Below, piece by piece: positions 1-64,000 of a DNA stretch of 64,000 nt (its first letter is position 1; each line of letters opens with the position of its first letter). The DNA comes from Thermoanaerobacterium xylanolyticum LX-11 (lineage in GTDB: Bacteria; Bacillota; Thermoanaerobacteria; Thermoanaerobacterales; Thermoanaerobacteraceae): contig NC_015555.1 in assembly GCF_000189775.2 (NCBI RefSeq), positions 1,561,001 through 1,625,000 of the forward strand, read 5' to 3'. A program made the translations under genes and the position numbers. Below the pieces are notes generated by a model that was not told the origin of the DNA, searched no databases, and saw only the letters and a program-made list of their open reading frames with translations.

Positions 1-1232
1 ACATAATCATTTAACTCTTTAGTCCTCTGTTCAAATAGCACATTTAAAGTGCTACCTAAAAACTTTCTGTAAAATTTCAATTCGCATTCTTCTGAAAGCT
101 TAATTAATATTTTACTTCTTTCTTCTTTGACAGAGTTTTTAATTTGATCAGGGTAGTCTGCCGCTTTTGTACCGGCTCGCCTTGAATACTTAAATACATG
201 CATCTTGCTGAATTCTATATCCTTAGCAAATTCATAGGTTTCATTAAACTCTCTCTCCGTTTCTCCTGGAAACCCTACCATTACATCAGTGGTTATTGCC
301 ACATCTTCGATGTACTTTCTAACTCTCTCAACAATTCTTTTGTATTCGCTTGTTGTGTACTTTCTGCCCATTCTTTTAAGGACACTGTCCGAACCGCTTT
401 GCAATGATATATGGTAGTGTCTGCAAAATTTCGGCAAAAGAGAAACTTCTCTTACAAAATCTTCGGTTAAAAATGTAGGCTCAATTGAACTTAAGCGTAT
501 TCTTTCGATGCCTTCGATTTCGTGTATCATCTTTATTATATCAAGCAAATCCACATTTTCCAAGTCTTTGCCATATGATGCAACGTGTATGCCTGTCAAC
601 ACCACTTCTTTATAGCCATTATCCCTCAGCCTTTTAACTTCATCAAATATGTCATTGGGCTTTCTGCTTCTTATAGGCCCTCTGGCATACGGTATAATAC
701 AATAAGTGCAGTATTGATTACATCCATCCTGTATCTTTAAATACGCCCGCGTATGACCTTCTTGAGCCGATATTTTAAGTTCTTCGAATTTTCTATCTTT
801 AAATATATCTTCAACAGCATTCACCTTATTAGCATTTGCTGCTTTCTCTACTAATTTAACTATTTCTCCTTTGTTTTTAGTTCCTAAAACAACATTGACT
901 TCAGGTATATTTAAGACTTCATTTGAAGCCACTTGCGAATAACAGCCAACCACAGCTACTACAGAATCTGGATTTATTTTTTTAGCCTTTCTTATTTCCT
1001 GTCTTGATTTCATATCACCTCGACCAGTCACAGTGCATGTATTTATGACATATACATCAGCATATTCATCAAACCCTACAACATCATATCCTAAACTCTT
1101 GAAAATCTCAGCCATAGCTTCCGTTTCATATTGATTTACTTTACAACCTAATGAGAAAAATGACACGGTTTTTTTGCGGCCATATATATCATAAAATTCG
1201 TCAGCGTCTAAAGCTATGTTTGCCTTTGCCAC
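1..1232 (-). CDS. mtaB: tRNA (t6A37) methylthiotransferase MtaB, C-terminus cut by window edge
   Basis: Radical-SAM methylthiotransferase expected to convert t6A37 to ms2t6A37 in tRNAs reading ANN codons. Reading the minus strand, the N-terminal MTTase domain has LGCKVNQ (Cys30), INTCTVT and VGCYSQ, which carry the three cysteines for the auxiliary cluster. The radical-SAM motif CNQYCTYC lies at residues 171-178, followed by IIPYARGP. The GTG start at 1232 follows a GGGAGG about 11 bases upstream; no ATG fits better. About 410 codons are present and the reading frame is open at base 1, so the C-terminal end is missing. It is the last visible gene of the hrcA-grpE-dnaK-dnaJ-prmA-rsmE-mtaB order common in clostridia. 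Confidence 0.93.
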   Translation of the reverse strand, partial: MAKANIALDADEFYDIYGRKKTVSFFSLGCKVNQYETEAMAEIFKSLGYDVVGFDEYADVYVINTCTVTGRGDMKSRQEIRKAKKINPDSVVAVVGCYSQVASNEVLNIPEVNVVLGTKNKGEIVKLVEKAANANKVNAVEDIFKDRKFEELKISAQEGHTRAYLKIQDGCNQYCTYCIIPYARGPIRSRKPNDIFDEVKRLRDNGYKEVVLTGIHVASYGKDLENVDLLDIIKMIHEIEGIERIRLSSIEPTFLTEDFVREVSLLPKFCRHYHISLQSGSDSVLKRMGRKYTTSEYKRIVERVRKYIEDVAITTDVMVGFPGETEREFNETYEFAKDIEFSKMHVFKYSRRAGTKAADYPDQIKNSVKEERSKILIKLSEECELKFYRKFLGSTLNVLFEQRTKELNDY

Positions 1233-1299
1233 TTCGTAATATTCCTCCCATATTGTTTGTTATAAAGCTCAAGATTTATTATAACATTTAACTAAATAT

Positions 1300-1335
1300 A
1301 AAAAAATAAGCCTCGAAAATTATTTAAGAGGCAAA
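1300..1335 (-). terminator. intrinsic terminator after rsmE
   Basis: On the minus strand a GCCTC/GAGGC stem is followed by TTATTTTTTTATA, just after the rsmE stop. It separates rsmE from mtaB, so mtaB probably has its own promoter or depends on read-through. The stem is short (5-6 bp). Confidence 0.6.
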
Positions 1336-1346
1336 GTAAAAATCAT

Positions 1347-2093
1347 CTATCCTAGATCTCCTAATTCGTACAAAATTATAGAACCAGCCACAATACCAGC
1401 CGTTTCTGTTCTTAAAATCCTTGGACCCAATGTAACAATTACAGCACCATTTTTAGTCGCCGTGTCTACTTCACTATGCGAGAAGCCACCTTCAGGCCCG
1501 ATAAAAATGCAAATATTTTTTGCACCATTATTCTCTTTTAAAACGTCTTTTAACCTAACATTGGTCTCTCTTTCATACGGCATTACGCATAAATCAAACT
1601 CATTGATGTAATTTACAGCAATAGTAAAACTTATCGGCTCCAAAACTTCTGGCACTATCAATCTTCCAGATTGCTTTGATGCTTCTTGAGAAATTTTATT
1701 CCACCTGTTTATTTTGTTTCCTATGCTTTTTTCTTTAACCTTTATAATAGAAAATTCGGTTTCAACAGGCACAATTTTTTTTATTCCAATTTCTGTGCAT
1801 TTCTGAACAATCAAATCCATTTTGTCAGACTTCGGCAGTCCCTGAAATAAAGTCACATTTATAGAACTCTCTACAACTTGATGCAACTCATCGACTATCT
1901 TTAATAAAACAGATGTGCTTTCGATAGAAAGAATAGAAGCATTATACTGTTTTACTCCATTAGAAACCACCAAATCAGTTCCAATCCTTAGCCTTAATAC
2001 ATCCTTTATGTGATGCGCGTCATCACCATATATTCTGACTATGCCATCTTTTATATCCTCATCTTTTATAAAAAGCCTTCTCACAGCACTCAC
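1347..2093 (-). CDS. rsmE: 16S rRNA (uracil1498-N3)-methyltransferase RsmE
   Basis: SPOUT-family methyltransferase that methylates U1498 of 16S rRNA. An N-terminal PUA-like segment begins RRLFI and contains DDAHHIKDVLRLR. The C-terminal SAM-binding knot carries IGPEGGFS and LGPRILRTETA, which are diagnostic for the family. The chosen GTG (2093) overlaps the prmA stop as GTGA, with AAGGA just upstream; a second GTG at 2084 would give the more usual start at RRLFI. About 248 aa, normal length. It lies directly downstream of prmA, so two ribosome-modifying enzymes are translationally coupled. Confidence 0.93.
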   Translation of the reverse strand: MSAVRRLFIKDEDIKDGIVRIYGDDAHHIKDVLRLRIGTDLVVSNGVKQYNASILSIESTSVLLKIVDELHQVVESSINVTLFQGLPKSDKMDLIVQKCTEIGIKKIVPVETEFSIIKVKEKSIGNKINRWNKISQEASKQSGRLIVPEVLEPISFTIAVNYINEFDLCVMPYERETNVRLKDVLKENNGAKNICIFIGPEGGFSHSEVDTATKNGAVIVTLGPRILRTETAGIVAGSIILYELGDLG

Positions 2094-3016
2094 TTTTTCC
2101 TTGATAATATTGCAACCCATTCCCCATCTTCTTTGACCTCAATAACGTCAAAATATTCGGAAATGGCATTTAAAACATCATCTTTACGATCTTTAATTAT
2201 TCCACTTGATATGAACAAGCCATTTTCTTTAAGTTTTTCATGTATGTCAAAAGTAGCTTTTATTATTATATCAGCTATAATATTTGCGACTATTAAATCC
2301 GCCTCACCATTTAGCTCTTTTAAAAGATCGCTTTTCAAAACCTCGATATTATCCAGTTTGTTTAATTTTACATTTAGAGAAGCCACTTTTAATGCAACTT
2401 CGTCAACATCAACTGCAAAAACTTTTTTTGCACCTAACTTAGAGCTGACAATTGACAATATACCTGTACCGCATCCAACATCAAACACGGTATCTCCACT
2501 TTTAACATTGTCTTCTAAAAATTCTATGCACATTTTTGTAGTCTCATGACTGCCTGTGCCAAAAGCCATGCCTGGATCTATCTCAACTACTATCTCATTT
2601 TCTTCTGGGTTATAATCTTCCCATGATGGTTTTATGACAACACGCTTGCCAATCTTAAAAGTCTTATAATATTTTTTCCAACTGTTTGCCCAATCTTCAT
2701 CATCGACTTCAGCCGTCTCGAACGTAAAATCTCCAATGTCCAAATTATATTCTTTAAGTCCTGTTATTCTATCCTTGATTATGCTTAATTTGTCAATTGT
2801 ACTTGGGGTAAGAGGGAAATAAGCTGATATTACAACCTTATCACTATCTACAATCATATCAGGATCTACATAATCCCATTCATTGCTATCATTTAATATC
2901 TTCAAATCATTGGGATCTTCTATGACAACACCACCAGCACCAACTTCATGCATTATATTTGTTATAGCTTCCTCAGCTTCCACTGAAGTCGTAATTTTAA
3001 CTTCAAGCCATTTCAA
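2090..3016 (-). CDS. prmA: ribosomal protein L11 methyltransferase PrmA
   Basis: Class I SAM-dependent methyltransferase that trimethylates ribosomal protein L11. The N-terminal alpha/beta domain (about 1-120, starting MKWLEVKITTS) serves for L11 recognition in the family. The catalytic domain has DPGMAFGTGSHETT, then motif I VFDVGCGTGILSI and VANIIADII, the PrmA version of the NPPY-like motif. 308 aa, full length. It sits 15 bases after dnaJ and overlaps rsmE by 4 bases, so it belongs to the heat-shock operon read-through unit. Confidence 0.96.
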   Translation of the reverse strand: MKWLEVKITTSVEAEEAITNIMHEVGAGGVVIEDPNDLKILNDSNEWDYVDPDMIVDSDKVVISAYFPLTPSTIDKLSIIKDRITGLKEYNLDIGDFTFETAEVDDEDWANSWKKYYKTFKIGKRVVIKPSWEDYNPEENEIVVEIDPGMAFGTGSHETTKMCIEFLEDNVKSGDTVFDVGCGTGILSIVSSKLGAKKVFAVDVDEVALKVASLNVKLNKLDNIEVLKSDLLKELNGEADLIVANIIADIIIKATFDIHEKLKENGLFISSGIIKDRKDDVLNAISEYFDVIEVKEDGEWVAILSRKK

Positions 3017-3031
3017 TCATATCACCCTTTT

Positions 3032-4174
3032 TTATGCTCCAAAAGCATCTTTTACTTTTTGAAAAAATGATTTACCGCCGCTATCATTGCTAAGCTTGTC
3101 AAACTCCCTCAATAGCTCTTTTTGCCTTTCTGTCAATTTCTTAGGAACATCGATATATACTTCTACAAATTCGTCACCACGTCCTCTTCCATTGATATGA
3201 GGTATTCCTTTGTTTCTAAGCCTAAACACTGTTCCAGTTTGAGTTCCAGGCGGAATATTGTATATAGCTTTGCCATCAAGAGTAGGAACTTCTATCTCTG
3301 CACCAAGTGCAGCATCTACAAAACTTATAGGCATTTTAAGCAAGACATTAAATCCATCCCGCTTGAATATCTTATGAGGTTTTATGCTTATTACAATAAA
3401 AAGATCTCCATTAGCTCCTCCTCTTTCTCCTGGTTCACCTTCACCTCTTAATGATACCATTTGTCCTTCATCAATTCCAGCAGGTATATTAACTTTAAGT
3501 TTCCTTAGTTTTCTTATCCTTCCAGTTCCATGACACTTTGAACATGGATCTTTGACTATCTTGCCTTCTCCATGACACCTAGGACACGTTCTTACATTGA
3601 CTATCCTGCCAAACGGCGTATTTTGCGTTATTCTGACCTCACCCGTACCATGACATTCGGGGCATACCTCTACTTTCGTTCCTGGATTTGCACCTGTACC
3701 ATTACATCTATCGCATTTTTCATACCTTTCAACTTCAATCTCTTTCTCGACGCCAAATGCAGCTTCTTCAAAGGCCAAAGTCAAATTAACCCTTATGTCA
3801 TTTCCCTTTTGAGGCCCAGTTTTTCTTCTGGTACTGCCTCCAAACATATCACCAAATATATCACCAAAAATGTCGCCAAAGCCGCCAAAATCAAATCCAC
3901 CTTGACCAAAACCGCCAAAGCCACCAAAATCTCCTTGGTTAAAACCGCCTTGATTAAATGCTGCATCGCCAAATTGATCATACTGAGCTTTTTTCTGAGG
4001 GTCAGACAAAATCTGATATGCTTCATTTATCTCTTTAAACTTTTGTTCTGCTTCTTTATTGCCAGGATTTAAGTCAGGATGATACTTCTTTGCAAGAGTT
4101 CTATAAGCCTTCTTTATATCTTCATCACTGGCATTTTTATCAAGGCCTAATATCGCATAATAATCTTTTGCCAT
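3032..4174 (-). CDS. dnaJ: chaperone DnaJ (Hsp40)
   Basis: Co-chaperone that delivers substrates to DnaK and stimulates its ATPase. The J domain (residues 1-70) has the HPD motif in [10 protein letters not shown]. It is followed by a Gly/Phe-rich linker, four CxxCxGxG zinc-finger repeats ([32 protein letters not shown]), then the C-terminal substrate-binding domains. I place the start at ATG 4174 because AGGTGAT lies four bases upstream, which is correct SD spacing; the codons GTG 4183 and ATG 4180 are inside that SD. About 380 aa, complete type I DnaJ. A hairpin separates it from dnaK. Confidence 0.96.
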
Positions 4175-4204
4175 ACACATCACCTGCCTTTCTCAACATG
4201 AATG

Positions 4205-4225
4205 AGAACCAGGATTCACCTGGTT
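4205..4225 (-). other. intercistronic hairpin between dnaK and dnaJ
   Basis: Perfect 8-bp stem GAACCAGG/CCTGGTTC with a 5-base loop, starting right after the dnaK stop codon. There is no T-tract after it on the minus strand, so it is not a good terminator. It is more likely an mRNA processing or stability element, or a partial attenuator that keeps dnaJ below dnaK. Confidence 0.6.
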
Positions 4226-4226
4226 C

Positions 4227-6068
4227 TTATTTATTATCTTTGTTGTCATCTTCCATCTTATAGTCTGCTTCATATACATTCTCTTTATTAGATGTTTCAT
4301 CACTGCCACTATAGCTATTTGTCTGACCTGTGCCGCCTGCTTGCTGATATATGCGGGAAGATACATTGTAAAATGCTTGTGACAATTTTTCTGAAGCACT
4401 TTTTATAGCGTTAATATCGCTACCTTCAAGAGCTTTTCTTACGTTTTCTATCTCTTTATTTATATCATCTTTTTCTTGCTGTGTCATCTTGTCCGCCAAA
4501 TCTTTCATGGTCTTTTCGGCTTGGTATATTAATGAATCTGCATTATTTCTTACTTCTATCTCTTCTTTTCTCCTTCTGTCTTCTTCTTCGTGCTGTTTTG
4601 CCTCATTCATCATCCTGTTTATCTCTTCTTCACTTAAATTAGAAGAAGAAGTGATCGTTATGTTCTGAGATTTTCCTGTACCTAAATCTTTTGCAGAAAC
4701 ATGGACAATGCCATTAGCATCAATATCAAATGTAACTTCTATCTGAGGCACTCCTCTTGGAGCAGGTGGAATTCCAGTCAACGTAAATCTTCCAAGAGTC
4801 TTATTGTCCCGAGCCATCGGTCTTTCGCCTTGCAGAACGTGTATCTCAACAGATGTCTGCCCATCCGCCGCAGTGGAGAAGATTTGGCTCTTCTTTGTAG
4901 GAATCGTAGTATTCCTCTCAATTAATTTTGTGAATACTCCGCCAAGTGTTTCAATGCCAAGAGAAAGCGGCGTAACATCCAACAACAATACGTCTTTAAC
5001 TTCGCCTCCTAATACACCACCTTGAATTGCAGCTCCTATTGCAACACATTCATCTGGGTTTATACCTTTGTGTGGTTCTTTGCCCATTATCCTTTTTACC
5101 GTCTCTTGAACGAATGGTATTCTTGTCGAACCACCGACTAATATCACTTTATCAATGTCTGAAGGACTAAGCTTCGCATCGCTTAATGCACGATTTACTG
5201 GTTCAACAGTAGATTGCACCAAATCATTAATAAGCTCCTCAAATTTTGCTCTTGTAAGATTTACATCTATGTGCTTAGGGCCTGTAGCATCAGCAGTTAT
5301 AAAAGGCAAGTTTATGTTAGCTGTCATAGCAGAAGAAAGTTCTATTTTTGCCTTTTCCGCCGCATCTTTAAGCCTCTGCATTGCCATCTTGTCGTTTCTC
5401 AGGTCGATCCCGTACTCTCTTTTGAAGTTATCTGCCAGCCAATCCATAATCCTCTGGTCAAAATCATCACCGCCTAAGTGGTTGTTACCACTTGTAGCCA
5501 ATACTTCGAATACCCCATCGCCTATCTCAAGTATGGAAACATCAAATGTACCACCGCCTAAATCGTACACCATTATCTTCTGATTACCTTGCTTATCAAG
5601 CCCATAGGCCAATGAAGCCGCAGTAGGCTCGTTTATAATTCTCTTTACGTCAAGTCCAGCTATCCTACCTGCATCTTTAGTTGCCTGCCTTTGGCTGTCA
5701 TTGAAATACGCAGGAACCGTTATTACAGCCTCTGTAACCTTCTCTCCTAAGTACGCTTCAGCATCAGCTTTTAGCTTCTGCAGTATCATTGCTGAAATCT
5801 CTTGCGGTGTATAACTCTTTCCATCAATAGTTACTTTGTAGTCAGAACCCATATGTCTTTTTATAGACATAACTGTCCTTTCAGGGTTTGTAATAGCCTG
5901 CCTTTTTGCAACTTGGCCTACTAATCTTTCACCTTCTTTTGTAAATGCCACAACAGATGGCGTCGTCCTGGCTCCCTCGGAGTTTGGTATTACTACCGGC
6001 TGTCCTCCTTCCATAACAGCTACGCATGAAAAAGTTGTACCAAGATCAATTCCTATAATTTTTCCCAT
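4227..6068 (-). CDS. dnaK: chaperone DnaK (Hsp70)
   Basis: ATP-dependent Hsp70 chaperone. The nucleotide-binding domain (about 1-360) begins [15 protein letters not shown] and contains [14 protein letters not shown] and [13 protein letters not shown]. It is followed by the linker [16 protein letters not shown], the beta-sandwich substrate domain and the helical lid. 613 aa with a polar C-terminal tail, typical for Firmicutes. The start is ATG with AGGAGGAATAG upstream. It lies 30 bases after grpE in the CIRCE-controlled hrcA operon, so HrcA repression is expected. Confidence 0.98.
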
Positions 6069-6098
6069 AATCTATTCCTCCTATTCATATACTTTATT

Positions 6099-6719
6099 TT
6101 ATTTTGCTACTTTGACCATGCTCGGTCTTATTACTTTATTATTAAACATATATCCCTTTTGAAAAACTTCAATTATTTCATTTTCCTTCTTATCCTCTGC
6201 TTCTTCCTGCATAACAGCATGATGCTTGTATGGATCAAATATTTGACCTAAAGACTCTATCTCTTTAACACCCAGTTTTTCCAAAACACCTTTAAACTGC
6301 CTGTATATTAAATTGACACCTTCTTTAAATGAAGCTATTTCCTCATTATCACTGTGAGTAGCTTCAAGAGCTCTCTCAAAATTATCTACAACAGGCAATA
6401 TATCTAAGATTACTTGTTCTTTGCCATATTCAATAAGATCGGCTTTTTCTTTTTCTGTCCTTTTTCTGTAATTTTCAAACTCCGCTTTAAGTCTTTGAGC
6501 CATCTCTAAGTATTCATTTGCTTCGTCTTCTTTCTGCTTAAGCTTATTTTTCAATTCTTCAATTTCTCCTTCATAATTTTTTTGTTCATTCTGATCGACA
6601 TTTTCTACACCAATGCTACCTTCAATGTCATCTTGAGGTCGGTTAGCATCGGATGTATTGTCTTTTAAGTCTTCTTCTAAATTGCTTTTATTTTCTATCG
6701 TATCTTTATCTCTGTCCAT
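6099..6719 (-). CDS. grpE: nucleotide exchange factor GrpE
   Basis: DnaK nucleotide exchange factor. A long acidic N-terminal stretch (about residues 1-65) leads into a coiled-coil helix (EYLEMAQRLKAEFENYRKR). The C-terminal domain has VKEIESLGQIFDPYKHHAVM and YMFNNKVIRPSMVKVAK, typical GrpE. I use ATG 6719, four bases after the hrcA stop, because AGAGGTG lies at proper spacing; the longer frame to 6773 would run into hrcA coding. About 206 aa. Confidence 0.96.
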   Translation of the reverse strand: MDRDKDTIENKSNLEEDLKDNTSDANRPQDDIEGSIGVENVDQNEQKNYEGEIEELKNKLKQKEDEANEYLEMAQRLKAEFENYRKRTEKEKADLIEYGKEQVILDILPVVDNFERALEATHSDNEEIASFKEGVNLIYRQFKGVLEKLGVKEIESLGQIFDPYKHHAVMQEEAEDKKENEIIEVFQKGYMFNNKVIRPSMVKVAK

Positions 6720-6723
6720 TGTT

Positions 6724-7758
6724 TCACCTCTTATTTTCTTGATATATATATGATAGAACTTTTGACAATTCATTTGACATCGTATTTATTTCATTTATAA
6801 GCCTTTTGTAATTCATCCTTGTAGGTCCAATAATGCCAAAAGTTCCTACAACCTCACCATTTATCTTATAAGTAGATTTGATTATGCTTAAATCCCACAT
6901 CTCTTCAAACTTGCTTTCACTTCCAATAGTAACATCGATGGAATCATCTAAAGGCTCCAACACTGAATTCATAATGTCTTTATTGTCAATCAGATCGAAA
7001 AACATCTTGGCTTTTAACAGATCCTTGTACTCAGGAAAGTTGAGAATATTTGAAATACCTTCAGAATACAAGTCTGTTTCATCCATTTGCTTTAAACCAT
7101 TTATGATCGTATCTGTAATCTTATCTATGATTCCGATAGCACTGCCAGACTCTTTTTTTATCTCATCTCTCAATGTCTGATCCATTTCTCTTTTTCTTTT
7201 TCCCATCATTTTATTGTTGATCAGGTTGTTTAAAAACTCAAACAAATTATTATCAATATTATCCTTTAAACTTATCAAATAGTTTTTCATAATACCTGAT
7301 TCTGTCATAACAAGAAGTATCAATTTGTTTGCATCAACAGGCAATATCTGTATTCGCTTAATCGTGTTTTCATCAATTCGAGGCATTTTAACCACTATAG
7401 TATGGTTAGTAACGGTAGACAATAGCCTGGCATACTTCTTCACTATATCATCTATCTCAGCAAACACCTCATCAATTGTCTCTACTTCATCGTCACGGCT
7501 CTCATTCAAATAGTGTTCTAATATATTATTAACGTAAAATCTATATCCTTTGTCAGATGGTATTCTACCTGCAGATGTATGAGGTTGTTCAAGGTACCCC
7601 ATCTCTTCAAGGTCAGCCATCTCATTTCTGATCGTTGCTGAACTTACACCAAGGTTATATCGCTTTGCGATTGTCCGAGATCCAATTGGTTCTGCCGTCA
7701 AAATATAGTCATTAATAACAGCTTCTAAAATCTTTTTCTTCCTATCATCTAACGGCAT
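6724..7758 (-). CDS. hrcA: heat-inducible transcription repressor HrcA
   Basis: Repressor that binds CIRCE and is kept active by GroEL in known systems. The N-terminal winged helix-turn-helix includes RKKKILEAVINDYI, EPIGSRTIAKRY and SSATIRNEMADLEEMGYLEQPHTSAGRIPSDKGYRFYV, the family signature region. The C-terminal GAF-like domain ends with YKINGEVVGTFGIIGPTRMNY. Start at ATG 7758 behind GGGGTGGTG; the frame extends further but would enter the CIRCE region. About 344 aa, full length. First gene of the dnaK operon. Confidence 0.97.
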   Translation of the reverse strand: MPLDDRKKKILEAVINDYILTAEPIGSRTIAKRYNLGVSSATIRNEMADLEEMGYLEQPHTSAGRIPSDKGYRFYVNNILEHYLNESRDDEVETIDEVFAEIDDIVKKYARLLSTVTNHTIVVKMPRIDENTIKRIQILPVDANKLILLVMTESGIMKNYLISLKDNIDNNLFEFLNNLINNKMMGKRKREMDQTLRDEIKKESGSAIGIIDKITDTIINGLKQMDETDLYSEGISNILNFPEYKDLLKAKMFFDLIDNKDIMNSVLEPLDDSIDVTIGSESKFEEMWDLSIIKSTYKINGEVVGTFGIIGPTRMNYKRLINEINTMSNELSKVLSYIYQENKR

Positions 7759-7781
7759 ATTCACCACCCCAAGTTCTATTG

Positions 7782-7808
7782 TTAGCACTCTTAGCTTGAG
7801 AGTGCTAA
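7782..7808 (-). promoter_or_regulatory. CIRCE operator
   Basis: Perfect inverted repeat TTAGCACTC - 9 bases - GAGTGCTAA, exactly the CIRCE consensus bound by HrcA. It lies between the hrcA promoter and the hrcA start, in the 5' untranslated region, so HrcA autoregulates the whole operon. It is the only CIRCE seen in this window. Confidence 0.97.
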
Positions 7809-7818
7809 TTACGATTTA

Positions 7819-7847
7819 AAAATACCACTATTGTGGATATTTGTCAA
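7819..7847 (-). promoter_or_regulatory. sigma-A promoter of the hrcA operon
   Basis: On the minus strand TTGACA (7847-7842), a 17-base spacer, then TATTTT (7824-7819). Transcription would start near 7812, just upstream of CIRCE. Confidence 0.75.
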
Positions 7848-7851
7848 TACT

Positions 7852-8982
7852 TTAAAACAAAAAATCCTCAAACACATTATTGGATACATCTACTCCATTT
7901 TGAGTTAATTTAAGGGCATCTTCTTCTTTAATTAAAAGGCCCAACTCCATATTTTTATAAATGGCGTCTTTAAATACATAAAACATGCTTTCGCCAAATC
8001 TCTCTTTAAAGTCCTTATCATTCACTCCATCCATCATTCTAAGACCTAAAAACATAAATTCAGACATTCGATCTTCTAAAGACAGCTCATCAACATCATC
8101 AACTGCATGTCCATCATTATAAATCATGTCTATATACTTTTTAACATTTTTTATATTGCCAAATCGCTTATTTCCTACAAATGAATATGCACCTGGTCCA
8201 AAGCCTAAATAATGTAAATCCATCCAATACAGCTTGTTGTGTCGGCATTCAAACCCAGGTAATGCGTAATTTGATATTTCATAATGTCTGTATCCATTAG
8301 CCTCTAAAAGCTCTGCACCATAGTGAAACATCATCAATTCGAATTCATCATCAGCAAGCTTAATCTCATTTCTTTCATACATGTCGTAAAGTGGTGTTCC
8401 TTTTTCTAATATAAGTCCATAACAAGAAATATGTGATGGCTTTAATGCAATTACATTTGTCAATGTTTCTTTAAAATTCTCAAAAGTCTGATTTGGCAAT
8501 GCATACATTATATCTATGTTTATGTTGTCAAAATATTTGGATGCTAAACCATAATTTTCAATAAAATCACTTACTGTATGTATCCTACCGATAGCTTTTA
8601 ATAAATTGTTTTGCCAAGACTGCAGGCCTATGCTTATTCTATTTACACCCGCTTTTTTATATGACTTAAGTTTTTCTTCATCTATTAAGCCAGGATTTAA
8701 TTCGATCGTGATCTCTGCATCATTGCTTAAGCTGTAGTTTTCGTAGATTTCACTCAGTATTTCTTCAATGTATATAGGAGGTAAGACATTTGGCGTACCG
8801 CCTCCTATATACACAGAAGTGTATATATCTTTAAGCTCCTCTTTTCTCGTCTTAATCTCCTTTATTATTGCTTCTTTAAACGAAAAAAAACTATCTTCCA
8901 TGTTTGCATAAGAATTAAAATCACAATAATAGCATTTTCTCTTGCAAAACGGAATATGAACGTATATACCAGATCTAATCAT
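7852..8982 (-). CDS. hemW: radical-SAM heme chaperone HemW
   Basis: Member of the coproporphyrinogen dehydrogenase-like family. HemW proteins bind heme and a 4Fe-4S cluster and are thought to deliver heme, rather than oxidise coproporphyrinogen. The radical-SAM motif CKRKCYYC is at residues 13-20, followed by [11 protein letters not shown] and a C-terminal HemN-like domain ([17 protein letters not shown] at the end). The start is uncertain: ATG 8982 gives the usual N-terminus [13 protein letters not shown] and overlaps the lepA stop by 8 bases; ATG 8991/8988 or TTG 8994 are alternatives. No good SD is visible, so translation is probably coupled to lepA. About 376 aa. Confidence 0.9.
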
Positions 8983-10792
8983 TGTCATCATCAAGCTTTA
9001 AGATTGACATAAAGGCCTCTTGCGGAATTTCAACCTTCCCTATTTGTCTCATCCTCTTTTTGCCCTCTTTTTGCTTTTCTAATAATTTTTTCTTTCGCGT
9101 AACATCTCCGCCATAGCACTTTGCCAAAACGTTCTTCCTCAATGCTTTGACAGTTTCCCTTGCTATTATCTTTGAACCTATAGCAGCTTGTATAGGAATC
9201 TCAAAAAGATGGCGTGGTATATTCTCTTTTAACCTTTCTGTCATCTTTCTGGCTCTTTCATAAGCCTTATCCTTATGGACTATCATAGACAAAGCATCCA
9301 CTATCTCACCATTTATAAGTATGTCCAATTTCACAAGATCTGATGTCTTATAGCCTTTTAGCTCATAATCTAACGAGGCATAACCTTTTGTCCTCGATTT
9401 TAAAGCATCAAAAAAATCATATATTATTTCGTTTAACGGAATATCGTATTTAATAAGCACTCTGGTAGGCTCAAGGTAATCCATTCCTTGATAAACGCCC
9501 CTTCTATCTTGACAGAGCTCCATTATGGGTCCTACGTACTCTGTAGGAGACATTATTGTAGCAGTAATTATAGGTTCTTCTATATGATCAATCAACGTCG
9601 GCTCCGGTAAATTTGCCGGATTATCCAGTTCAATTACTTCTCCGTTTGTCTTGTAGACCTTATAGATAACGCCCGGTGCCGTAGTCACGAGATTCAGGTT
9701 ATATTCCCTCTCCAACCTCTCTTGTATTATGTCCATGTGCAAAAGCCCTAAAAAACCACATCTAAAACCAAACCCAAGAGCTGCAGATGTATCTGGCTCA
9801 AATGTCAATGACGCATCGTTTAATTGCAGTTTCATAAGTGCATCTTTTAGATTTTCATAGTCCTCACCTTCTGCTGGATATATTCCACAGAAAACCATTG
9901 GTGTGACTTTTTTGTATCCAGGCAAAGGTTCAGATGCCGGAAATTCTGCATTTGTTATAGTATCTCCTACACGGGTATCACTGACATTTTTTATGCTGGC
10001 AGCGACATATCCAACATCACCAGCTGTAAGAAAATCTACTGGACTTAGATTAGGTCTAAATATGCCGACTTCTGTCACTTCAAATTCTTTTCCAGTCGAC
10101 ATCATTCTTATCTTATCACCTTGCTTTAATGTGCCGTCAAAGACCCTTATAAAACTTATAGCACCCTTATAATTGTCGTAAAACGAATCAAATATCAATG
10201 CTTTAAGCGGTTTTTCTTGGTCTCCTGATGGTGGCGGTATCCTCTTTACTATTGCTTCCAAAACATCTTCAATTCCTATGCCTTCTTTCGCAGATATAAG
10301 CAAAGAATCTTCGGCATCGATGCCAATAACATCTTCGATCTCTTTTTTTACAAAATCAGGATCTGCAGATGGAAGATCTATCTTGTTTATAACAGGCACG
10401 ATTTCAAGATCGTGCTCTAATGCCAGATACAAATTTGCCAGCGTTTGGGCTTCTATCCCTTGCGTTGCATCAACAACCAGCAAAGCACCTTCGCATGCTG
10501 CAATACTCCTTGAGACTTCATACGTAAAGTCAACATGTCCAGGAGTATCTATAAGATTCAATTCATACTCCTCTCCATCATTTGCTTTGTATATGAGGCG
10601 GACTGGCTGAAGCTTTATGGTTATACCTCTTTCCCTCTCCAAGTCCATGCTGTCTAAAACCTGCTCTTCCATTTCCCTTTCTGTCAATACACCAGTCTTC
10701 TCAATCAATCTATCCGCCAGAGTAGATTTACCATGGTCTATATGGGCTATAATGCAAAAATTCCTCTTATTTTCCTTTCTAACTTTAGACAT
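8975..10792 (-). CDS. lepA: elongation factor 4 (LepA), back-translocase GTPase
   Basis: Ribosome-binding translational GTPase. G1 is AHIDHGKST, followed by the effector region RERGITIK, G3 DTPGHVDF and G4 NKIDLPSAD. It then has EF-G-like domains II, III and V, and the LepA-specific C-terminal domain ending in [16 protein letters not shown]. 605 aa, normal. The start ATG 10792 follows AGGAGGTTTGAA. The upstream -10 is TGCTATAAT (extended), though the -35 is weak. lepA-hemW-hrcA order is common in clostridia. Confidence 0.97.
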
Positions 10793-10818
10793 TTCAAACC
10801 TCCTTCACATATATTAAT

Positions 10819-10827
10819 ATTATAGCA
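10819..10827 (-). promoter_or_regulatory. extended -10 upstream of lepA
   Basis: TGCTATAAT on the minus strand, about 27 bases before the lepA start. No recognisable -35 at 17 bases, so this would be an extended -10 promoter. It lies right after the stop of the small membrane-protein gene. Confidence 0.5.
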
Positions 10828-10834
10828 TAAAAAA

Positions 10835-11095
10835 TCACTTGTACAGAGATTTGAAAAGACCATCAACACCTTTTAATGGCACATGACTATGTTGTCCCAA
10901 AAAAGTTATGTTGAGAAAATCTTTGCTTATAGCAACCTTAAATATGCTTTGACTTGCAATACCTGTTGTCAAAGCATTAAACGTGTAATCCACTTGAAAT
11001 ATGCATAACGTGATAAAAATTATGTAGATGGATATGAATAAATATAGCATTCTCAGCTTTCTAAGCCTTTCTTTTTTCTCTTTTACCCTGCTCAA
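10835..11095 (-). CDS. small single-pass membrane protein, unknown function
   Basis: Not recognised. The 86-aa product has a short basic N-terminus (VKEKKERLRKLRM), one membrane segment (about residues 17-36, LFISIYIIFITLCIF), then about 45 residues outside or inside the membrane, ending with a Gly-Val-Asp-Gly-containing tail. I choose the TTG start at 11095 because a full AGGAGG lies nine bases upstream, inside the end of the glycosyltransferase gene; the longer frame starts before that SD. It directly follows the GT4 gene (stop 11100), so it is probably translationally coupled with the envelope cluster. Confidence 0.7.
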   Translation of the reverse strand: MSRVKEKKERLRKLRMLYLFISIYIIFITLCIFQVDYTFNALTTGIASQSIFKVAISKDFLNITFLGQHSHVPLKGVDGLFKSLYK

Positions 11096-11099
11096 ACTT

Positions 11100-12221
11100 T
11101 CATTTCCTCCTAAGTTCATCGTACAAAAGATCCAATTCTTTTATCATCTTTTCTTTCGAAAAATTGCTTAAAATATATTCTTTGCCTTTTTTTGAAAATT
11201 TATTTCTCAAATCTTCATTTAATGCAAGAACTTCAATAGCATTAGCCAAATCTTTAGGAGCCTCAGATTTTACGATGATTCCATTTTCATCATTTTTAAC
11301 TATTTCAGGTATTCCTCCAACATCTGTAGCAATGACAGGTACACCTAACGCCATAGCCTCAGCAACCGATATGCCAAAACCTTCACTGCGAGACGGCAAT
11401 ACAAAAATATCTATACTGCTTAAAAATTTGAATATATCTTCTATAAATCCCAAAAATTCTACATTATCAAGCTTTAATTCCCCAACCATTTCTTTAAGAT
11501 ATTCCATATAAGGCCCATCACCTGCTATAAAGACAAATGCTTTAATTTTTCCCCTAAGTATATTCAACGCTTCAATGAGATCTTGAACACCTTTTGACGG
11601 TATAAGCCTTGCAACACAACCAATTATAAAAGTATCTGAAGCTATGTCGTATTTTTCTCTCAGATTCAATGGCGTACTAATGAATTGCGGCATATCAATG
11701 CAGTTATATACTACACGTACTTTATCAGACGGTATGCTTTCTTCATCTACAACGGCATTTTTAAGAGCGTAAGACACTGCAACTACTGCATCTGTCTTTT
11801 TATTTAAATACTTATTGATTGTCAGATAAAAATACTTTTTTATCTTATTCATATTTTTGTAGTTAGGAAAATTGTGTACTGTCACAACGATCTTTAAATT
11901 GTATCCCAGTGAAGCCAGTCTTCCAACTGAGGATGCTTTTGCTCCATGAAAATGAATAATATGTGGTCTGAAATCATCTATAATAGCTCTAAGCTTCTTT
12001 ATCGCAACAAAATCTTTTTTAAAATTTATTCCATCGCAAATATCAACACAATAAACAGATACACCATCTTCTCTCAAGTCATCCGTTGTTTTTTTATCAA
12101 AAGAGCAGCCAACAGCTAATTGATACTTGTCTTTATTAAGTCCATTAAGAATCGACAGCAGATGCTTCTTCATGCCGCCTTCTGCTTCCCTTACAACATG
12201 TAAAACTCTTGTTTTTTCCAA
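11100..12221 (-). CDS. GT4-family glycosyltransferase
   Basis: Retaining GT-B glycosyltransferase that transfers a sugar from a nucleotide-sugar donor; acceptor unknown. The N-terminal Rossmann half has VREAEGGMKKHLLSIL and IIHFHGAKASS. The C-terminal donor-binding half has IGCVARLIPSKGVQDLIEA, FIAGDGPYMEYL and the GT4 EX7E-type region SRSEGFGISVAEAMALGVPVIATDVGGIPE. 373 aa, complete. It lies 7 bases downstream of the large membrane AlkP-like protein, which suggests the two build or modify the same surface glycopolymer. That role is inference. Confidence 0.88.
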   Translation of the reverse strand: MEKTRVLHVVREAEGGMKKHLLSILNGLNKDKYQLAVGCSFDKKTTDDLREDGVSVYCVDICDGINFKKDFVAIKKLRAIIDDFRPHIIHFHGAKASSVGRLASLGYNLKIVVTVHNFPNYKNMNKIKKYFYLTINKYLNKKTDAVVAVSYALKNAVVDEESIPSDKVRVVYNCIDMPQFISTPLNLREKYDIASDTFIIGCVARLIPSKGVQDLIEALNILRGKIKAFVFIAGDGPYMEYLKEMVGELKLDNVEFLGFIEDIFKFLSSIDIFVLPSRSEGFGISVAEAMALGVPVIATDVGGIPEIVKNDENGIIVKSEAPKDLANAIEVLALNEDLRNKFSKKGKEYILSNFSKEKMIKELDLLYDELRRK

Positions 12222-12227
12222 TCTATT

Positions 12228-14420
12228 TCACTCCTTTATAATTTTACTTTCATCAATGATAATATCAATAAGCATTGGCACAGTATAGACCATCGTTGTA
12301 GCCGCCGCAACAACACCTGAATCGTTAAAAACTAAAGCAAAAATACTTCCTACTACGGTGGATAAAAAGCTTATGTATACATATTTTTGCTCGTTAAGAA
12401 TCTTCTTTAAAGCGCCAACTGGTTTATAAAAAAGTACAAAGAGTACAAACACCAGCGTAACTAAAACCCTGCTCCATACAGAATACTTAAAAAGTTTTAA
12501 ATTCATGCTAATCTTTCTTGCAAATATCTGAATAAGAGGGTAAATCCCATTGTTTTTCACTAAATTGAATGTCTGCCCTATGTGCGTTTGCTCTGATACA
12601 GGTCTTAAAGAGTCAAGATAAAACAGCAAAAATAATAATACAACGATACTTCCACCTACAAACAAAATATTTTTAATGTTAAGTCTTTTGCCAAATAAGT
12701 ACATAGACGCAACTGAAAATGCTGCAAATGCGGCTATACCGCCGCCTACATTCGTCCCTAAAGACGGCGACGCTATAAAGTAGAGGGCGATAATGTAAAT
12801 CAATATATTTGCAAATATTAGATATCTTTTGTCAATATTCCTAAATGTCTCAAATGACAAAAGTGCGAAGCACAATGTAGCTCCTATGAAAATCCCCATG
12901 TACTCATTTCCGATACCGTAGAATCTGGCACCTGCAATTACATCGTAACTTAAAAATGAATTTTTCAAAAGATTATATCCTGTAAGCATGTCCAGCATCA
13001 ATATAGCAGCAGTGAAGGCCGCAATAAAAAAGTATCTAAAACTGCTTTTTTTGACCAATTTATATGTTGTTAATGTAAAGACCGCCGAAACAACAACAAT
13101 TCCTAAAACGCTATTTACGATGTTTTTATAGTCAAATAGAGGCAAAAGCAAGAAACTTATAGGCATAATCGGTATTAAAAGCAAAAAAGGTTTTACTAAA
13201 GTAGAATATTCTTTGAAGAACAGCAGTATAACCAAAGACAAAATCAGTATAAATATCTGCAACATCACATAAGTTTTTAAAAAGTACGGTCTATACGTAT
13301 AGTTAAATGTAAGCTGCTTTTCTAAATTTTCAAGCTTCATTAAATCTCCATTGACATCTGATGAATATAAATTATGTCCAGTTACAAACGCAGGCACATC
13401 TAAGCCAAAATACGTCAATATAGTTGGAAGCAAATCTGTATTTGTAACAACACCCATCCTTTTCGTCGTATCAGATGTTATAAGCTTACCTTTTGCAATA
13501 CCATTTCCATACATTACAATAGGCGCCAAAAAATCACTTTGACCCATTTTTTGAGAAGGCGGCAAAGGAGTGACAATCATAAAAAGAGTATTTCCACTAT
13601 CAGAACGTAAAATTTTCCCGATGAATTCATCAGCATTTTTTAGCGCTTTTTCTTTATTCTCTCTATTTATCTTATCTAATCCGATGTTTTGGTAATCATT
13701 TGCTCTTGCAGTATCGCCTAAATCAAATATGGTTAGAGCCACATTATCTTTAATATTTAGATACTCCTTGTACATGGTATCATAATCTGTCGATATGCCA
13801 TAAGGCATCAACGAATCCTTTTTATTCGTCATATAACTAACATCTCCATAAGGCACGATACCGCTGTAATTCATGCCTATTAAAGGAGCATATCTTTTGT
13901 AATCAACATCTGTATCTTCATTGCCAAAAACAGCCACACTAAGCCCACTATCCTTAAATTTATCCCCTAATAAGCCAGGCCTTATAATATGGTTTCTTTT
14001 AGAGTTGTTTCTGATTATCTGGGCTATATCCAGATTTAAAATTTGTCCTTCTGAAGGAATCTTCCCTGTATTCCTCTCATAAATTGTGGACGCCAATTCA
14101 TCGTTGTATGTTTCCCATGTGTTGAAATTCAAAGAAGCACCATTAGAGCCAACAGCACGAGTGCCTGTACCAAGTGTCATAAAAACACTTTCCAAAGATC
14201 TACCACCATCAGCATTGACAGTCATAAGGCCATAAGTACCATTCTCTATCATCTTATTAATATTTTTTAAATCAACATTTAAAAAATCATCGATAGCAAC
14301 CCTATTTAATATAAATACTACGGCCTTTTTCCCGTCCTGTCCAGTTTGTGCATAAGAAAAAGAAAATACACCCAAGAAGAAAAGCAAAACTAAAAAAAAT
14401 AAAACAAACTTGTTTTTCAT
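12228..14420 (-). CDS. polytopic membrane protein with degenerate alkaline-phosphatase-like ectodomain
   Basis: Function unknown. About 730 aa. A signal-anchor (FVLFFLVLLFFLGVFSFSYA) is followed by a ~350-residue extracellular domain that reads like the AlkP/phosphopentomutase fold: VVFILNRVAIDDF where active enzymes have VxxDG, TLGTGTRAVGS, and near its end NTDLLPTILTYFGLDVP. The acidic and His metal ligands usually seen (DG, SDHG) are not visible, so it may be non-catalytic. The C-terminal half has about ten membrane segments with motifs GARFYGIGNEYMG, GTNVGGGIAA and NDSGVVAAAT. The ATG at 14420 has CAGGAGGCAACG upstream. It forms a unit with the GT4 gene and the 86-aa membrane protein. Confidence 0.75.
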   Translation of the reverse strand: MKNKFVLFFLVLLFFLGVFSFSYAQTGQDGKKAVVFILNRVAIDDFLNVDLKNINKMIENGTYGLMTVNADGGRSLESVFMTLGTGTRAVGSNGASLNFNTWETYNDELASTIYERNTGKIPSEGQILNLDIAQIIRNNSKRNHIIRPGLLGDKFKDSGLSVAVFGNEDTDVDYKRYAPLIGMNYSGIVPYGDVSYMTNKKDSLMPYGISTDYDTMYKEYLNIKDNVALTIFDLGDTARANDYQNIGLDKINRENKEKALKNADEFIGKILRSDSGNTLFMIVTPLPPSQKMGQSDFLAPIVMYGNGIAKGKLITSDTTKRMGVVTNTDLLPTILTYFGLDVPAFVTGHNLYSSDVNGDLMKLENLEKQLTFNYTYRPYFLKTYVMLQIFILILSLVILLFFKEYSTLVKPFLLLIPIMPISFLLLPLFDYKNIVNSVLGIVVVSAVFTLTTYKLVKKSSFRYFFIAAFTAAILMLDMLTGYNLLKNSFLSYDVIAGARFYGIGNEYMGIFIGATLCFALLSFETFRNIDKRYLIFANILIYIIALYFIASPSLGTNVGGGIAAFAAFSVASMYLFGKRLNIKNILFVGGSIVVLLFLLFYLDSLRPVSEQTHIGQTFNLVKNNGIYPLIQIFARKISMNLKLFKYSVWSRVLVTLVFVLFVLFYKPVGALKKILNEQKYVYISFLSTVVGSIFALVFNDSGVVAAATTMVYTVPMLIDIIIDESKIIKE

Positions 14421-14521
14421 CGTTGCCTCCTGAATAACAGTTTTATACATAAATCATAATTATATACAGTATAATAAGCCTCTTTTTATCTAAACATAAA
14501 ACTAGATTGGGGGCATCAAAA

Positions 14522-15220
14522 TTGAAAAAATCATTTAAATTCATTTGTATATATTGTACCATATCTTTGGTACTATTATCCACAATTTTACCGTTGATAT
14601 TAAGCAATAATACAGCATTTTCAACACCAGACAATCCATTAAAAGGCAAAATCATACTAATCGATCCTGGGCATGGAGGAATAGATGGTGGCACAAACTC
14701 TGGAAATATACTTGAAAAAAACATCAATTTAGAAGCATCAATAATCTTAAAAACAGAGTTGATAAATCGCGGAGCAAAAGTAATGATGACAAGAGATAAA
14801 GATGTTTCTTTAGAAAATCTATGTAAAGACAATGACTACAGACATAGACGCGATTTAAAAGCGAGAGTAAATATGATAAACACCAACGATATAGATGCAT
14901 ATATCAGCATACACGTCAATGCTGTCAACAATGCTCCGTATGTAAAAGGTCCAATGGTCTTTTACTCAAATACTAATATAAACAGTAAAACATTGGCATC
15001 ATATGTGCAAGATTCTTTAAATACCATTGCTGGAACAAATAGAAATCCAAATGTTGCAGACTACTTTTTGCTGACAAATGTAAGAAAGACAGGAATCTTA
15101 GTAGAACTTGGCTTTATCACAAACAATGAAGACAAAAACCTACTCATCAAAAAAGACTATTTAAAGAAACTATCTACTGGCATTGTAATTGGCTTAGAAA
15201 AATACTTTGAAAACAAATAA
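14522..15220 (+). CDS. cwlD: N-acetylmuramoyl-L-alanine amidase CwlD-like (germination/cortex)
   Basis: Zinc amidase (Amidase_3). CwlD produces the muramic-delta-lactam of spore cortex. After an N-terminal membrane anchor (FICIYCTISLVLLSTIL), the catalytic domain has the ligands in DPGHGGIDGG, NLEAS and ISIHVNA, and the catalytic Glu region ILVELGFITN. About 232 aa with no extra wall-binding domains, as expected for CwlD. The start is TTG 14522 with GGGGG eight bases upstream. It is divergent from the AlkP-like gene and convergent with spoIIP; nearby gpr and spoIIP support a sporulation role. The symbol is by family and context. Confidence 0.85.
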   Translation: MKKSFKFICIYCTISLVLLSTILPLILSNNTAFSTPDNPLKGKIILIDPGHGGIDGGTNSGNILEKNINLEASIILKTELINRGAKVMMTRDKDVSLENLCKDNDYRHRRDLKARVNMINTNDIDAYISIHVNAVNNAPYVKGPMVFYSNTNINSKTLASYVQDSLNTIAGTNRNPNVADYFLLTNVRKTGILVELGFITNNEDKNLLIKKDYLKKLSTGIVIGLEKYFENK

Positions 15221-15235
15221 AGAGGCAAAACCGCA

Positions 15236-16417
15236 TTATTTGGCAAGTCCATCATCTTTCAATACTAAATAAATTGCTTTGGCTAAGTATGGCGTGGAAT
15301 TTAAGGCCTCCTCCAAAGTATTGTAATTACTGCCTAGTTCAATCAAAATTCCTTTTTCTGAAAAGTGTTGGTTGTATTCAGCGTACTGATGAATCTCTAT
15401 CCCTAATGATATATCTGGATATAATTCATTCAGTTTATCGCTAATCTGTTTCGCAAACTCGTAATTCTTTTTCCAGTCTTCATTCATATCTGCAGTCCTT
15501 CGAGAACCAATTATGAACATTATTTTCGCAACTGTCTGTCCATTTATTTCCATTGTATATTTTTTTCTGTAATCTTGATTTGGTAGGCTACTTAAAACAG
15601 GTATTGTATCAACCCCTGGCTGCATTACACTTCCATATCCATCACGGTGCAAATCAATAGTTACCTTGATGGAGGGGTATTCCTCCAAATATTTTTTTAC
15701 TGATAAAGAAGAATTGTAGTATGACTGATCGTAATTGTAATCGTGTATTGTGCGATCATGCAAAACGCTAATACCATAATCTTTAGTCAAATATTCTGTC
15801 AAACTGTCTCCTACTCTTACCATGTTGTAATTGAGATCATTTGTTCTATCATATCCATATGCAGCTACATATTTATTTTTTAAAGTCGCAACGTACGATT
15901 CCATCGTATGTGTATGGTAAAGCAATATAAGTGGCTTGCCAGTATCAACGTTACTGACATTTGTCACACTTGTATTCATCTCACTTTTTTTTGATGCTTC
16001 ATTTGCCACTTCGTTATTTTTATTTTGATTAGCATTGAGATTCTCTGCAACTTGCGTATTAGATGTATTATCTTTTTCTCCTTTGTCTATTTGAGCAATA
16101 ATGGGAATTTGATACTTTAATATTTTAAGAGGATCTCTTTGATTTAGATTAAACATTGAAGCCATAGTCAAATCTCTATCGTAAAATCCTTCAGCTTTAT
16201 AGCCAACATCAACAGTTGGCATCGTATAATTTAAAGCAGTTATAAACATGCCATTAATGCTATTGTACTCTTCGGCAAAAGTCTCTGTTTCAAAATTTAT
16301 ATTGGCAGCTTCTATGTCATTTGTCATAAGCCATCTATAAAATAAAATATTAAAAAGCAATAAAATCACAAAAGACACCTTTTTAAGGCGATAATACCTT
16401 AGCGAACTTCTGTACAA
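15236..16417 (-). CDS. spoIIP: stage II sporulation protein P (SpoIIP), engulfment amidase/endopeptidase
   Basis: Peptidoglycan hydrolase of the SpoIID-SpoIIP-SpoIIM engulfment machine in the mother cell membrane. N-terminal membrane anchor (VSFVILLLFNILFYRWL), a Asn/Thr/Ser-rich spacer (about 125-160), then the SpoIIP domain with LILLYHTHTMESY, VTIDLHRDG, MFIIGSRR, IEIHQYAEYNQHFS and GILIELGSNYNTLEEA. Start TTG 16417 with GAGAGGTG six bases upstream; that SD lies in the 3' arm of a long hairpin (16420-16472). About 393 aa. gpr lies directly upstream, as in Bacillus (gpr-spoIIP). Confidence 0.94.
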   Translation of the reverse strand: MYRSSLRYYRLKKVSFVILLLFNILFYRWLMTNDIEAANINFETETFAEEYNSINGMFITALNYTMPTVDVGYKAEGFYDRDLTMASMFNLNQRDPLKILKYQIPIIAQIDKGEKDNTSNTQVAENLNANQNKNNEVANEASKKSEMNTSVTNVSNVDTGKPLILLYHTHTMESYVATLKNKYVAAYGYDRTNDLNYNMVRVGDSLTEYLTKDYGISVLHDRTIHDYNYDQSYYNSSLSVKKYLEEYPSIKVTIDLHRDGYGSVMQPGVDTIPVLSSLPNQDYRKKYTMEINGQTVAKIMFIIGSRRTADMNEDWKKNYEFAKQISDKLNELYPDISLGIEIHQYAEYNQHFSEKGILIELGSNYNTLEEALNSTPYLAKAIYLVLKDDGLAK

Positions 16418-16419
16418 TG

Positions 16420-16472
16420 AAAGCACCTCTCTTTGGTTTTATACTATAAATTATTCACAAGAGAAGTGCTTT
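16420..16472 (-). promoter_or_regulatory. hairpin sequestering the spoIIP ribosome-binding site
   Basis: Inverted repeat in the gpr-spoIIP gap: AAAGCACTTCTCTT (16472-16459 read on the minus strand) pairs with AAGAGAGGTGCTTT (16433-16420), 13 of 14 Watson-Crick pairs plus one G-U, with a 25-base AT-rich loop. The 3' arm contains the SD of spoIIP and ends two bases before its TTG start. No T-tract follows, so it is not a terminator. A gpr read-through mRNA would have its SD paired. Confidence 0.8.
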
Positions 16473-16481
16473 ATTACTAAT

Positions 16482-17453
16482 TTAATGTACAAGTTGGTTC
16501 ATCTCATCTACTGTCAAATTTGGTTGTAAAGCTAAATTAATTCCTCTTGACAAAATAGATGAAATATTTTTAATAAGAAGATCTATCTCCTTTGGCGTGA
16601 CTATGAGATTTTCTTCAGGACTTAATACCTCTTTTATTAAAGCGTATTTATCTTCATCATTCATATTTTTCAATACATTGTATAGAGGACTATCGCTTTC
16701 TACATTGTTTTTTAATGCACTTTCAAGATGTTCTATAGCATCATTGGCAATTGTAGCTGCATCTACTACGGTTGGAACACCTATCGCAATTACAGGAACA
16801 CCTAAGCTTTCCATGTTGATAGCAGATCTTTTATTCCCTATTCCAGATCCAGGACTAATGCCTGTATTTGAAATCTGTATTGTTGTCGCAAGCCTTTCAA
16901 CTCGCCTCGATGCAAGAGCATCTATTGTGATGACTAGATCAGGTTTTATCTTATCAACAACGCTTTTAACAATTTCTGCCGTCTCAATACCTGTTATACC
17001 TAATACACCGGGAGCCATGGCACTTACAGCACATATATTTTCGCCAAACTGCAGAGGTGCTAATTCTTTCAAATGGCGAGTCACAACAATATTTTCAATT
17101 GCTTTTGGCCCAAGTGCATCTGGCGTCACATTCCAATTGCCTAAACCTATTACAAGGACTTTCATATTGACATTAACATTAGAGATTTTCTTTATTACAT
17201 CGGCAAGTTTTTGTGCTACTTTGTCTTCAAGTTCAATATCCCTGTACTTTAAGTCAGGAACCTCTATAGTTATATAATCTCCTATAGCTTTTCCCATCGC
17301 TTTAGCACCGTCATCGTCCACAATGGTTACTTTAACTATTTTTATGTTGTCATCTTGGCTTTCATCTACTAAAACGCCTGGGATCTCTCCCGCATGTCCA
17401 CCTTTATACATTTCACGGGCTTCAACAGCAAGATCTGTCCTTATATTGAACAT
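16482..17453 (-). CDS. gpr: germination protease GPR
   Basis: Spore endopeptidase (peptidase family A25) that degrades small acid-soluble spore proteins at germination. It is made as a zymogen; the N-terminus MFNIRTDLAVEAREMY matches the autoprocessed propeptide region. Further markers are VLVIGLGNWNVTPDALGPKAI, SAMAPGVLGITGIETAEIV and ITIDALASRRVERLATTIQISNTGISPGSGIGNKR (abbreviated by position, residues about 175-210). 323 aa, slightly shorter than the Bacillus form. Located directly upstream of spoIIP. Confidence 0.96.
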   Translation of the reverse strand: MFNIRTDLAVEAREMYKGGHAGEIPGVLVDESQDDNIKIVKVTIVDDDGAKAMGKAIGDYITIEVPDLKYRDIELEDKVAQKLADVIKKISNVNVNMKVLVIGLGNWNVTPDALGPKAIENIVVTRHLKELAPLQFGENICAVSAMAPGVLGITGIETAEIVKSVVDKIKPDLVITIDALASRRVERLATTIQISNTGISPGSGIGNKRSAINMESLGVPVIAIGVPTVVDAATIANDAIEHLESALKNNVESDSPLYNVLKNMNDEDKYALIKEVLSPEENLIVTPKEIDLLIKNISSILSRGINLALQPNLTVDEMNQLVH

Positions 17454-17457
17454 AATC

Positions 17458-17784
17458 TCACCTCAATTCTGTAGGTATAAAAGCATCAACAAGCCCAATT
17501 ACAAAAGCAGCTATTATTGAACCCAATATAGTAGCATGTATTGTTGGAACTATAAATTGAGATACGTATATTACTATTGCTGCAACTATGAAACCAACAA
17601 CACCTCTACTTCTCGGAGAAACATTTTGACCAAGCATTGCCTCAACTATATATCCCAGCAATGCAATCACAATTGCTGATATCAAAGCACCCCAAAATCC
17701 AGCCACACTAAATCCTGGGACAAGATAACCTACGATCATTAAAACAATCGCTGAAACTACAAATCTAATTATAGCTTTTAACAT
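17458..17784 (-). CDS. small membrane protein, phage holin 4_2 / YvlD family
   Basis: About 108 aa, four hydrophobic segments (AIIRFVVSAIVLMIVGYL, ALISAIVIALLGYIVEAML, VVGFIVAAIVIYVS, ILGSIIAAFVIGLVDAF). This matches the Phage_holin_4_2 family that includes YvlD, a chromosomal membrane protein with no proven holin function. ATG 17784 is preceded by TAGGAGGTGAT. Its stop is 5 bases before gpr, so it may be co-expressed with gpr. Nothing else phage-like is nearby; the family name should not be read as prophage evidence. Confidence 0.8.
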   Translation of the reverse strand: MLKAIIRFVVSAIVLMIVGYLVPGFSVAGFWGALISAIVIALLGYIVEAMLGQNVSPRSRGVVGFIVAAIVIYVSQFIVPTIHATILGSIIAAFVIGLVDAFIPTELR

Positions 17785-17867
17785 AAAATCACCTCCTAAA
17801 AATATAATTGACATTTTAAAAAATATTATTCGCATAAGGTTGTACTAAACTGCTTTCCTGAATTGTA

Positions 17868-17896
17868 TTGCAAAAAATGCTTTTTCGTGGTAAAAT
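17868..17896 (+). promoter_or_regulatory. rpsT promoter
   Basis: TTGCAA, 17-base spacer, TAAAAT, placed about 32 bases before the rpsT start. Divergent from the YvlD-like gene. Confidence 0.65.
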
Positions 17897-17927
17897 TACT
17901 TTTGATTGATTTGAGGAGGTGAATGGT

Positions 17928-18194
17928 TTGGCAAACATAAAATCAGCTAAGAAAAGAATACTTGTAACAAAAAGAAGGACATTGGAGAATAAAATAGTAA
18001 AATCAAAAGTTAGAACAGCTATTTCTAAATTCGAAAAGAGTTTAGCAGAAGGTAACATAGATAATACAAAAGCAGCTTTAATTAATGCTATAAGAGAACT
18101 TGATAAAGCATATTCAAAAGGCACATTGCACAAGAATACAGTTGCAAGAAAGAAATCAAGATTATATGCAAAATTTAATGCATTAAATGCTTAA
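17928..18194 (+). CDS. rpsT: 30S ribosomal protein S20
   Basis: Small basic 16S rRNA-binding protein: ANIKSAKKRILVTKRR at the N-terminus, KAYSKGTLHKNTVARKKSRL at the C-terminus, helical throughout. 88 aa. The start is TTG 17928, with GAGGAGGTG eight bases upstream; the in-frame GTG at 17919 lies inside that SD. A TTG start for S20 is common in bacteria and is linked to its autoregulation in E. coli. Confidence 0.97.
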   Translation: MANIKSAKKRILVTKRRTLENKIVKSKVRTAISKFEKSLAEGNIDNTKAALINAIRELDKAYSKGTLHKNTVARKKSRLYAKFNALNA

Positions 18195-18217
18195 AAAGCG
18201 TACGTCGTACGCTTTTT
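18193..18217. terminator. bidirectional terminator between rpsT and holA
   Basis: Perfect 12-bp arms AAAAAGCGTACG / CGTACGCTTTTT with a single-base centre. It sits exactly between the two facing stop codons and overlaps both, giving A- and T-tracts in each direction. Confidence 0.92.
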
Positions 18218-19209
18218 TAATTGCAAAGCTTTCTTATCAATGATTCCAAAGCTAAATTACCATCATAACTTGACTTTAATTCCCTGTCACATTTTACGCA
18301 CAATTTATATGCATTTAAAAGCTCTTTTTCTTTAAAACACTTTGATTGCTGTATAATATCGTTAATTGAAAAATAAGGTATTCCTAGGCTTTGCTGCAGT
18401 TCCTTTTTATCAATTTTTTTCAACAACAGATATTTAGCTTTTATGAGAATTCGAAACTGTCGTGCAATCATAGCTAATATACCAATTGGATTTTCTTCAT
18501 TCAAAATCATTTTGTTCAATATGTATATAGCTACTTTTTCCTGTCTTAAACCTATTGCGTTTACCAATTTAAATACACTCTCAGCAGTTGATGCTGATAT
18601 AACGTCTTTCACGTCATCTATAAGCACTTCTTGGCCATCACTGTAAGACACAATTTTTTTGATTTCATTTAAGAGGGTATATAAGTCCACACCTACGCTT
18701 TTAACAATATATTCTGCGACAGGTTTTTTTATGACCTTTCCATAGATTCTAACAAAAAACCCCACATAATTGACTGCTTCATCAAATTTTAAATGTTCGA
18801 AATTTACGATAGCACCATGTTTACTTATTGCTTTGAATATTCTTTTTCTCGTGTCGATTTTATCCTTAAACACAAACGCAATACAACTGTCTGTGTTTCC
18901 ACCTTCAATCCGCTTGATTATAGCATCGACAGTATCGTCATTTATCTTTTTTAGAACATCATCATCTTTTATTAAAACAAACCTATGTTCAGACATAAAT
19001 GGAAGAGTTTCTAAACTGTCTATTATATTTTTATCATTAGCATCTTCAATCATGGAATAATTCATTATTTCTGTGCCTTCAGCTATTAACTTACTTTTTA
19101 ATTTTTTAATAGCTTCATCGATCAAAAATCTTTCCTCACCGTAAAAAACATAAGCAGGCAAAAAACCTTTATTTATAATCTCCAAAAATTCTTTGTAATT
19201 CACTGCCAT
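18217..19209 (-). CDS. holA: DNA polymerase III subunit delta
   Basis: Clamp-loader delta subunit that opens the beta sliding clamp. The N-terminus has PAYVFYGEERFLIDEAIKKL, followed by the typical FMSEHRFVLIKD segment. The middle has the YILNKMILNEENPIGILAMIARQFRILIKAKYLL stretch (about residues 205-240) and the C-terminus ends in NLALESLIRKL. 330 aa. The ATG overlaps the comEC stop by one base (TGATG). comEC-holA-rpsT is a conserved neighbourhood in Firmicutes. Confidence 0.95.
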   Translation of the reverse strand: MAVNYKEFLEIINKGFLPAYVFYGEERFLIDEAIKKLKSKLIAEGTEIMNYSMIEDANDKNIIDSLETLPFMSEHRFVLIKDDDVLKKINDDTVDAIIKRIEGGNTDSCIAFVFKDKIDTRKRIFKAISKHGAIVNFEHLKFDEAVNYVGFFVRIYGKVIKKPVAEYIVKSVGVDLYTLLNEIKKIVSYSDGQEVLIDDVKDVISASTAESVFKLVNAIGLRQEKVAIYILNKMILNEENPIGILAMIARQFRILIKAKYLLLKKIDKKELQQSLGIPYFSINDIIQQSKCFKEKELLNAYKLCVKCDRELKSSYDGNLALESLIRKLCN

Positions 19210-21482
19210 CAGTCCCCGATCATTTTTTTGACATGTATAAATGTACCATTGGTTTCAATGATAATAGCACCATCTTTGTCTGTCCTGAAAAGTTGTGATT
19301 TGCTTTTTAAATATTTTACTACTTCTCCATCTGGCTGTCCATAATTATTTTCACCTACCATTATCACGCTGATTTTAGGATTTACCTCGTCCACAAATTT
19401 TTTTTGCGACGACGTATTAGATCCATGATGTGGAACTTTCAATATATCTGAAGATATATTATCATCTAATAGCGCATTTTCCGCTTCTTTCTCTATATCT
19501 CCAGTGAATAAGATGCTTACATTTTTATATATCATTTTAAAAACCAGCGCATTATTATTTATGGGATTCTCAGAAATCACGTAAGAATCAGGGCTTAAAA
19601 CATCATATTTTATTCCAGATATCTCGACCCAATCACCTTTCGACAATTGAAAAACTGGTATTTGCTTTTTGCTGGCGATAGCCATTAATTTTTTGAAATT
19701 TTCACTATCCGCCACTTGTCTGCCAATAAATATTCTTTTCACATCTACATCGTTTAAAATCGACAATATGCCGCCTACATGATCATAATCTGTATGAGAT
19801 ATAAACACCGCATCCAACGATGTAGCATTCTTATAAAGCAAAAATGGCATCAATATATCTTGTCCAACATCAAAGGAAGAATTGCCGTATTCAGGTCTTC
19901 CTCCACCATCTATCAGTATGCTTTTGCCGTCTGGGGTCATTAAAAAGGTACTATCACCTTGTCCTACATCGAGAAAAGTTATTTCGAGGTTTTTAGGTGT
20001 CAATGAATTTACAGCAAACACTGCCATCAAAAGAAACAGCATTGTTGAAACAACACTAATTTTAATTTTTTTGCTGAGATTGCTTGTCAATAAAATCAGT
20101 ACAGCATAATAACATAACATCATGTAAACTGGCGGTTGGGATACGCTTATAGATGCATGCGGTATCTGTGAGAAAATCCTTGTAAGATACAAGGCGATCT
20201 CTACTACCGGTATATTTATAAGATTTAAAGGGATAGAAAGAGGCATATATATAAGACCTAAAATTGCAGACAAAAATCCCAACACTACAGCAACGCTTAC
20301 AATCGGTACAATCAATATATTTGGCAATAGTGAAATAATCGAAAAACTGTGAAAAAAGTATATAATAATAGGAATCGTGCCAATTTGTGCAGCTAAAGTG
20401 ACAGAAAGCACTTCTTTGATTTTTTCACTTTTTAACTTTATTATACCTTTTATTGGCTTATACAAAAGCAAAATAGACAATGTCGCTATAAATGATAGCT
20501 GAAACCCAATGTCAAATAACATCAAAGGATTGAAAAAGAGTATCATAGTTGCTGCAAAAGACATGGCATTAATTGGATTATTCTCTCTTCCGATGAACAT
20601 AGCAATTAAAGCCATACAAGCCATTATGACGGCTCTTACGGCTGATGATGGCGCACCTGTCATAACAGTGTATATTAAAAGCAGTGGAACTATGATAAAT
20701 GGAGAATATCTCCTAATGTGTAAAATATTCAAGACGAACATCATAAATAAAGTCAATATTCCAAAGTTAAATCCTGATACTGCAATTATATGTGTAAGTC
20801 CTGTAACTCTAAAAGAATTAAGTACATCTTCTTCAATATTGTATTGACCCAGTATGACAGAGGAGATAAAATCAGCATCGTTTTTTGGCATCGAATTAAA
20901 AAAAATCTGCGTTATTCTCTCCCTTGTCCTTCTAACGACTTTATCCGCATAGTTGTCTGCATTGCTTTTTATAATTCGTACAGAATAACCATTTACATTT
21001 ATCAAAGCTGTAATGCCGCTTTTTTTAAGATAAAGCCTATAATCAAATCCACCAGGATTTCTCTTGCCTTGAGGCAGCTCTACTATTCCTCTTACCTCGA
21101 TTAAATCACCTTCTTTGGGATAAATACCACCGTACTGCGTTATCAAAATCTTATCTTTGTTTTTAGGGCTTAACACGTATTTTGCAAATCCATCTTTTAA
21201 AATGATATTTGAAACAACCCCATTAAATGAAACCAGTCTGTTGCTTAAATTATCGTACACACCTTTTGAGTACAAAGCATTTTCTCCCACCGTCAATCCC
21301 AAAACAAATACTGCCAGAAGCAATAAGTAAATGGCATTTTTTTTGGACAGATATATGTAAATGCCGGAAGACAGGACAACTAAAAATGCTAATAACAAAA
21401 ACACAACATTTATCTCAAGGAACCTGCTTATTATGATGCCTACAGATAATAATACTGCTATGTACAAAAATGGCTTATCCAT
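19209..21482 (-). CDS. comEC: DNA internalization competence protein ComEC/Rec2
   Basis: Inner-membrane channel and nuclease-like protein for single-strand DNA uptake. N-terminal membrane segments, a DUF4131/OB-like part (residues ~25-170), the Competence domain with many helices (THIIAVSGFNFGILTLF, PSSAVRAVIMACMALI), and a C-terminal metallo-beta-lactamase domain with DVGQGDSTF, SHTDYDHVGG, VPHHGSNTSS. 757 aa, full length and apparently intact. No clear SD precedes the ATG at 21482; it follows the MBL gene by 6 bases. comEA is elsewhere in the window (44.8-45.4 kb). Confidence 0.95.
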   Translation of the reverse strand: MDKPFLYIAVLLSVGIIISRFLEINVVFLLLAFLVVLSSGIYIYLSKKNAIYLLLLAVFVLGLTVGENALYSKGVYDNLSNRLVSFNGVVSNIILKDGFAKYVLSPKNKDKILITQYGGIYPKEGDLIEVRGIVELPQGKRNPGGFDYRLYLKKSGITALINVNGYSVRIIKSNADNYADKVVRRTRERITQIFFNSMPKNDADFISSVILGQYNIEEDVLNSFRVTGLTHIIAVSGFNFGILTLFMMFVLNILHIRRYSPFIIVPLLLIYTVMTGAPSSAVRAVIMACMALIAMFIGRENNPINAMSFAATMILFFNPLMLFDIGFQLSFIATLSILLLYKPIKGIIKLKSEKIKEVLSVTLAAQIGTIPIIIYFFHSFSIISLLPNILIVPIVSVAVVLGFLSAILGLIYMPLSIPLNLINIPVVEIALYLTRIFSQIPHASISVSQPPVYMMLCYYAVLILLTSNLSKKIKISVVSTMLFLLMAVFAVNSLTPKNLEITFLDVGQGDSTFLMTPDGKSILIDGGGRPEYGNSSFDVGQDILMPFLLYKNATSLDAVFISHTDYDHVGGILSILNDVDVKRIFIGRQVADSENFKKLMAIASKKQIPVFQLSKGDWVEISGIKYDVLSPDSYVISENPINNNALVFKMIYKNVSILFTGDIEKEAENALLDDNISSDILKVPHHGSNTSSQKKFVDEVNPKISVIMVGENNYGQPDGEVVKYLKSKSQLFRTDKDGAIIIETNGTFIHVKKMIGD

Positions 21483-21487
21483 ATCAA

Positions 21488-22210
21488 TTATACGTAATAT
21501 ACTTCAAAAGGCTTGGCTATACTTGCATCATTTACCACTTCTGACACTTCTTTTTCATATTCTTCTATAGAGTTTTGTGGCCAAAGGTGTGTAACGACAA
21601 GCTTTTTGCAATGAGCAGATTTTGAAATTTTTGCTGCCTGTTTTGCAGTAAGGTGTGGCCCCTTTTCGCCGTTTAACAAATTGCCATCACATAAGAATAA
21701 GTCAGAATTACTTGCAAAAAAAACAAGTTGATCATTGTAGATTGTATCACTGCTAAAGACAAAGGTTTTATCTCCATTATTGAATTTTACAGCAAATGTT
21801 TTAACAGGATGGACCATTTCTTTAAATGTTATCGTAAAATTTTCAATATCAAGTTTCAATTCCTCATCTATGTGTTTGATTTTAAACACATCATTAAACC
21901 CTAATTCTTCAATAACTTTTGAAGGTTCATCTGGGCAATAGACGTTTACAGGTTCATTTATATAACCTTTTTTCATCATTATATCCAACGCATATCTTAA
22001 GACCAGCATATCTGCCATGTGGTCTGAATGCAAATGGGTTAATATTATGTATTTTAGGTCTTTTAAATCATGATACTTTTGGTATCTGCTGATGACACCG
22101 TTGCCACAATCTACAAGTACATTTACACCATTATCTTCCACCAAATAACCTGAACAAGCTCCATCTGGACCTGGATAAGGTCCATGTGAACCAAGAATTG
22201 TCAATTTCAC
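21488..22210 (-). CDS. MBL-fold metallohydrolase (RNase Z-like, YhfI-type)
   Basis: About 240 aa with metallo-beta-lactamase ligands THLHSDHMAD, a later SSDT, and VVTHLWP near the C-terminus, in the arrangement of RNase Z/arylsulfatase-like hydrolases. It lacks the long exosite arm of tRNase Z, so the substrate is unknown; B. subtilis YhfI is the nearest family I can name. GTG 22210 is chosen because AGGAG lies nine bases upstream; ATG 22219 abuts that SD. Confidence 0.78.
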   Translation of the reverse strand: MKLTILGSHGPYPGPDGACSGYLVEDNGVNVLVDCGNGVISRYQKYHDLKDLKYIILTHLHSDHMADMLVLRYALDIMMKKGYINEPVNVYCPDEPSKVIEELGFNDVFKIKHIDEELKLDIENFTITFKEMVHPVKTFAVKFNNGDKTFVFSSDTIYNDQLVFFASNSDLFLCDGNLLNGEKGPHLTAKQAAKISKSAHCKKLVVTHLWPQNSIEEYEKEVSEVVNDASIAKPFEVYYV

Positions 22211-22226
22211 TTTAATCATCTCCTAT

Positions 22227-22940
22227 CTAAATAGCAGGTAATCTTTTAATATATTCATAGAGGTCTTTATAATTTCCATGTTCAAATGTTGAAATGTCTT
22301 TTGATGTTCTGTTGATCAAAAACTCATCCAGTAGATATGTCTTAAAGCCAATAGTTCCAGCTATTACATCTTCATCAACATCATTGCCAATCATGATGCA
22401 ATTTTCAGGCACTTTTTGAAGCTTTTCTACGATTTCTTTATAATATTGTATGTATGGCTTGCAAAAATGCATATGCTCATAAGATGTGATAAAGCTAAAA
22501 TAATTACAGTCAATTCCGGCCCATCTCAATCTCTCTTTTATGGCTATATCTGGAAAGATCGGATTTGTAGCAAGTACAACGTCATATCCTTTATCAACCA
22601 GCAATTCTACACAGGCCTTAGCATACTCGTTTTTACATACATTTGCTCCAAGGTTCTTATAGTCATTTTCATAGAAATCAGTAAAAATCCTCATGATTTT
22701 ATCTTTTGGGTATTCCACTAACTTTAAAAACGAATCAAAAAAGGCTTCTTCATTTGTCTTACTGGGATCTAAATTGTTTATCATGTCCATACTAGCTGAA
22801 TAAAGAGCCTTTTGGAAATAATACTTGTCGAAATAATCTGAGATCTTATTTGAAATAGCTTCAAAATATTCCATAATCATCTTGTCCGTGTCAACAGGGA
22901 GCAAAGTGCCATCAAGGTCAAACATCACTGTATCAATCAT
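22227..22940 (-). CDS. HAD-superfamily phosphatase
   Basis: Haloacid dehalogenase-type hydrolase: motif I FDLDGTL with the nucleophile Asp and the acid/base Asp, motif II ATNP, motif III Lys in FCKPYIQYYKE, motif IV GNDVDEDV. The long helical cap between motifs I and II (residues ~20-110) is the C1 type. 237 aa. Substrate cannot be told from sequence; phosphoglycolate or nucleotide monophosphates are possible. It may be co-transcribed with the MBL gene, 8 bases apart. Confidence 0.85.
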   Translation of the reverse strand: MIDTVMFDLDGTLLPVDTDKMIMEYFEAISNKISDYFDKYYFQKALYSASMDMINNLDPSKTNEEAFFDSFLKLVEYPKDKIMRIFTDFYENDYKNLGANVCKNEYAKACVELLVDKGYDVVLATNPIFPDIAIKERLRWAGIDCNYFSFITSYEHMHFCKPYIQYYKEIVEKLQKVPENCIMIGNDVDEDVIAGTIGFKTYLLDEFLINRTSKDISTFEHGNYKDLYEYIKRLPAI

Positions 22941-22990
22941 ATTTCTTTCACCTCAATGCAATTCTCATATAAAATAATACATTTTTAAAA

Positions 22991-23019
22991 AGAAAAAAGC
23001 AAGGATATCTAACCTCGCT
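22991..23019 (-). terminator. terminator of the ECF transporter gene
   Basis: On the minus strand AGCGAGG / CCTTGCT (one G-T pair), 8-base loop, followed by TTTTTTCTTTTT. The stop codon of the ECF gene lies inside the stem. Confidence 0.85.
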
Positions 23020-23521
23020 TTATATCTTTAAAGTATTTAACTCTTGACAACGAAGCTACAAGCACAGAACCAATGATTACACTTCCTATTCCTTGAAGTA
23101 TATTTCCTGGCACATCAGCAAGAGCAGCTTTTGAACCGTACATAAAAGCACCACCAATATAATATCCAAGCACCATCCATGATGCAGCTAATACAAAAAC
23201 AGCCATTTGCACAATAAAACTTTTATCTTCCTTTTTCAATAAAACAGCCACAATGAGTCCTTCCAATCCTTTTATGACTAATGTCCATGGGGCCCATAAA
23301 GCATATCCTGAAAGAAGATCAGATAATGCTGAACCAATGCCTCCAGACACAAAGCCTGCAAAAGGTCCTAAAATAGTAGCCGAAAGAAAGATGAAAGAAT
23401 CGCCTATATTTATATATCCTTTCGTGTATGGCGTAGGGATTTGTATTACCATAGTACCAACAGCAATAAGAGCCGTCATAAGTGCGATGTAAACAAGTTT
23501 TTTTAAGCTATTTTCTTTCAC
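23009..23521 (-). CDS. ECF transporter S component (substrate-binding membrane subunit)
   Basis: 170-aa integral membrane protein with about six hydrophobic segments. The N-terminal helix LKKLVYIALMTALIAVGTM has the small-residue pattern by which S components contact EcfT. FIFLSATILGPFAGFVSGGIGSALSDLLSGY is typical of the ECF_trnsprt family (positions about 43-75). Substrate unknown; vitamin or vitamin precursor is likely. No EcfA/EcfT genes are next to it, so it should use a shared energising module. The start is GTG 23521 with GGGAGG upstream. It diverges from a MarR regulator, with a palindrome overlapping its promoter. Confidence 0.82.
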   Translation of the reverse strand: MKENSLKKLVYIALMTALIAVGTMVIQIPTPYTKGYINIGDSFIFLSATILGPFAGFVSGGIGSALSDLLSGYALWAPWTLVIKGLEGLIVAVLLKKEDKSFIVQMAVFVLAASWMVLGYYIGGAFMYGSKAALADVPGNILQGIGSVIIGSVLVASLSRVKYFKDIKRG

Positions 23522-23550
23522 ACTCTATACCTCCCATATTTTTTAAAATT

Positions 23551-23578
23551 ATTATAACATACAATTGTTATAATTCAA
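23551..23578 (-). promoter_or_regulatory. ECF gene promoter with overlapping palindrome
   Basis: On the minus strand TTGAAT (23578-23573), 16 bases, TATAAT (23556-23551). An inverted repeat ATTATAACA - 6 bases - TGTTATAAT (23551-23574) covers the -10 and the spacer, so a bound regulator would block transcription. The divergent MarR protein is the obvious candidate; this is inference. Confidence 0.6.
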
Positions 23579-23624
23579 TAAATACAATATACAAACAATT
23601 TATAATTTTTATAACATGAAACTT

Positions 23625-23653
23625 TTGACATTAGGAACAATGTGTAATATAAT
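23625..23653 (+). promoter_or_regulatory. sigma-A promoter of the marR-ABC operon
   Basis: Perfect consensus: TTGACA, 17-base spacer, TATAAT, 38 bases before the MarR start codon. Confidence 0.85.
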
Positions 23654-23691
23654 AATATTACGGTTTACGAAATATTAGGGAGGCTGATATA

Positions 23692-24132
23692 ATGGATGCC
23701 GAAATAAATTTATTAGAATATTTACTGCGGGAAATAAACCATAGAATGAATCTTGTGACCAGAAATTACTTAAGCAATAAAGAAATTACCATGTCTCGGT
23801 TTTGGGTCTTAAACAAATTAAGCCAAGATGAAGCAATAACTATGAAACAACTACAGTCGCAACTTTTACTGTCTTCCAGCACACTGACAGGGCTAATCGA
23901 CAATCTCGTTGCTGATGATTTGGTATATAGGTGGAGAGACGATAAGGACAGACGCCTTGTGTTTTTAAAGCTTACAGAAAAAGGTGCTGTGCTTCTAAAC
24001 GAAATTTTAGAATACCGCACAAAGATGCTAAAAAAAATAGTCGATATGTGTGGTGACAGCATAGACATTGGTACATTGAACAAAAATCTCAAAACACTAT
24101 TAAACGCATCAGATGATGCTGTAATATTTTAA
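23692..24132 (+). CDS. MarR-family transcriptional regulator
   Basis: 146 aa winged helix-turn-helix regulator. Recognition helix region ITMKQLQSQLLLSSSTLTGLIDNLVADDLV, then the wing YRWRDDKDRRLVFLKLTEKG with the conserved D-x-R-D/R pattern, flanked by dimerisation helices at both ends. It is the first gene of an operon with an ABC-2 exporter, so it probably represses that exporter and is released by its substrate. A promoter with perfect -35 and -10 precedes it; SD GGGAGG before ATG 23692. Confidence 0.92.
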   Translation: MDAEINLLEYLLREINHRMNLVTRNYLSNKEITMSRFWVLNKLSQDEAITMKQLQSQLLLSSSTLTGLIDNLVADDLVYRWRDDKDRRLVFLKLTEKGAVLLNEILEYRTKMLKKIVDMCGDSIDIGTLNKNLKTLLNASDDAVIF

Positions 24133-24154
24133 AAAATTTCAAGAAGGTGATTAT

Positions 24155-24955
24155 ATGGACTTCGCAATCGAAATAAAAAATTTAAAGAAAAGATTTAAAG
24201 ATTTTGAAGCAGTAGGTGGAATCACGTTTGACGTCAGAAAAGGAGAAATATTTGGCTTATTAGGTCCCAACGGTGCAGGAAAAACTACTACCATAAGAAT
24301 GATAACGACATTGATGCCACCTACTTCTGGCAAAATACTTGTTGCCGGTTTTGATGCAAAAAAATACAGTGCAACAATAAGAAGATACATTGGATATGTA
24401 CCACAAGCTCTTTCTGCAGACTCCACCTTAACTGGATATGAAAATATGCTATTTGTAGCTAAGCTTTTAAGGCTTAACAAAAAAGAAAGGGAAGAAAGAA
24501 TTGATTACATTCTTGACATTTTGAATTTGAATGATGCAAGAAACCGCTTAGTCAAGCAGTATTCAGGTGGAATGATAAGAAGATTGGAAATAGGCCAAGC
24601 CATAATACACAGACCTGAAGTCTTAATACTTGATGAACCGACAGTGGGACTTGATCCTGTAGCAAGGCAAAACGTTTGGAACGTAATAGATACTTTACGA
24701 AAAGAAACAGGTCTTACAATTTTAATTACTACCCATTACATGGAAGAAGCAGAAGCTATATGTGGAAGAATAGCAATAATGAACAGCGGCAAAATTGCTG
24801 CCTTAGGAACTCCTGGTGAATTAAAATCAAAAACCGGAAATCCAAATGCTACATTGGATGATGTATTTACATTTTTCACAGGAAATCAATTAGAGTCTGG
24901 AGGGAATTATCGTGAAACAAGTCAATTACGCAAAAGAATCCAAAGGTTCAGTTAA
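24155..24955 (+). CDS. ABC transporter ATP-binding protein (DrrA/ABC-2 exporter type)
   Basis: ATPase subunit of a drug- or lipid-type exporter. Walker A GPNGAGKTT (about residue 39), Q-loop VPQALSADSTLTG, signature YSGGMIRRLEIG, Walker B VLILDEPTVGLD, H-loop TTHYMEEAE. The signature's second half (GGMIRR) is the DrrA/NodI pattern. 266 aa; the last 14 codons overlap the permease gene (44 bases), so the two are translationally coupled. Confidence 0.94.
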   Translation: MDFAIEIKNLKKRFKDFEAVGGITFDVRKGEIFGLLGPNGAGKTTTIRMITTLMPPTSGKILVAGFDAKKYSATIRRYIGYVPQALSADSTLTGYENMLFVAKLLRLNKKEREERIDYILDILNLNDARNRLVKQYSGGMIRRLEIGQAIIHRPEVLILDEPTVGLDPVARQNVWNVIDTLRKETGLTILITTHYMEEAEAICGRIAIMNSGKIAALGTPGELKSKTGNPNATLDDVFTFFTGNQLESGGNYRETSQLRKRIQRFS

Positions 24956-25742
24956 GATGAATTCTCCTATAAAAATAGTTTTAGACTATATTTTGAATTC
25001 TTTTACAATCGCAGAAATAGAGATACGAAAGCTGAAACATGATCCAACTGAATTACTTACAAGAGCAGTCCAACCAGTTTTATGGCTTCTTATCTTTGGT
25101 CAGGCATTTTCCAGGATACGAGCTATACCTACAGGAAATGTCAACTATCAGACATTTATGGCTCCAGGCATTTTAGCCCAATCAATGATGTTCATATCTA
25201 TATTTTATGGTTTAAGCATAATTTGGGATAAAGATCAAGGAATACTTCAAAAGCTTATAGCAATGCCTGTTCCTCGAGCAGCTTTTGTCACAGGAAAAGC
25301 CTTTGGAGCAGGAGTCAGAGCAATAAGCCAAGTAATAATAATATTATTTTTAGCGTTTTTGCTAAGACTCGACATAAAGTGGAGCATTTTAAATGTAATA
25401 ATGAGCATATTGACAATTGTTTTAGGCGCTGCATTTTTTTCTTCTTTGTCAATGGCTTTAGCAGCCATAGTAAAAAGCAGGGAAAGATTTATGGGTATAG
25501 GACAGGTTATAACGATGCCATTGTTTTTTGCCAGCAATGCAATCTATCCAATACAAATAATGCCACATTGGCTTCAAATAGTAGCAAGAATCAATCCTTT
25601 AAGTTATGTTGTTGAACTTTTGCGAGGATATCTAATAAATGGCAGTGTATCACAAGCAGGCTTTTCATGGATGATACTTATAGCTGCTACTGTCATAATT
25701 CAGATAATATCAGCAATTTTATATCCCCACATAGTAACATAA
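24912..25742 (+). CDS. ABC-2 type permease
   Basis: Membrane partner of the preceding ATPase. A cytoplasmic N-terminal stretch is followed by six membrane segments typical of DrrB/NodJ proteins. ABC-2 markers are QPVLWLLIFGQAFSRI, MAPGILAQSMMFIS and the C-terminal FASNAIYPIQIMPHWLQIVARINPLSYVVELLRG region (residues about 200-233). The start is GTG 24912 with GGAGGG eight bases upstream, inside the ATPase gene. 276 aa. Substrate unknown; the MarR neighbour suggests a toxic compound. Confidence 0.92.
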   Translation: MKQVNYAKESKGSVKMNSPIKIVLDYILNSFTIAEIEIRKLKHDPTELLTRAVQPVLWLLIFGQAFSRIRAIPTGNVNYQTFMAPGILAQSMMFISIFYGLSIIWDKDQGILQKLIAMPVPRAAFVTGKAFGAGVRAISQVIIILFLAFLLRLDIKWSILNVIMSILTIVLGAAFFSSLSMALAAIVKSRERFMGIGQVITMPLFFASNAIYPIQIMPHWLQIVARINPLSYVVELLRGYLINGSVSQAGFSWMILIAATVIIQIISAILYPHIVT

Positions 25743-25819
25743 AACCGCTTTACATTTGATATACCATGGTAGAGTAGCAAATGCTACTCCATCATGCAGT
25801 ATGTCGTGCAAAGCGGTTT
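25742..25819. terminator. large two-tier hairpin between convergent genes
   Basis: Outer arms AAACCGCTTT (25742-25751) and AAAGCGGTTT (25810-25819) enclose a second perfect hairpin GAGTAGCA-AA-TGCTACTC (25772-25789). It fills the whole gap between the permease stop and the P-type ATPase stop. T-tracts are weak on both sides. Probably a bidirectional terminator, although its size is unusual. Confidence 0.6.
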
Positions 25820-25823
25820 AAAT

Positions 25824-28433
25824 TTACCTATTTTTGAAAAATGTAGCTTTTACTATTTCCATAATTACTAAAGGCAATAATGACAGCATAATTACTACAT
25901 CCCAATCGTATATGTTTATATTTTTTATGTCAAATACTGTATTTAAAGGAGTTAATATGACTACAAGTTGAAGGAATATGGAAACCAATAGTGCAAGCAC
26001 CATGTATTTATTTTTAAATAAGCCCACCTTAAAAACTGATTTAATTGATCTTGCATTCATCGCTTGTGAAAGCTGTGAAAAAGTCAAAACAGCAAATGCC
26101 ATAGTTCTTGCATTAGTGAGGTTTTCTCTAAGTCCCATCAAGAATGCTATAAAAGATACCAAACCTATCATGATGCCTTCGATTGGTATTCTGTACATAA
26201 GTCCATCTGAAAAGATGTTTTCATCTTTTGGCCTTGGTTTTTTGGACATTATATCTTTTTCAGCAGGTTCCACGCCTAAAGCAAGAGCAGGTAGGCTATC
26301 TGTTACTAAATTCACCCACAATATATGGATAGGTTTGAGAGGCATTGGCATACCAGCTAATGTAGCAACCAAGAGAACGAGTATTTCGCCAATATTGCAT
26401 GATAAAAGGTAATGTATAGATTTTTTTATATTCTCGTAAATGGTCCTTCCTTCTTCTACAGCAGCCACAATAGTTGCAAAATTATCATCTGTAAGCACCA
26501 TATCAGCAGAATCTTTTGCTACGTCTGTACCTGTAATACCCATTGCAGCACCTATATCAGCCTGCTTTAACGCAGGTGCATCATTTACACCGTCGCCAGT
26601 CATAGCTACCACCGCATTGTTTTTCTGCCAAGCTTTTACTATCCTCATCTTATGCTCCGGAGAAACTCTTGCATACACTGATATGCTTTTTACCTTTTCG
26701 TAAAGCTCATCGTCTGTCATGGCTTCTAACTCTCTGCCATCTACAGACATATCATCTTTATCTAAAATGCCTAAATCTCTTGCAATAGCTACAGCAGTAA
26801 TCTTATGATCACCTGTTATCATAACAGGTTTTATGCCAGCATTTTTGCATATTCTAACAGAATCTCTCACTTCATCTCTCGGCGGATCTATCATTCCTAA
26901 AAGTCCAACAAATACAAGATCTTTCTCCACATCAAGGCTTTCTAACCTATCTGGCACACTATCAATATCTTTAAAAGATATAGCCAAAACTCTTAAAGCA
27001 TCTTTCCCCATATTCTCATTTTCAATTTTAATCTTTGCTTTATCGTCATCGCTCAATTCTAATATTTTGCCATCTTTTAATATGTATCTACACCTTTCGA
27101 TGACACTGTCAAATGCTCCTTTTGTTATGACTTTATAATTTTTATCATTTGATTTGTGGATGGTAGTCATCATTTTTCGATCAGAATCAAATGGGATTTC
27201 GGCAACTCGCGGAAATTCTCTTTCTAATTCCGATTTTTTGGATACATATTTTTCATATGCTGATACTATAGCGACTTCAGTTGGATCTCCAAAGCTTTTA
27301 CCCGATTCATCAATAAATGCATCTGTGCAAAGTACCCCCTGCTCCAAAATAAATCCTGCCTTGCTGTCATATCCTTTAGTTAAGTCTATCTCTTTAAAAT
27401 TAACAAAAACTTTCACTATTGTCATCTTATTCTGAGTCAAAGTACCTGTCTTATCAGAACATATCACGTTTGCACTGCCTAATGTCTCCACTGCAGGAAG
27501 TCTTCTTAATATAGCATTTCTCTTTATCATCTTCTGTACGCCTAATGCTAAAGTAATAGTTACTATTGCTGGCAGTCCTTCAGGAATTGCAGCAACAGCA
27601 AGGCTTACAGATGTCATAAACATGTCAAATACCGGCCTTTTTTCCATAACACCTATCCCAAATATTATGCCACAAATGATAAGTGCTCCTATACCCAGAT
27701 ATTTCCCCAGTTGCTCTAACTTTATCTGGAGAGGCGTCATCGTCGTCTCATCATCGTCTAACATCTTCGCTATTTTTCCCATCTCTGTGCTCATACCTGT
27801 CTCAGTAACCACAAATGATCCTCTTCCATAAGTTACAACTGTACCTGTGTACACCATGTTGTGCCTATCGCCAATATTGAGATTTTTGTCTTTTAACTTG
27901 CCAGAAGTCTTTTCTGACGGAACAGATTCACCTGTAAGAGCTGACTCATCTATCTTCAAATTTGCAGACTCTATTATCCTTCCATCAGCAGGCACAAAAT
28001 TTCCTGCTTCTAAAAACACTATATCACCTGGAACAATATACTGTGACTCTATCTCTACAACTTTTCCATCCCTTAATACGCGGGACACTGGTGCAGATAA
28101 TTTTTTAAGTGTTTCGAGAGACTTCTCAGCATTATTTTCTTGTATCATCCCTAAAAAAGCATTCAACAAGATTATGAATAAAATTATTACTGCATCTGTA
28201 ATTTCACCCAAAAAAAATGAAACAATAGATGCAATTATCAAAATAATCACCATGAAATCTTTAAATTGGTCCAAAAACATAGACAAAATGGTTCGTTTTT
28301 TCTTTTCACTTAAAATGTTGGCACCATACTTTTCTAACCTCTCTTTAGCATCTTTTGATGAAAGCCCCTCCTCAGCATCTGTATCTAACTCGTTTAAAAC
28401 TTCTTCTACGTCATAAATCCAGCTTTCCTTCAT
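25824..28433 (-). CDS. P-type cation ATPase (P2A, Ca2+/Mn2+ type), probable Mn2+ exporter
   Basis: 869-aa P2A-type ATPase with full cation-ATPase N-domain, actuator TGES (177-180), M4 IPEGLP (284-289), phosphorylation site CSDKTGTLT with Asp327, MITGDHKITA, TGDGVNDAPALKQADIGAAMG and M6 NLVTDSLPALALG. The family covers Ca2+ pumps of SERCA/PMCA/PMR1 type. A yybP-ykoY riboswitch directly upstream implies induction by Mn2+ and hence Mn2+ (perhaps also Ca2+) export across the plasma membrane, as for Lactococcus YoaB. The cation is inference. ATG 28433 with AGGAGGAATAAG. Confidence 0.92.
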   Translation of the reverse strand: MKESWIYDVEEVLNELDTDAEEGLSSKDAKERLEKYGANILSEKKKRTILSMFLDQFKDFMVIILIIASIVSFFLGEITDAVIILFIILLNAFLGMIQENNAEKSLETLKKLSAPVSRVLRDGKVVEIESQYIVPGDIVFLEAGNFVPADGRIIESANLKIDESALTGESVPSEKTSGKLKDKNLNIGDRHNMVYTGTVVTYGRGSFVVTETGMSTEMGKIAKMLDDDETTMTPLQIKLEQLGKYLGIGALIICGIIFGIGVMEKRPVFDMFMTSVSLAVAAIPEGLPAIVTITLALGVQKMIKRNAILRRLPAVETLGSANVICSDKTGTLTQNKMTIVKVFVNFKEIDLTKGYDSKAGFILEQGVLCTDAFIDESGKSFGDPTEVAIVSAYEKYVSKKSELEREFPRVAEIPFDSDRKMMTTIHKSNDKNYKVITKGAFDSVIERCRYILKDGKILELSDDDKAKIKIENENMGKDALRVLAISFKDIDSVPDRLESLDVEKDLVFVGLLGMIDPPRDEVRDSVRICKNAGIKPVMITGDHKITAVAIARDLGILDKDDMSVDGRELEAMTDDELYEKVKSISVYARVSPEHKMRIVKAWQKNNAVVAMTGDGVNDAPALKQADIGAAMGITGTDVAKDSADMVLTDDNFATIVAAVEEGRTIYENIKKSIHYLLSCNIGEILVLLVATLAGMPMPLKPIHILWVNLVTDSLPALALGVEPAEKDIMSKKPRPKDENIFSDGLMYRIPIEGIMIGLVSFIAFLMGLRENLTNARTMAFAVLTFSQLSQAMNARSIKSVFKVGLFKNKYMVLALLVSIFLQLVVILTPLNTVFDIKNINIYDWDVVIMLSLLPLVIMEIVKATFFKNR

Positions 28434-28471
28434 CTTATTCCTCCTTGTTTTTTAATTTATGGTATAAATAA

Positions 28472-28509
28472 AGACCTTTATTTTGTATTATTCCACAAAA
28501 TAAAGGTCT
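28472..28509 (-). terminator. riboswitch-controlled terminator upstream of the P-type ATPase
   Basis: 15-bp perfect stem AGACCTTTATTTTGT / ACAAAATAAAGGTCT with an 8-base loop, followed by TTTATTTAT on the minus strand. Its 5' arm begins with GACCTTT, which is also the closing 3' strand of the riboswitch aptamer, so ligand binding and termination are mutually exclusive. Confidence 0.9.
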
Positions 28510-28585
28510 CACTCGCAAATTTGCTTAACCAGCCGGGTGTTTCTCACCGTACTGACGACTGATTAACGAAGAGTTACTCCCCTTT
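28500..28585 (-). promoter_or_regulatory. yybP-ykoY (Mn2+) riboswitch aptamer
   Basis: On the minus strand AAAGGGGAGTAACTC begins the aptamer, then GTCGTCAGTACGGTGAG, CACCCGGCTG and finally GCGAGTGAGACCTTT. These are the conserved blocks of the yybP-ykoY class, including the P1 closure AAAGG/CCTTT. Such RNAs bind Mn2+ and turn genes on. An extended -10 (TGCTATAAT, about 28601-28593) lies just upstream. The expression platform is the terminator at 28472-28509. Confidence 0.9.
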
Positions 28586-28602
28586 AGATTATTATAGCAT
28601 AT

Positions 28603-28797
28603 TTATTGGACAATATCACCATTTGTGCGATATTTTTTCGATTTCGTCGTACAATATAGCACGATTAGATCGTCGAGTTTACGGCTTAGGTCAAGAATCA
28701 TCTCGTATTTTACTTCTTCTTGCTTTATCAAATCATCAAGTTCATCTCGTAAATTGCTAATCTGTTCTTCCAATGTAGATATCTTATTGTACATCAT
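28603..28797 (-). CDS. Spo0E-like sporulation regulatory phosphatase
   Basis: 64-aa two-helix protein with the Spo0E signature LSRKLDDLIVLYC; the SxxLD motif carries the residues that remove phosphate from Spo0A~P. The first helix is YNKISTLEEQISNLRDELDDLI. Start at ATG 28797 (or 28794) behind AGGGGAACTA; the longer frame to 28857 has no SD. Predicted to delay sporulation. A weak hairpin (arms 28797-28804 and 28841-28848) covers part of the SD. Confidence 0.85.
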   Translation of the reverse strand: MMYNKISTLEEQISNLRDELDDLIKQEEVKYEMILDLSRKLDDLIVLYCTTKSKKYRTNGDIVQ

Positions 28798-28875
28798 TAG
28801 TTCCCCTTTTCTAAAAATCGCATATACAATTTTATCATTAGGAACCAAAAAATTCAATAGGATAATGTAGAAATT

Positions 28876-29079
28876 TCATCTAATTTTTTCCACTAATTTT
28901 GACAACTTCTCGAATATATCTACTATATCTCGTCCATATTCTATCTCCCAATCTTCACATCCCTCGCTAACTGTCAAAATTTCGCCATTACTAATACATC
29001 TTAATATGTCATCATTTGAAATTTTTTGCCTAATTTTTTCCAACAAGTCTTTTAACGATGACGTTTCAATGTTTTCCAT
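28876..29079 (-). CDS. hypothetical small acidic protein
   Basis: 67 aa, not recognised. Strongly charged and probably helical at both ends (SLKDLLEKIRQKI and VDIFEKLSKLVEKIR) with a middle CISNGEILTVSEGCEDWEIEYG. Two cysteines. The ATG at 29079 has TAGGAG upstream at acceptable spacing, and codon use resembles its neighbours, so it looks like a real gene. It lies between the Spo0E-like gene and alaX. Confidence 0.55.
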   Translation of the reverse strand: MENIETSSLKDLLEKIRQKISNDDILRCISNGEILTVSEGCEDWEIEYGRDIVDIFEKLSKLVEKIR

Positions 29080-29165
29080 TTTAGCTCAACTCCTATAGAA
29101 TATTCTAACTATAGTTATATATTCTATAAATGTTATTATTTTCCTGCATGCTTCTTAAATTTTTT

Positions 29166-30353
29166 TTAATATTTTGATATCAAGTTAACTGCTTTGTCTA
29201 ACGCTAATCCCACTTTCTCAACTTTACCACTTCCTTGGCATATTTTTTGATTACCTCCACCGTTTCCTTCTATGACATCCAATATCTCTTTGAAAAATGA
29301 ATTAATATCTATATCGACATCATCTGATCTTGATATGACAATATTACCACAGTCTGTAATCCCACCTAAAATACAAACAAACCCTTTTCCTTTGGTGATT
29401 ATTTGAGACAAAACTCGCAGTTCTTTCATATCTCTATCATTAAAAATTTTTGTCACCAACTTAAAGTTTTTTAAATTTACTGATTCTGCGACTAATTTTT
29501 CAGCTTCATATTGAAGTATATTATCTTTTAGTTTAATTAATTCCTTTTTTAGCTCTTTATTTTCATCTAATATTTTATTGACTTTTTCTAATATCTCCTC
29601 TTCTTTTGCAGATAGCGATGTTATTAAACTGTTTATGTAATTATTCTTCTTAAGATAATCATTAAACGCCCTAAAGCCACAAACAAATTCGATCCTTAAA
29701 CCCTTTTTCGTTCTTTCAAATTTTTTTATCTTTACAATTCCTATTTCACCTAAGCTTTTTACATGGGTACCACCACACGGTGAATAGTCAAAGTCTTTAA
29801 TTTCCACTATTCTTATATTTTCGTCAACTTTAGGCTTTTTTCTTAAGGGTAATTTTTTCAAATCATCGTCTTTTACAAAGTACGAAGTAACAGGTAAATT
29901 TAAATATATAAGCCTATTTGTTTCAATCTCAACTTCTTTAAGGTTATCTTCGCTTAAGTTGCTATTGGTCAATGTAATATGTGAGCTATCATCTCCAATG
30001 CTAAAGCTATCTGTTTCTGCATTAAATAACTTATAAAATACTGCTGACAGAAGATGCTGACCGCTATGCTGTTGCATATTGTCAAATCTCTTTTCCCAAT
30101 CTATCTCACAAATTACCAAATCATTTTTAGGAGGTGTCTTCAAAACATGGATGACCTTATCATCTCTTAAAAAGACATTTTCAACTTTTATGCCGTCAAT
30201 AAATCCACTATCTGCTGGTTGTCCACCGCTTTCAGGATAAAAATACGTCTTATCAAGTATAACTTCACAATATTCATTAGTAACATTAATATCGATGACT
30301 TTTGCAGTAAAGGAGTTTTTATAACTGTCATGATAATACAACTTCTCCACCAT
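29166..30353 (-). CDS. alanyl-tRNA editing protein AlaX (long form, DHHA1 domain)
   Basis: Free-standing trans-editing enzyme that deacylates mischarged Ser/Gly-tRNA(Ala). The N-terminal barrel is followed by the editing site HSGQHLL and CGGTHVKSLGEIG, with the four Zn/substrate ligands H, H, C, H. A coiled-coil (ILEKVNKILDENKELKKELIKL, about residues 225-265) leads to a DHHA1 domain ending in GGGNQKICQGSG. 395 aa, the AlaX-L architecture. ATG 30353 follows AAGGAGGTTAT. It lies downstream of ilvE. Confidence 0.93.
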   Translation of the reverse strand: MVEKLYYHDSYKNSFTAKVIDINVTNEYCEVILDKTYFYPESGGQPADSGFIDGIKVENVFLRDDKVIHVLKTPPKNDLVICEIDWEKRFDNMQQHSGQHLLSAVFYKLFNAETDSFSIGDDSSHITLTNSNLSEDNLKEVEIETNRLIYLNLPVTSYFVKDDDLKKLPLRKKPKVDENIRIVEIKDFDYSPCGGTHVKSLGEIGIVKIKKFERTKKGLRIEFVCGFRAFNDYLKKNNYINSLITSLSAKEEEILEKVNKILDENKELKKELIKLKDNILQYEAEKLVAESVNLKNFKLVTKIFNDRDMKELRVLSQIITKGKGFVCILGGITDCGNIVISRSDDVDIDINSFFKEILDVIEGNGGGNQKICQGSGKVEKVGLALDKAVNLISKY

Positions 30354-30373
30354 ATAACCTCCTTAAAGTTTAA

Positions 30374-30396
30374 GACGCATGGACTAGCCATGCGCC
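30374..30396 (-). terminator. hairpin after ilvE
   Basis: Stem GGCGCATGG / CCATGCGTC with a 5-base loop (one G-T pair), five bases after the ilvE stop. The T-tract on the minus strand is poor (TTAAACTTT) but good on the plus strand, so termination is probably partial and alaX may be read through. Confidence 0.5.
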
Positions 30397-30399
30397 TTT

Positions 30400-31272
30400 T
30401 TAATATACCTTTGTTCCGTACAAAGTTCTCACATTTTTAAATTCCTCAATAATCTTTTTCGTAATCTCACCAGGTTTGCCGTTACCGATGACTCTTTTGT
30501 CAACTTCAGTTACAGGAATTGCTTCTGCGGCAGTGCCAGTCAAGAAACATTCATCTGCAGTATACACATTGAAAAGTGAAAAATACTTTTCTACAACTGG
30601 TATTCCAAGTTTATTTGCTATATCAATGACAGTAGCTCTTGTAATGCCCCCTAAGGCTCCAGCCGCAGATGGTGGTGTGTATAAAATACCGTCAGATACA
30701 ATAAAAACATTGTCACCTGTACATTCCGCAACATAACCTTCTAAGTTTAATAAAAGAGCCTCTGGATATCCCGCTTTCACGGCTTCAATCTTTGCCAATA
30801 TATTGTTAAGATAATTTAGAGATTTAATCTGTGGGTCTAATGTTTGAATGGAGTTGCGCCTAAACGTAGATGTGATAATTTTTAGCCCATTTTGGTACAT
30901 CTCATCAGGATACAATGTAATCTTATCTGCAATGATAACTACTGTAGGCTTTGAACATTTATAAGGATCAAGCCCTAAATCGCCTTTCCCTCTTGAAACA
31001 ACTAATCTTATGTATGCGTCTTTTAAGTTGTTTCTCCTTACAGTTTCTAAGACTTTATCGGCCATTTCTTCTTTAGAATATGGTACATCTAAAAGAAGTG
31101 CCTTAGCCATGTTGTAAAGTCTCTTTAAATGATCATCCAATTTGAAAACAACACCATCATACGCCCTTATCCCTTCAAAAACACCATCTCCATAAAGAAA
31201 TCCATGGTCAAAAACCGAAACGGCCGCTTTTTCACTGTCTACAAACTCACCATTAAGAAAAACTACAGGCAT
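30400..31272 (-). CDS. ilvE: branched-chain amino acid aminotransferase
   Basis: PLP-dependent fold-IV transaminase interconverting Leu/Ile/Val and their 2-oxo acids. Markers: FLYGDGVFEGIRAYDG, YIRLVVSRGKGDLG, the catalytic Lys region IKSLNYLNNILAK, EALLLNLEGYVAECTGDNVFIV, and the phosphate-binding GGITRATVI and FLTGTAAEAIPV. 290 aa. The D-alanine transaminase subgroup is related, but the FEGIR and EC(T)GDN motifs favour IlvE. ATG 31272 after AGGAGG. Confidence 0.92.
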   Translation of the reverse strand: MPVVFLNGEFVDSEKAAVSVFDHGFLYGDGVFEGIRAYDGVVFKLDDHLKRLYNMAKALLLDVPYSKEEMADKVLETVRRNNLKDAYIRLVVSRGKGDLGLDPYKCSKPTVVIIADKITLYPDEMYQNGLKIITSTFRRNSIQTLDPQIKSLNYLNNILAKIEAVKAGYPEALLLNLEGYVAECTGDNVFIVSDGILYTPPSAAGALGGITRATVIDIANKLGIPVVEKYFSLFNVYTADECFLTGTAAEAIPVTEVDKRVIGNGKPGEITKKIIEEFKNVRTLYGTKVY

Positions 31273-31345
31273 TATGACTCCTCCTAATCTATCTAAAATA
31301 TATTATTGTAGATTATACCACTTTGAAATTTTTAAGTCAATTAAA

Positions 31346-31368
31346 CAAAAAGCCCCGAGAGGGACTTT
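31346..31368 (-). terminator. terminator after ferredoxin gene
   Basis: Minus strand AGTCCC-TCTC-GGGGCT (one G-T pair) followed by TTTTTG, nine bases beyond the ferredoxin stop. Confidence 0.8.
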
Positions 31369-31377
31369 TCGTTAATC

Positions 31378-31548
31378 TTATTCAGCCTTAATAGCTCCTG
31401 TCGGGCATACTGGTTCACATGCACCACAATCTATACATGTATCAGCATCCACTTCGTATTTTCCTGTGCCTTCGTGAATAGCATCTACAGGGCATTCTGC
31501 AGCGCAAGCACCACAGCTTATGCATTCATCTGTAATAATATGTGCCAT
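31378..31548 (-). CDS. 2[4Fe-4S] ferredoxin, clostridial type
   Basis: 56-aa electron carrier with two CxxCxxCxxxCP clusters: CISCGACAAECP and CIDCGACEPVCP, ending TGAIKAE. This is the classical clostridial ferredoxin used by pyruvate:ferredoxin oxidoreductase, hydrogenases and NfnAB. ATG 31548 is preceded by AAGGGGGGATATGACA. Translated by hand from the minus strand. It is monocistronic: own promoter (31595-31623) and own terminator. NfnAB, a ferredoxin user, lies 5 kb away. Confidence 0.96.
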   Translation of the reverse strand: MAHIITDECISCGACAAECPVDAIHEGTGKYEVDADTCIDCGACEPVCPTGAIKAE

Positions 31549-31594
31549 TGTCATATCCCCCCTTTTATGTATACAGTATATAACTTCAAAGGAT

Positions 31595-31623
31595 ATTATA
31601 TAGCATTTATATTAATATGTAAA
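31595..31623 (-). promoter_or_regulatory. promoter of the ferredoxin gene
   Basis: TTTACA (31623-31618), 17-base spacer, TATAAT (31600-31595), about 47 bases before the start codon. Confidence 0.8.
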
Positions 31624-31944
31624 CACTACATAAAAATATAATTTAATTTTTATCCATATTAATGTTAATTATTAGAAAAATGCCTATAAAGCTGTTTAAC
31701 GTTAAGCATACGGATTATATGAAGAATGCTACTCTGACAATCAAAAAGGCAGAATAGCAATTCTTCATAAAATCTAAGATTTTTTGGACGGAAATTTACA
31801 ATTTCCACTCTTATGCCACATAAAACAATTAGCGTTTGAGGTTTTTGTTATTAACCTTTCATAATAGTTTATAGCTATTTTTAATAATAATCAATAAATA
31901 TTAGTAGAATCATATATTTTAGTTTGAGAAATTTACTATTTATA
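31624..31944. other. non-coding gap with one long imperfect hairpin
   Basis: No convincing open reading frame. AT-rich. The only clear structure is an inverted repeat at 31719-31768: ATGAAGAAT and GCTACTCTG pair with CAGAATAGC and ATTCTTCAT, an 18-bp stem with one C-A mismatch and one bulged A, loop 13 bases. No T-tract on either side. It lies downstream of the epimerase, so it may be the 3' end of that transcript or an unannotated small RNA. Confidence 0.55.
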
Positions 31945-32859
31945 TTATTTCAACATATAAAAGTCAATCATTTCTCGCAGTCCCTGTTCAAGACTATACT
32001 GAGGTACCCATCCTAAAACTTCAAAAGCTTTTATATTATTTAAATAACTTTGTTCTATTTCGCTTGTCCGGGCAGGTAAATAAATTGGTTTTAAATTCGT
32101 ATCCATGATGCCATTTATTATTTCAACAAGTTTATTTATAGTTGTACTATTATTTGTACTTATGTTTATTATTTGATTTTCACCTTTATAAAGTGCCAAA
32201 TAATTAGCATATACAACATCTTTTACATAAACAAAATCTCTAGTTTGATTACCATCTCCAAATATAATAGGTCTATCACCATTAAGCATTTTCCCTATAA
32301 AACTTGATATAACACCAGTATTCCCGTTTATATCTTGTCTAATGCCATAAACATTTGAATATCGCAATATTGTGTATTTTAAACCATATAATTTACTATA
32401 AATTCTAAGATAAGATTCTCCAGTGTACTTTGATATTCCATAAAATGAAACAGGTTCTAATCTATGTCTTTCATCTAATCCTAGATATAATGGATCCCCA
32501 TATACAGCTGCTGACGAAGCATATATAATCTTTTTCAAATTATATTTTCTGCAACACTCTAATAAATTAATTGTGCCAAGGATATTTACTTTTGCATCAA
32601 CTACAGGATCTTTTATTGATTTTTGTATATCAACTTGTGCGGCCTCATGAATTACTAAGTCTAATCTTTCATTATCAAAAACTTGCCAAAGATATTCATC
32701 AGTTAAGTCAATTTTATAAAATTTAGCTTTTTTATTTACATATTCAAGCTTTCCGCTTGATAAATTATCTACTACTACAACATCATATCCTTTCTCTATC
32801 ATAAAATCTACTATATTTGAACCAATAAAACCAGCGCCGCCAGTAATTAAAATTTTCAT
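31945..32859 (-). CDS. NAD-dependent nucleotide-sugar epimerase (UDP-glucose 4-epimerase-like)
   Basis: Extended short-chain dehydrogenase/epimerase. Rossmann GGAGFIGSN at residues 7-15, DNLSSG after beta2, YASSAAVYGD, catalytic YGISKYTGE (Tyr-x3-Lys), and VYGIRQD. About 304 aa. Expected to interconvert UDP-sugars for surface polysaccharide, in keeping with the two neighbouring glycosyltransferases. Substrate not certain. ATG 32859 is chosen because GAGGG lies nine bases upstream; ATG 32868 abuts it. Confidence 0.88.
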   Translation of the reverse strand: MKILITGGAGFIGSNIVDFMIEKGYDVVVVDNLSSGKLEYVNKKAKFYKIDLTDEYLWQVFDNERLDLVIHEAAQVDIQKSIKDPVVDAKVNILGTINLLECCRKYNLKKIIYASSAAVYGDPLYLGLDERHRLEPVSFYGISKYTGESYLRIYSKLYGLKYTILRYSNVYGIRQDINGNTGVISSFIGKMLNGDRPIIFGDGNQTRDFVYVKDVVYANYLALYKGENQIINISTNNSTTINKLVEIINGIMDTNLKPIYLPARTSEIEQSYLNNIKAFEVLGWVPQYSLEQGLREMIDFYMLK

Positions 32860-33168
32860 ATAAGGCATCCCTCATTTCACGATATTTTTAATTGACGCTA
32901 ATTTCCAAAAAGAAGATTATTTATTCTTATTTTAACTTGAATTCGGCAAGTAGCAAGCAAATTAAAAATTCAATTTCCATAAATGTAAAAAAACGGTGTT
33001 TTATTATAAGTTTTGCACTTTGATAACTGCATATTTACATTGAAAGAATAAAAGCTATATCGTTTTTTACAGTTAATTTACTCTTTTAAGGTATAGCAAA
33101 GCTAACCGTCTACTTGATATGGCGGTTTCTATCATTTGGTATATTTTTTGGTATATCCTATGTGTTTA
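32860..33168. other. non-coding gap beside the transposase
   Basis: No gene seen. It contains TGTAAAAAAACG (32984-32995) inverted as CGTTTTTTACA (33061-33071), a hairpin AACCG...CGGTT about 33098-33127 just beyond the transposase stop (probable terminator), and a direct repeat TTTGGTATAT at about 33136-33157. No N-terminal glycosyltransferase coding was found here to match the truncated gene on the other side of the element. Confidence 0.5.
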
Positions 33169-34550
33169 CTATGTTAAGCAAAGTACCATTAGCGCTTTTC
33201 GTATATACGTTATCACAGTTTTAAGAAACGGATTATTAGGGTAACGTATATGCCTATAACGCCCTTTCCCAACAAGATTACCAGGTACACTATATAATAT
33301 CCGCCTTATTGTGGTTATCTCATGATGCTTCATAAACTCTGGCAAGATAGTCCTCTTGAACCAATTGTGGAGATTGTAAGCAATCATTTTGATAAGCAAA
33401 AATATTTCGTTGCAAAATTTGTTTCTTTGACTGTTTTGATCAAAAGCAAATCCTTCTTTTAGTTCATCTATTTTGTTTTCAATGTCGCAGCGTTGGTTGT
33501 ATTCATGAAATATCTCTTCAGGTGTCATGTACTCAATATTTGTTACTATAGCTTGATATTCATATTTGAATTCGTCTATATCCATACAAATCTGCCCTGT
33601 TTTGGGCTGTGGCAGTTTTTTGCGTATAATCACAATTCTGCGTGCTTTATCCCATTTAGGCATTTTTGCATATATTTCATTTACACTAAAGGTCTTATCT
33701 ATTTCAGTCCAAGGATAAAGGTGTTCTCTTTGATTGACGTAGTCTATAAAGCATCTGATCCATGCCTGATTTTTAGCTTTCATTACATATTCATAACCTT
33801 TAGATTCAAAATACAGTATATTATCGTAATCAAATGCTCCACGGTCAACGCGTACTCGCTTAATTATCCAATTTTCAGGAAGCTGTTCTTCGCAAGATTT
33901 TACAAAATCTAAGAAACCATGATTTGTGTGATGTTTACCTTCTTCAAGAGTAACATTAACAAGTTCATCAGTATTAGCAATAATGCCGATTTTCTCTTTG
34001 AAAGATGGTCGACCATGGTACCTTGGATTATAACCTACTGAAGCACCTTCCTGCTCTCCAAATATAGTACAAACTGTATCATCAAAATTCATAATGACTT
34101 CACGTTTTGTTCCTTTAGATTGCAAGGAAAGCAAAGTCTTGTTAATAAGTCTTAATTCTTCAAGAGAACTTTCAGGCATGGCTTTAATTAAGTCTCTGCA
34201 TACTTTTTCGCTGGGAACTTTATGTCCTTTAATTTCTGTGTATGCATTATCATATCTTAGTTGGTCCATGTGAAGAAAGCGAGTATTCCCTTGAATTACA
34301 GAATCAATCATAAAGTCAATAATCTCGGCTGGTTGGAAGACAGCATTTGGTGCTTTTTTAAAGGATAATATGCTTGAAAGAATTTTATTAAAACCGATTT
34401 TTTCTTTAAATGCTTGGATATAGGTAAAAGTTACATTGTTTGATACTGTAAAATTGTCAAAAGTTGCTGGCAAAATATATTTTGAAAACCCCTTTTCTTT
34501 TGTAAGATTAAGTGTTAAACTCATACTATGGAGATTCTCCTTTCTGTTAA
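33090..34550 (-). mobile_element. IS1380-family insertion sequence, ends not resolved
   Basis: A DDE transposase gene sits between an epimerase and a truncated glycosyltransferase whose N-terminal half is missing. I could not find convincing terminal inverted repeats or a target duplication, so the limits given are only the transposase, its probable terminator and its short upstream region. The right-hand junction must lie near 34551-34575, because the glycosyltransferase frame is closed by a TAA at 34548. Confidence 0.6.
33169..34524 (-). CDS. IS1380-family DDE transposase
   Basis: About 451 aa, apparently intact. DDE features: first Asp in VIMNFDDTVCTIFGEQEG, second Asp in RVRVDRGAFDYD, and the C1/YREK signature YNQRCDIENKIDELK (Y-2-R-3-E-6-K) with the third acidic residue. 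The family follows from the GYNPRYHGRPS and NIEYMTPEEIFHEYNQR-type context. ATG 34524 has AAAGGAGAATC upstream; the frame runs on to 34650, but that extension is antisense to the glycosyltransferase fragment and is not part of the protein. Confidence 0.88.
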   Translation of the reverse strand: MSLTLNLTKEKGFSKYILPATFDNFTVSNNVTFTYIQAFKEKIGFNKILSSILSFKKAPNAVFQPAEIIDFMIDSVIQGNTRFLHMDQLRYDNAYTEIKGHKVPSEKVCRDLIKAMPESSLEELRLINKTLLSLQSKGTKREVIMNFDDTVCTIFGEQEGASVGYNPRYHGRPSFKEKIGIIANTDELVNVTLEEGKHHTNHGFLDFVKSCEEQLPENWIIKRVRVDRGAFDYDNILYFESKGYEYVMKAKNQAWIRCFIDYVNQREHLYPWTEIDKTFSVNEIYAKMPKWDKARRIVIIRKKLPQPKTGQICMDIDEFKYEYQAIVTNIEYMTPEEIFHEYNQRCDIENKIDELKEGFAFDQNSQRNKFCNEIFLLIKMIAYNLHNWFKRTILPEFMKHHEITTIRRILYSVPGNLVGKGRYRHIRYPNNPFLKTVITYIRKALMVLCLT

Positions 34551-34559
34551 TGTTTTTGT

Positions 34560-35156
34560 ATGAGGTTTGGAGTAAAAAAATATTTATTAGTTCCAAATGG
34601 TGTGAATCCGTCCAAATTAAACCGTGATTTAAAACCATTTGATTTACCACGATCTAAAGAAATAACCATCGGATTTTTCGGTTATATCACAAATGCTTGG
34701 TTTGATTGGGATGTATTATTGGAATTGGCAAGAAAGCATAAAGAGTGGATATTTCATATAATCTGGTGGGGAGAAGATTGGCCTAAAGGGATACCAAATA
34801 ATATTATTTCTTTGGGGCCAATACCACATGAAGATTTACCACATTATTCAGCAAATTGGGATATTGGACTGTTAAATTTTAAAAACACTTATCTAGTAAA
34901 ATGTTCATGTCCTATAAAAGTATATGAATATTTATGGTTAGGTTTGCCTGTTGTATCTATTGATATACCATATTTAAGAAATTACCCATACGTATATACA
35001 TGCAATAATATAAATGATTTTGAAAAAAATATAGTTTTAGCCAAAAGACAAAAATTTAATAGGCATTTGGTAGATAATTTTTTACAAAACTATACTTGGA
35101 ATCACCATTTTCATACAATATTAAGCAATATTGAACAAGGTGATGCCATTGAATAG
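34560..35156 (+). pseudogene. glycosyltransferase (GT-B), N-terminal half lost at the IS junction
   Basis: The 198-residue frame encodes only the C-terminal, donor-binding half of a GT4-like enzyme. It begins KKYLLVPNGVNPSKL, the hinge normally found around residue 180, then ITIGFFGYITNAWFDWDVL, ISLGPIPHEDLPHYSANWDIGLL, and CPIKVYEYLWLGLPVVS. The N-terminal acceptor domain is absent and the frame closes upstream at a TAA (34548). No SD precedes ATG 34560. I read this as a gene truncated by the IS1380 element plus loss of its 5' part. Its stop overlaps the start of the next glycosyltransferase. Confidence 0.75.
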
Positions 35157-36237
35157 AATTTTGTTTATTTATAAATATTATTCCTATGGTGGAACTGAAT
35201 CTGCCATAAAAAACAGAATTTATGGATTAATACAAAAAGGTATATATTCGGACTGTTTATTTTTGACTAAGAAATCTGATGGCATTTTTGAAAATGACAC
35301 CAATATATATTTTTTAGATTCGAACAATATAAGCAATATAGATAATATATTAAAAAATGATTACAGTGTTATAAGCATAATTGATACACCAGAAGTCTAT
35401 TCATATATAAAACAAAGAAAAAATAATTTTAAGATTATTAATGAATGCCATACCTCAAATATAGAATATTTAAAATATGTAACTGACATCGATAATAAAG
35501 ATTCAATTGATGCATTCGTTGTTCCCAGTTATTTTAGTAAAAAATTACTAAAAGAAGTTTTTAAAATAAAAATGCCAGTATATGTAATAAATAATTGTAT
35601 TGACCGTGAACATGCTTTTTATTTCAGAGACGATTTTAATGAATATTTTATTGAGAATACTGTAAATAATATACCAATACTGTGTTGGATTGGAAGATTA
35701 GAAGAAGCCAAAAATCCTATCGAGTTTTTGAAAATTGTAAATCTTTTAAAGAAAAAACATAAAATAAAAGCATGGATTATAGGTGGAAACAAATATAGTC
35801 ATATGGTTAATGAAGTAATAAGACAAATTTATGAATATGACCTCATAAACATTGTAAAGTGGTTTCCAAGCTTGCCTTATTCTTATATGCCTTATGTTTA
35901 TTCCGCTATTTCATACTCTAGCGGCTGTTTAGTATCCACTTCACTCAGAGAATGTTACCCAATGATTTTCTTAGAAGCAATGAGTTGCAAATGTCCAGTT
36001 ATATGCACAAATGTAGGTGGAAATTCAGAAATAATAAAAAATAATGTTACAGGAATAATGTATAATGTCGGTGACATTTTTGGTGCAACAACAGCAATAG
36101 AAAAAATATTAAATGATAATAACCTACGCACTAAAATTATAAATAATGCGCTAGAATCCATTAATATAAAAAACAACATTGAAAAATGCACAAAAGATTT
36201 CATTGAAATACTGCTAAATATGAATGTTAAATTATAA
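35149..36237 (+). CDS. GT4-family glycosyltransferase
   Basis: About 362 aa, complete GT-B enzyme: N-terminal YYSYGGTESAIKNRIYGL, middle IPILCWIGRLEEAKNPIEFL, AWIIGGNKYSH, and the C-terminal EX7E region TSLRECYPMIFLEAMSCKCPVICTNVGGNSE. Start TTG 35149 with AAGGTGAT upstream; ATG 35143 is possible. Very AT-rich, richer than most neighbours, like the truncated gene before it, which suggests a horizontally acquired polysaccharide locus. The acceptor is unknown. With its partner gene broken, the pathway may be inactive. Confidence 0.88.
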   Translation: MNRILFIYKYYSYGGTESAIKNRIYGLIQKGIYSDCLFLTKKSDGIFENDTNIYFLDSNNISNIDNILKNDYSVISIIDTPEVYSYIKQRKNNFKIINECHTSNIEYLKYVTDIDNKDSIDAFVVPSYFSKKLLKEVFKIKMPVYVINNCIDREHAFYFRDDFNEYFIENTVNNIPILCWIGRLEEAKNPIEFLKIVNLLKKKHKIKAWIIGGNKYSHMVNEVIRQIYEYDLINIVKWFPSLPYSYMPYVYSAISYSSGCLVSTSLRECYPMIFLEAMSCKCPVICTNVGGNSEIIKNNVTGIMYNVGDIFGATTAIEKILNDNNLRTKIINNALESINIKNNIEKCTKDFIEILLNMNVKL

Positions 36238-36299
36238 TACTAAAATTATTTTATCTAACAAAATTTCATCAACAAGACAAAAAATTTAAAAAAAACCCC

Positions 36300-36328
36300 T
36301 TGTCAAAAATAAAAACCCATGCTATAAT
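36300..36328 (+). promoter_or_regulatory. promoter of the tRNA pair
   Basis: TTGTCA, 17-base spacer, TATAAT, 16 bases before the 5' end of tRNA-Gln. Confidence 0.85.
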
Positions 36329-36344
36329 AGGTTCTGTCAGTTGA

Positions 36345-36418
36345 TGCCGAATGGTGTAACGGTAGCACCGGTGACTCTGGATCATCTAGTCTAGGTTCGA
36401 ATCCTAGTTCGGCAGCCA
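36345..36418 (+). tRNA. tRNA-Gln (anticodon CTG)
   Basis: Full cloverleaf by hand: acceptor TGCCGAA/TTCGGCA, D arm GTGT...GCAC, anticodon stem GGTGA/TCATC with loop CTCTGGA (anticodon CTG, reads CAG), T arm CTAGG-TTCGAAT-CCTAG, discriminator G and an encoded CCA. It shares a promoter with tRNA-Glu 6 bases downstream. This is the C34 isoacceptor; a TTG-anticodon tRNA-Gln must be elsewhere to read CAA. Confidence 0.95.
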
Positions 36419-36424
36419 ATATTT

Positions 36425-36497
36425 GGCCTTATCGTCTAGTGGCCTAGGACATCGCCCTCTCACGGCGAAGACAGGGGTTCGACTCCCCTTAAGGCTA
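36425..36497 (+). tRNA. tRNA-Glu (anticodon CTC)
   Basis: Acceptor GGCCTTA/TAAGGCT (one G-T pair), anticodon stem CGCC/GGCG with loop CTCTCAC (anticodon CTC, reads GAG), T arm CAGGGGTTCGACTCCCCTT region, discriminator A. The bases after it are CTT, so CCA is not encoded and must be added, unlike the adjacent tRNA-Gln. Confidence 0.94.
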
Positions 36498-36502
36498 CTT
36501 CT

Positions 36503-36536
36503 AAAAGCATCGCTTTAAAAAGCGGTGCTTTTTTTA
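36503..36536 (+). terminator. terminator of the tRNA operon
   Basis: AAAGCATCGCT / AGCGGTGCTTT stem (one C-A-free wobble pair) followed by a seven-T run, six bases after tRNA-Glu. Confidence 0.9.
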
Positions 36537-36562
36537 TGTTTAAAGTTATAATTTTAGATAAA

Positions 36563-36611
36563 AAACACCATTTATTGCATTTAACTATATACAACGCAAT
36601 AAATGGTGTTT
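36563..36611 (-). terminator. terminator of the nfnAB operon
   Basis: 16-bp perfect inverted repeat AAACACCATTTATTGC / GCAATAAATGGTGTTT with a 17-base loop, followed on the minus strand by TTTATC. It lies 12 bases after the nfnB stop. Confidence 0.8.
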
Positions 36612-36623
36612 TACAGTTAAAAA

Positions 36624-38862
<2,239 letters not shown>

Positions 38863-38892
38863 TTTTTTCACACCTCCAAAGTTTAGTAATAA

Positions 38893-38921
38893 ATTATGTC
38901 TGGCTTTATACCAGACATAAT
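38893..38921 (-). promoter_or_regulatory. 11-bp palindrome in the nfnA leader
   Basis: ATTATGTCTGG - 7 bases - CCAGACATAAT, between the nfnA promoter and start. As RNA it would be a stable hairpin 30 bases before the start, without a T-tract; as DNA it could be an operator. Confidence 0.6.
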
Positions 38922-38938
38922 TTTTCACTTAATGATAT

Positions 38939-38965
38939 ATTATATATTTATATAACTAATGTCAA
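38939..38965 (-). promoter_or_regulatory. nfnAB promoter
   Basis: TTGACA (38965-38960) followed by an AT-rich stretch with TATAAT at 38944-38939 (15-base spacer) or a shifted TAATAT-like -10. The -35 is consensus; the exact -10 is uncertain. Confidence 0.55.
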
Positions 38966-39000
38966 ATATTTTTACATTAAAAACAACAAATTGTCTAATC

Positions 39001-39031
39001 ATTTAACAAAATCGTAATAAATTTAACAAAA
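39001..39031 (-). repeat. direct repeat upstream of the nfnAB promoter
   Basis: ATTTAACAAAA occurs at 39001-39011 and again at 39021-39031, a 20-base period (two helical turns), about 36-66 bases upstream of the -35. On the minus strand each copy is TTTTGTTAAAT and contains TTGTTAA, the half-site of the redox repressor Rex. Possible activator or repressor site. Confidence 0.6.
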
Positions 39032-39052
39032 CAAGACAATTTTTTATCAAAG

Positions 39053-40252
39053 TTAAAGAGATTCTAAATAAATCTTTTCAATGACAGATTCAGTAGCCTC
39101 AACAGGTGCAATAGATAACAATCCATCCAGGGAAGGAGTTGTTTTAGCAAGTTTCACAAGATTAGGAATATCATCTTTCGTAAACCCAAAATCAGATAAC
39201 TTTTGAGTGCACCCTACATTAAAAAGCCATTCCTGAACTTTTTCTGCAACATACTCCGCCTCAGCAGGCAGTCCTTTTAAACCAGGAACTATAGGACTAT
39301 ATACATCAGCCAATACTTCTGCTGTAGCTGGATAAATAGCTTTTATAACTGCTGGCAATATTGCTCCAAGTCCTAACCCGTGAGCTATTTCAGGTTTTAC
39401 AGCACTTAAAGGATGTTCTAAAGCGTGAGTAAGATGTAAAAGGCCATTGTCAAAAGATATACCAGCTAATGCAGAAGCATACAGAAGATAATATCTTGCT
39501 ACAAGATTTAATGGATCATTTACAGCAGCAGGAAGGTAACGAACAATCAATCTTACTGTTTCCTTAGCCGTAAGAATGCTATATGGAGATGCAACAAGCG
39601 TTGTAGCTGCTTCAGTAATATGATTTAAAGCATCAACGGTAACTGCTATCGTCTGCTTTTTGTCAAGCTTTGTCATAAGCGAAGGATCGTCTATAGCATA
39701 CATAGGGTATAAGCAATCATAAGCTATAGCTGGCTTATAATTTTTCTCTAGTATAGTAGCTACTGCAAATCTATCTACTTCCGTTCCTGTACCATGTGTA
39801 AGATTTATAGCTATTATAGGGACAGCCTTATCAGGTATAAATTTCTGCTCGTAAAGTTCTCTTGCATTTTTATCAGTATACTTTAAAAGTACAGCTACGC
39901 TTTTGGCAGTATCTATCGGACTACCACCACCAATTCCAATTACAGCTTTTGCTCCAGATTCACGTCCGATTTTTGCTGCTTCATCAATCATATCAACTGT
40001 AGGATTTGGACCAACTTTGTCGTAAAGCGAATATTTTAAATCAAGCTCCTCCAATACAGGTTTTACAACATCCCAAGCACCGCTAGTCTTATACGATCCT
40101 TTGCCTGTTATAAAAATAACATTATTAATGCCATTAATTTTTAGATTTTCTAATATATCCTTTATCTTATGTATACTGCCAGCACCAAAATAAATCGTAT
40201 TTTTGCAGCGAAGTTCAAAAATCTTGTTAGGATTAATCTTTGTTTCCCACAT
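39053..40252 (-). CDS. adhA: iron-containing alcohol dehydrogenase (AdhA/butanol dehydrogenase type)
   Basis: Group III Fe-dependent alcohol dehydrogenase reducing aldehydes to primary alcohols. NAD(P)-binding GIGGGSPIDTAK, metal ligands in DALNHITEA, HALEHPLS and HGLGLGAI. 399 aa. The family with this N-terminus (MWETKINPNKIFELRC) is NADPH-linked in thermophilic anaerobes, and its position directly upstream of nfnAB fits supply of NADPH. The symbol is by recognition of the adhA-nfnAB arrangement described in Thermoanaerobacterium; cofactor is inference. Confidence 0.88.
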   Translation of the reverse strand: MWETKINPNKIFELRCKNTIYFGAGSIHKIKDILENLKINGINNVIFITGKGSYKTSGAWDVVKPVLEELDLKYSLYDKVGPNPTVDMIDEAAKIGRESGAKAVIGIGGGSPIDTAKSVAVLLKYTDKNARELYEQKFIPDKAVPIIAINLTHGTGTEVDRFAVATILEKNYKPAIAYDCLYPMYAIDDPSLMTKLDKKQTIAVTVDALNHITEAATTLVASPYSILTAKETVRLIVRYLPAAVNDPLNLVARYYLLYASALAGISFDNGLLHLTHALEHPLSAVKPEIAHGLGLGAILPAVIKAIYPATAEVLADVYSPIVPGLKGLPAEAEYVAEKVQEWLFNVGCTQKLSDFGFTKDDIPNLVKLAKTTPSLDGLLSIAPVEATESVIEKIYLESL

Positions 40253-40393
40253 TTTTATAACCTCCTATTAGTTAAATTTATAACAAATTTCATATTATAT
40301 TATAGTTCCTTTCCATCGAATAGTCAAATTCAGTCCTGCAATAAAATTTTCTCTAACAAAAATTAATATAAAAAGACGCATATTACATTAAAA

Positions 40394-40456
40394 AGAGAAA
40401 CCACTACAGATTAACAATTTATCTATGAAATTGTTAATCACATTAACGGTTTCTCT
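40394..40456 (-). terminator. two-tier hairpin terminator
   Basis: Outer arms AGAGAAACC (40394-40402) and GGTTTCTCT (40448-40456) enclose perfect 12-bp arms GATTAACAATTT / AAATTGTTAATC (40409-40439). On the minus strand it is followed by TTTTTAATG. It ends the gene at 40548 and precedes adhA. The rest of the 295-base gap holds no gene. Confidence 0.7.
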
Positions 40457-40547
40457 TCATCTCCAACCTAAAAATTTATATTTACTTATCAACATCTATA
40501 TTACAAGAAAATTGTTATGTCCATATTAAGTACACGTTACGTTTATG

Positions 40548-40973
40548 TTAATTTCTTAAAATATCTTCTACAAGTTCAACGTCAAAACCTGCGTCTATGT
40601 AACCTTGCTTTATGATATTATAATACCTTTTGCTTGGTTTTCCTATATCATACCCCGAATTCATTATATATGTCATCGCTTTTATTGATTTGCCTTCGCA
40701 AATTGCTTCTACAAATTCTTTTCTATAAAGATCCGGATAATCTTCATATTTATCCAAAGCATCTTCATCTTTCTTTCCTATTTCCCACAAAAGAGACGGA
40801 ACAAAACTGCCATTTGACTGTTCAATTGTGGCATAAGCAAAACCGTCTTTACCTTTGAATACCAGTTTCCAATTTTCGATTATGGCAGGGCCAATTAATT
40901 GTGCATTTGGGCATCTTTTCATCATTTCTGTAAAATTCATATTGCTGCCATATGCCAAATAAAGCTTTCCCAT
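40548..40973 (-). CDS. gamma-glutamylcyclotransferase-like (AIG2/GGCT fold) protein
   Basis: 141 aa, with the substrate-binding loop YLAYGSNMN near the N-terminus and the catalytic-Glu region DKYEDYPDLYRKEFVEA, then AMTYIM. This is the GGCT fold, which forms 5-oxoproline from gamma-glutamyl amines. The true substrate here is unknown. Start ATG 40973; stands alone between gltX and adhA. Confidence 0.85.
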   Translation of the reverse strand: MGKLYLAYGSNMNFTEMMKRCPNAQLIGPAIIENWKLVFKGKDGFAYATIEQSNGSFVPSLLWEIGKKDEDALDKYEDYPDLYRKEFVEAICEGKSIKAMTYIMNSGYDIGKPSKRYYNIIKQGYIDAGFDVELVEDILRN

Positions 40974-41017
40974 AGGTTCATCTCCTAATTAAATTTACCA
41001 TAAAAATTATATTTAAA

Positions 41018-41052
41018 CAAAAGTAAGAGAACAGAATATCCTCTTACTTTTG
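41018..41052 (-). terminator. gltX terminator
   Basis: CAAAAGTAAGAG / CTCTTACTTTTG, perfect 12-bp stem, 11-base loop, followed by TTTA on the minus strand. It overlaps the last codons of gltX. Confidence 0.8.
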
Positions 41053-42486
41053 TTTAATGCTTTCAATATACTTTATGGCTTTTTCTATCCTTTCAACAGT
41101 CTTTTCTTTGCCCAATAGTTCCATTATATCAAATAAACCTGGTCCAAACGTTCTGCCAGATATAGCAAGTCTTGTCGGGTGAAACAAATCACCACTTTTT
41201 ATGTTCAGCCTTTCTATCAAATCCCGGTAGGCATTTTCAGTTTCAATCAAATTAAAATCATCTACTGCCTTGAGTGCTTTGATGGCTTCTCTAAGTATGT
41301 TTTCGACTCCATCTTTTTCAAAATACTTTTTAACGCCTTTTTCATCGTATAAAAAGTCATCTTTGAAGTAGTATGACATGGCATCAGCTATTTCGCTTAA
41401 AGTCTTTTCCCTTTCTCTTACAGCACTTACAATCTTTCTTATATAATCATAATCGTATTCATCACCTATTAATCCCTTGCTAATCAAAAACGGTATGACT
41501 TCTTTTGTCAACCTATCTATATCACAATCTCTTATGTAAATGCCATTTAGCCAAGTAAGCTTTTTTGTATCATATATAGCTGGATTTTTAGATACCCTAT
41601 CTAAAGTAAATTCTCTTACACTTTTTTCTGTTGTAAACACTTCTTCACCATCTGACGGAACCCATCCTAAAAGTGTGATATAGTTTATGATTGCCTCAGG
41701 CAAGTATCCTAAATCTCTAAACTCCTGCACAGACGTAGCCCCATGCCTTTTGCTGAGTTTACTTCTGTCAGGCGCCAATATCATCGAAACGTGTGCAAAT
41801 TCTGGTTTTTCAAATCCTAATGCTTCGTATATAAGAATTTGCTTAGGAGTATTTGATAAGTGCTCCTCTCCTCTTATTATATGGCTTATCTCCATATCAT
41901 AATCATCTATTACCGTTGCAAAATTGTATGTAGGCATATTATCCGACTTCATTATGATAAAATCATCAAACGTTGAATTGTCAAACTCAACATCTCCTCT
42001 GATTATATCGTGCACTACCGTTTTTCCTTCCTTTGGCACTTTCAGACGTACGACGTATTTTTTGCCTTCATCCATGTACTTTTTTACTTCGTCAGGCGAT
42101 AAATTCCTACATTTGCCTGTATACATAGATGGTTTTCCAGCCTTTTGCGCTTCGCTTCTCATTATATCAAGCTCTTCTTTTGTACAAAAACAATAATAAG
42201 CTTTGCCTTGTATTACCAGTTCATCAGCATACTTTTTATACATCTCAAGTCTTTTTGACTGGTATAAAGGCCCTTCATCCCAATCGATGCCAAGCCACTT
42301 AAGTCCGTCTAATATGGCCTTCATCGAGTCACCAGTTGAACGCTCTAAATCTGTATCATCAACTCTTAAAATTAACTTTCCATTGTTGTGCCTTGCAAAA
42401 AGCCAATTAAATAACGCTGTTCTGGCACCGCCAATATGTAAATTGCCTGTTGGGCTTGGTGCAAACCTAACTCTAACATCTTTCAT
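41044..42486 (-). CDS. gltX: glutamate--tRNA ligase
   Basis: Class I aminoacyl-tRNA synthetase. HIGH motif in [31 protein letters not shown], and the KMSKS equivalent [11 protein letters not shown]. The C-terminal anticodon domain is predominantly helical. 480 aa. In Firmicutes the non-discriminating type also charges tRNA-Gln, which is then amidated by GatCAB; whether this copy is non-discriminating cannot be decided here. ATG 42486, promoter at 42533-42561. No T-box leader seen. Confidence 0.96.
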
Positions 42487-42532
42487 ATAAACATCCCTTT
42501 CCAGCTGTCTATTGGATTTAAAACTAATTTAG

Positions 42533-42561
42533 ATTATACTTTAATATATAATATTTTTCAA
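42533..42561 (-). promoter_or_regulatory. gltX promoter
   Basis: TTGAAA (42561-42556), 17-base spacer, TATAAT (42538-42533), about 50 bases before the start. Confidence 0.8.
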
Positions 42562-42614
42562 CAATTGCACATAATATATGGTTACACGACATTAATATTT
42601 TAAGGAGGCTCAAA

Positions 42615-43085
42615 ATGAAGGATATAATCGTAAATTTGTTAAAAGAACGTGGAGTAGATATTGAAGACATGGCTAAACTTGTATTAGAGCTTCAAAAAAA
42701 GTATTACGATCTAACTATGGATGAGGCAATAGAAAGCTTAAATGCAGTTTTAGACAAAAGAGAAGTTCAAAATGCCGTATTGACAGGCATAACCCTTGAC
42801 AAACTTGCAGAGAAAAACATGTTAGAAGAACCACTTCTATCAATTCTTAAAAGAGATGAACCACTATATGGGATTGACGAAATCTTAGCCTTAAGCATTA
42901 CAAACATCTACGGATCAATTGGGCTTACTAACTATGGTTACTTAGATAAAGTAAAACTCGGCATAATAGGAACATTAAATGAACATAAAGACGAAAGGTG
43001 CAATACATTTATAGATGATTTGGTCGCCGCAATAGTTGCTGCGGCATGTTCTAGAATAGCTCACTCCATCAAAAGCGGAAAATAG
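42615..43085 (+). CDS. PgpA-domain protein, YutG/LtrC family
   Basis: 156 aa, related to phosphatidylglycerophosphatase A. Family features: VDIEDMAKLVLELQKKY, LTMDEAIESLNAVLDKREVQNAVLTGI and YGIDEILALSITNIYGSIGLTNYGYLDK (positions about 85-115). B. subtilis YutG and Listeria LtrC (needed for growth in the cold) are close relatives. Probable role in removing phosphate from a lipid precursor, but most YutG proteins lack the membrane helices of E. coli PgpA. ATG 42615 with AAGGAGG; own transcription unit on the plus strand. Confidence 0.85.
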   Translation: MKDIIVNLLKERGVDIEDMAKLVLELQKKYYDLTMDEAIESLNAVLDKREVQNAVLTGITLDKLAEKNMLEEPLLSILKRDEPLYGIDEILALSITNIYGSIGLTNYGYLDKVKLGIIGTLNEHKDERCNTFIDDLVAAIVAAACSRIAHSIKSGK

Positions 43086-43091
43086 ATTAAA

Positions 43092-43116
43092 AAGGGGCTT
43101 ACTAAAAATGCCCCTT
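43092..43116. terminator. bidirectional terminator between the pgpA-like gene and msrA
   Basis: AAGGGGC / GCCCCTT stem with an 11-base loop between two facing genes; T-rich on the plus strand (TTCATTTTACTTTTT) and A-rich before it. Confidence 0.75.
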
Positions 43117-43607
43117 CATTTTACTTTTTCAAAAAGTTCTCTTGGTATATGGCAATAACCATTTGGATTTTTCTTAAGGTACTTCTGGTGATATTCCTCA
43201 GCGTCGTAAAAATTTTTAAGCGGTTCAATTTCAGTCACGATCGGCTTTTCATACTTTTTCTGCTCTTCCTCCTTAGATCTTAATATCACATTAAGATCGC
43301 CATCATCTATGTAGTAAATCCCCGTACGATACTGCGTACCTATGTCATTGCCTTGCCTATTTTTAAGTGTAGGATCTACGATCTTCCAATAGCTTCTCAG
43401 CAAATCTTCTAACGATATAATACTCTCATCGTATTTTATATAACAGGCCTCAGCAAAACCTGTCGTATTTGTGCACACTTCTTCGTATGTTGGGTTTTCC
43501 TTGTTTCCATTTGCATATCCAACTTTCGTCTCAATTACCCCGTCTATGGTGTCAAAGTAGGCTTGGACACCCCAAAAACATCCACCTGCTAAAACTATTT
43601 CTTTCAT
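43116..43607 (-). CDS. msrA: peptide methionine-S-sulfoxide reductase MsrA
   Basis: Repairs methionine-S-sulfoxide. Catalytic cysteine in [13 protein letters not shown] at residue 10; later YFYFD-type region as [13 protein letters not shown] and [13 protein letters not shown]. No resolving-Cys C-terminal extension beyond [11 protein letters not shown]. 163 aa. ATG 43607 after AGGAGG. No msrB nearby. Confidence 0.95.
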
Positions 43608-43672
43608 AGCTACTCCTCCTCATAAGAATCTAATATAAGTCTAACACACTAAATAGCCAAAGAAAAATATTT

Positions 43673-44734
43673 TTATTTTATTCTTGACAATGTAAACTTC
43701 ACTTCACCCGCATTTGTCTCAACACTCACTAATTTATATTGTTTTAATGGACTTTCAAAATCCAAAACAGTATTGTAGTTTTTTATAATATTGTTTAAGT
43801 CTTCTCCCGTTATCTCCACACCTTTTACATTAATTGACGTAACGTTGAAATCAATTTTTCCATCATTCACCTTAAAATTTCCATATAAAGTATAATTATC
43901 CCCATCAGATAAAGTAAATCCGCTATCATCGAATATGATCTTTACATTTTTCAATACATCATTATAATTGTCAATCATATTGCTTATTGATTCATCGCTA
44001 AATGATGCTGATACCGAATCAATTTGAATATCGAAGTTATCAGGCTGAAGGCTGTTCCAAGGCAGTTTTGAAATATTATTTAGCAAAAAATCAAGAGATG
44101 GTATGCCACTTTCCACCGATGCACTTATGTCTAATATTCTTTGGTAATCGCTAATTTGCTTTTTAATATTGTCAAGCATTGCACTTTTTTCGCTTTCTAA
44201 TTTATTTAAAGTCAAAATCGCATTTTTTTGTTCTTCTATTTTTTTCCTCAATTCATCTCTCTGATGGCTTAATACCTCTTCTTCAGTTTTTTTATTTTTT
44301 AAGAGGTAATTTATGTGATCTAATTTGCTGTAAAAGTAATTAGTAATTATATCAATGTATATCAATCTGTGCAAAAGCTCTGATGCGTTGTTTGACATCA
44401 GTAAAAGGGATAATATGGTGTTTGTACCATTCATGTACAAAAACCTAAACCAACTTTTTATATTATTTCTCTCGTTCACGATTTCTCTGCTTATGCTTGA
44501 TATCTCTTTTTCCATTGAATCGATATGTTTTGTTGTATCTGTGATTTCAGAATTGAGTTTTTCCAATAAATTTGATGCTCTTACTTTTTCCATATCTAAA
44601 TTAAATAGCTCAATTATGATTTTTTGTTCCTCAATCTGTGCATTTTTTAAATCTGATGCAGGGTCAGAATAAGTCGTCTTAATATTTGAAAACAGCAATA
44701 GAAATATCAAAAGTATTGACACGTATTTCTTCAT
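43673..44734 (-). CDS. exported coiled-coil protein, PcsB/CwlO N-terminal-like, unknown C-terminal domain
   Basis: 353 aa. Signal peptide (YVSILLIFLLLFSNIKTTYS), then long coiled coils (residues ~25-100 and ~135-195) separated by WFRFLYMNGTNTILSLLLMSNNASELLHRLIYI (about 90-125), the pattern of the PcsB/CwlO regulatory coiled coil activated by FtsEX. In place of a NlpC/P60 or CHAP hydrolase there is a beta-rich C-terminal domain (about 215-353) I do not recognise. No catalytic residues seen. It may act as a regulator or lipid/wall-binding protein. comEA is 42 bases upstream. Confidence 0.65.
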   Translation of the reverse strand: MKKYVSILLIFLLLFSNIKTTYSDPASDLKNAQIEEQKIIIELFNLDMEKVRASNLLEKLNSEITDTTKHIDSMEKEISSISREIVNERNNIKSWFRFLYMNGTNTILSLLLMSNNASELLHRLIYIDIITNYFYSKLDHINYLLKNKKTEEEVLSHQRDELRKKIEEQKNAILTLNKLESEKSAMLDNIKKQISDYQRILDISASVESGIPSLDFLLNNISKLPWNSLQPDNFDIQIDSVSASFSDESISNMIDNYNDVLKNVKIIFDDSGFTLSDGDNYTLYGNFKVNDGKIDFNVTSINVKGVEITGEDLNNIIKNYNTVLDFESPLKQYKLVSVETNAGEVKFTLSRIK

Positions 44735-44775
44735 AATTTCTCCCCATCATGTTCTATATGGAACAAATTTACATT

Positions 44776-45393
44776 TCAATTAACTGTTATCTTATCTTTT
44801 ATTTGTTCAAAAAGCTTTGGCCCAATCCTTGAAACATTCATGATGTCCTCTATTCTTTGAAAATTGCCATGTTGCTCTCTAAAATCTATTATGCGCTGTG
44901 CAGTGACTTCGCCAATTCCCGGCAGTGTATCAAGCTCTTCTTTTGTAGCCGTATTGATATTTATCTTGCCATTTGGTGCATTAGAACTGCTGAATTTATC
45001 ATTGGAAACATCATTTTCTCCTATTTTCGGCACTTTTATCATCTGCTCATCTTTTAACTTTTCGGCTAAATTTATATCTGAAAGATCTGCATCATCCAAC
45101 GGCCCTCCTGCCAGTTTTATAGCATCATCGATTCTGTCACCTTCTTTCATAGTATATACCCCAGGCGATTTAACAAGACCAGTTACATACACTTTTATTT
45201 CTTTGGACTTTTCATTTTCTATTGGTTCACCTGTATTGGAATTGTTTATTAAATTCTTATCGCTTTTAATGTTGACAATATCATCATTCTTTTGAGTTTT
45301 GCTTCTTTCAAAGACAAAATACCCCGTTAATAATGAAGCTATTATCAATAAAACAATAATTCCATATTGTTGACTTTTGGTTAATTTAAACAT
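44776..45393 (-). CDS. comEA: competence protein ComEA
   Basis: DNA receptor for transformation. N-terminal membrane anchor (YGIIVLLIIASLLTGYFVF), Asn/Ser/Lys-rich spacer, SLBB domain (KEIKVYVTGLVKSPGVYTM, LAGGPLDDADLSDINLA), C-terminal helix-hairpin-helix pair KININTATKEELDTLPGIGEVTAQRIIDFRE (positions about 143-175). 205 aa. With comEC at 19.2-21.5 kb, two parts of the uptake machine are intact in this window. Confidence 0.94.
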   Translation of the reverse strand: MFKLTKSQQYGIIVLLIIASLLTGYFVFERSKTQKNDDIVNIKSDKNLINNSNTGEPIENEKSKEIKVYVTGLVKSPGVYTMKEGDRIDDAIKLAGGPLDDADLSDINLAEKLKDEQMIKVPKIGENDVSNDKFSSSNAPNGKININTATKEELDTLPGIGEVTAQRIIDFREQHGNFQRIEDIMNVSRIGPKLFEQIKDKITVN

Positions 45394-45509
45394 ACTCCAC
45401 CTCTTTCGATTTTGCTATATAAATATTTCTACATTTTTATATAAATTCCTTTTTAAATTTCATATTTTTTTGATATACTAAAATTATAAGCGTATATGGA
45501 GGCAAAAGC

Positions 45510-46883
45510 ATGAAAAAAATAGTTTCTATTATTACGGTTATTATATTTTTGATTAATTTTATACCAAAAGTATATGGAATGGAAAATCCACCGCAAATTG
45601 TAGGGCCTACAGCGGTACTGATGGATTTCACTACTGGTCAAGTCCTTTACGACAAAAATATGAATCAAAGAATGTATCCTGCCAGCACGACAAAAATTTT
45701 AACAGCGATTATCGCCATTGAAAAAGGGAAATTAAATGATGTAGTAACTGTAAATGATGATGTCAAAAATATTGATGGAAATTCTATCTACCTTGTACCG
45801 GGAGAAAAACTTACATTAGAGCAATTGCTTTATGCTATGCTTTTAGAGTCTGCTAATGATGCTGCAATTGCAGTAGCTGACCATATTGGTGGCAGCATAC
45901 AAGGATTTGCAAATTTGATGAATGAGAAGGCAAAAGAAATTGGTGCTAAAGACAGCCATTTTGTCAATCCAAATGGATTGCCAAATACTGAGCACTACTC
46001 GACACCATATGATATGGCTTTGATAGCAAGGTATGCAATGAGAAATGCTACATTTAGAAAAATCGTAAGCACTATACATTATCAGATACCACCTACTAAC
46101 AAATTTGATAAGCCAAGAGATCTCTGGATTAGCAATAGATTAATAAAACCCACAAGCTTTCATTACGACGGGGCAGATGGGGTAAAAACGGGTTACACTA
46201 TTGCCGCTAATCAAGTTTTTGTAGGATCTGCTACAAGAAATGGCCACAGATTGATATCTGTAATCATGGGTGATGAAGGTACAAACATATGGACAGATAC
46301 GATAAAATTGTTAAACTATGGTTTTAATAATTTTGATCTTGTAAATCCTTTAGAGCAGAATTCAATCGTAACATACGTAGATATTGGAAAGGTAAAGTTT
46401 AAGTTACCCCTTATTGCAAAAGACTCATTCTACTATGTAGTGCCAAAAGGACAAGAAAACAGTATTAAGTCATCTATTTCGGTCGATAAAAATATAAATG
46501 CACCTGTAAAGAAAGGCACTACGTTAGGCTCGATCAATTTCACTTTCAATGGTAAATACATTGGAAGTGTACCGCTTATAGCGGATGAGTCGGTTTATAA
46601 AAATTACTTAGGAACATACTACAATGGAACTAAAACCACTGTAATGAAAGATTATAGCACAATCAGATCCTACGTTGAACTTTTTCTGGGGTTATTCATA
46701 GTGATGATATCAATTCTGCTGTGGCTAAGAAAAAGGGTGAACAACCCTTTTTTATCTATAAAACAACTTTGCAATCGATGGCTTTTTTATGCTTACTGCT
46801 TTATGAGGACACAGCTCTTGACAGCAAAAACACCTAATACACGCTTTAAGGTCGACAATTGGCTTGCTTTCAACCATTTTTAA
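45510..46883 (+). CDS. dacF: D-alanyl-D-alanine carboxypeptidase (DacF-type), with an abnormal read-through tail
   Basis: Low-molecular-weight PBP (peptidase S11) trimming pentapeptide stems. Signal peptide, SxxK in YPASTTKILTAI, SxN in LLESANDAAIA, KTG in DGVKTGYTIAA, the C-terminal PBP5-like beta domain, and a membrane anchor LFLGLFIVMISILLWL. After WLRKR at residue ~409 the frame continues about 48 codons through the terminator hairpin (46731-46751) and antisense to the DUF362 gene. A TGA one frame over (46738-46740) lies in the hairpin loop, so a one-base indel in the A5 run (46730-46734) probably removed the original stop. Promoter TGATATACT upstream. Confidence 0.88.
   Translation: MKKIVSIITVIIFLINFIPKVYGMENPPQIVGPTAVLMDFTTGQVLYDKNMNQRMYPASTTKILTAIIAIEKGKLNDVVTVNDDVKNIDGNSIYLVPGEKLTLEQLLYAMLLESANDAAIAVADHIGGSIQGFANLMNEKAKEIGAKDSHFVNPNGLPNTEHYSTPYDMALIARYAMRNATFRKIVSTIHYQIPPTNKFDKPRDLWISNRLIKPTSFHYDGADGVKTGYTIAANQVFVGSATRNGHRLISVIMGDEGTNIWTDTIKLLNYGFNNFDLVNPLEQNSIVTYVDIGKVKFKLPLIAKDSFYYVVPKGQENSIKSSISVDKNINAPVKKGTTLGSINFTFNGKYIGSVPLIADESVYKNYLGTYYNGTKTTVMKDYSTIRSYVELFLGLFIVMISILLWLRKRVNNPFLSIKQLCNRWLFYAYCFMRTQLLTAKTPNTRFKVDNWLAFNHF
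46731..46753. terminator. bidirectional terminator inside the dacF tail
   Basis: AAAAGGGT - GAACA - ACCCTTTT followed by TT; it abuts the stop of the convergent DUF362 gene at 46752. Its position shows where dacF transcription, and originally translation, should end. Confidence 0.85.
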
Positions 46884-47888
46884 CGCTTTAGGAGGGCAAT
46901 TGGTTACACATATTCCACAGCTTTTACATGCATCATGATCAAAGACTGGATATGGTTTAACATGTCTATCTAAATATCTAACCAAAAATTTTGGAATCTT
47001 TTCAGTCACGCTAAAACCTCTTAATGTAGGTATATCAAAATCATCTATTTTTATATCTTCTATATTCATACCTGCGATTTTTATATCTTCCATATGACCC
47101 AAACCACGTCTTTGAGCCATAAAAACTGTTGGCACATCTTGATGCTTCAAACCGATAATTGACGTAGCTACTGTATCAAGGGCAAAAACATCATCCGATG
47201 AAATAATTAATCCAACTTTTTTTGGACGTCCAGCAGACGGACCATTTCCTTCCATTGCAACTACAGCATCCATTATCGTCAATACTGGCTTTAAAATTGT
47301 ATTTATGTCGATCAACATATCTGCAAAGTCTTTCACATCCGGCATTGAAAGGTGATAACCAGCTTTTACAAGCCCTGGTATAGCACCAAACTGATTCTTT
47401 ACAGCTCCCGTATAAACTGTCAAACCATGTGTCTTCAATTTTGGCATTGACACAATAGCATCACATTCCATAAGTGCTTTCATGAATGTAGCTTGTTTGA
47501 TAATCTTTCCATCCGGTATTTTTACTTCTACTTCTTCTGTGTCATAATTTAATTCAGCACCAGTTCTTGCTGCAACATCTGCCATGCCTGTCGATTCATA
47601 AATCGACTTTAAAGCTCTATAAGAAAAAGGCCCTGCTGGACTATCACCTATGATAGGTATAGCTCCAATTGCTTTAATAGCATTTGCAACTGCTTCAACT
47701 ATTGAAGGATGTGTCGTTACAGCATCATCAGGTCTATTTTTCTTTAAAAGATTTGCCTTAAGAAAGACTCTCTGTCCTTTTTTTATGTATTTCTCAAGTC
47801 CACCAAGATTTTTAAAAGAATTTTCCAATGCAACCTTTACATCATTTTGGGAATAAGAAGAACAATTTTCAATAGATACGGTATACAA
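46752..47888 (-). CDS. DUF362 protein with C-terminal 2[4Fe-4S] ferredoxin domain
   Basis: About 378 aa. The DUF362 domain (residues ~25-290) has VFLKANLLKKNRPDDAVTTHPSIV, PIIGDSPAGPFSYRAL, VSMPKLKTHGLTVYTGAVKNQFG and a late SSDDVFALDTVATSIIG. The C-terminus has two 4Fe-4S motifs, CKSCGICVTNCPPKA and CIRCFCCQELCPHKA. Common in anaerobes, often called iron-sulfur cluster-binding protein; the reaction is unknown. TTG 47888 is chosen because AAAGGTGG lies eight bases upstream; the GTG at 47900 overlaps it. A YheO-like regulator lies upstream. Confidence 0.87.
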   Translation of the reverse strand: MYTVSIENCSSYSQNDVKVALENSFKNLGGLEKYIKKGQRVFLKANLLKKNRPDDAVTTHPSIVEAVANAIKAIGAIPIIGDSPAGPFSYRALKSIYESTGMADVAARTGAELNYDTEEVEVKIPDGKIIKQATFMKALMECDAIVSMPKLKTHGLTVYTGAVKNQFGAIPGLVKAGYHLSMPDVKDFADMLIDINTILKPVLTIMDAVVAMEGNGPSAGRPKKVGLIISSDDVFALDTVATSIIGLKHQDVPTVFMAQRRGLGHMEDIKIAGMNIEDIKIDDFDIPTLRGFSVTEKIPKFLVRYLDRHVKPYPVFDHDACKSCGICVTNCPPKALKMVESKPIVDLKACIRCFCCQELCPHKAVSIKKPSIAKLFYR

Positions 47889-47932
47889 GATATACGCCAC
47901 CTTTAAAAATATATTTTAGACCAAAATATTAA

Positions 47933-47957
47933 AGGAATGCAGCTTATGCACATTCCT
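47933..47957 (-). terminator. terminator after the YheO-like regulator
   Basis: AGGAATG(TGCA)...(TGCA)CATTCCT stem followed by TTAATATTTT on the minus strand. Confidence 0.7.
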
Positions 47958-47967
47958 ATAATCAATT

Positions 47968-48624
47968 TTAATATTTGCCAAGGTCATCCCCTACTCTTAT
48001 TTCATCAAGGTAATTGTATATGGTATATCTGGATACGCACAGTATTTTTGCAACATAGTCTATCGCACCTCTTATTAAGAAAGTGCCTTTAGCATCTAAC
48101 ATTTTCACCATATTGACTTTTTCCTCTTTAGACATAAAGTTGACAGGTTTCCCGTAATTCTCTATTGTAGTGTTTACAATGTTCTCTAAAACTTCGTTTA
48201 CGCTTCCTCCATAAGGCTCAGCAGGAGCTTCTTCCCCATCGCTTATCTCACAGAGATCTTCTAACGTGTTCTTAACCATTATATATTCTGAAATGTCAAT
48301 ATTTATGCACAAACATCCTATCGGTCTTCCAGCATCATCTTTAATGTATACAATGGTAGATTTTAGAATCTTTCCATCTCTTCCTTTAGTTTTGAAATTG
48401 ACTTCGTTGTCAGTTTTATTTGCCTTAAGCGATTTTAGAATAGCTTCTGGTATAGGGTTTCCAATCTCTCTGCCTGTAATATGTCCATTTCCAACAGCAA
48501 TTGCAGAACTTTGCAAATTTGAAAAATCATAAAGAACGACTTCACAATTCTTGCCAAACGTTTTGGCGATGCTATCTACAACTGGTATAAAATTTTTTAA
48601 TAGTGGATGTACTTTTGTAGGCAC
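47968..48624 (-). CDS. PAS-domain helix-turn-helix regulator, YheO/DauR family
   Basis: 218 aa. The N-terminal PAS-like YheO domain starts LLKNFIPVVDSIAKTFGKNCEVVLYDF and contains GHITGREIGNPIPEAIL and STIVYIKDDAGRPIGCLCINIDIS. The C-terminal helix-turn-helix (residues ~165-210) is AIDYVAKILCVSRYTIYNYLDEI. Family members regulate D-amino-acid or other catabolic genes; the signal here is unknown. The start is GTG 48624 after GGGGGG. Its terminator separates it from the DUF362 gene, which has its own leader. Confidence 0.85.
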   Translation of the reverse strand: MPTKVHPLLKNFIPVVDSIAKTFGKNCEVVLYDFSNLQSSAIAVGNGHITGREIGNPIPEAILKSLKANKTDNEVNFKTKGRDGKILKSTIVYIKDDAGRPIGCLCINIDISEYIMVKNTLEDLCEISDGEEAPAEPYGGSVNEVLENIVNTTIENYGKPVNFMSKEEKVNMVKMLDAKGTFLIRGAIDYVAKILCVSRYTIYNYLDEIRVGDDLGKY

Positions 48625-48699
48625 TTATATCCCCCCTAAAACTTCAAATATAAATTAAACTAATTTAAAGATTAAATAATTTATTGAATACAAGATTAC

Positions 48700-48740
48700 A
48701 AAAAAACCTCCCTGCCTTCTCTGCAGGCCACGGAGGTTTA
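48700..48740 (-). terminator. terminator of the nadD-yqeK-rsfS unit
   Basis: AAACCTCC...GGAGGTTT outer arms with inner CTGC/GCAG, followed by a seven-T run on the minus strand. Confidence 0.9.
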
Positions 48741-48756
48741 TATTAAATTCATTATA

Positions 48757-49119
48757 CTAATCTGATAAAGCATTGTCAAGAGCTATTTCTTTGGCATCAC
48801 CCCAAAGCCTTTCCAACGAGTAAAAGCTTCTTTCATCTTTAGTAAAAATATGAACTACAATACTGCCGTAATCCATCAATATCCACGTAGCCGAATTGTA
48901 ACCTTCTATGTGATTTACATATACGCCATCTTCAGCAAGCTTTTCTGAAATTTCATCACATAGAGATTTTACATGAGTTGTAGACGTGCCACTGGCAATC
49001 ACAAAATAATCGGCAACCGTAGTAAGCTCTCCTACATATAGTCCTTTAATATCAAGTGCTTTTTTATCATCAAGTATCTTTAAAATTTTTAATGTTATAT
49101 CAGTGCTCTTCTTATCCAA
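48757..49119 (-). CDS. rsfS: ribosome silencing factor RsfS
   Basis: Binds L14 on the 50S subunit and blocks subunit joining in starvation. Features LKILKILDDKKALDIKGLYV, TVADYFVIASGTSTTHVKSL, NHIEGYNSATWILMDYGSIVVHIF (about 70-95) and RSFYSLERLWGDA. 120 aa. TTG 49119 is the start: GGAGG lies seven bases upstream. Downstream of yqeK, as is usual. Confidence 0.95.
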   Translation of the reverse strand: MDKKSTDITLKILKILDDKKALDIKGLYVGELTTVADYFVIASGTSTTHVKSLCDEISEKLAEDGVYVNHIEGYNSATWILMDYGSIVVHIFTKDERSFYSLERLWGDAKEIALDNALSD

Positions 49120-49146
49120 TGTTGTACCTCCAAACATAAAATTTTA

Positions 49147-49719
49147 TCAAATATATTTTGTCTTTATTATCATATCGTTGCGAGCAATTACTGTTTTCTG
49201 ATATAAAAGCTGTCCTTTATCGATCACATATTTTATTGTTTCGTCTAATGCCATGATCACTGCTTCATCAAGGTTTTTATATGCCGCCTCTCTCAAGTCT
49301 TCTACTCCATCAAAATTTCTGTTTGGCTCTATATAATCAGCTAAAAATATTATCTTATCCAAAAGCGTCATATCTCTATCTCCGGTAGTATGAAGCATTA
49401 TGGCACGTTTTATTTCATCGTCATGTATGCCAAAGTAGTCTTCTATCATATATCCTCCAACAGGTCCGTGAAGCAAATATGGCGATTTTTCTAAGATATC
49501 ATCTATTTGAATTCCGTACTTATTTGCTAAGGCAACAAGCTCGTCTTCTCTAAGGTTTTTTGCGCAGTCATGAAGTAATCCGGCAATTTTTGCCTTTTCA
49601 ACATCTGCACCGTATCTTACAGCCAATTTTTCAGACGTCTCCATAACACCTAATGAATGATTAAATCTCTCACCACTTAATAATTTTTTCAATTTATCAG
49701 CAAAAAATTCAAAGTCCAC
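49147..49719 (-). CDS. yqeK: HD-domain Ap4A hydrolase YqeK
   Basis: Symmetrical bis(5'-nucleosyl)-tetraphosphatase family. HD metal ligands: RFNHSLGVMETSEKLA, LLHDCAKNLRED, HGPVGGYMIE, MLHTTGDRDM and FLADYIEPNRNFDGV. 190 aa. GTG 49719 is used because GAGAGG lies eight bases upstream; the frame extends to 49755 into nadD. Together with nadD upstream and rsfS downstream it forms the common nadD-yqeK-rsfS operon. Confidence 0.92.
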   Translation of the reverse strand: MDFEFFADKLKKLLSGERFNHSLGVMETSEKLAVRYGADVEKAKIAGLLHDCAKNLREDELVALANKYGIQIDDILEKSPYLLHGPVGGYMIEDYFGIHDDEIKRAIMLHTTGDRDMTLLDKIIFLADYIEPNRNFDGVEDLREAAYKNLDEAVIMALDETIKYVIDKGQLLYQKTVIARNDMIIKTKYI

Positions 49720-49723
49720 AATA

Positions 49724-50347
49724 TCAACCTCTCTTATAAAGTCCAGCTTTTTCAATGTATCTTTCTACAGACTCTGGCAACAAATACTTGATTGGTCTGC
49801 CTTCAAATACCCTATTGCGTATGTCTGTGGATGATATGGCTAATGACGGCACAGTTACCTGAAATATTTCTTTATCGTATATTCTCCTGATATATTCGAT
49901 CTTTTCGCTTATGCTATCACCTGCATAACCTGGCCTTGTGGCAGCAACAAAATTGCACATCTTTAAAAGCTCTTCGGCGTTTTTCCATGTTAAAATCTCT
50001 AGTATAGCATCAGCACCTGTTATGAAAAATATCTGTGTTTCTTCTCCGTATATATTTTTAAATTCTTTTAGCGTATCAATAGTATATGTGTATCCTTCCC
50101 TATCTATCTCAATAGCAGATACTTCAAAATATGGATTTGTAACGGTAGCAAGAATCGTCATCAAATACCTTATTTTTTTATCAGTAATGTTTCTCTTGAC
50201 TTTATGTGGCGGATTGCCTGACGGGACAAATATAACTTTGTCCAAATTAAATTGATCTCTGACAGCCTCCGCTGTAACAAGGTGGCCGAAATGTATTGGA
50301 TCAAAAGTACCACCCATAATGCCAATCCTTTGTAATTTATTAGTCAT
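49724..50347 (-). CDS. nadD: nicotinate-nucleotide adenylyltransferase
   Basis: Adenylates NaMN to deamido-NAD. The nucleotidyltransferase motif is [13 protein letters not shown], with [25 protein letters not shown], and the C-terminal [15 protein letters not shown] (ISSTxIR). 207 aa. ATG 50347 with GGAGG upstream. About 97 bases downstream of obgE. Confidence 0.96.
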
Positions 50348-50443
50348 CTAAATATCCTCCACTTGAAATTCAAAAACAATTTTCATACGTAAATTATACA
50401 ATAATAAACTTTTAGAGACAATATTGGATAAACAGCATATCTT

Positions 50444-51715
50444 TTATTCATAATACTCGAATTCAAAATCCCTAACATTTATCGCATCTCCATCTTTAAA
50501 TCCTTTTTCTTTAAGCATATCTATCACACCTGACTTTTTTAATATCATTTCAAAATATCTAAGTGAATTTTCATCTTGAAGATTTACTCTTTTCAACAAT
50601 CTATCTATTTTCGTTCCACTTAAATAGTAAACGCCATCTTTTATTTCAATTTCAACAGTTTCATCTTCCTTTGGCATATTGTAGATAATGACGTCTTCTG
50701 TATTTTCCTCAACATCTACCTTAAACTTGTCAAGCATCTCTATCGTCTTATCAAGAAGTCCGTCAATACCATCACCTGTCATAGCAGATATTTTAAAGAC
50801 ATCATATCCAAGATTTTTCATCTTTGCAATGAGATCATCTAAATTAATCGATGACGGATCAACTGCATCTATTTTATTTAAAACAGCAATTTGCGGAATT
50901 TCTTTTAATCTGTCACTGTACAAATACATTTCATCATTTATTTTCTTAAAATCGTCTATAGGATCCGACATCGGATCTGATACATCCACAATGTGCAATA
51001 TCAACTTTGTCCTCTCAATATGCTTTAAAAAGTCATATCCAAGACCTTCACCTTTATGGGCGCCTTCAATAAGTCCTGGTATATCAGCCATGACAAAAGA
51101 CTTTCCTTTATGGTATACGACACCTAAATTGGGATATAAGGTTGTAAATGGGTAATTTGCTATTTTAGGCCTTGCATTTGTACATGACGCAAGCAATGTT
51201 GACTTACCAGCATTAGGAAATCCAACAAGACCTACATCTGCTAATAACTTTAGCTCTAATCTCACATAAAGCTCTTTGCCTTCCTCGCCGCTTTCTGCAA
51301 ATCTTGGAGTTTTTAAAGTAGCTGAAGCAAATTTTGCATTTCCTCTTCCGCCTCTGCCACCCCTCAAAACTATAGCTTTTTGCCCAGGTTTTGCAAGATC
51401 TGCTATCAACTCATTGGTGTCATCCCTTATTATTTGAGTTCCAGCAGGAACTTTAATAATAAGATCATCACCATCTTTGCCGTATTTGTTATTTCCGCTG
51501 CCATTTTCACCACTTTCTGCAACGTACTTTCTTTTGTATTTAAAGTCCATCAAAGTAGAAATATTAGGATCGGTAATAAATATCACATCACCGCCTTTTC
51601 CTCCATCACCACCGTCAGGACCACCATACGCTACGTATTTTTCTCTCCTAAATGATATAACACCATTTCCACCATTTCCCGACTTTATATAAATTTTCGC
51701 ACTGTCTATAAACAC
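50444..51715 (-). CDS. obgE: GTPase Obg (CgtA)
   Basis: Essential ribosome-assembly GTPase linked to stress and sporulation. The glycine-rich Obg fold (GGNGVISFRREKYVAYGGPDGGDGG...) is followed by G1 GFPNAGKST, G2 region ANYPFTTLYPNLG, G3 DIPGLIEGA, G4 NKIDAVD, and a C-terminal OCT domain. About 423 aa. I start at GTG 51715 (V-FIDSAKIYIKSG), the usual N-terminus, with GGGTGAT upstream; GTG 51727 is the alternative. The Spo0B-like gene precedes it, as in Bacillus. Confidence 0.96.
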   Translation of the reverse strand: MFIDSAKIYIKSGNGGNGVISFRREKYVAYGGPDGGDGGKGGDVIFITDPNISTLMDFKYKRKYVAESGENGSGNNKYGKDGDDLIIKVPAGTQIIRDDTNELIADLAKPGQKAIVLRGGRGGRGNAKFASATLKTPRFAESGEEGKELYVRLELKLLADVGLVGFPNAGKSTLLASCTNARPKIANYPFTTLYPNLGVVYHKGKSFVMADIPGLIEGAHKGEGLGYDFLKHIERTKLILHIVDVSDPMSDPIDDFKKINDEMYLYSDRLKEIPQIAVLNKIDAVDPSSINLDDLIAKMKNLGYDVFKISAMTGDGIDGLLDKTIEMLDKFKVDVEENTEDVIIYNMPKEDETVEIEIKDGVYYLSGTKIDRLLKRVNLQDENSLRYFEMILKKSGVIDMLKEKGFKDGDAINVRDFEFEYYE

Positions 51716-51734
51716 ATCATCACCCACTTTAAAT

Positions 51735-51962
51735 TTATTTCTCTTCTATCTTATTTTTAATAAAATTCATGATACTATCCATATCGCTATTAAATACATT
51801 GCGCTCATTGTTGCACTCATCAATGATTTTTTGAATGTAGTCATAAATCTTATCAGACTTACCAAGCTGTGCATATCCTAGCAAAACTTGCAGGTCATTT
51901 ATGTACTCATGCCTTTTTAAATTTATGTATTTTATCAACAATTCATCTTCACATTTAGACAC
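51735..51962 (-). CDS. minimal Spo0B-like protein (Spo0B alpha domain only)
   Basis: About 75 aa. The helical hairpin with LKRHEYINDLQVLLGYAQLGKSDKIYDYIQKII matches the Spo0B/SpoOB-type four-helix dimerisation domain, in which the His (here His18) is the phosphotransfer residue. The C-terminal ATPase-like domain of Bacillus Spo0B is absent and no gene remnant follows. Synteny is exactly that of Bacillus spo0B, between rpmA and obg. Start GTG 51962 (AAGGAG nine bases upstream) or TTG 51965. Whether it carries phosphate is unknown. Confidence 0.8.
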   Translation of the reverse strand: MSKCEDELLIKYINLKRHEYINDLQVLLGYAQLGKSDKIYDYIQKIIDECNNERNVFNSDMDSIMNFIKNKIEEK

Positions 51963-52041
51963 CAATATCAGCTCCTTAAGCTAAATATTCGATTTACCTA
52001 TATTATACCATACATTCCATTATAAAAAAGAAAATCCCGGC

Positions 52042-52329
52042 TTATGCCAGGACTTCTTTCCTTTTCTCATATACGCTTACCTGTTTTTTGTCTTTGCCTT
52101 TTCTCTCAAATGTTACATATCCGTCAATTAATGCAAACAGAGTGTCATCTTTTCCTCTGCCCACATTAGCACCTGGATGAATCTTTGTACCTCTTTGCCT
52201 TACAAGAATGTTTCCTGCTAAGACAAACTGTCCATCAGCTCTTTTTACGCCAAGCCTTTTTGCCTCGCTATCACGTCCATTACGGGTACTTCCCATACCT
52301 TTTTTATGAGCAAATAATTGCAGTTTCAT
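52042..52329 (-). CDS. rpmA: 50S ribosomal protein L27 with cleavable N-terminal extension
   Basis: 95 aa. The mature part starts [20 protein letters not shown], followed by [25 protein letters not shown] (about 44-68). The N-terminal MKLQLFA extension is the Firmicutes form removed by the Prp protease, which exposes residues that reach the peptidyl-transferase centre. prp (ysxB) overlaps directly upstream (4 bases), as expected. Confidence 0.97.
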
Positions 52330-52661
52330 CCATCACACCTCCTATCAAAGACCTTTACATACGCTGGATAGTCCTTTTCAATGTCTTTAAGCCCCAGCAC
52401 CATCGTATCTACAATAGCACAAGACTTTATGGCATCTTCACCAACACCGTAATTTTCTATTTCAACATACATATAGCCATCTCTTACTTTCTTCTTTAAA
52501 GAAGTTGTGTCAATTGATTCCAATCCAAGGACAGCCGTCTGTGCCACTGCCGTAACACCGGCACATACTATATCCCTATCATAGACATCATAACCAGCAT
52601 GTCCTTTAATTTCAAATTTTTTTACTTTATCATCATTTCTATATATGCTGACTTTAATCAT
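52326..52661 (-). CDS. prp: L27-processing cysteine protease Prp (YsxB)
   Basis: 111 aa. Catalytic pair visible as [23 protein letters not shown], with His22 and Cys34 (spacing 12). Cleaves the N-terminal extension of L27 before assembly into the ribosome, shown for Staphylococcus aureus Prp. Sits between rplU and rpmA with 2-base and 4-base junctions. Confidence 0.93.
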
Positions 52662-52663
52662 TT

Positions 52664-52975
52664 TTACATGATCTTCTCAATCTGAACTTTTGTATATGGT
52701 TGACGATGACCATGTTTCTTTCTTTCATTCTTCTTCGGCTTGTACTTAAAGACGATAATCTTCTTACCTTTACCATGTTCAAGAACTTTCGCTTCTACTT
52801 TAACATCTTTAACGTATGGCTTCCCAAAATCAACAGTTCCATCATCTTTTGCTACAGCCAATACCTTATCAAAGGAATATACGCTGCCAGCTTCACAATC
52901 AAGCTTCTCAATATTGAGTATATCGCCTTCTTGAACCCTGTACTGTTTGCCACCAGTCTCTATAATTGCGTACAT
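52664..52975 (-). CDS. rplU: 50S ribosomal protein L21
   Basis: 103 aa: [18 protein letters not shown] at the N-terminus, [36 protein letters not shown] at the C-terminus (positions about 65-100), diagnostic of L21. The L21 leader RNA precedes it. First gene of rplU-prp-rpmA-(spo0B-like)-obgE. Confidence 0.98.
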
Positions 52976-52984
52976 TAGGGCACC

Positions 52985-53057
52985 TCCTCTTTACCAGTCT
53001 CGCCGGAAACCAAGGTACTTCAATGAAGTATTTAAACCCGTTCCGAGCGGCTACAAA
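52985..53057 (-). promoter_or_regulatory. L21 leader RNA
   Basis: On the minus strand CCGCTCGGAACGGGTTTAAA, TACTTCATTGAAGTA (a hairpin), CCTTGGTTTCCGGCGAGACTGG, then AGGAGGTGCC. These are the conserved parts of the Firmicutes L21 leader (Rfam L21_leader), a presumed autoregulatory binding site for L21. Confidence 0.88.
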
Positions 53058-53061
53058 GTGT

Positions 53062-53090
53062 ATTCTAACATAACAATATGAAAATGTCAA
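53062..53090 (-). promoter_or_regulatory. promoter of the rplU operon
   Basis: TTGACA (53090-53085), 17-base spacer, TAGAAT (53067-53062), directly after the rng stop and before the L21 leader. Confidence 0.8.
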
Positions 53091-54512
53091 TTACAACTGA
53101 TAATCTACGTAAAATTCATCAGTATCAAGTTTGTTATTGCAGATGGTGCTTATATCTACACCGTATTTTTCCATGTACTTTTCTATTATATTGCTTTTCT
53201 CGATTATGCTTTGTACTCTGCGATTTGAAGTTATAGTTATTTTTTTAGCATTTGTATTTCTTAAGATTCTCTCTATAGAGCGATTTATTCTAAGTTGCAT
53301 CATATCGCTTGACACGATACACCCTGTGCCTTTACAGCAATCACACTTCTCTTGCAAATATTCGCTTACGTTTGACCTGACTCTCTTTCTCGTCATCTCT
53401 ACTAATCCTAAATGTGTAAAGCCAAGTACGCTGCACTTTGATCTATCGCTTTTTAAAGATTCTTCAAAAACTCTTAGAAGCTTCTGGCGGTCATTATCAC
53501 TATCCATATCGATAAAATCTACAACAATGATGCCACCAATATCCCTTAGTCTCAATTGCAATGCAATTTCCTTCGCAGCCTCTATGTTCGTTTTTAAAAT
53601 TGTTTCATGAAGTGAAGACTTACCTGTGTATTTACCAGTATTCACATCTATAACAGTCAAAGCCTCTGTCTCATCGATAATTATGAAGCCACCGCTTTTA
53701 AGCCAAACTTTTTTGCTTAACAGTCTTTCCACTTGTTTTTCAATCCCATATAGACCTACTAAGTCTCCATCCTCATATTTTACTGAAATATTTAGGCCTT
53801 CCTTTTTTATATAATCAAAAATCTTTTTGTATTCTGTTATATCATTTACCACTATTTCATCCACTATCAATGACGACAAATCCCTTATGTACTTAACGAT
53901 AAAATTTTCTTCCTCGTAAATTAACTCAGGTGAATCAGCAAATTTACATTTATTTAATATATCTTCATACAATTTACACAAATCAACTATATCTTTTTCA
54001 AATTCTTCTTCTCCGACATATTGTGCCGCCGTTCTGATTATTATGCCTACATTATCCGGTTTTACTCTTTTAGCGATATTTATTAGCTCCATTCGCTTTT
54101 TTTCATCTTCTATCCTGTGGGAAATTCCAACATGATCAGCATCAGGCATAAGCACCACATATTTTCCAGGCAGCGATATATTCGTCGTAACTCTCGGATT
54201 TTTAAGCCCTATAGAATCTTTTAAGACTTGAACAATTATATCTTGCCCAGGTTTCACATATTTAGTTATTGAGGGATTTGATTCCGAAATCCATTTAACA
54301 TCATTTACAAATAAATACGCATTTTTATCTATTCCTATGTCAATAAAGGCACTTTGCATACCCTTTATAGTATTTTTTACTTTTCCTTTGTAAATATTCC
54401 CAACTATGCTTCTTTTATCAGAATGCTCAACATGATATTCAATTAACAAGCCATCTTCCAAATATGCTACTTGATAAAATTTATCACTTATATCAAATAA
54501 AATTCTCTTCAA
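53091..54512 (-). CDS. rng: ribonuclease G/E family endoribonuclease
   Basis: About 473 aa. The S1 domain (IVGNIYKGKVKNTIKGMQSAFIDIG) is followed by RNase H-like and 5'-sensor parts; VTTNISLPGKYVVLMP and IIRTAA belong to these. Catalytic Mg2+ Asp residues lie in IDETEALTVIDVNTGKYTG and GGIIVVDFIDM. The Zn-link CDCCKGTGC is present. Length is nearer RNase G than full RNase E. TTG 54512 follows GAGGTG at good spacing. It lies between the radical-SAM pair and rplU, a conserved clostridial position. Confidence 0.94.
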   Translation of the reverse strand: MKRILFDISDKFYQVAYLEDGLLIEYHVEHSDKRSIVGNIYKGKVKNTIKGMQSAFIDIGIDKNAYLFVNDVKWISESNPSITKYVKPGQDIIVQVLKDSIGLKNPRVTTNISLPGKYVVLMPDADHVGISHRIEDEKKRMELINIAKRVKPDNVGIIIRTAAQYVGEEEFEKDIVDLCKLYEDILNKCKFADSPELIYEEENFIVKYIRDLSSLIVDEIVVNDITEYKKIFDYIKKEGLNISVKYEDGDLVGLYGIEKQVERLLSKKVWLKSGGFIIIDETEALTVIDVNTGKYTGKSSLHETILKTNIEAAKEIALQLRLRDIGGIIVVDFIDMDSDNDRQKLLRVFEESLKSDRSKCSVLGFTHLGLVEMTRKRVRSNVSEYLQEKCDCCKGTGCIVSSDMMQLRINRSIERILRNTNAKKITITSNRRVQSIIEKSNIIEKYMEKYGVDISTICNNKLDTDEFYVDYQL

Positions 54513-54522
54513 GCAAAACACC

Positions 54523-55173
54523 TCAATTTAAAATAAGGTTTCTTCTGTCTACAACGACTTTCTCCATATTAAAAACATGTCCTAAAAAATCATCAAGAGC
54601 TTTTACAACATATATAGGTCCTGGAGAACCTTCATAAATTTTTAGCTTCACGTACAGAGTGATTTTGCTGCCTTTTGCATCAAGCATTTTTAGATCCAAA
54701 ATATAATTTTTTAAGTCGATGACTTTGCTGCCACTTTTTGACTCCTTTTCTATAAATATCTCACTTCTACTCAAAAATCTTTTAATTTCATCAGGAAAAT
54801 TTATCACATGACTCATCAAATAAACATCTACAGTATATTCAGCTTCTTTCACTCTGTTTGACAACAAATCCTTATCATCGACAATATAGCAATCGATGAT
54901 CTCTAAGCCATCAGGCAATGTTCTATTTAAATCATCTTTAAATTTTTTAGGGTCAATTTCGCCTTCTACCACTACATCGAAATAGTCCCCGTGAGTTGTC
55001 GCACCCATGCTAAGTGCCGGCCCAAAAGATATCAATGGATGTGGATTGAACCCTTTTGACAGTGAAAATTTTACTTGTGCCCTTCTCATACCTCTTTCTA
55101 TAGTTCTCATAAGGTCTAAATGAGAAATGTACTTTAAATCCCCATCTTTTTTAAATTTAGCTCTAAGCTTCAA
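54523..55173 (-). CDS. TIGR03936-type (DUF2344) radical-SAM-associated protein
   Basis: About 216 aa: LKLRAKFKKDGDLKYISHLDLMRTIERGMRRAQVKFSLSKGFNPHP region (residues 1-45) and ISFGPALSMGATTHGDYFDV. Always paired with, or fused to, the TIGR03960 radical-SAM protein upstream. The function of this pair is not established. Start TTG 55173 with AAGGAG eight bases upstream, overlapping the end of its partner; ATG 55191 lies before that SD. Confidence 0.88.
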   Translation of the reverse strand: MKLRAKFKKDGDLKYISHLDLMRTIERGMRRAQVKFSLSKGFNPHPLISFGPALSMGATTHGDYFDVVVEGEIDPKKFKDDLNRTLPDGLEIIDCYIVDDKDLLSNRVKEAEYTVDVYLMSHVINFPDEIKRFLSRSEIFIEKESKSGSKVIDLKNYILDLKMLDAKGSKITLYVKLKIYEGSPGPIYVVKALDDFLGHVFNMEKVVVDRRNLILN

Positions 55174-57007
55174 AGCATACAACTCCTTCATCAAGATCTT
55201 TTATACCACATCCTGTACAATGCAACCTGCAATCGCCTGTTAATTTTCCTTCAATGGCTTTTTTACATTCCCTTTTAAGGTACTCCTTTTTTACGCCTAC
55301 ATCCACAATATCCCAAGGAAAAACTTCATCAAAATCCCTTTTTTTATAAGCGTAAAATTTAGGATCCACCCCGACGCTCTCAAATGCTTCCAGCCATTTA
55401 TCAAATTTAAACTGCTCATCCCAACCATCAAACTTACATCCACTTTCCCATGCTTTAATAATTGCTTGTCCTACTTTTCTATCTCCTTTAGAGATTACAG
55501 CTTCTAAAAAGCTCATATTTGGTTCATGCCAGTTGTAGCTGAATATCTTTCCTCTAAGAAGCTCTTTTAAATAATTTTGTTTATTTATTATGGAGTCCAT
55601 ATCGTCTTGAGGATACCATTGAAATGGTGTAAATGGCTTTGGCACGAAAGTTGAAGTGCTTACAGTTATCTTAAGACCCTTTGTGCTGCCATTCACATCT
55701 TTGTATACATCAGCTACTAAATGAGCAAGATCAGATATGCCTTTTACATCTTCCATCGTCTCCGTTGGAAGACCTAACATAAAGTACAACTTTAAGCTTT
55801 TCCACCCTGCCTTAAATGCTTCTTTAGTAGAATTTACTAAATCTTCTTCAGCCACACCCTTATTAATGACATCTCTAAGTCTTTGTGTTCCAGCTTCAGG
55901 TGCAAGTGTAAGGCCAGTCTTTCTGACTTTTTGAATCTCATTTAAGAGATTGACAGAAAAAGCATCTATTCTGGTAGATGGCAACGCTACACCAGTCCCC
56001 ATATCTTTGTACTTCTCTATAAGATCATATACTAAACTTTCTATCTGTGAATAATCGCATGTACTCAAAGAAGTCAATGAAATTTCTTCATATCCAGTTG
56101 ATTTTATCAATTTATCAGCTAATTGCAGAAGGGTTTCTTTTGACCTTTCCCTTACAGGCCTGTAAATCATACCTGCTTGGCAGAACCTGCAGCCTCTTGT
56201 ACAGCCTCTAAAAACCTCCAACACGATTCTATCATGGACGATATTTATAAACGGTACAATCTGTTTGTCTGGATGGTATGTCTTATCTAAGTCTTTCACA
56301 ATTCTCCTTTTTATTATTGCAGGCACACCTTCTTCAATAGGCTTTATGCTTTTAATAGTATTATCATCATTGTACGTTTCTACATATAATAATGGGACGT
56401 AAACACCTTGAATTTTAGATGCGCGTCTTAAAAGTTCTTCCTTCGGTACATTCTCTTTTTTACAAGATATTACTAAATCCAAGATTTCATTTATAATTTC
56501 TTCACCGTCACCTATAACAAACAAATCCACAACATCAGACAATGGTGCAGGATTAACTGCACAAGGTCCACCTGCTATAATCAGAGGATATCCTTTCCTG
56601 TCCTTGCTTCTTACTGGAATTTTAGATAAATCCAGCATGTTCAATATGTTTGTGTAGCTTAATTCATACTGCAGAGTAAACCCTATTACATCAAACATAT
56701 TAAGAGGTGTTTTTGTCTCAAGTGAAAAAAGAGGTATGTCCTTTTCTCTCATAAGGCTTTCCATGTCGATCCATGGAGCAAATACCCTTTCACAATATGT
56801 GTCATCTCGTTCATTCATCAAACTATAAAGTATTTTAAGCCCAAGATGAGACATGCCAACTTCGTACACATCAGGAAAGGCAAATGCAAACCTTATTTCA
56901 ACTTTATTTACATCCTTAATCACAGAATTTATTTCACCGCCAGTATATCTGGCAGGTTTGTTCACTTTCATCAACAAATCATCTATTTTATTTTTTAAAT
57001 CTGACAT
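55163..57007 (-). CDS. TIGR03960-type B12-binding-like radical-SAM protein
   Basis: 614 aa. N-terminal B12-binding-like domain (FAFPDVYEVGMSHLGLKILYSLMNE), GGPCAVNPAPLSDVVDLFVIGDGEE, radical-SAM motif CTRGCRFC in EVFRGCTRGCRFCQAG, then LAPEAGTQRLRDVINKG and a C-terminal Cys-rich tail CRLHCTGCG. These features define the family; substrate unknown. The C-terminus overlaps the DUF2344 gene by 11 bases, so both are probably one functional unit with rng nearby. Confidence 0.9.
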   Translation of the reverse strand: MSDLKNKIDDLLMKVNKPARYTGGEINSVIKDVNKVEIRFAFAFPDVYEVGMSHLGLKILYSLMNERDDTYCERVFAPWIDMESLMREKDIPLFSLETKTPLNMFDVIGFTLQYELSYTNILNMLDLSKIPVRSKDRKGYPLIIAGGPCAVNPAPLSDVVDLFVIGDGEEIINEILDLVISCKKENVPKEELLRRASKIQGVYVPLLYVETYNDDNTIKSIKPIEEGVPAIIKRRIVKDLDKTYHPDKQIVPFINIVHDRIVLEVFRGCTRGCRFCQAGMIYRPVRERSKETLLQLADKLIKSTGYEEISLTSLSTCDYSQIESLVYDLIEKYKDMGTGVALPSTRIDAFSVNLLNEIQKVRKTGLTLAPEAGTQRLRDVINKGVAEEDLVNSTKEAFKAGWKSLKLYFMLGLPTETMEDVKGISDLAHLVADVYKDVNGSTKGLKITVSTSTFVPKPFTPFQWYPQDDMDSIINKQNYLKELLRGKIFSYNWHEPNMSFLEAVISKGDRKVGQAIIKAWESGCKFDGWDEQFKFDKWLEAFESVGVDPKFYAYKKRDFDEVFPWDIVDVGVKKEYLKRECKKAIEGKLTGDCRLHCTGCGIKDLDEGVVCFEA

Positions 57008-57016
57008 TGTTACCTC

Positions 57017-57880
57017 CTATTTTACCTTGCTTAAGATTTCGCCAATAGGTAAGTAAAGTCCATTTTCTATGGCAAAATCAAAAAGCTCTGTCTCCGTAAG
57101 TCTTTTTTTCTCTTTCAAATTTTTATCCAACACAACTATTATATGATATTTTAATGGCAAAAAACAATTGATTATTTTGATTAATTTTTGATTTTCCAAC
57201 ACTGCTATTGTCCTGACATTCATAACTCCACGCCTAAATAACTCTTCTTTTTTATATATTAAATCTCTCAAGTTAAAATACTCAGATAGTTTCCGCTCAT
57301 TTCTGGCAGATATTATGAGAAATACAGCCATAGCAATCAATACATAATTTTTATTCCCATTTACAATCATAAGTATACTGCCGTATATGAGCAATAAAGA
57401 TAACACATATGAAATCTTGACTGCTACGTTATTAGCTCTGGTTAAACCTATGAAATTGGACAAAACAGACTTCAAAGCTCTTCCTCCATCTAAAGGTACA
57501 CCAGGCAAAAGGTTAAATATACACATCAGAACATTAATTTTTATAAGGTAATCTAATTGAGTTCCAATAATTTGGCTTACTATAATAAGCACCATAATAA
57601 AAACAGCATTTGACAAAGGCCCCGCTAATGCGATGATGATTTCTAAATCAGGCCTTATAAAAATCTCACTGTCGAAAACAGCCGCTCCGCCAAAAGGGAA
57701 TACTTCTATCTGAATCATATTTATATTTAATTTTTTTGCCACGAAATAGTGGCTTGCTTCATGTATTGCTACAGTTAAGATTATATCAATAAGTTCAATA
57801 TAAAGACCAGCTAATACAAGAAACAATATAAAAACCCACGTAAATGGGTTTACCTTTATTTTCACATCGTCAATTTTCAT
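57017..57880 (-). CDS. spoIVFB: site-2 protease, SpoIVFB-like (M50)
   Basis: Membrane metalloprotease; in Bacillus SpoIVFB cleaves pro-sigmaK. Zn ligands HEASH at residues 40-44 and the third ligand in NLLPGVPLDGGR (Asp131), within six or so membrane segments, plus a soluble C-terminal part (about 200-287; a CBS-like region) typical of SpoIVFB. ATG 57880 overlaps the end of the M23-like gene by 11 bases. The spoIVFA-spoIVFB pair arrangement supports the name, but orthology to the sigmaK-processing enzyme is not proven. Confidence 0.82.
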   Translation of the reverse strand: MKIDDVKIKVNPFTWVFILFLVLAGLYIELIDIILTVAIHEASHYFVAKKLNINMIQIEVFPFGGAAVFDSEIFIRPDLEIIIALAGPLSNAVFIMVLIIVSQIIGTQLDYLIKINVLMCIFNLLPGVPLDGGRALKSVLSNFIGLTRANNVAVKISYVLSLLLIYGSILMIVNGNKNYVLIAMAVFLIISARNERKLSEYFNLRDLIYKKEELFRRGVMNVRTIAVLENQKLIKIINCFLPLKYHIIVVLDKNLKEKKRLTETELFDFAIENGLYLPIGEILSKVK

Positions 57881-58616
57881 TTTTGACATCACTTATTGCT
57901 GGATTAAAGTCTATCTTTGATTCAGGATCGACTGGTTTTCCGTTTTCCCATATTTCAAAATGCATCATAGCACTATTGTTGATGCCAGCGCTAACTTTTC
58001 CAATCGTCTGACCTTTAAGCACTTTATCTCCGACTTTTACATCTACTTCAGAGAGGTATGCATAGACAGAGCGTATGTCACCATCATGTTTTATTACAAC
58101 CACTTTTCCCCAGTCAGGATTAGCATTATCCGCTATCATGACTTCTCCATCCAATACAGCAACTACTGGCCTATCGCTGGATACGCTTATGTCAATTCCG
58201 TCGTTTTTCACTTCTTTCGAAGTAGAAGAATCTACTTTTGTACCAAATGTAGACACTACAACTCCATCAACAGGTCTTATCATCCCACTACTTACAACTT
58301 GAGTTGTAGTACTTTTTGAATCATCTGCTTTATTTGAAAACACTTTTACAACGTCGTCTTTTAACGAAGGTATCCTGCTCATGACAAGTTTAAGCCCTTT
58401 TTTAGTATTTTCATAGTTAGAATTATAATTAAGGACTGTTTTTACTTCGTCTACAGTTTTATTTGTAGCTGGAACATTTATGGCTTTAAAAAGCATGACT
58501 ACGCCTAAAATCAAAAGACAAACTATCAATTGGTTTTCCAAAAGACCAAAATACTTTTTAAAATTACTGATGCGATTTTTTGAATAGCTAACATATTGCC
58601 ATTTGTTAGGTTTCAT
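57870..58616 (-). CDS. spoIVFA: SpoIVFA-like protein with degenerate M23 (LytM) domain
   Basis: 248 aa. Basic N-terminus, one membrane segment (LIVCLLILGVVMLF, ~30-43), spacer, and a LytM-like domain from ~115. The active-site pattern is broken: first ligand position is Asn138 in NDGID (Asp142 kept), the usual His in the YAHL block is Tyr187 (YAYL), and the HxH motif is MMH (only His219). It is therefore probably non-enzymatic, as in Bacillus SpoIVFA, which holds SpoIVFB inactive. ATG 58616; its SD is inside a 13-bp stem (58620-58665). Confidence 0.8.
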   Translation of the reverse strand: MKPNKWQYVSYSKNRISNFKKYFGLLENQLIVCLLILGVVMLFKAINVPATNKTVDEVKTVLNYNSNYENTKKGLKLVMSRIPSLKDDVVKVFSNKADDSKSTTTQVVSSGMIRPVDGVVVSTFGTKVDSSTSKEVKNDGIDISVSSDRPVVAVLDGEVMIADNANPDWGKVVVIKHDGDIRSVYAYLSEVDVKVGDKVLKGQTIGKVSAGINNSAMMHFEIWENGKPVDPESKIDFNPAISDVKNEN

Positions 58617-58619
58617 AAG

Positions 58620-58665
58620 ATAAACCTCCTTTACTATATTTATATTACATAGAAAGGAGGTTTAT
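58620..58665 (-). promoter_or_regulatory. hairpin sequestering the spoIVFA ribosome-binding site
   Basis: Perfect 13-bp inverted repeat: on the minus strand ATAAACCTCCTTT (58665-58653), 20-base AT-rich loop, AAAGGAGGTTTAT (58632-58620), then CTTATG. The 3' arm is the SD itself; the 5' arm begins seven bases after the mgsA stop. No T-tract follows in the gene direction. On an mgsA read-through mRNA the SD would be fully paired. Confidence 0.85.
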
Positions 58666-58672
58666 GATTTTT

Positions 58673-59068
58673 TTATTTAACCGCATCTCTCCATTCCAAA
58701 AATCCTGCATCTAATCCTTTTATCAGCACTTCCGCGGTAGCCAAATTTGTCGCAAGTGGTATTGAATGAACATCGCAAACCCTTAAAAGTGCCAATATGT
58801 CAGGCTCATGTGGCTGTGCCGTTAATGGATCTCTCAAAAATATGACTAAGTCCATGTTGTTTTCTGCAATCATTGCACCAATCTGTTGATCACCACCCAT
58901 AGGCCCCGGCAAAAACTTATTGACTTTGATGCCAGTAGCTTCCTCTACCAGTTGACCTGTGGCACCTGTAGCATATATGTTGCATTTTTTTAATATTTCT
59001 TTGTAGGCAATAGCAAAATCCACCATTATAGATTTTTTCATATCATGCGCAATAAGAGCTATATTCAA
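58673..59068 (-). CDS. mgsA: methylglyoxal synthase
   Basis: Converts dihydroxyacetone phosphate to methylglyoxal and phosphate. [19 protein letters not shown], phosphate-binding [17 protein letters not shown], catalytic Asp in [13 protein letters not shown], and [19 protein letters not shown]. 131 aa, full. It lies between rodA and the spoIVFA-like gene, an arrangement seen in related clostridia. Confidence 0.96.
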
Positions 59069-59085
59069 TCAAATCATCCTCTCAT

Positions 59086-60183
59086 TTAAAAATTGATCTT
59101 TCGCCTTCGCATTCCAATATTTAGCAATAGTCCGATGGCAATCATATTAGCAACCAGTGAACTGCCACCATAGCTCATAAAAGGAAGGGGAATTCCTGTA
59201 ATTGGCATAATTCCTACAGTCATACCGATGTTTTCAAATATGTGAAATGTAAACATAGAAATTATGCCTACAGCTATCAAGTAGCCGTACTTGTCCTTTG
59301 CCATAACCGCAATTCTAAAGCATCTATAAAGCATATAAGCGTACAACAGTATCAAAGCTGTAGCACCAATGAAGCCTAATTCTTCTCCTACAACCGAAAA
59401 AATGAAATCAGTCCAAGCTTCTGGTAGATAGTAAAGCTGCGTCTGACTACCGTTGTAAAGGCCTTTCCCCCAAAACATACCGGAGCCTATGGCTATCTTA
59501 GATTGTATTACATGGTATCCTGACCCCATCGGATCAAGATTTGGATTTATAAACGATAGAAGTCTGTTTCTCTGGTAAGGCTTTAAAATCTTGTATGCTA
59601 CAGGCATCATAGCTATACCCATCGCAATAAGCCCAGCAAATACCTTTGGTTTTACACCAGAAATAAAAAGCATACCCACAAAAATAGCTAAAAAAACCAA
59701 TGCAGTACCAAGATCCGGCTGCAACATCACAATCACAAAGGGAATTAGAACGTGAATAAGTGGATTTACCAGATCTTTGAAAGTCTTGATTTCACCCATC
59801 TCATTAAATAAGTTTGCTAATGTCAACACAAGGGCTATTTTCGAAAACTCTGACGGTTGAATATCAATGGGCCCTACGTGAATCCAGCTTTGAGCACCGT
59901 TACTTACTTTACCGATAAAAAGAACGGAAATGAGGACTAAGATATTTAATACATAGATTACCTTTGAGAGTCTGGCAATCTGATTGTAATCAAAAAGCGT
60001 TATGGCAAATAAAAATACCAATCCAAATAAAACAGCTACAATCTGAACAATCACATTTTTGTATGAACCAGTCTCAACTGCATGTGACGCACTGGAAATG
60101 ACTACAGCGCTAAACGCACATATCAATAAAACAGTAATCAACAAAGCAAAATCAAAATTTTTCCACAACTTCTTGTTAAACAT
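59086..60183 (-). CDS. rodA: rod-shape peptidoglycan glycosyltransferase RodA (SEDS)
   Basis: Polytopic SEDS polymerase working with PBP2. About ten membrane segments; GAQSWIHVGPIDIQPSEFSKIA, LQPDLGTALVF, SGYHVIQSKIAIGSG, LPEAWTDFIFSVVGEELGFIG, and PLPFMSYGGSSLVANMIAIGLLLNI (about 330-355) are the SEDS markers, with the catalytic Asp in WTDF. 365 aa. mrdA, its class B PBP partner, is at the right end of the window, with minCDE between them. Confidence 0.94.
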   Translation of the reverse strand: MFNKKLWKNFDFALLITVLLICAFSAVVISSASHAVETGSYKNVIVQIVAVLFGLVFLFAITLFDYNQIARLSKVIYVLNILVLISVLFIGKVSNGAQSWIHVGPIDIQPSEFSKIALVLTLANLFNEMGEIKTFKDLVNPLIHVLIPFVIVMLQPDLGTALVFLAIFVGMLFISGVKPKVFAGLIAMGIAMMPVAYKILKPYQRNRLLSFINPNLDPMGSGYHVIQSKIAIGSGMFWGKGLYNGSQTQLYYLPEAWTDFIFSVVGEELGFIGATALILLYAYMLYRCFRIAVMAKDKYGYLIAVGIISMFTFHIFENIGMTVGIMPITGIPLPFMSYGGSSLVANMIAIGLLLNIGMRRRKINF

Positions 60184-60295
60184 TAACTTCTATTTCCCCT
60201 CTATAGAAAGTATTCATGATTACAATAGTATTATATCATACAACACACCATTTAACTATACATTTGATTATGGATATAATTTCACCAAATTTAAA

Positions 60296-60318
60296 ATAAC
60301 CGGCTTTCCACCGGTTAT
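60296..60318 (-). terminator. minE terminator
   Basis: ATAACCGG / CCGGTTAT stem, 7-base loop, followed by TTTAAATTT on the minus strand; overlaps the end of minE. Confidence 0.75.
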
Positions 60319-60590
60319 CTTAAATTTTTTTTCATCTTTTTTATGGGAATATTTGCATGCAATGCTGGAACAAACGTATCATCTGTCTTTCTCTCTTTTG
60401 TTATTTCAACATTTAAGCCATCTTCATCTATCTCAACATAATTTGATATTACATTCATTATCTCGCCTTTTACCATCTCTAAAAATTTTGGGGAAACATC
60501 GGCTCTGTCATGAACAAGCAATAACTGCAATCTTTCCTTTGCTACGTTTTTACTGTTACTTTTTCCTCCAAACGATTTGAATAAGTCCAT
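60315..60590 (-). CDS. minE: cell division topological specificity factor MinE
   Basis: 91 aa: ERLQLLLVHDRADVSPKFLEMVKGEIMNVISNYVEID, in which the N-terminal half binds and stimulates MinD. Drives MinCD oscillation and places the division septum at midcell. ATG 60590 after AGGAGG. Last gene of minC-minD-minE. Confidence 0.95.
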   Translation of the reverse strand: MDLFKSFGGKSNSKNVAKERLQLLLVHDRADVSPKFLEMVKGEIMNVISNYVEIDEDGLNVEITKERKTDDTFVPALHANIPIKKMKKNLR

Positions 60591-60608
60591 CCATTACACC
60601 TCCTGAAA

Positions 60609-61412
60609 CTACCTACTGGATGAAATTTTAAATAAACTCTTCAATCTGTCGATTAAACCATAATTTGTGTCTAAGTTAATTATCGGAACATCTTCTCCAA
60701 TCAGCCTTTGCGTCAGATTTCTGTAAGCCTGTCCAGCCAACGATTTTTCATCTACAACTATAGGTTCACCCTTGTTTGTAGATATGACTATATTTTCATC
60801 ATCAGGAATAACACCTAATAAATCTATTGCCAATATATCCATGATGTCATCAATGTTCATCATGTCGCCTCTTTTCACCATGTCCATCTTTATCCTGTTT
60901 ATGATAAGCATGTGATCTCTTACATCAGAGGCCTCTAAAAGGCCTATGATTCTGTCAGCATCTCTTACTGCTGATACTTCTGGCGTTGTGACCACTAATG
61001 CTCTATCAGCACCAGCTATTGCATTTTTAAAGCCTTGCTCAATACCTGCAGGACAATCAATTAAAATATAGTCGAAATCTTGTCTTAGCTCATCCGTAAT
61101 TGCGCGCATCTGCTCTGGATTTACGGCTGTCTTATCTCTTGTCTGCGCCGCAGGCAATAAGTAAAGCCCATCAAATCTTTTATCTTTTATAAGCGCTTGT
61201 TTTAAGCGGCATTGGCCTTCTACTACGTCAACCAAGTCGTACACAATCCTGTTTTCCAATCCCATAACTACATCAAGGTTTCTAAGACCTATATCTGTAT
61301 CTACTAATGCTGTTTTAAATCCTTTCATTGATAGATATGTGCCAATATTAGCTGTTGTTGTAGTTTTTCCAACTCCGCCTTTCCCAGATGTTATTACTAT
61401 GACTTCGCTCAT
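60609..61412 (-). CDS. minD: septum site-determining ATPase MinD
   Basis: ParA/MinD ATPase with deviant Walker A SGKGGVGKTTTTANIG, DTDIGLRNLDVVMGLENRIVYD, DCPAGIEQGFKNAI, and a C-terminal amphipathic helix YGLIDRLKSLFKI that docks on the membrane. 267 aa from ATG 61412 (GGAG eight bases upstream). Recruits MinC to block FtsZ at the poles and is itself cycled by MinE. Confidence 0.97.
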   Translation of the reverse strand: MSEVIVITSGKGGVGKTTTTANIGTYLSMKGFKTALVDTDIGLRNLDVVMGLENRIVYDLVDVVEGQCRLKQALIKDKRFDGLYLLPAAQTRDKTAVNPEQMRAITDELRQDFDYILIDCPAGIEQGFKNAIAGADRALVVTTPEVSAVRDADRIIGLLEASDVRDHMLIINRIKMDMVKRGDMMNIDDIMDILAIDLLGVIPDDENIVISTNKGEPIVVDEKSLAGQAYRNLTQRLIGEDVPIINLDTNYGLIDRLKSLFKISSSR

Positions 61413-61455
61413 TTCCTTCACTCCATTCCTCTGTTTCTTCTAATTGTTTATTTTA

Positions 61456-62100
61456 CTATATTTTTCCATACAAGTAAAGTGGTTTGACTATTATCTTATT
61501 TTTTTTAACCAAAGCAATTTCTGGATATAACGCCTCAATATCATTATCGGGTGAACGTGAAATAATGTTAGATATTCGAAGCTGCATCGCGTTTATCTTA
61601 GACGCTGCGATTATTGAATCAAGATTTCCAGACATACCTGCATGTGCGATTCCTCTCAAAGTCCCCATAATTATTATGTTACCTGACGCTTGTACAATTC
61701 CACCAGGGTTCACATCACCTAATACGACTAAATTTCCGTAATACTTAACAACTTGACCTGATCTTACAGTGCCATTGTAAAATTTCGTCATACCTTCTTC
61801 CAAACCATCAAATATGTCATTTTCACCTGTAACATTTTTTAGATGCCTTTCCTGAATCTTTTTAAACTTTACATTTACACCGTAATTTTCTAAGACAAAA
61901 TCTTTTAATTCATCTAAGCTTTTTTCATCTACGCTCAAATTTCGAAATTTTACTGTAAGCTGTGCACCTTTAAAAAAGGTCAGTGATCGCTCTATGCGAT
62001 TTATTATCTTTTCTTTTAAGGCATCTATATCAGAAACATCGGTTGCTATTATCACTAGTCCATCTTTTGAACCATGGATCTTTACATAATCATTTAACAT
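61456..62100 (-). CDS. minC: septum site-determining protein MinC
   Basis: FtsZ polymerisation inhibitor. N-terminal domain (residues ~1-100) and a C-terminal right-handed beta-helix with GTVRSGQVVKYYGNLVVLGDVNPGGIVQASGNIIIMGTLRGIAHAG (about 120-165), the MinD-binding part. 214 aa from ATG 62100 with GGGAGGG upstream; the longer frame to 62142 lacks an SD. About 92 bases after mrdA. Confidence 0.95.
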   Translation of the reverse strand: MLNDYVKIHGSKDGLVIIATDVSDIDALKEKIINRIERSLTFFKGAQLTVKFRNLSVDEKSLDELKDFVLENYGVNVKFKKIQERHLKNVTGENDIFDGLEEGMTKFYNGTVRSGQVVKYYGNLVVLGDVNPGGIVQASGNIIIMGTLRGIAHAGMSGNLDSIIAASKINAMQLRISNIISRSPDNDIEALYPEIALVKKNKIIVKPLYLYGKI

Positions 62101-62162
62101 TGTTTGCCCTCCCAATACAGTCTTAATTATAATATTCTCCACAACTTAAGTTTTTCCTTCTT

Positions 62163-62195
62163 AAAAAAACAAAAGAGGACAAAAAATCCTCTTTA
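62163..62195 (-). terminator. mrdA terminator
   Basis: AAAGAGGA / TCCTCTTT stem, 7-base loop, followed on the minus strand by TGTTTTTTT. It overlaps the mrdA stop and separates it from minC. Confidence 0.85.
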
Positions 62196-64000
62196 ATGAT
62201 TACTAACATTTGTATTTGACGCTGTATTATTATTTGAATTTGTAAAGCCAAAATAAGCATCCATTATATCTCTACCTACCTGAGCTGTATATGCGCCAGA
62301 TCCCCCTTGATATATAAGTGCTGTTACCAAAATCTGCGGCTTATCGTATGGTGCAAAGCCAACAAACCATGCGTAGTTCTGCATGACTTTCGTACCATGG
62401 GAACCTACTTCAGCAGTACCAGTCTTACCACCAACAGGTATTGGAAAATTAGCAAATGCTGCACTGGCAGTACCGCCTTCTTCTGTGGCACCTTTCATTC
62501 CCAACTTTATAGCATCTAAATATTGTTGAGGTATATTTATCTTGTCTAATACTTCTGGCTTTTCCTTTTCGATTACCTTCCCACCAGGAGAGACTATTTT
62601 GTCGACCAAATGCAATCTGTATCTTGTTCCTCCGTTTAACAATGTTGACAAATAACTTGCAATCTCTATAGGCGTAAATTGATTGCTGCCTTGACCTATG
62701 GATGCGTTGGTGGTATCTACCAAAGTCCACTTAGTCGCATCCATCAACTGCCATATGGTCATCTGCAATTTAGGATCTGTTATTCCCATCTTCTTAAGCT
62801 GCAAAAATGTGGAGTAATCGCTAAAATTGCCTTTGTCAATTAAGCTTACTATCTTATCATACTGTTCCTGTGTTATCTTGCCATTTGGATTTGCGTCGGA
62901 TCTAACCATTGACTTTAAAATTGATAAATTGTAATCTCTTTTAAATTTCTTGCTGGAGATTATTCCAGTCGTCTCATAAAGCTCTATGCCTGTCTTTTGG
63001 TCTAAACCCAACATGTGAGCATACTCATCAATTTTATCTATTCCCATCCTGCGGCCCATCTCATAAAAATACGTATCTGTGGAATACTTTATTGCTTCTG
63101 ACACATTTACTGCACCCTGCGTCCTTCCGTATTCGCCGTACAGCCAGTTCTCTTGACCGGTAGGAGCATATATACCCGTATCAACGTACTTTTCATTTAC
63201 AGTCGTTACACCAGATTCCAATGCTGCCAACGCTGTTACCATTTTGAATGTTGAACCAGGAGGTGCTGCACCTTGTGTGGCATAATTAAATATAGGGCTT
63301 GGGTCAATAGTGGCATTCCTCGGCTTGAATAGTTCATTTACAATGCTGCTGGGCGGATTACCTGAAGCAAAGATATTTGGATCGTAACCAGGTACACTGG
63401 CAAGAGCTAAAATCTCACCGGTGTTTATGTCTGTAACGACTACTGCACCGATATTTGCCGGCAAGTATTCACCATGTGGACCTCTTTTTGTTTGCCTTAT
63501 GTTTTCCATGGTCCTTTGCAATGATTCTTCAGCAACCTGCTGCAACTTTTCATCTATCGTAAGGTACACAGTGTCTCCGGGTTTAGGACTTACCTCATCC
63601 AATTTTTTTATCAATCTGCCGTAATTGTCTACCTCTACTTGCTGTTTACCGTCAGTTCCCCTTAAATACTTCTCCAAATAGCTTTCAAGTCCATAATGCC
63701 CAACAAGATCTGTTATCTGATAACCTTTTTGGCTGTACTTTTTCCATTCTTCAGCAGTCATGCGGCCGATGTATCCTAATGTCTGTGACAACAGTGTCTT
63801 AAATGGATATAGCCTTATTGGCTTGACTTCTATTATGACTCCAGGCAAATCTAAATGATTTTCCTCAATCTCTGCAACTGTCTGCTGATTAGCATCGGTG
63901 GCTATCTCTACAGGTTTGTACTGTGTATATCCTTGTTCTAACATCAACTCTTGAACAGCCATTATTCCACGAATATCCTGTGGAGACAGCGATTTTGATA
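62193..64000 (-). CDS. mrdA: penicillin-binding protein 2 (MrdA), N-terminus beyond the window
   Basis: Class B transpeptidase of the elongation complex, partner of RodA. 602 codons are visible and the frame is open to base 64000 (SLSPQDIRGI precedes the first internal Met), so the membrane anchor and first part of the dimerisation domain are missing. Motifs: SxxK in APPGSTFKMVTALAALESG, SxD in YSTDTYFYEMG, KTG in VGGKTGTAEVGS. An extra helical segment (SILKSMVRSDANPNGK to QLMDATKWT, ~70 residues) lies between the SxD and KTG motifs. An Asn-rich tail ends the protein. Confidence 0.93.
   Translation of the reverse strand, partial: SKSLSPQDIRGIMAVQELMLEQGYTQYKPVEIATDANQQTVAEIEENHLDLPGVIIEVKPIRLYPFKTLLSQTLGYIGRMTAEEWKKYSQKGYQITDLVGHYGLESYLEKYLRGTDGKQQVEVDNYGRLIKKLDEVSPKPGDTVYLTIDEKLQQVAEESLQRTMENIRQTKRGPHGEYLPANIGAVVVTDINTGEILALASVPGYDPNIFASGNPPSSIVNELFKPRNATIDPSPIFNYATQGAAPPGSTFKMVTALAALESGVTTVNEKYVDTGIYAPTGQENWLYGEYGRTQGAVNVSEAIKYSTDTYFYEMGRRMGIDKIDEYAHMLGLDQKTGIELYETTGIISSKKFKRDYNLSILKSMVRSDANPNGKITQEQYDKIVSLIDKGNFSDYSTFLQLKKMGITDPKLQMTIWQLMDATKWTLVDTTNASIGQGSNQFTPIEIASYLSTLLNGGTRYRLHLVDKIVSPGGKVIEKEKPEVLDKINIPQQYLDAIKLGMKGATEEGGTASAAFANFPIPVGGKTGTAEVGSHGTKVMQNYAWFVGFAPYDKPQILVTALIYQGGSGAYTAQVGRDIMDAYFGFTNSNNNTASNTNVSNH

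Follow-up and report, generated by a model that had tools for sequence, protein, structure and literature searches.

A predicted promoter-embedded translational insulator ahead of spoIIP in Thermoanaerobacterium

Introduction

Transposase genes of the IS10/IS50 type carry fold-back stems that mask the Shine-Dalgarno (SD) sequence only on transcripts entering from outside. In phage T4, the long early transcripts of gene e (lysozyme), and also those of soc and I-TevI, fold a helix over the SD, and about 100-fold less lysozyme is made from the long early transcripts of gene e; late mRNA escapes the helix, as the T4 late promoters are situated within the stretch that encodes its 5′ strand (PMC3014915). 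In Bacillus subtilis, a stem of 20+ bp ahead of sigG (spoIIIG) has been proposed to block translation of read-through RNA from spoIIGA-sigE, and this large stem is unable to form in RNA started at PsigG (PMC5942855).

Here we describe a hairpin between gpr and spoIIP of Thermoanaerobacterium xylanolyticum LX-11, for which T4 gene e is the closest case. The shared logic is that read-through RNA masks the SD while the promoter lies in the 5′ strand. Gene e, however, belongs to a phage and is served by T4 late promoters, whereas the present arrangement concerns a chromosomal developmental regulon with sigma-E-type promoters, has its arm in the promoter spacer and is found at several genes. The B. 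subtilis sigG gene is a forespore gene with a sigma-F/G promoter, while in the present genus the stem stands at sigma-E-class genes and not at sigG, where a stem was looked for and none was found. The transposase stems, for their part, guard against the activation of mobile elements, while the arrangement at spoIIP would serve development.

Results

Position and fold of the hairpin

The window, a stretch of 64,000 nucleotides, contains the following features around the start of spoIIP:

16482..17453, minus strand: gpr (germination protease), the gene upstream of spoIIP (Pfam Peptidase_A25, E 6e-97)
16484-16482, minus strand: gpr stop codon TAA
16459..16472, minus strand: 5′ arm AAAGCACTTCTCTT (anti-SD), over the end of the -35 element and most of the promoter spacer
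16458-16434, minus strand: hairpin loop, 25 nt
16420..16433, minus strand: 3′ arm AAGAGAGGTGCTTT, including the spoIIP SD
15236..16417, minus strand: spoIIP with a TTG start (codon 16417-16415; Pfam SpoIIP, E 2e-70)

The gpr product is 98% identical to its Thermoanaerobacterium saccharolyticum counterpart, and the spoIIP product also lies above the cut-off for NCBIfam TIGR02867. The hairpin described in the initial annotation proved correct to the base: beginning 9 nt past the gpr stop, AAAGCACTTCTCTT forms 13 Watson-Crick pairs and one G-U with AAGAGAGGTGCTTT across the 25-base loop, and the RNA fold has a z of -4.4, with none of 200 dinucleotide shuffles folding equally well. The coordinates likewise place the SD, AGAGAGG, inside the 3′ arm, the end of which is two bases from the TTG, as had been claimed. 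Structure prediction on a longer read-through RNA gave a stable helix over this SD. We regard the TTG as the likely start, because the GTG at 16426 falls inside the arm and its counterpart is out of frame in relatives. The longer reading frame proposed by the ORF caller, which begins at this GTG and therefore within the 3′ arm, was rejected; several Thermoanaerobacter-like orthologues, L028 and L032 among them, have the corresponding codon in another frame.

Ranked by SD/upstream duplex, spoIIP and a spoIVFA-like gene lead the 58 genes called in the window, at -21.6 and -21.0 kcal/mol; the third-ranked reaches -16.9 kcal/mol. The stem before spoIVFA, to which the initial annotation had also drawn attention, is real.

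Because the stem immediately follows gpr, at a place occupied by genuine terminators in other lineages, it might be read as an intrinsic terminator or attenuator for gpr. Yet it is not a GC-rich stem followed by a T-tract: the T-tract is absent, as had been noted before, a terminator scan was empty at the stem, the loop spans 25 nt and the 3′ arm reaches into the start codon region. A terminator is therefore scarcely credible here.

The 5′ arm lies in a predicted sigma-E-type promoter

What the initial annotation overlooked is that the 5′ arm sits in a predicted sigma-E-type promoter (TAATAAA-14-AATAATTT), composed as follows:

16470..16476, minus strand: predicted sigma-E -35 element TAATAAA, 5 nt past the gpr stop (consensus match)
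16456..16469, minus strand: 14-nt promoter spacer GCACTTCTCTTGTG, whose bases make up the bulk of the 5′ arm
16448..16455, minus strand: predicted sigma-E -10 element AATAATTT, within the loop
16438..16443, minus strand: predicted range of the sigma-E transcription start, within the loop, derived from the position of the -10 element

The -35 element has an ATA core and is followed, after about 14 nt, by a CATANNNT-like -10 element; an ATA core at -35 is the mark of sigma-E, and AC that of sigma-K (PMC3789822). In orthologues, the -35 element reads TAATAAA, TCATAAT or GAATAAT, and almost every orthologue of the order has a spacer of 14 nt, with the 5′ arm conserved within it. Use of sigma-E is predicted from these motifs, and the start was placed 5-10 bases downstream of the -10 element. 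Such a start lies within the loop, so that transcripts coming from gpr would contain both arms and promoter-started RNA the SD arm alone.

These relations suggest how the hairpin may work, and we consider it very probable that it acts as a translational insulator embedded in the promoter. On this view, the sigma-E-type promoter that serves spoIIP itself would hold the anti-SD arm between its -35 and -10 elements. A transcript entering from gpr would carry both arms, fold and hide the spoIIP SD, so that forespore read-through would be kept silent; a transcript started at the promoter would begin in the loop, possess only the 3′ arm and be translated. With its 5′ arm inside the promoter, the stem would thus be escaped by sigma-E mRNA, and the expression of spoIIP would depend on its own promoter alone, regardless of the neighbouring gene. 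The energetics favour this reading, in which both the read-through and the translational block are predicted. At 60 °C, a temperature at which the genus may plausibly grow, the spoIIP SD is opened at a cost of 9.9 kcal/mol in the read-through RNA versus 1.2 in the predicted sigma-E RNA; the values at 37 °C are 11.5 and 3.5 kcal/mol. Counting against it, in some orthologues (L020, L041) the SD also pairs with coding sequence, and opening costs 7-9 kcal/mol in the predicted sigma-E mRNA. Judged from sequence, the earlier proposal that the SD is sequestered against read-through is supported, and the location of the 5′ arm strengthens the case.

Conservation and covariation of the stem

The arrangement is kept in all nine genomes of the genus, in the two other genera of the family and in two further families of the order. 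We aligned 11 sequences from four families and one more distant lineage, all distinct, in which 91% of the pair cells are paired and nine of the 14 pairs change on both sides; the rows were aligned manually, with promoter and SD as anchors, a procedure that biases towards pairing and is addressed by slid controls. None of 500 shuffles matched this covariation, and slid registers failed. Compensatory changes have preserved the stem in three families of the order as well as among more distant Firmicutes. With a predicted SD helix, compensatory change and a predicted start past the 5′ strand, spoIIP shows three of the features that mark origin-discriminating leaders of the T4 gene e and sigG type.

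This variability also bears on whether the inverted repeat acts as DNA, bound over the promoter by a regulator such as SpoIIID. The symmetric element does overlap the promoter, but a protein site would conserve sequence, whereas here the sequence varies freely while pairing is kept, G-U pairs are tolerated and one arm always lies over the SD; we give this reading next to no credence.

SD-masking stems are the usual output of thermosensors and ligand-bound leaders, and the presence of the stem, with its fold z-score, could accordingly be counted in favour of a switchable translational control acting on read-through RNA. We hold such a switch to be highly unlikely: an Rfam search of the window returned only two tRNAs above the gathering score and nothing at the stem, sequence conservation is limited to promoter and SD, and the loop is conserved in neither length nor sequence. 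In L025, from another genus of the family, the gpr-spoIIP gap has expanded to 143 nt, yet the arms remain complementary to each other. The enlarged loop of L025 contains a further internal fold, with the SD stem retained.

L041, from another family of the class, has a stem in the same place, AAAACCCTCTGCT/AGCAGGGGGTTTT, that is quite unlike the others. The spacer/SD duplex was matched by none of 200 shuffles in f1, f2, f3, f4g8, f16, f64, f78, L010 and L013, the last five being more distant Firmicutes with stems of their own; weaker stems occur in f69, L004, L007, L008 and f13, also more distant Firmicutes. Where the stem is missing, gpr is usually followed by a terminator (f38, f84, f51, most of f65, f96). 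In f38 and f84, the T-tract of the terminator overlaps the -35-like TCATTTT of a sigma-E-like spoIIP promoter; the gaps L051-L056 and L059-L061 show such an overlap. Against the insulator reading, Caldicellulosiruptor-like genomes (f4g7) retain the promoter, yet their stem is slight or missing and they have no terminator. In Clostridium sp. CCUG 7971 (L009), spoIIP starts 15 nt past the gpr stop, with no stem and no promoter in the gap, a layout as expected for a simple read-through pair like the C. difficile gpr-spoIIP operon under sigma-F.

Recurrence in the same genome

We scanned 41 stretches, the window and 40 others evenly spaced, covering 864 kb of the 2.53 Mb single-contig genome, in which a simple rule identified 679 genes with an SD. 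At 20 of these genes, versus 2.1 expected, the SD/upstream duplex reached -20 kcal/mol or better; half of the 20 belong to copies of transposase-like genes. Several such multicopy genes have strong SD-masking stems at the start codon (L168:8852-10225, L152:14862-16271, L142:11957-13153 and copies), presumably as a guard against transcription running in from their neighbours.

A loose promoter filter was discarded, as it let 558 of the 679 genes pass, and a strict one was used because of this: a strict sigma-E promoter together with a spacer/SD duplex of -16 or better. Four of 666 genes passed, against 0.06 expected from shuffles: spoIIM, pdaB, spoIIP and the spoIVFA-like gene. Full independence can be claimed for the first two alone, since the promoter weights were written after viewing spoIIP gaps and the spoIVFA stem had been flagged beforehand. 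This excess supports a recurrent insulator in the lineage, which the initial annotation had surmised. The spoIIM product is above the cut-off of TIGR02831, and the best NCBIfam match of pdaB is TIGR02764, at 229 bits against a cut-off of 237. From B. subtilis, we take all four genes to be of the sigma-E class. The test for enrichment among sporulation genes that the initial annotation had proposed, run on these 864 kb, was positive: all four strict hits have sporulation names, all of them sigma-E-class, versus one of 20 randomly drawn genes (Fisher p = 4.7e-4).

The spoIVFA-like gene lies in the window, with this layout:

58661..58667, minus strand: -35 element TCATAAA, 5 nt past the stop of the upstream MGS-like gene
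58653..58665, minus strand: 5′ arm ATAAACCTCCTTT
58639..58646, minus strand: -10 element AATATAAA, in the loop
58620..58632, minus strand: 3′ arm AAAGGAGGTTTAT with the SD
57870..58616, minus strand: spoIVFA-like M23 gene (Pfam Peptidase_M23)
57017-57892: M50 (spoIVFB-like) protease gene, directly downstream of the spoIVFA-like gene (Pfam Peptidase_M50)

The name spoIVFA is positional, given to an M23 gene ahead of an M50 gene; true SpoIVFA orthologues have been reported absent from clostridia (PMC3533761). In the family, the stems of both spoIIM and the spoIVFA-like gene persist in altered sequence, and most members of the order keep them; for the spoIVFA-like gene this includes the order's other families. 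At the f3 spoIIM genes, stems are weak or absent, which counts against the insulator.

In all four genes, the duplexes, the promoter-like motifs and their shared position were computed directly. So was the energy needed at 60 °C to open the SD, which is 7.6-10.9 kcal/mol in read-through RNA and 0.6-1.9 kcal/mol in the predicted sigma-E mRNA. These values bear on the idea that the stem adjusts how well spoIIP is translated whatever the transcript, in the manner of the small hairpin at the sigG ribosome-binding site. SD-occluding hairpins do dampen sigG 2-4-fold (PMC5942855), but here transcription of each of the four genes is predicted to start downstream of the 5′ arm, which would be absent from their own mRNA, where opening the SD takes about 1-2 kcal/mol. 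A general damper is, to our judgement, quite unlikely, and the insulator remains our preferred reading: the same device would silence read-through from the genes upstream of the spoIVFA-like gene, spoIIM and pdaB.

Several further genes have stems over the SD. The SD of spoIIE (L145:16599-18950, plus strand) lies in a stem of 11 pairs; immediately downstream of spoIIE, a vWA gene (L145:19012-19701, plus strand) has a 16-pair SD stem and an imperfect sigma-E-like promoter. Candidate further members with strong SD stems are L170:1411-2868, L155:5556-7058, L170:12440-13300, L161:13961-15115 and L146:10776-12020, which comprise YcdB/YpeB-like, LonB-like AAA, D-Ala-D-Ala carboxypeptidase and lipase-like genes. 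A soj/parA-like gene (L180:15732-16511, minus strand) has an 11-pair stem over its SD, AATCACCCCGT.../...CGGGGTGATAA, with a parS-like palindrome, TTGTTCCACATGGAACAA, and a TATAAT box in the loop; Spo0J binding, promoter and SD masking may therefore be interlinked at this gene.

Upstream neighbours

All four device genes are preceded by gaps of about 55-70 nt. The spoIVFA-like gene follows an MGS-domain (methylglyoxal-synthase-like) gene, itself behind a rodA-like gene; spoIIM follows an unnamed gene of 388 aa; and pdaB has a HAD-family gene and a GH65 sugar-enzyme gene upstream. The initial annotation had reasoned that read-through from gpr would bring spoIIP translation into the wrong cell. 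This holds in so far as spoIIP does follow a forespore gene, but gpr is the sole one among the four upstream neighbours, the other three devices standing behind genes not known as sporulation genes. The common factor is therefore a mother-cell gene close behind a foreign co-directional gene, rather than forespore versus mother cell. Nor is SpoIIP made in the forespore simply wrong, since in B. subtilis and C. difficile spoIIP is transcribed by sigma-F besides sigma-E (PMC3789822). Silent read-through from gpr would make the present lineage stricter than either.

Discussion

The principle invoked here is already known from T4 gene e and from the sigG read-through hairpin. What appears to be new, against the open literature searched, is its repeated use in one developmental regulon, the placement of the arm in the promoter spacer and the alternation with terminators. 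More broadly, clostridial sporulation might include a regulon-wide check of transcript origin, in which sigma-E-class genes lying close behind foreign genes carry a spacer anti-SD arm, interchangeable with a terminator, and mother-cell proteins are made only from RNA initiated in the mother cell; to us, this wider proposal could as well hold as fail.

Sporulation needs the right proteins at the right time and in the right cell, for which sigma factors alone are usually credited. If several sigma-E genes reject transcripts by origin, transcript profiles would overstate their expression. The order of genes in compact genomes would become explicable, and an anti-SD arm in the 14 nt ahead of an AATA/CATA box would mark a developmental promoter. 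The device would also represent a compact, terminator-free insulator.
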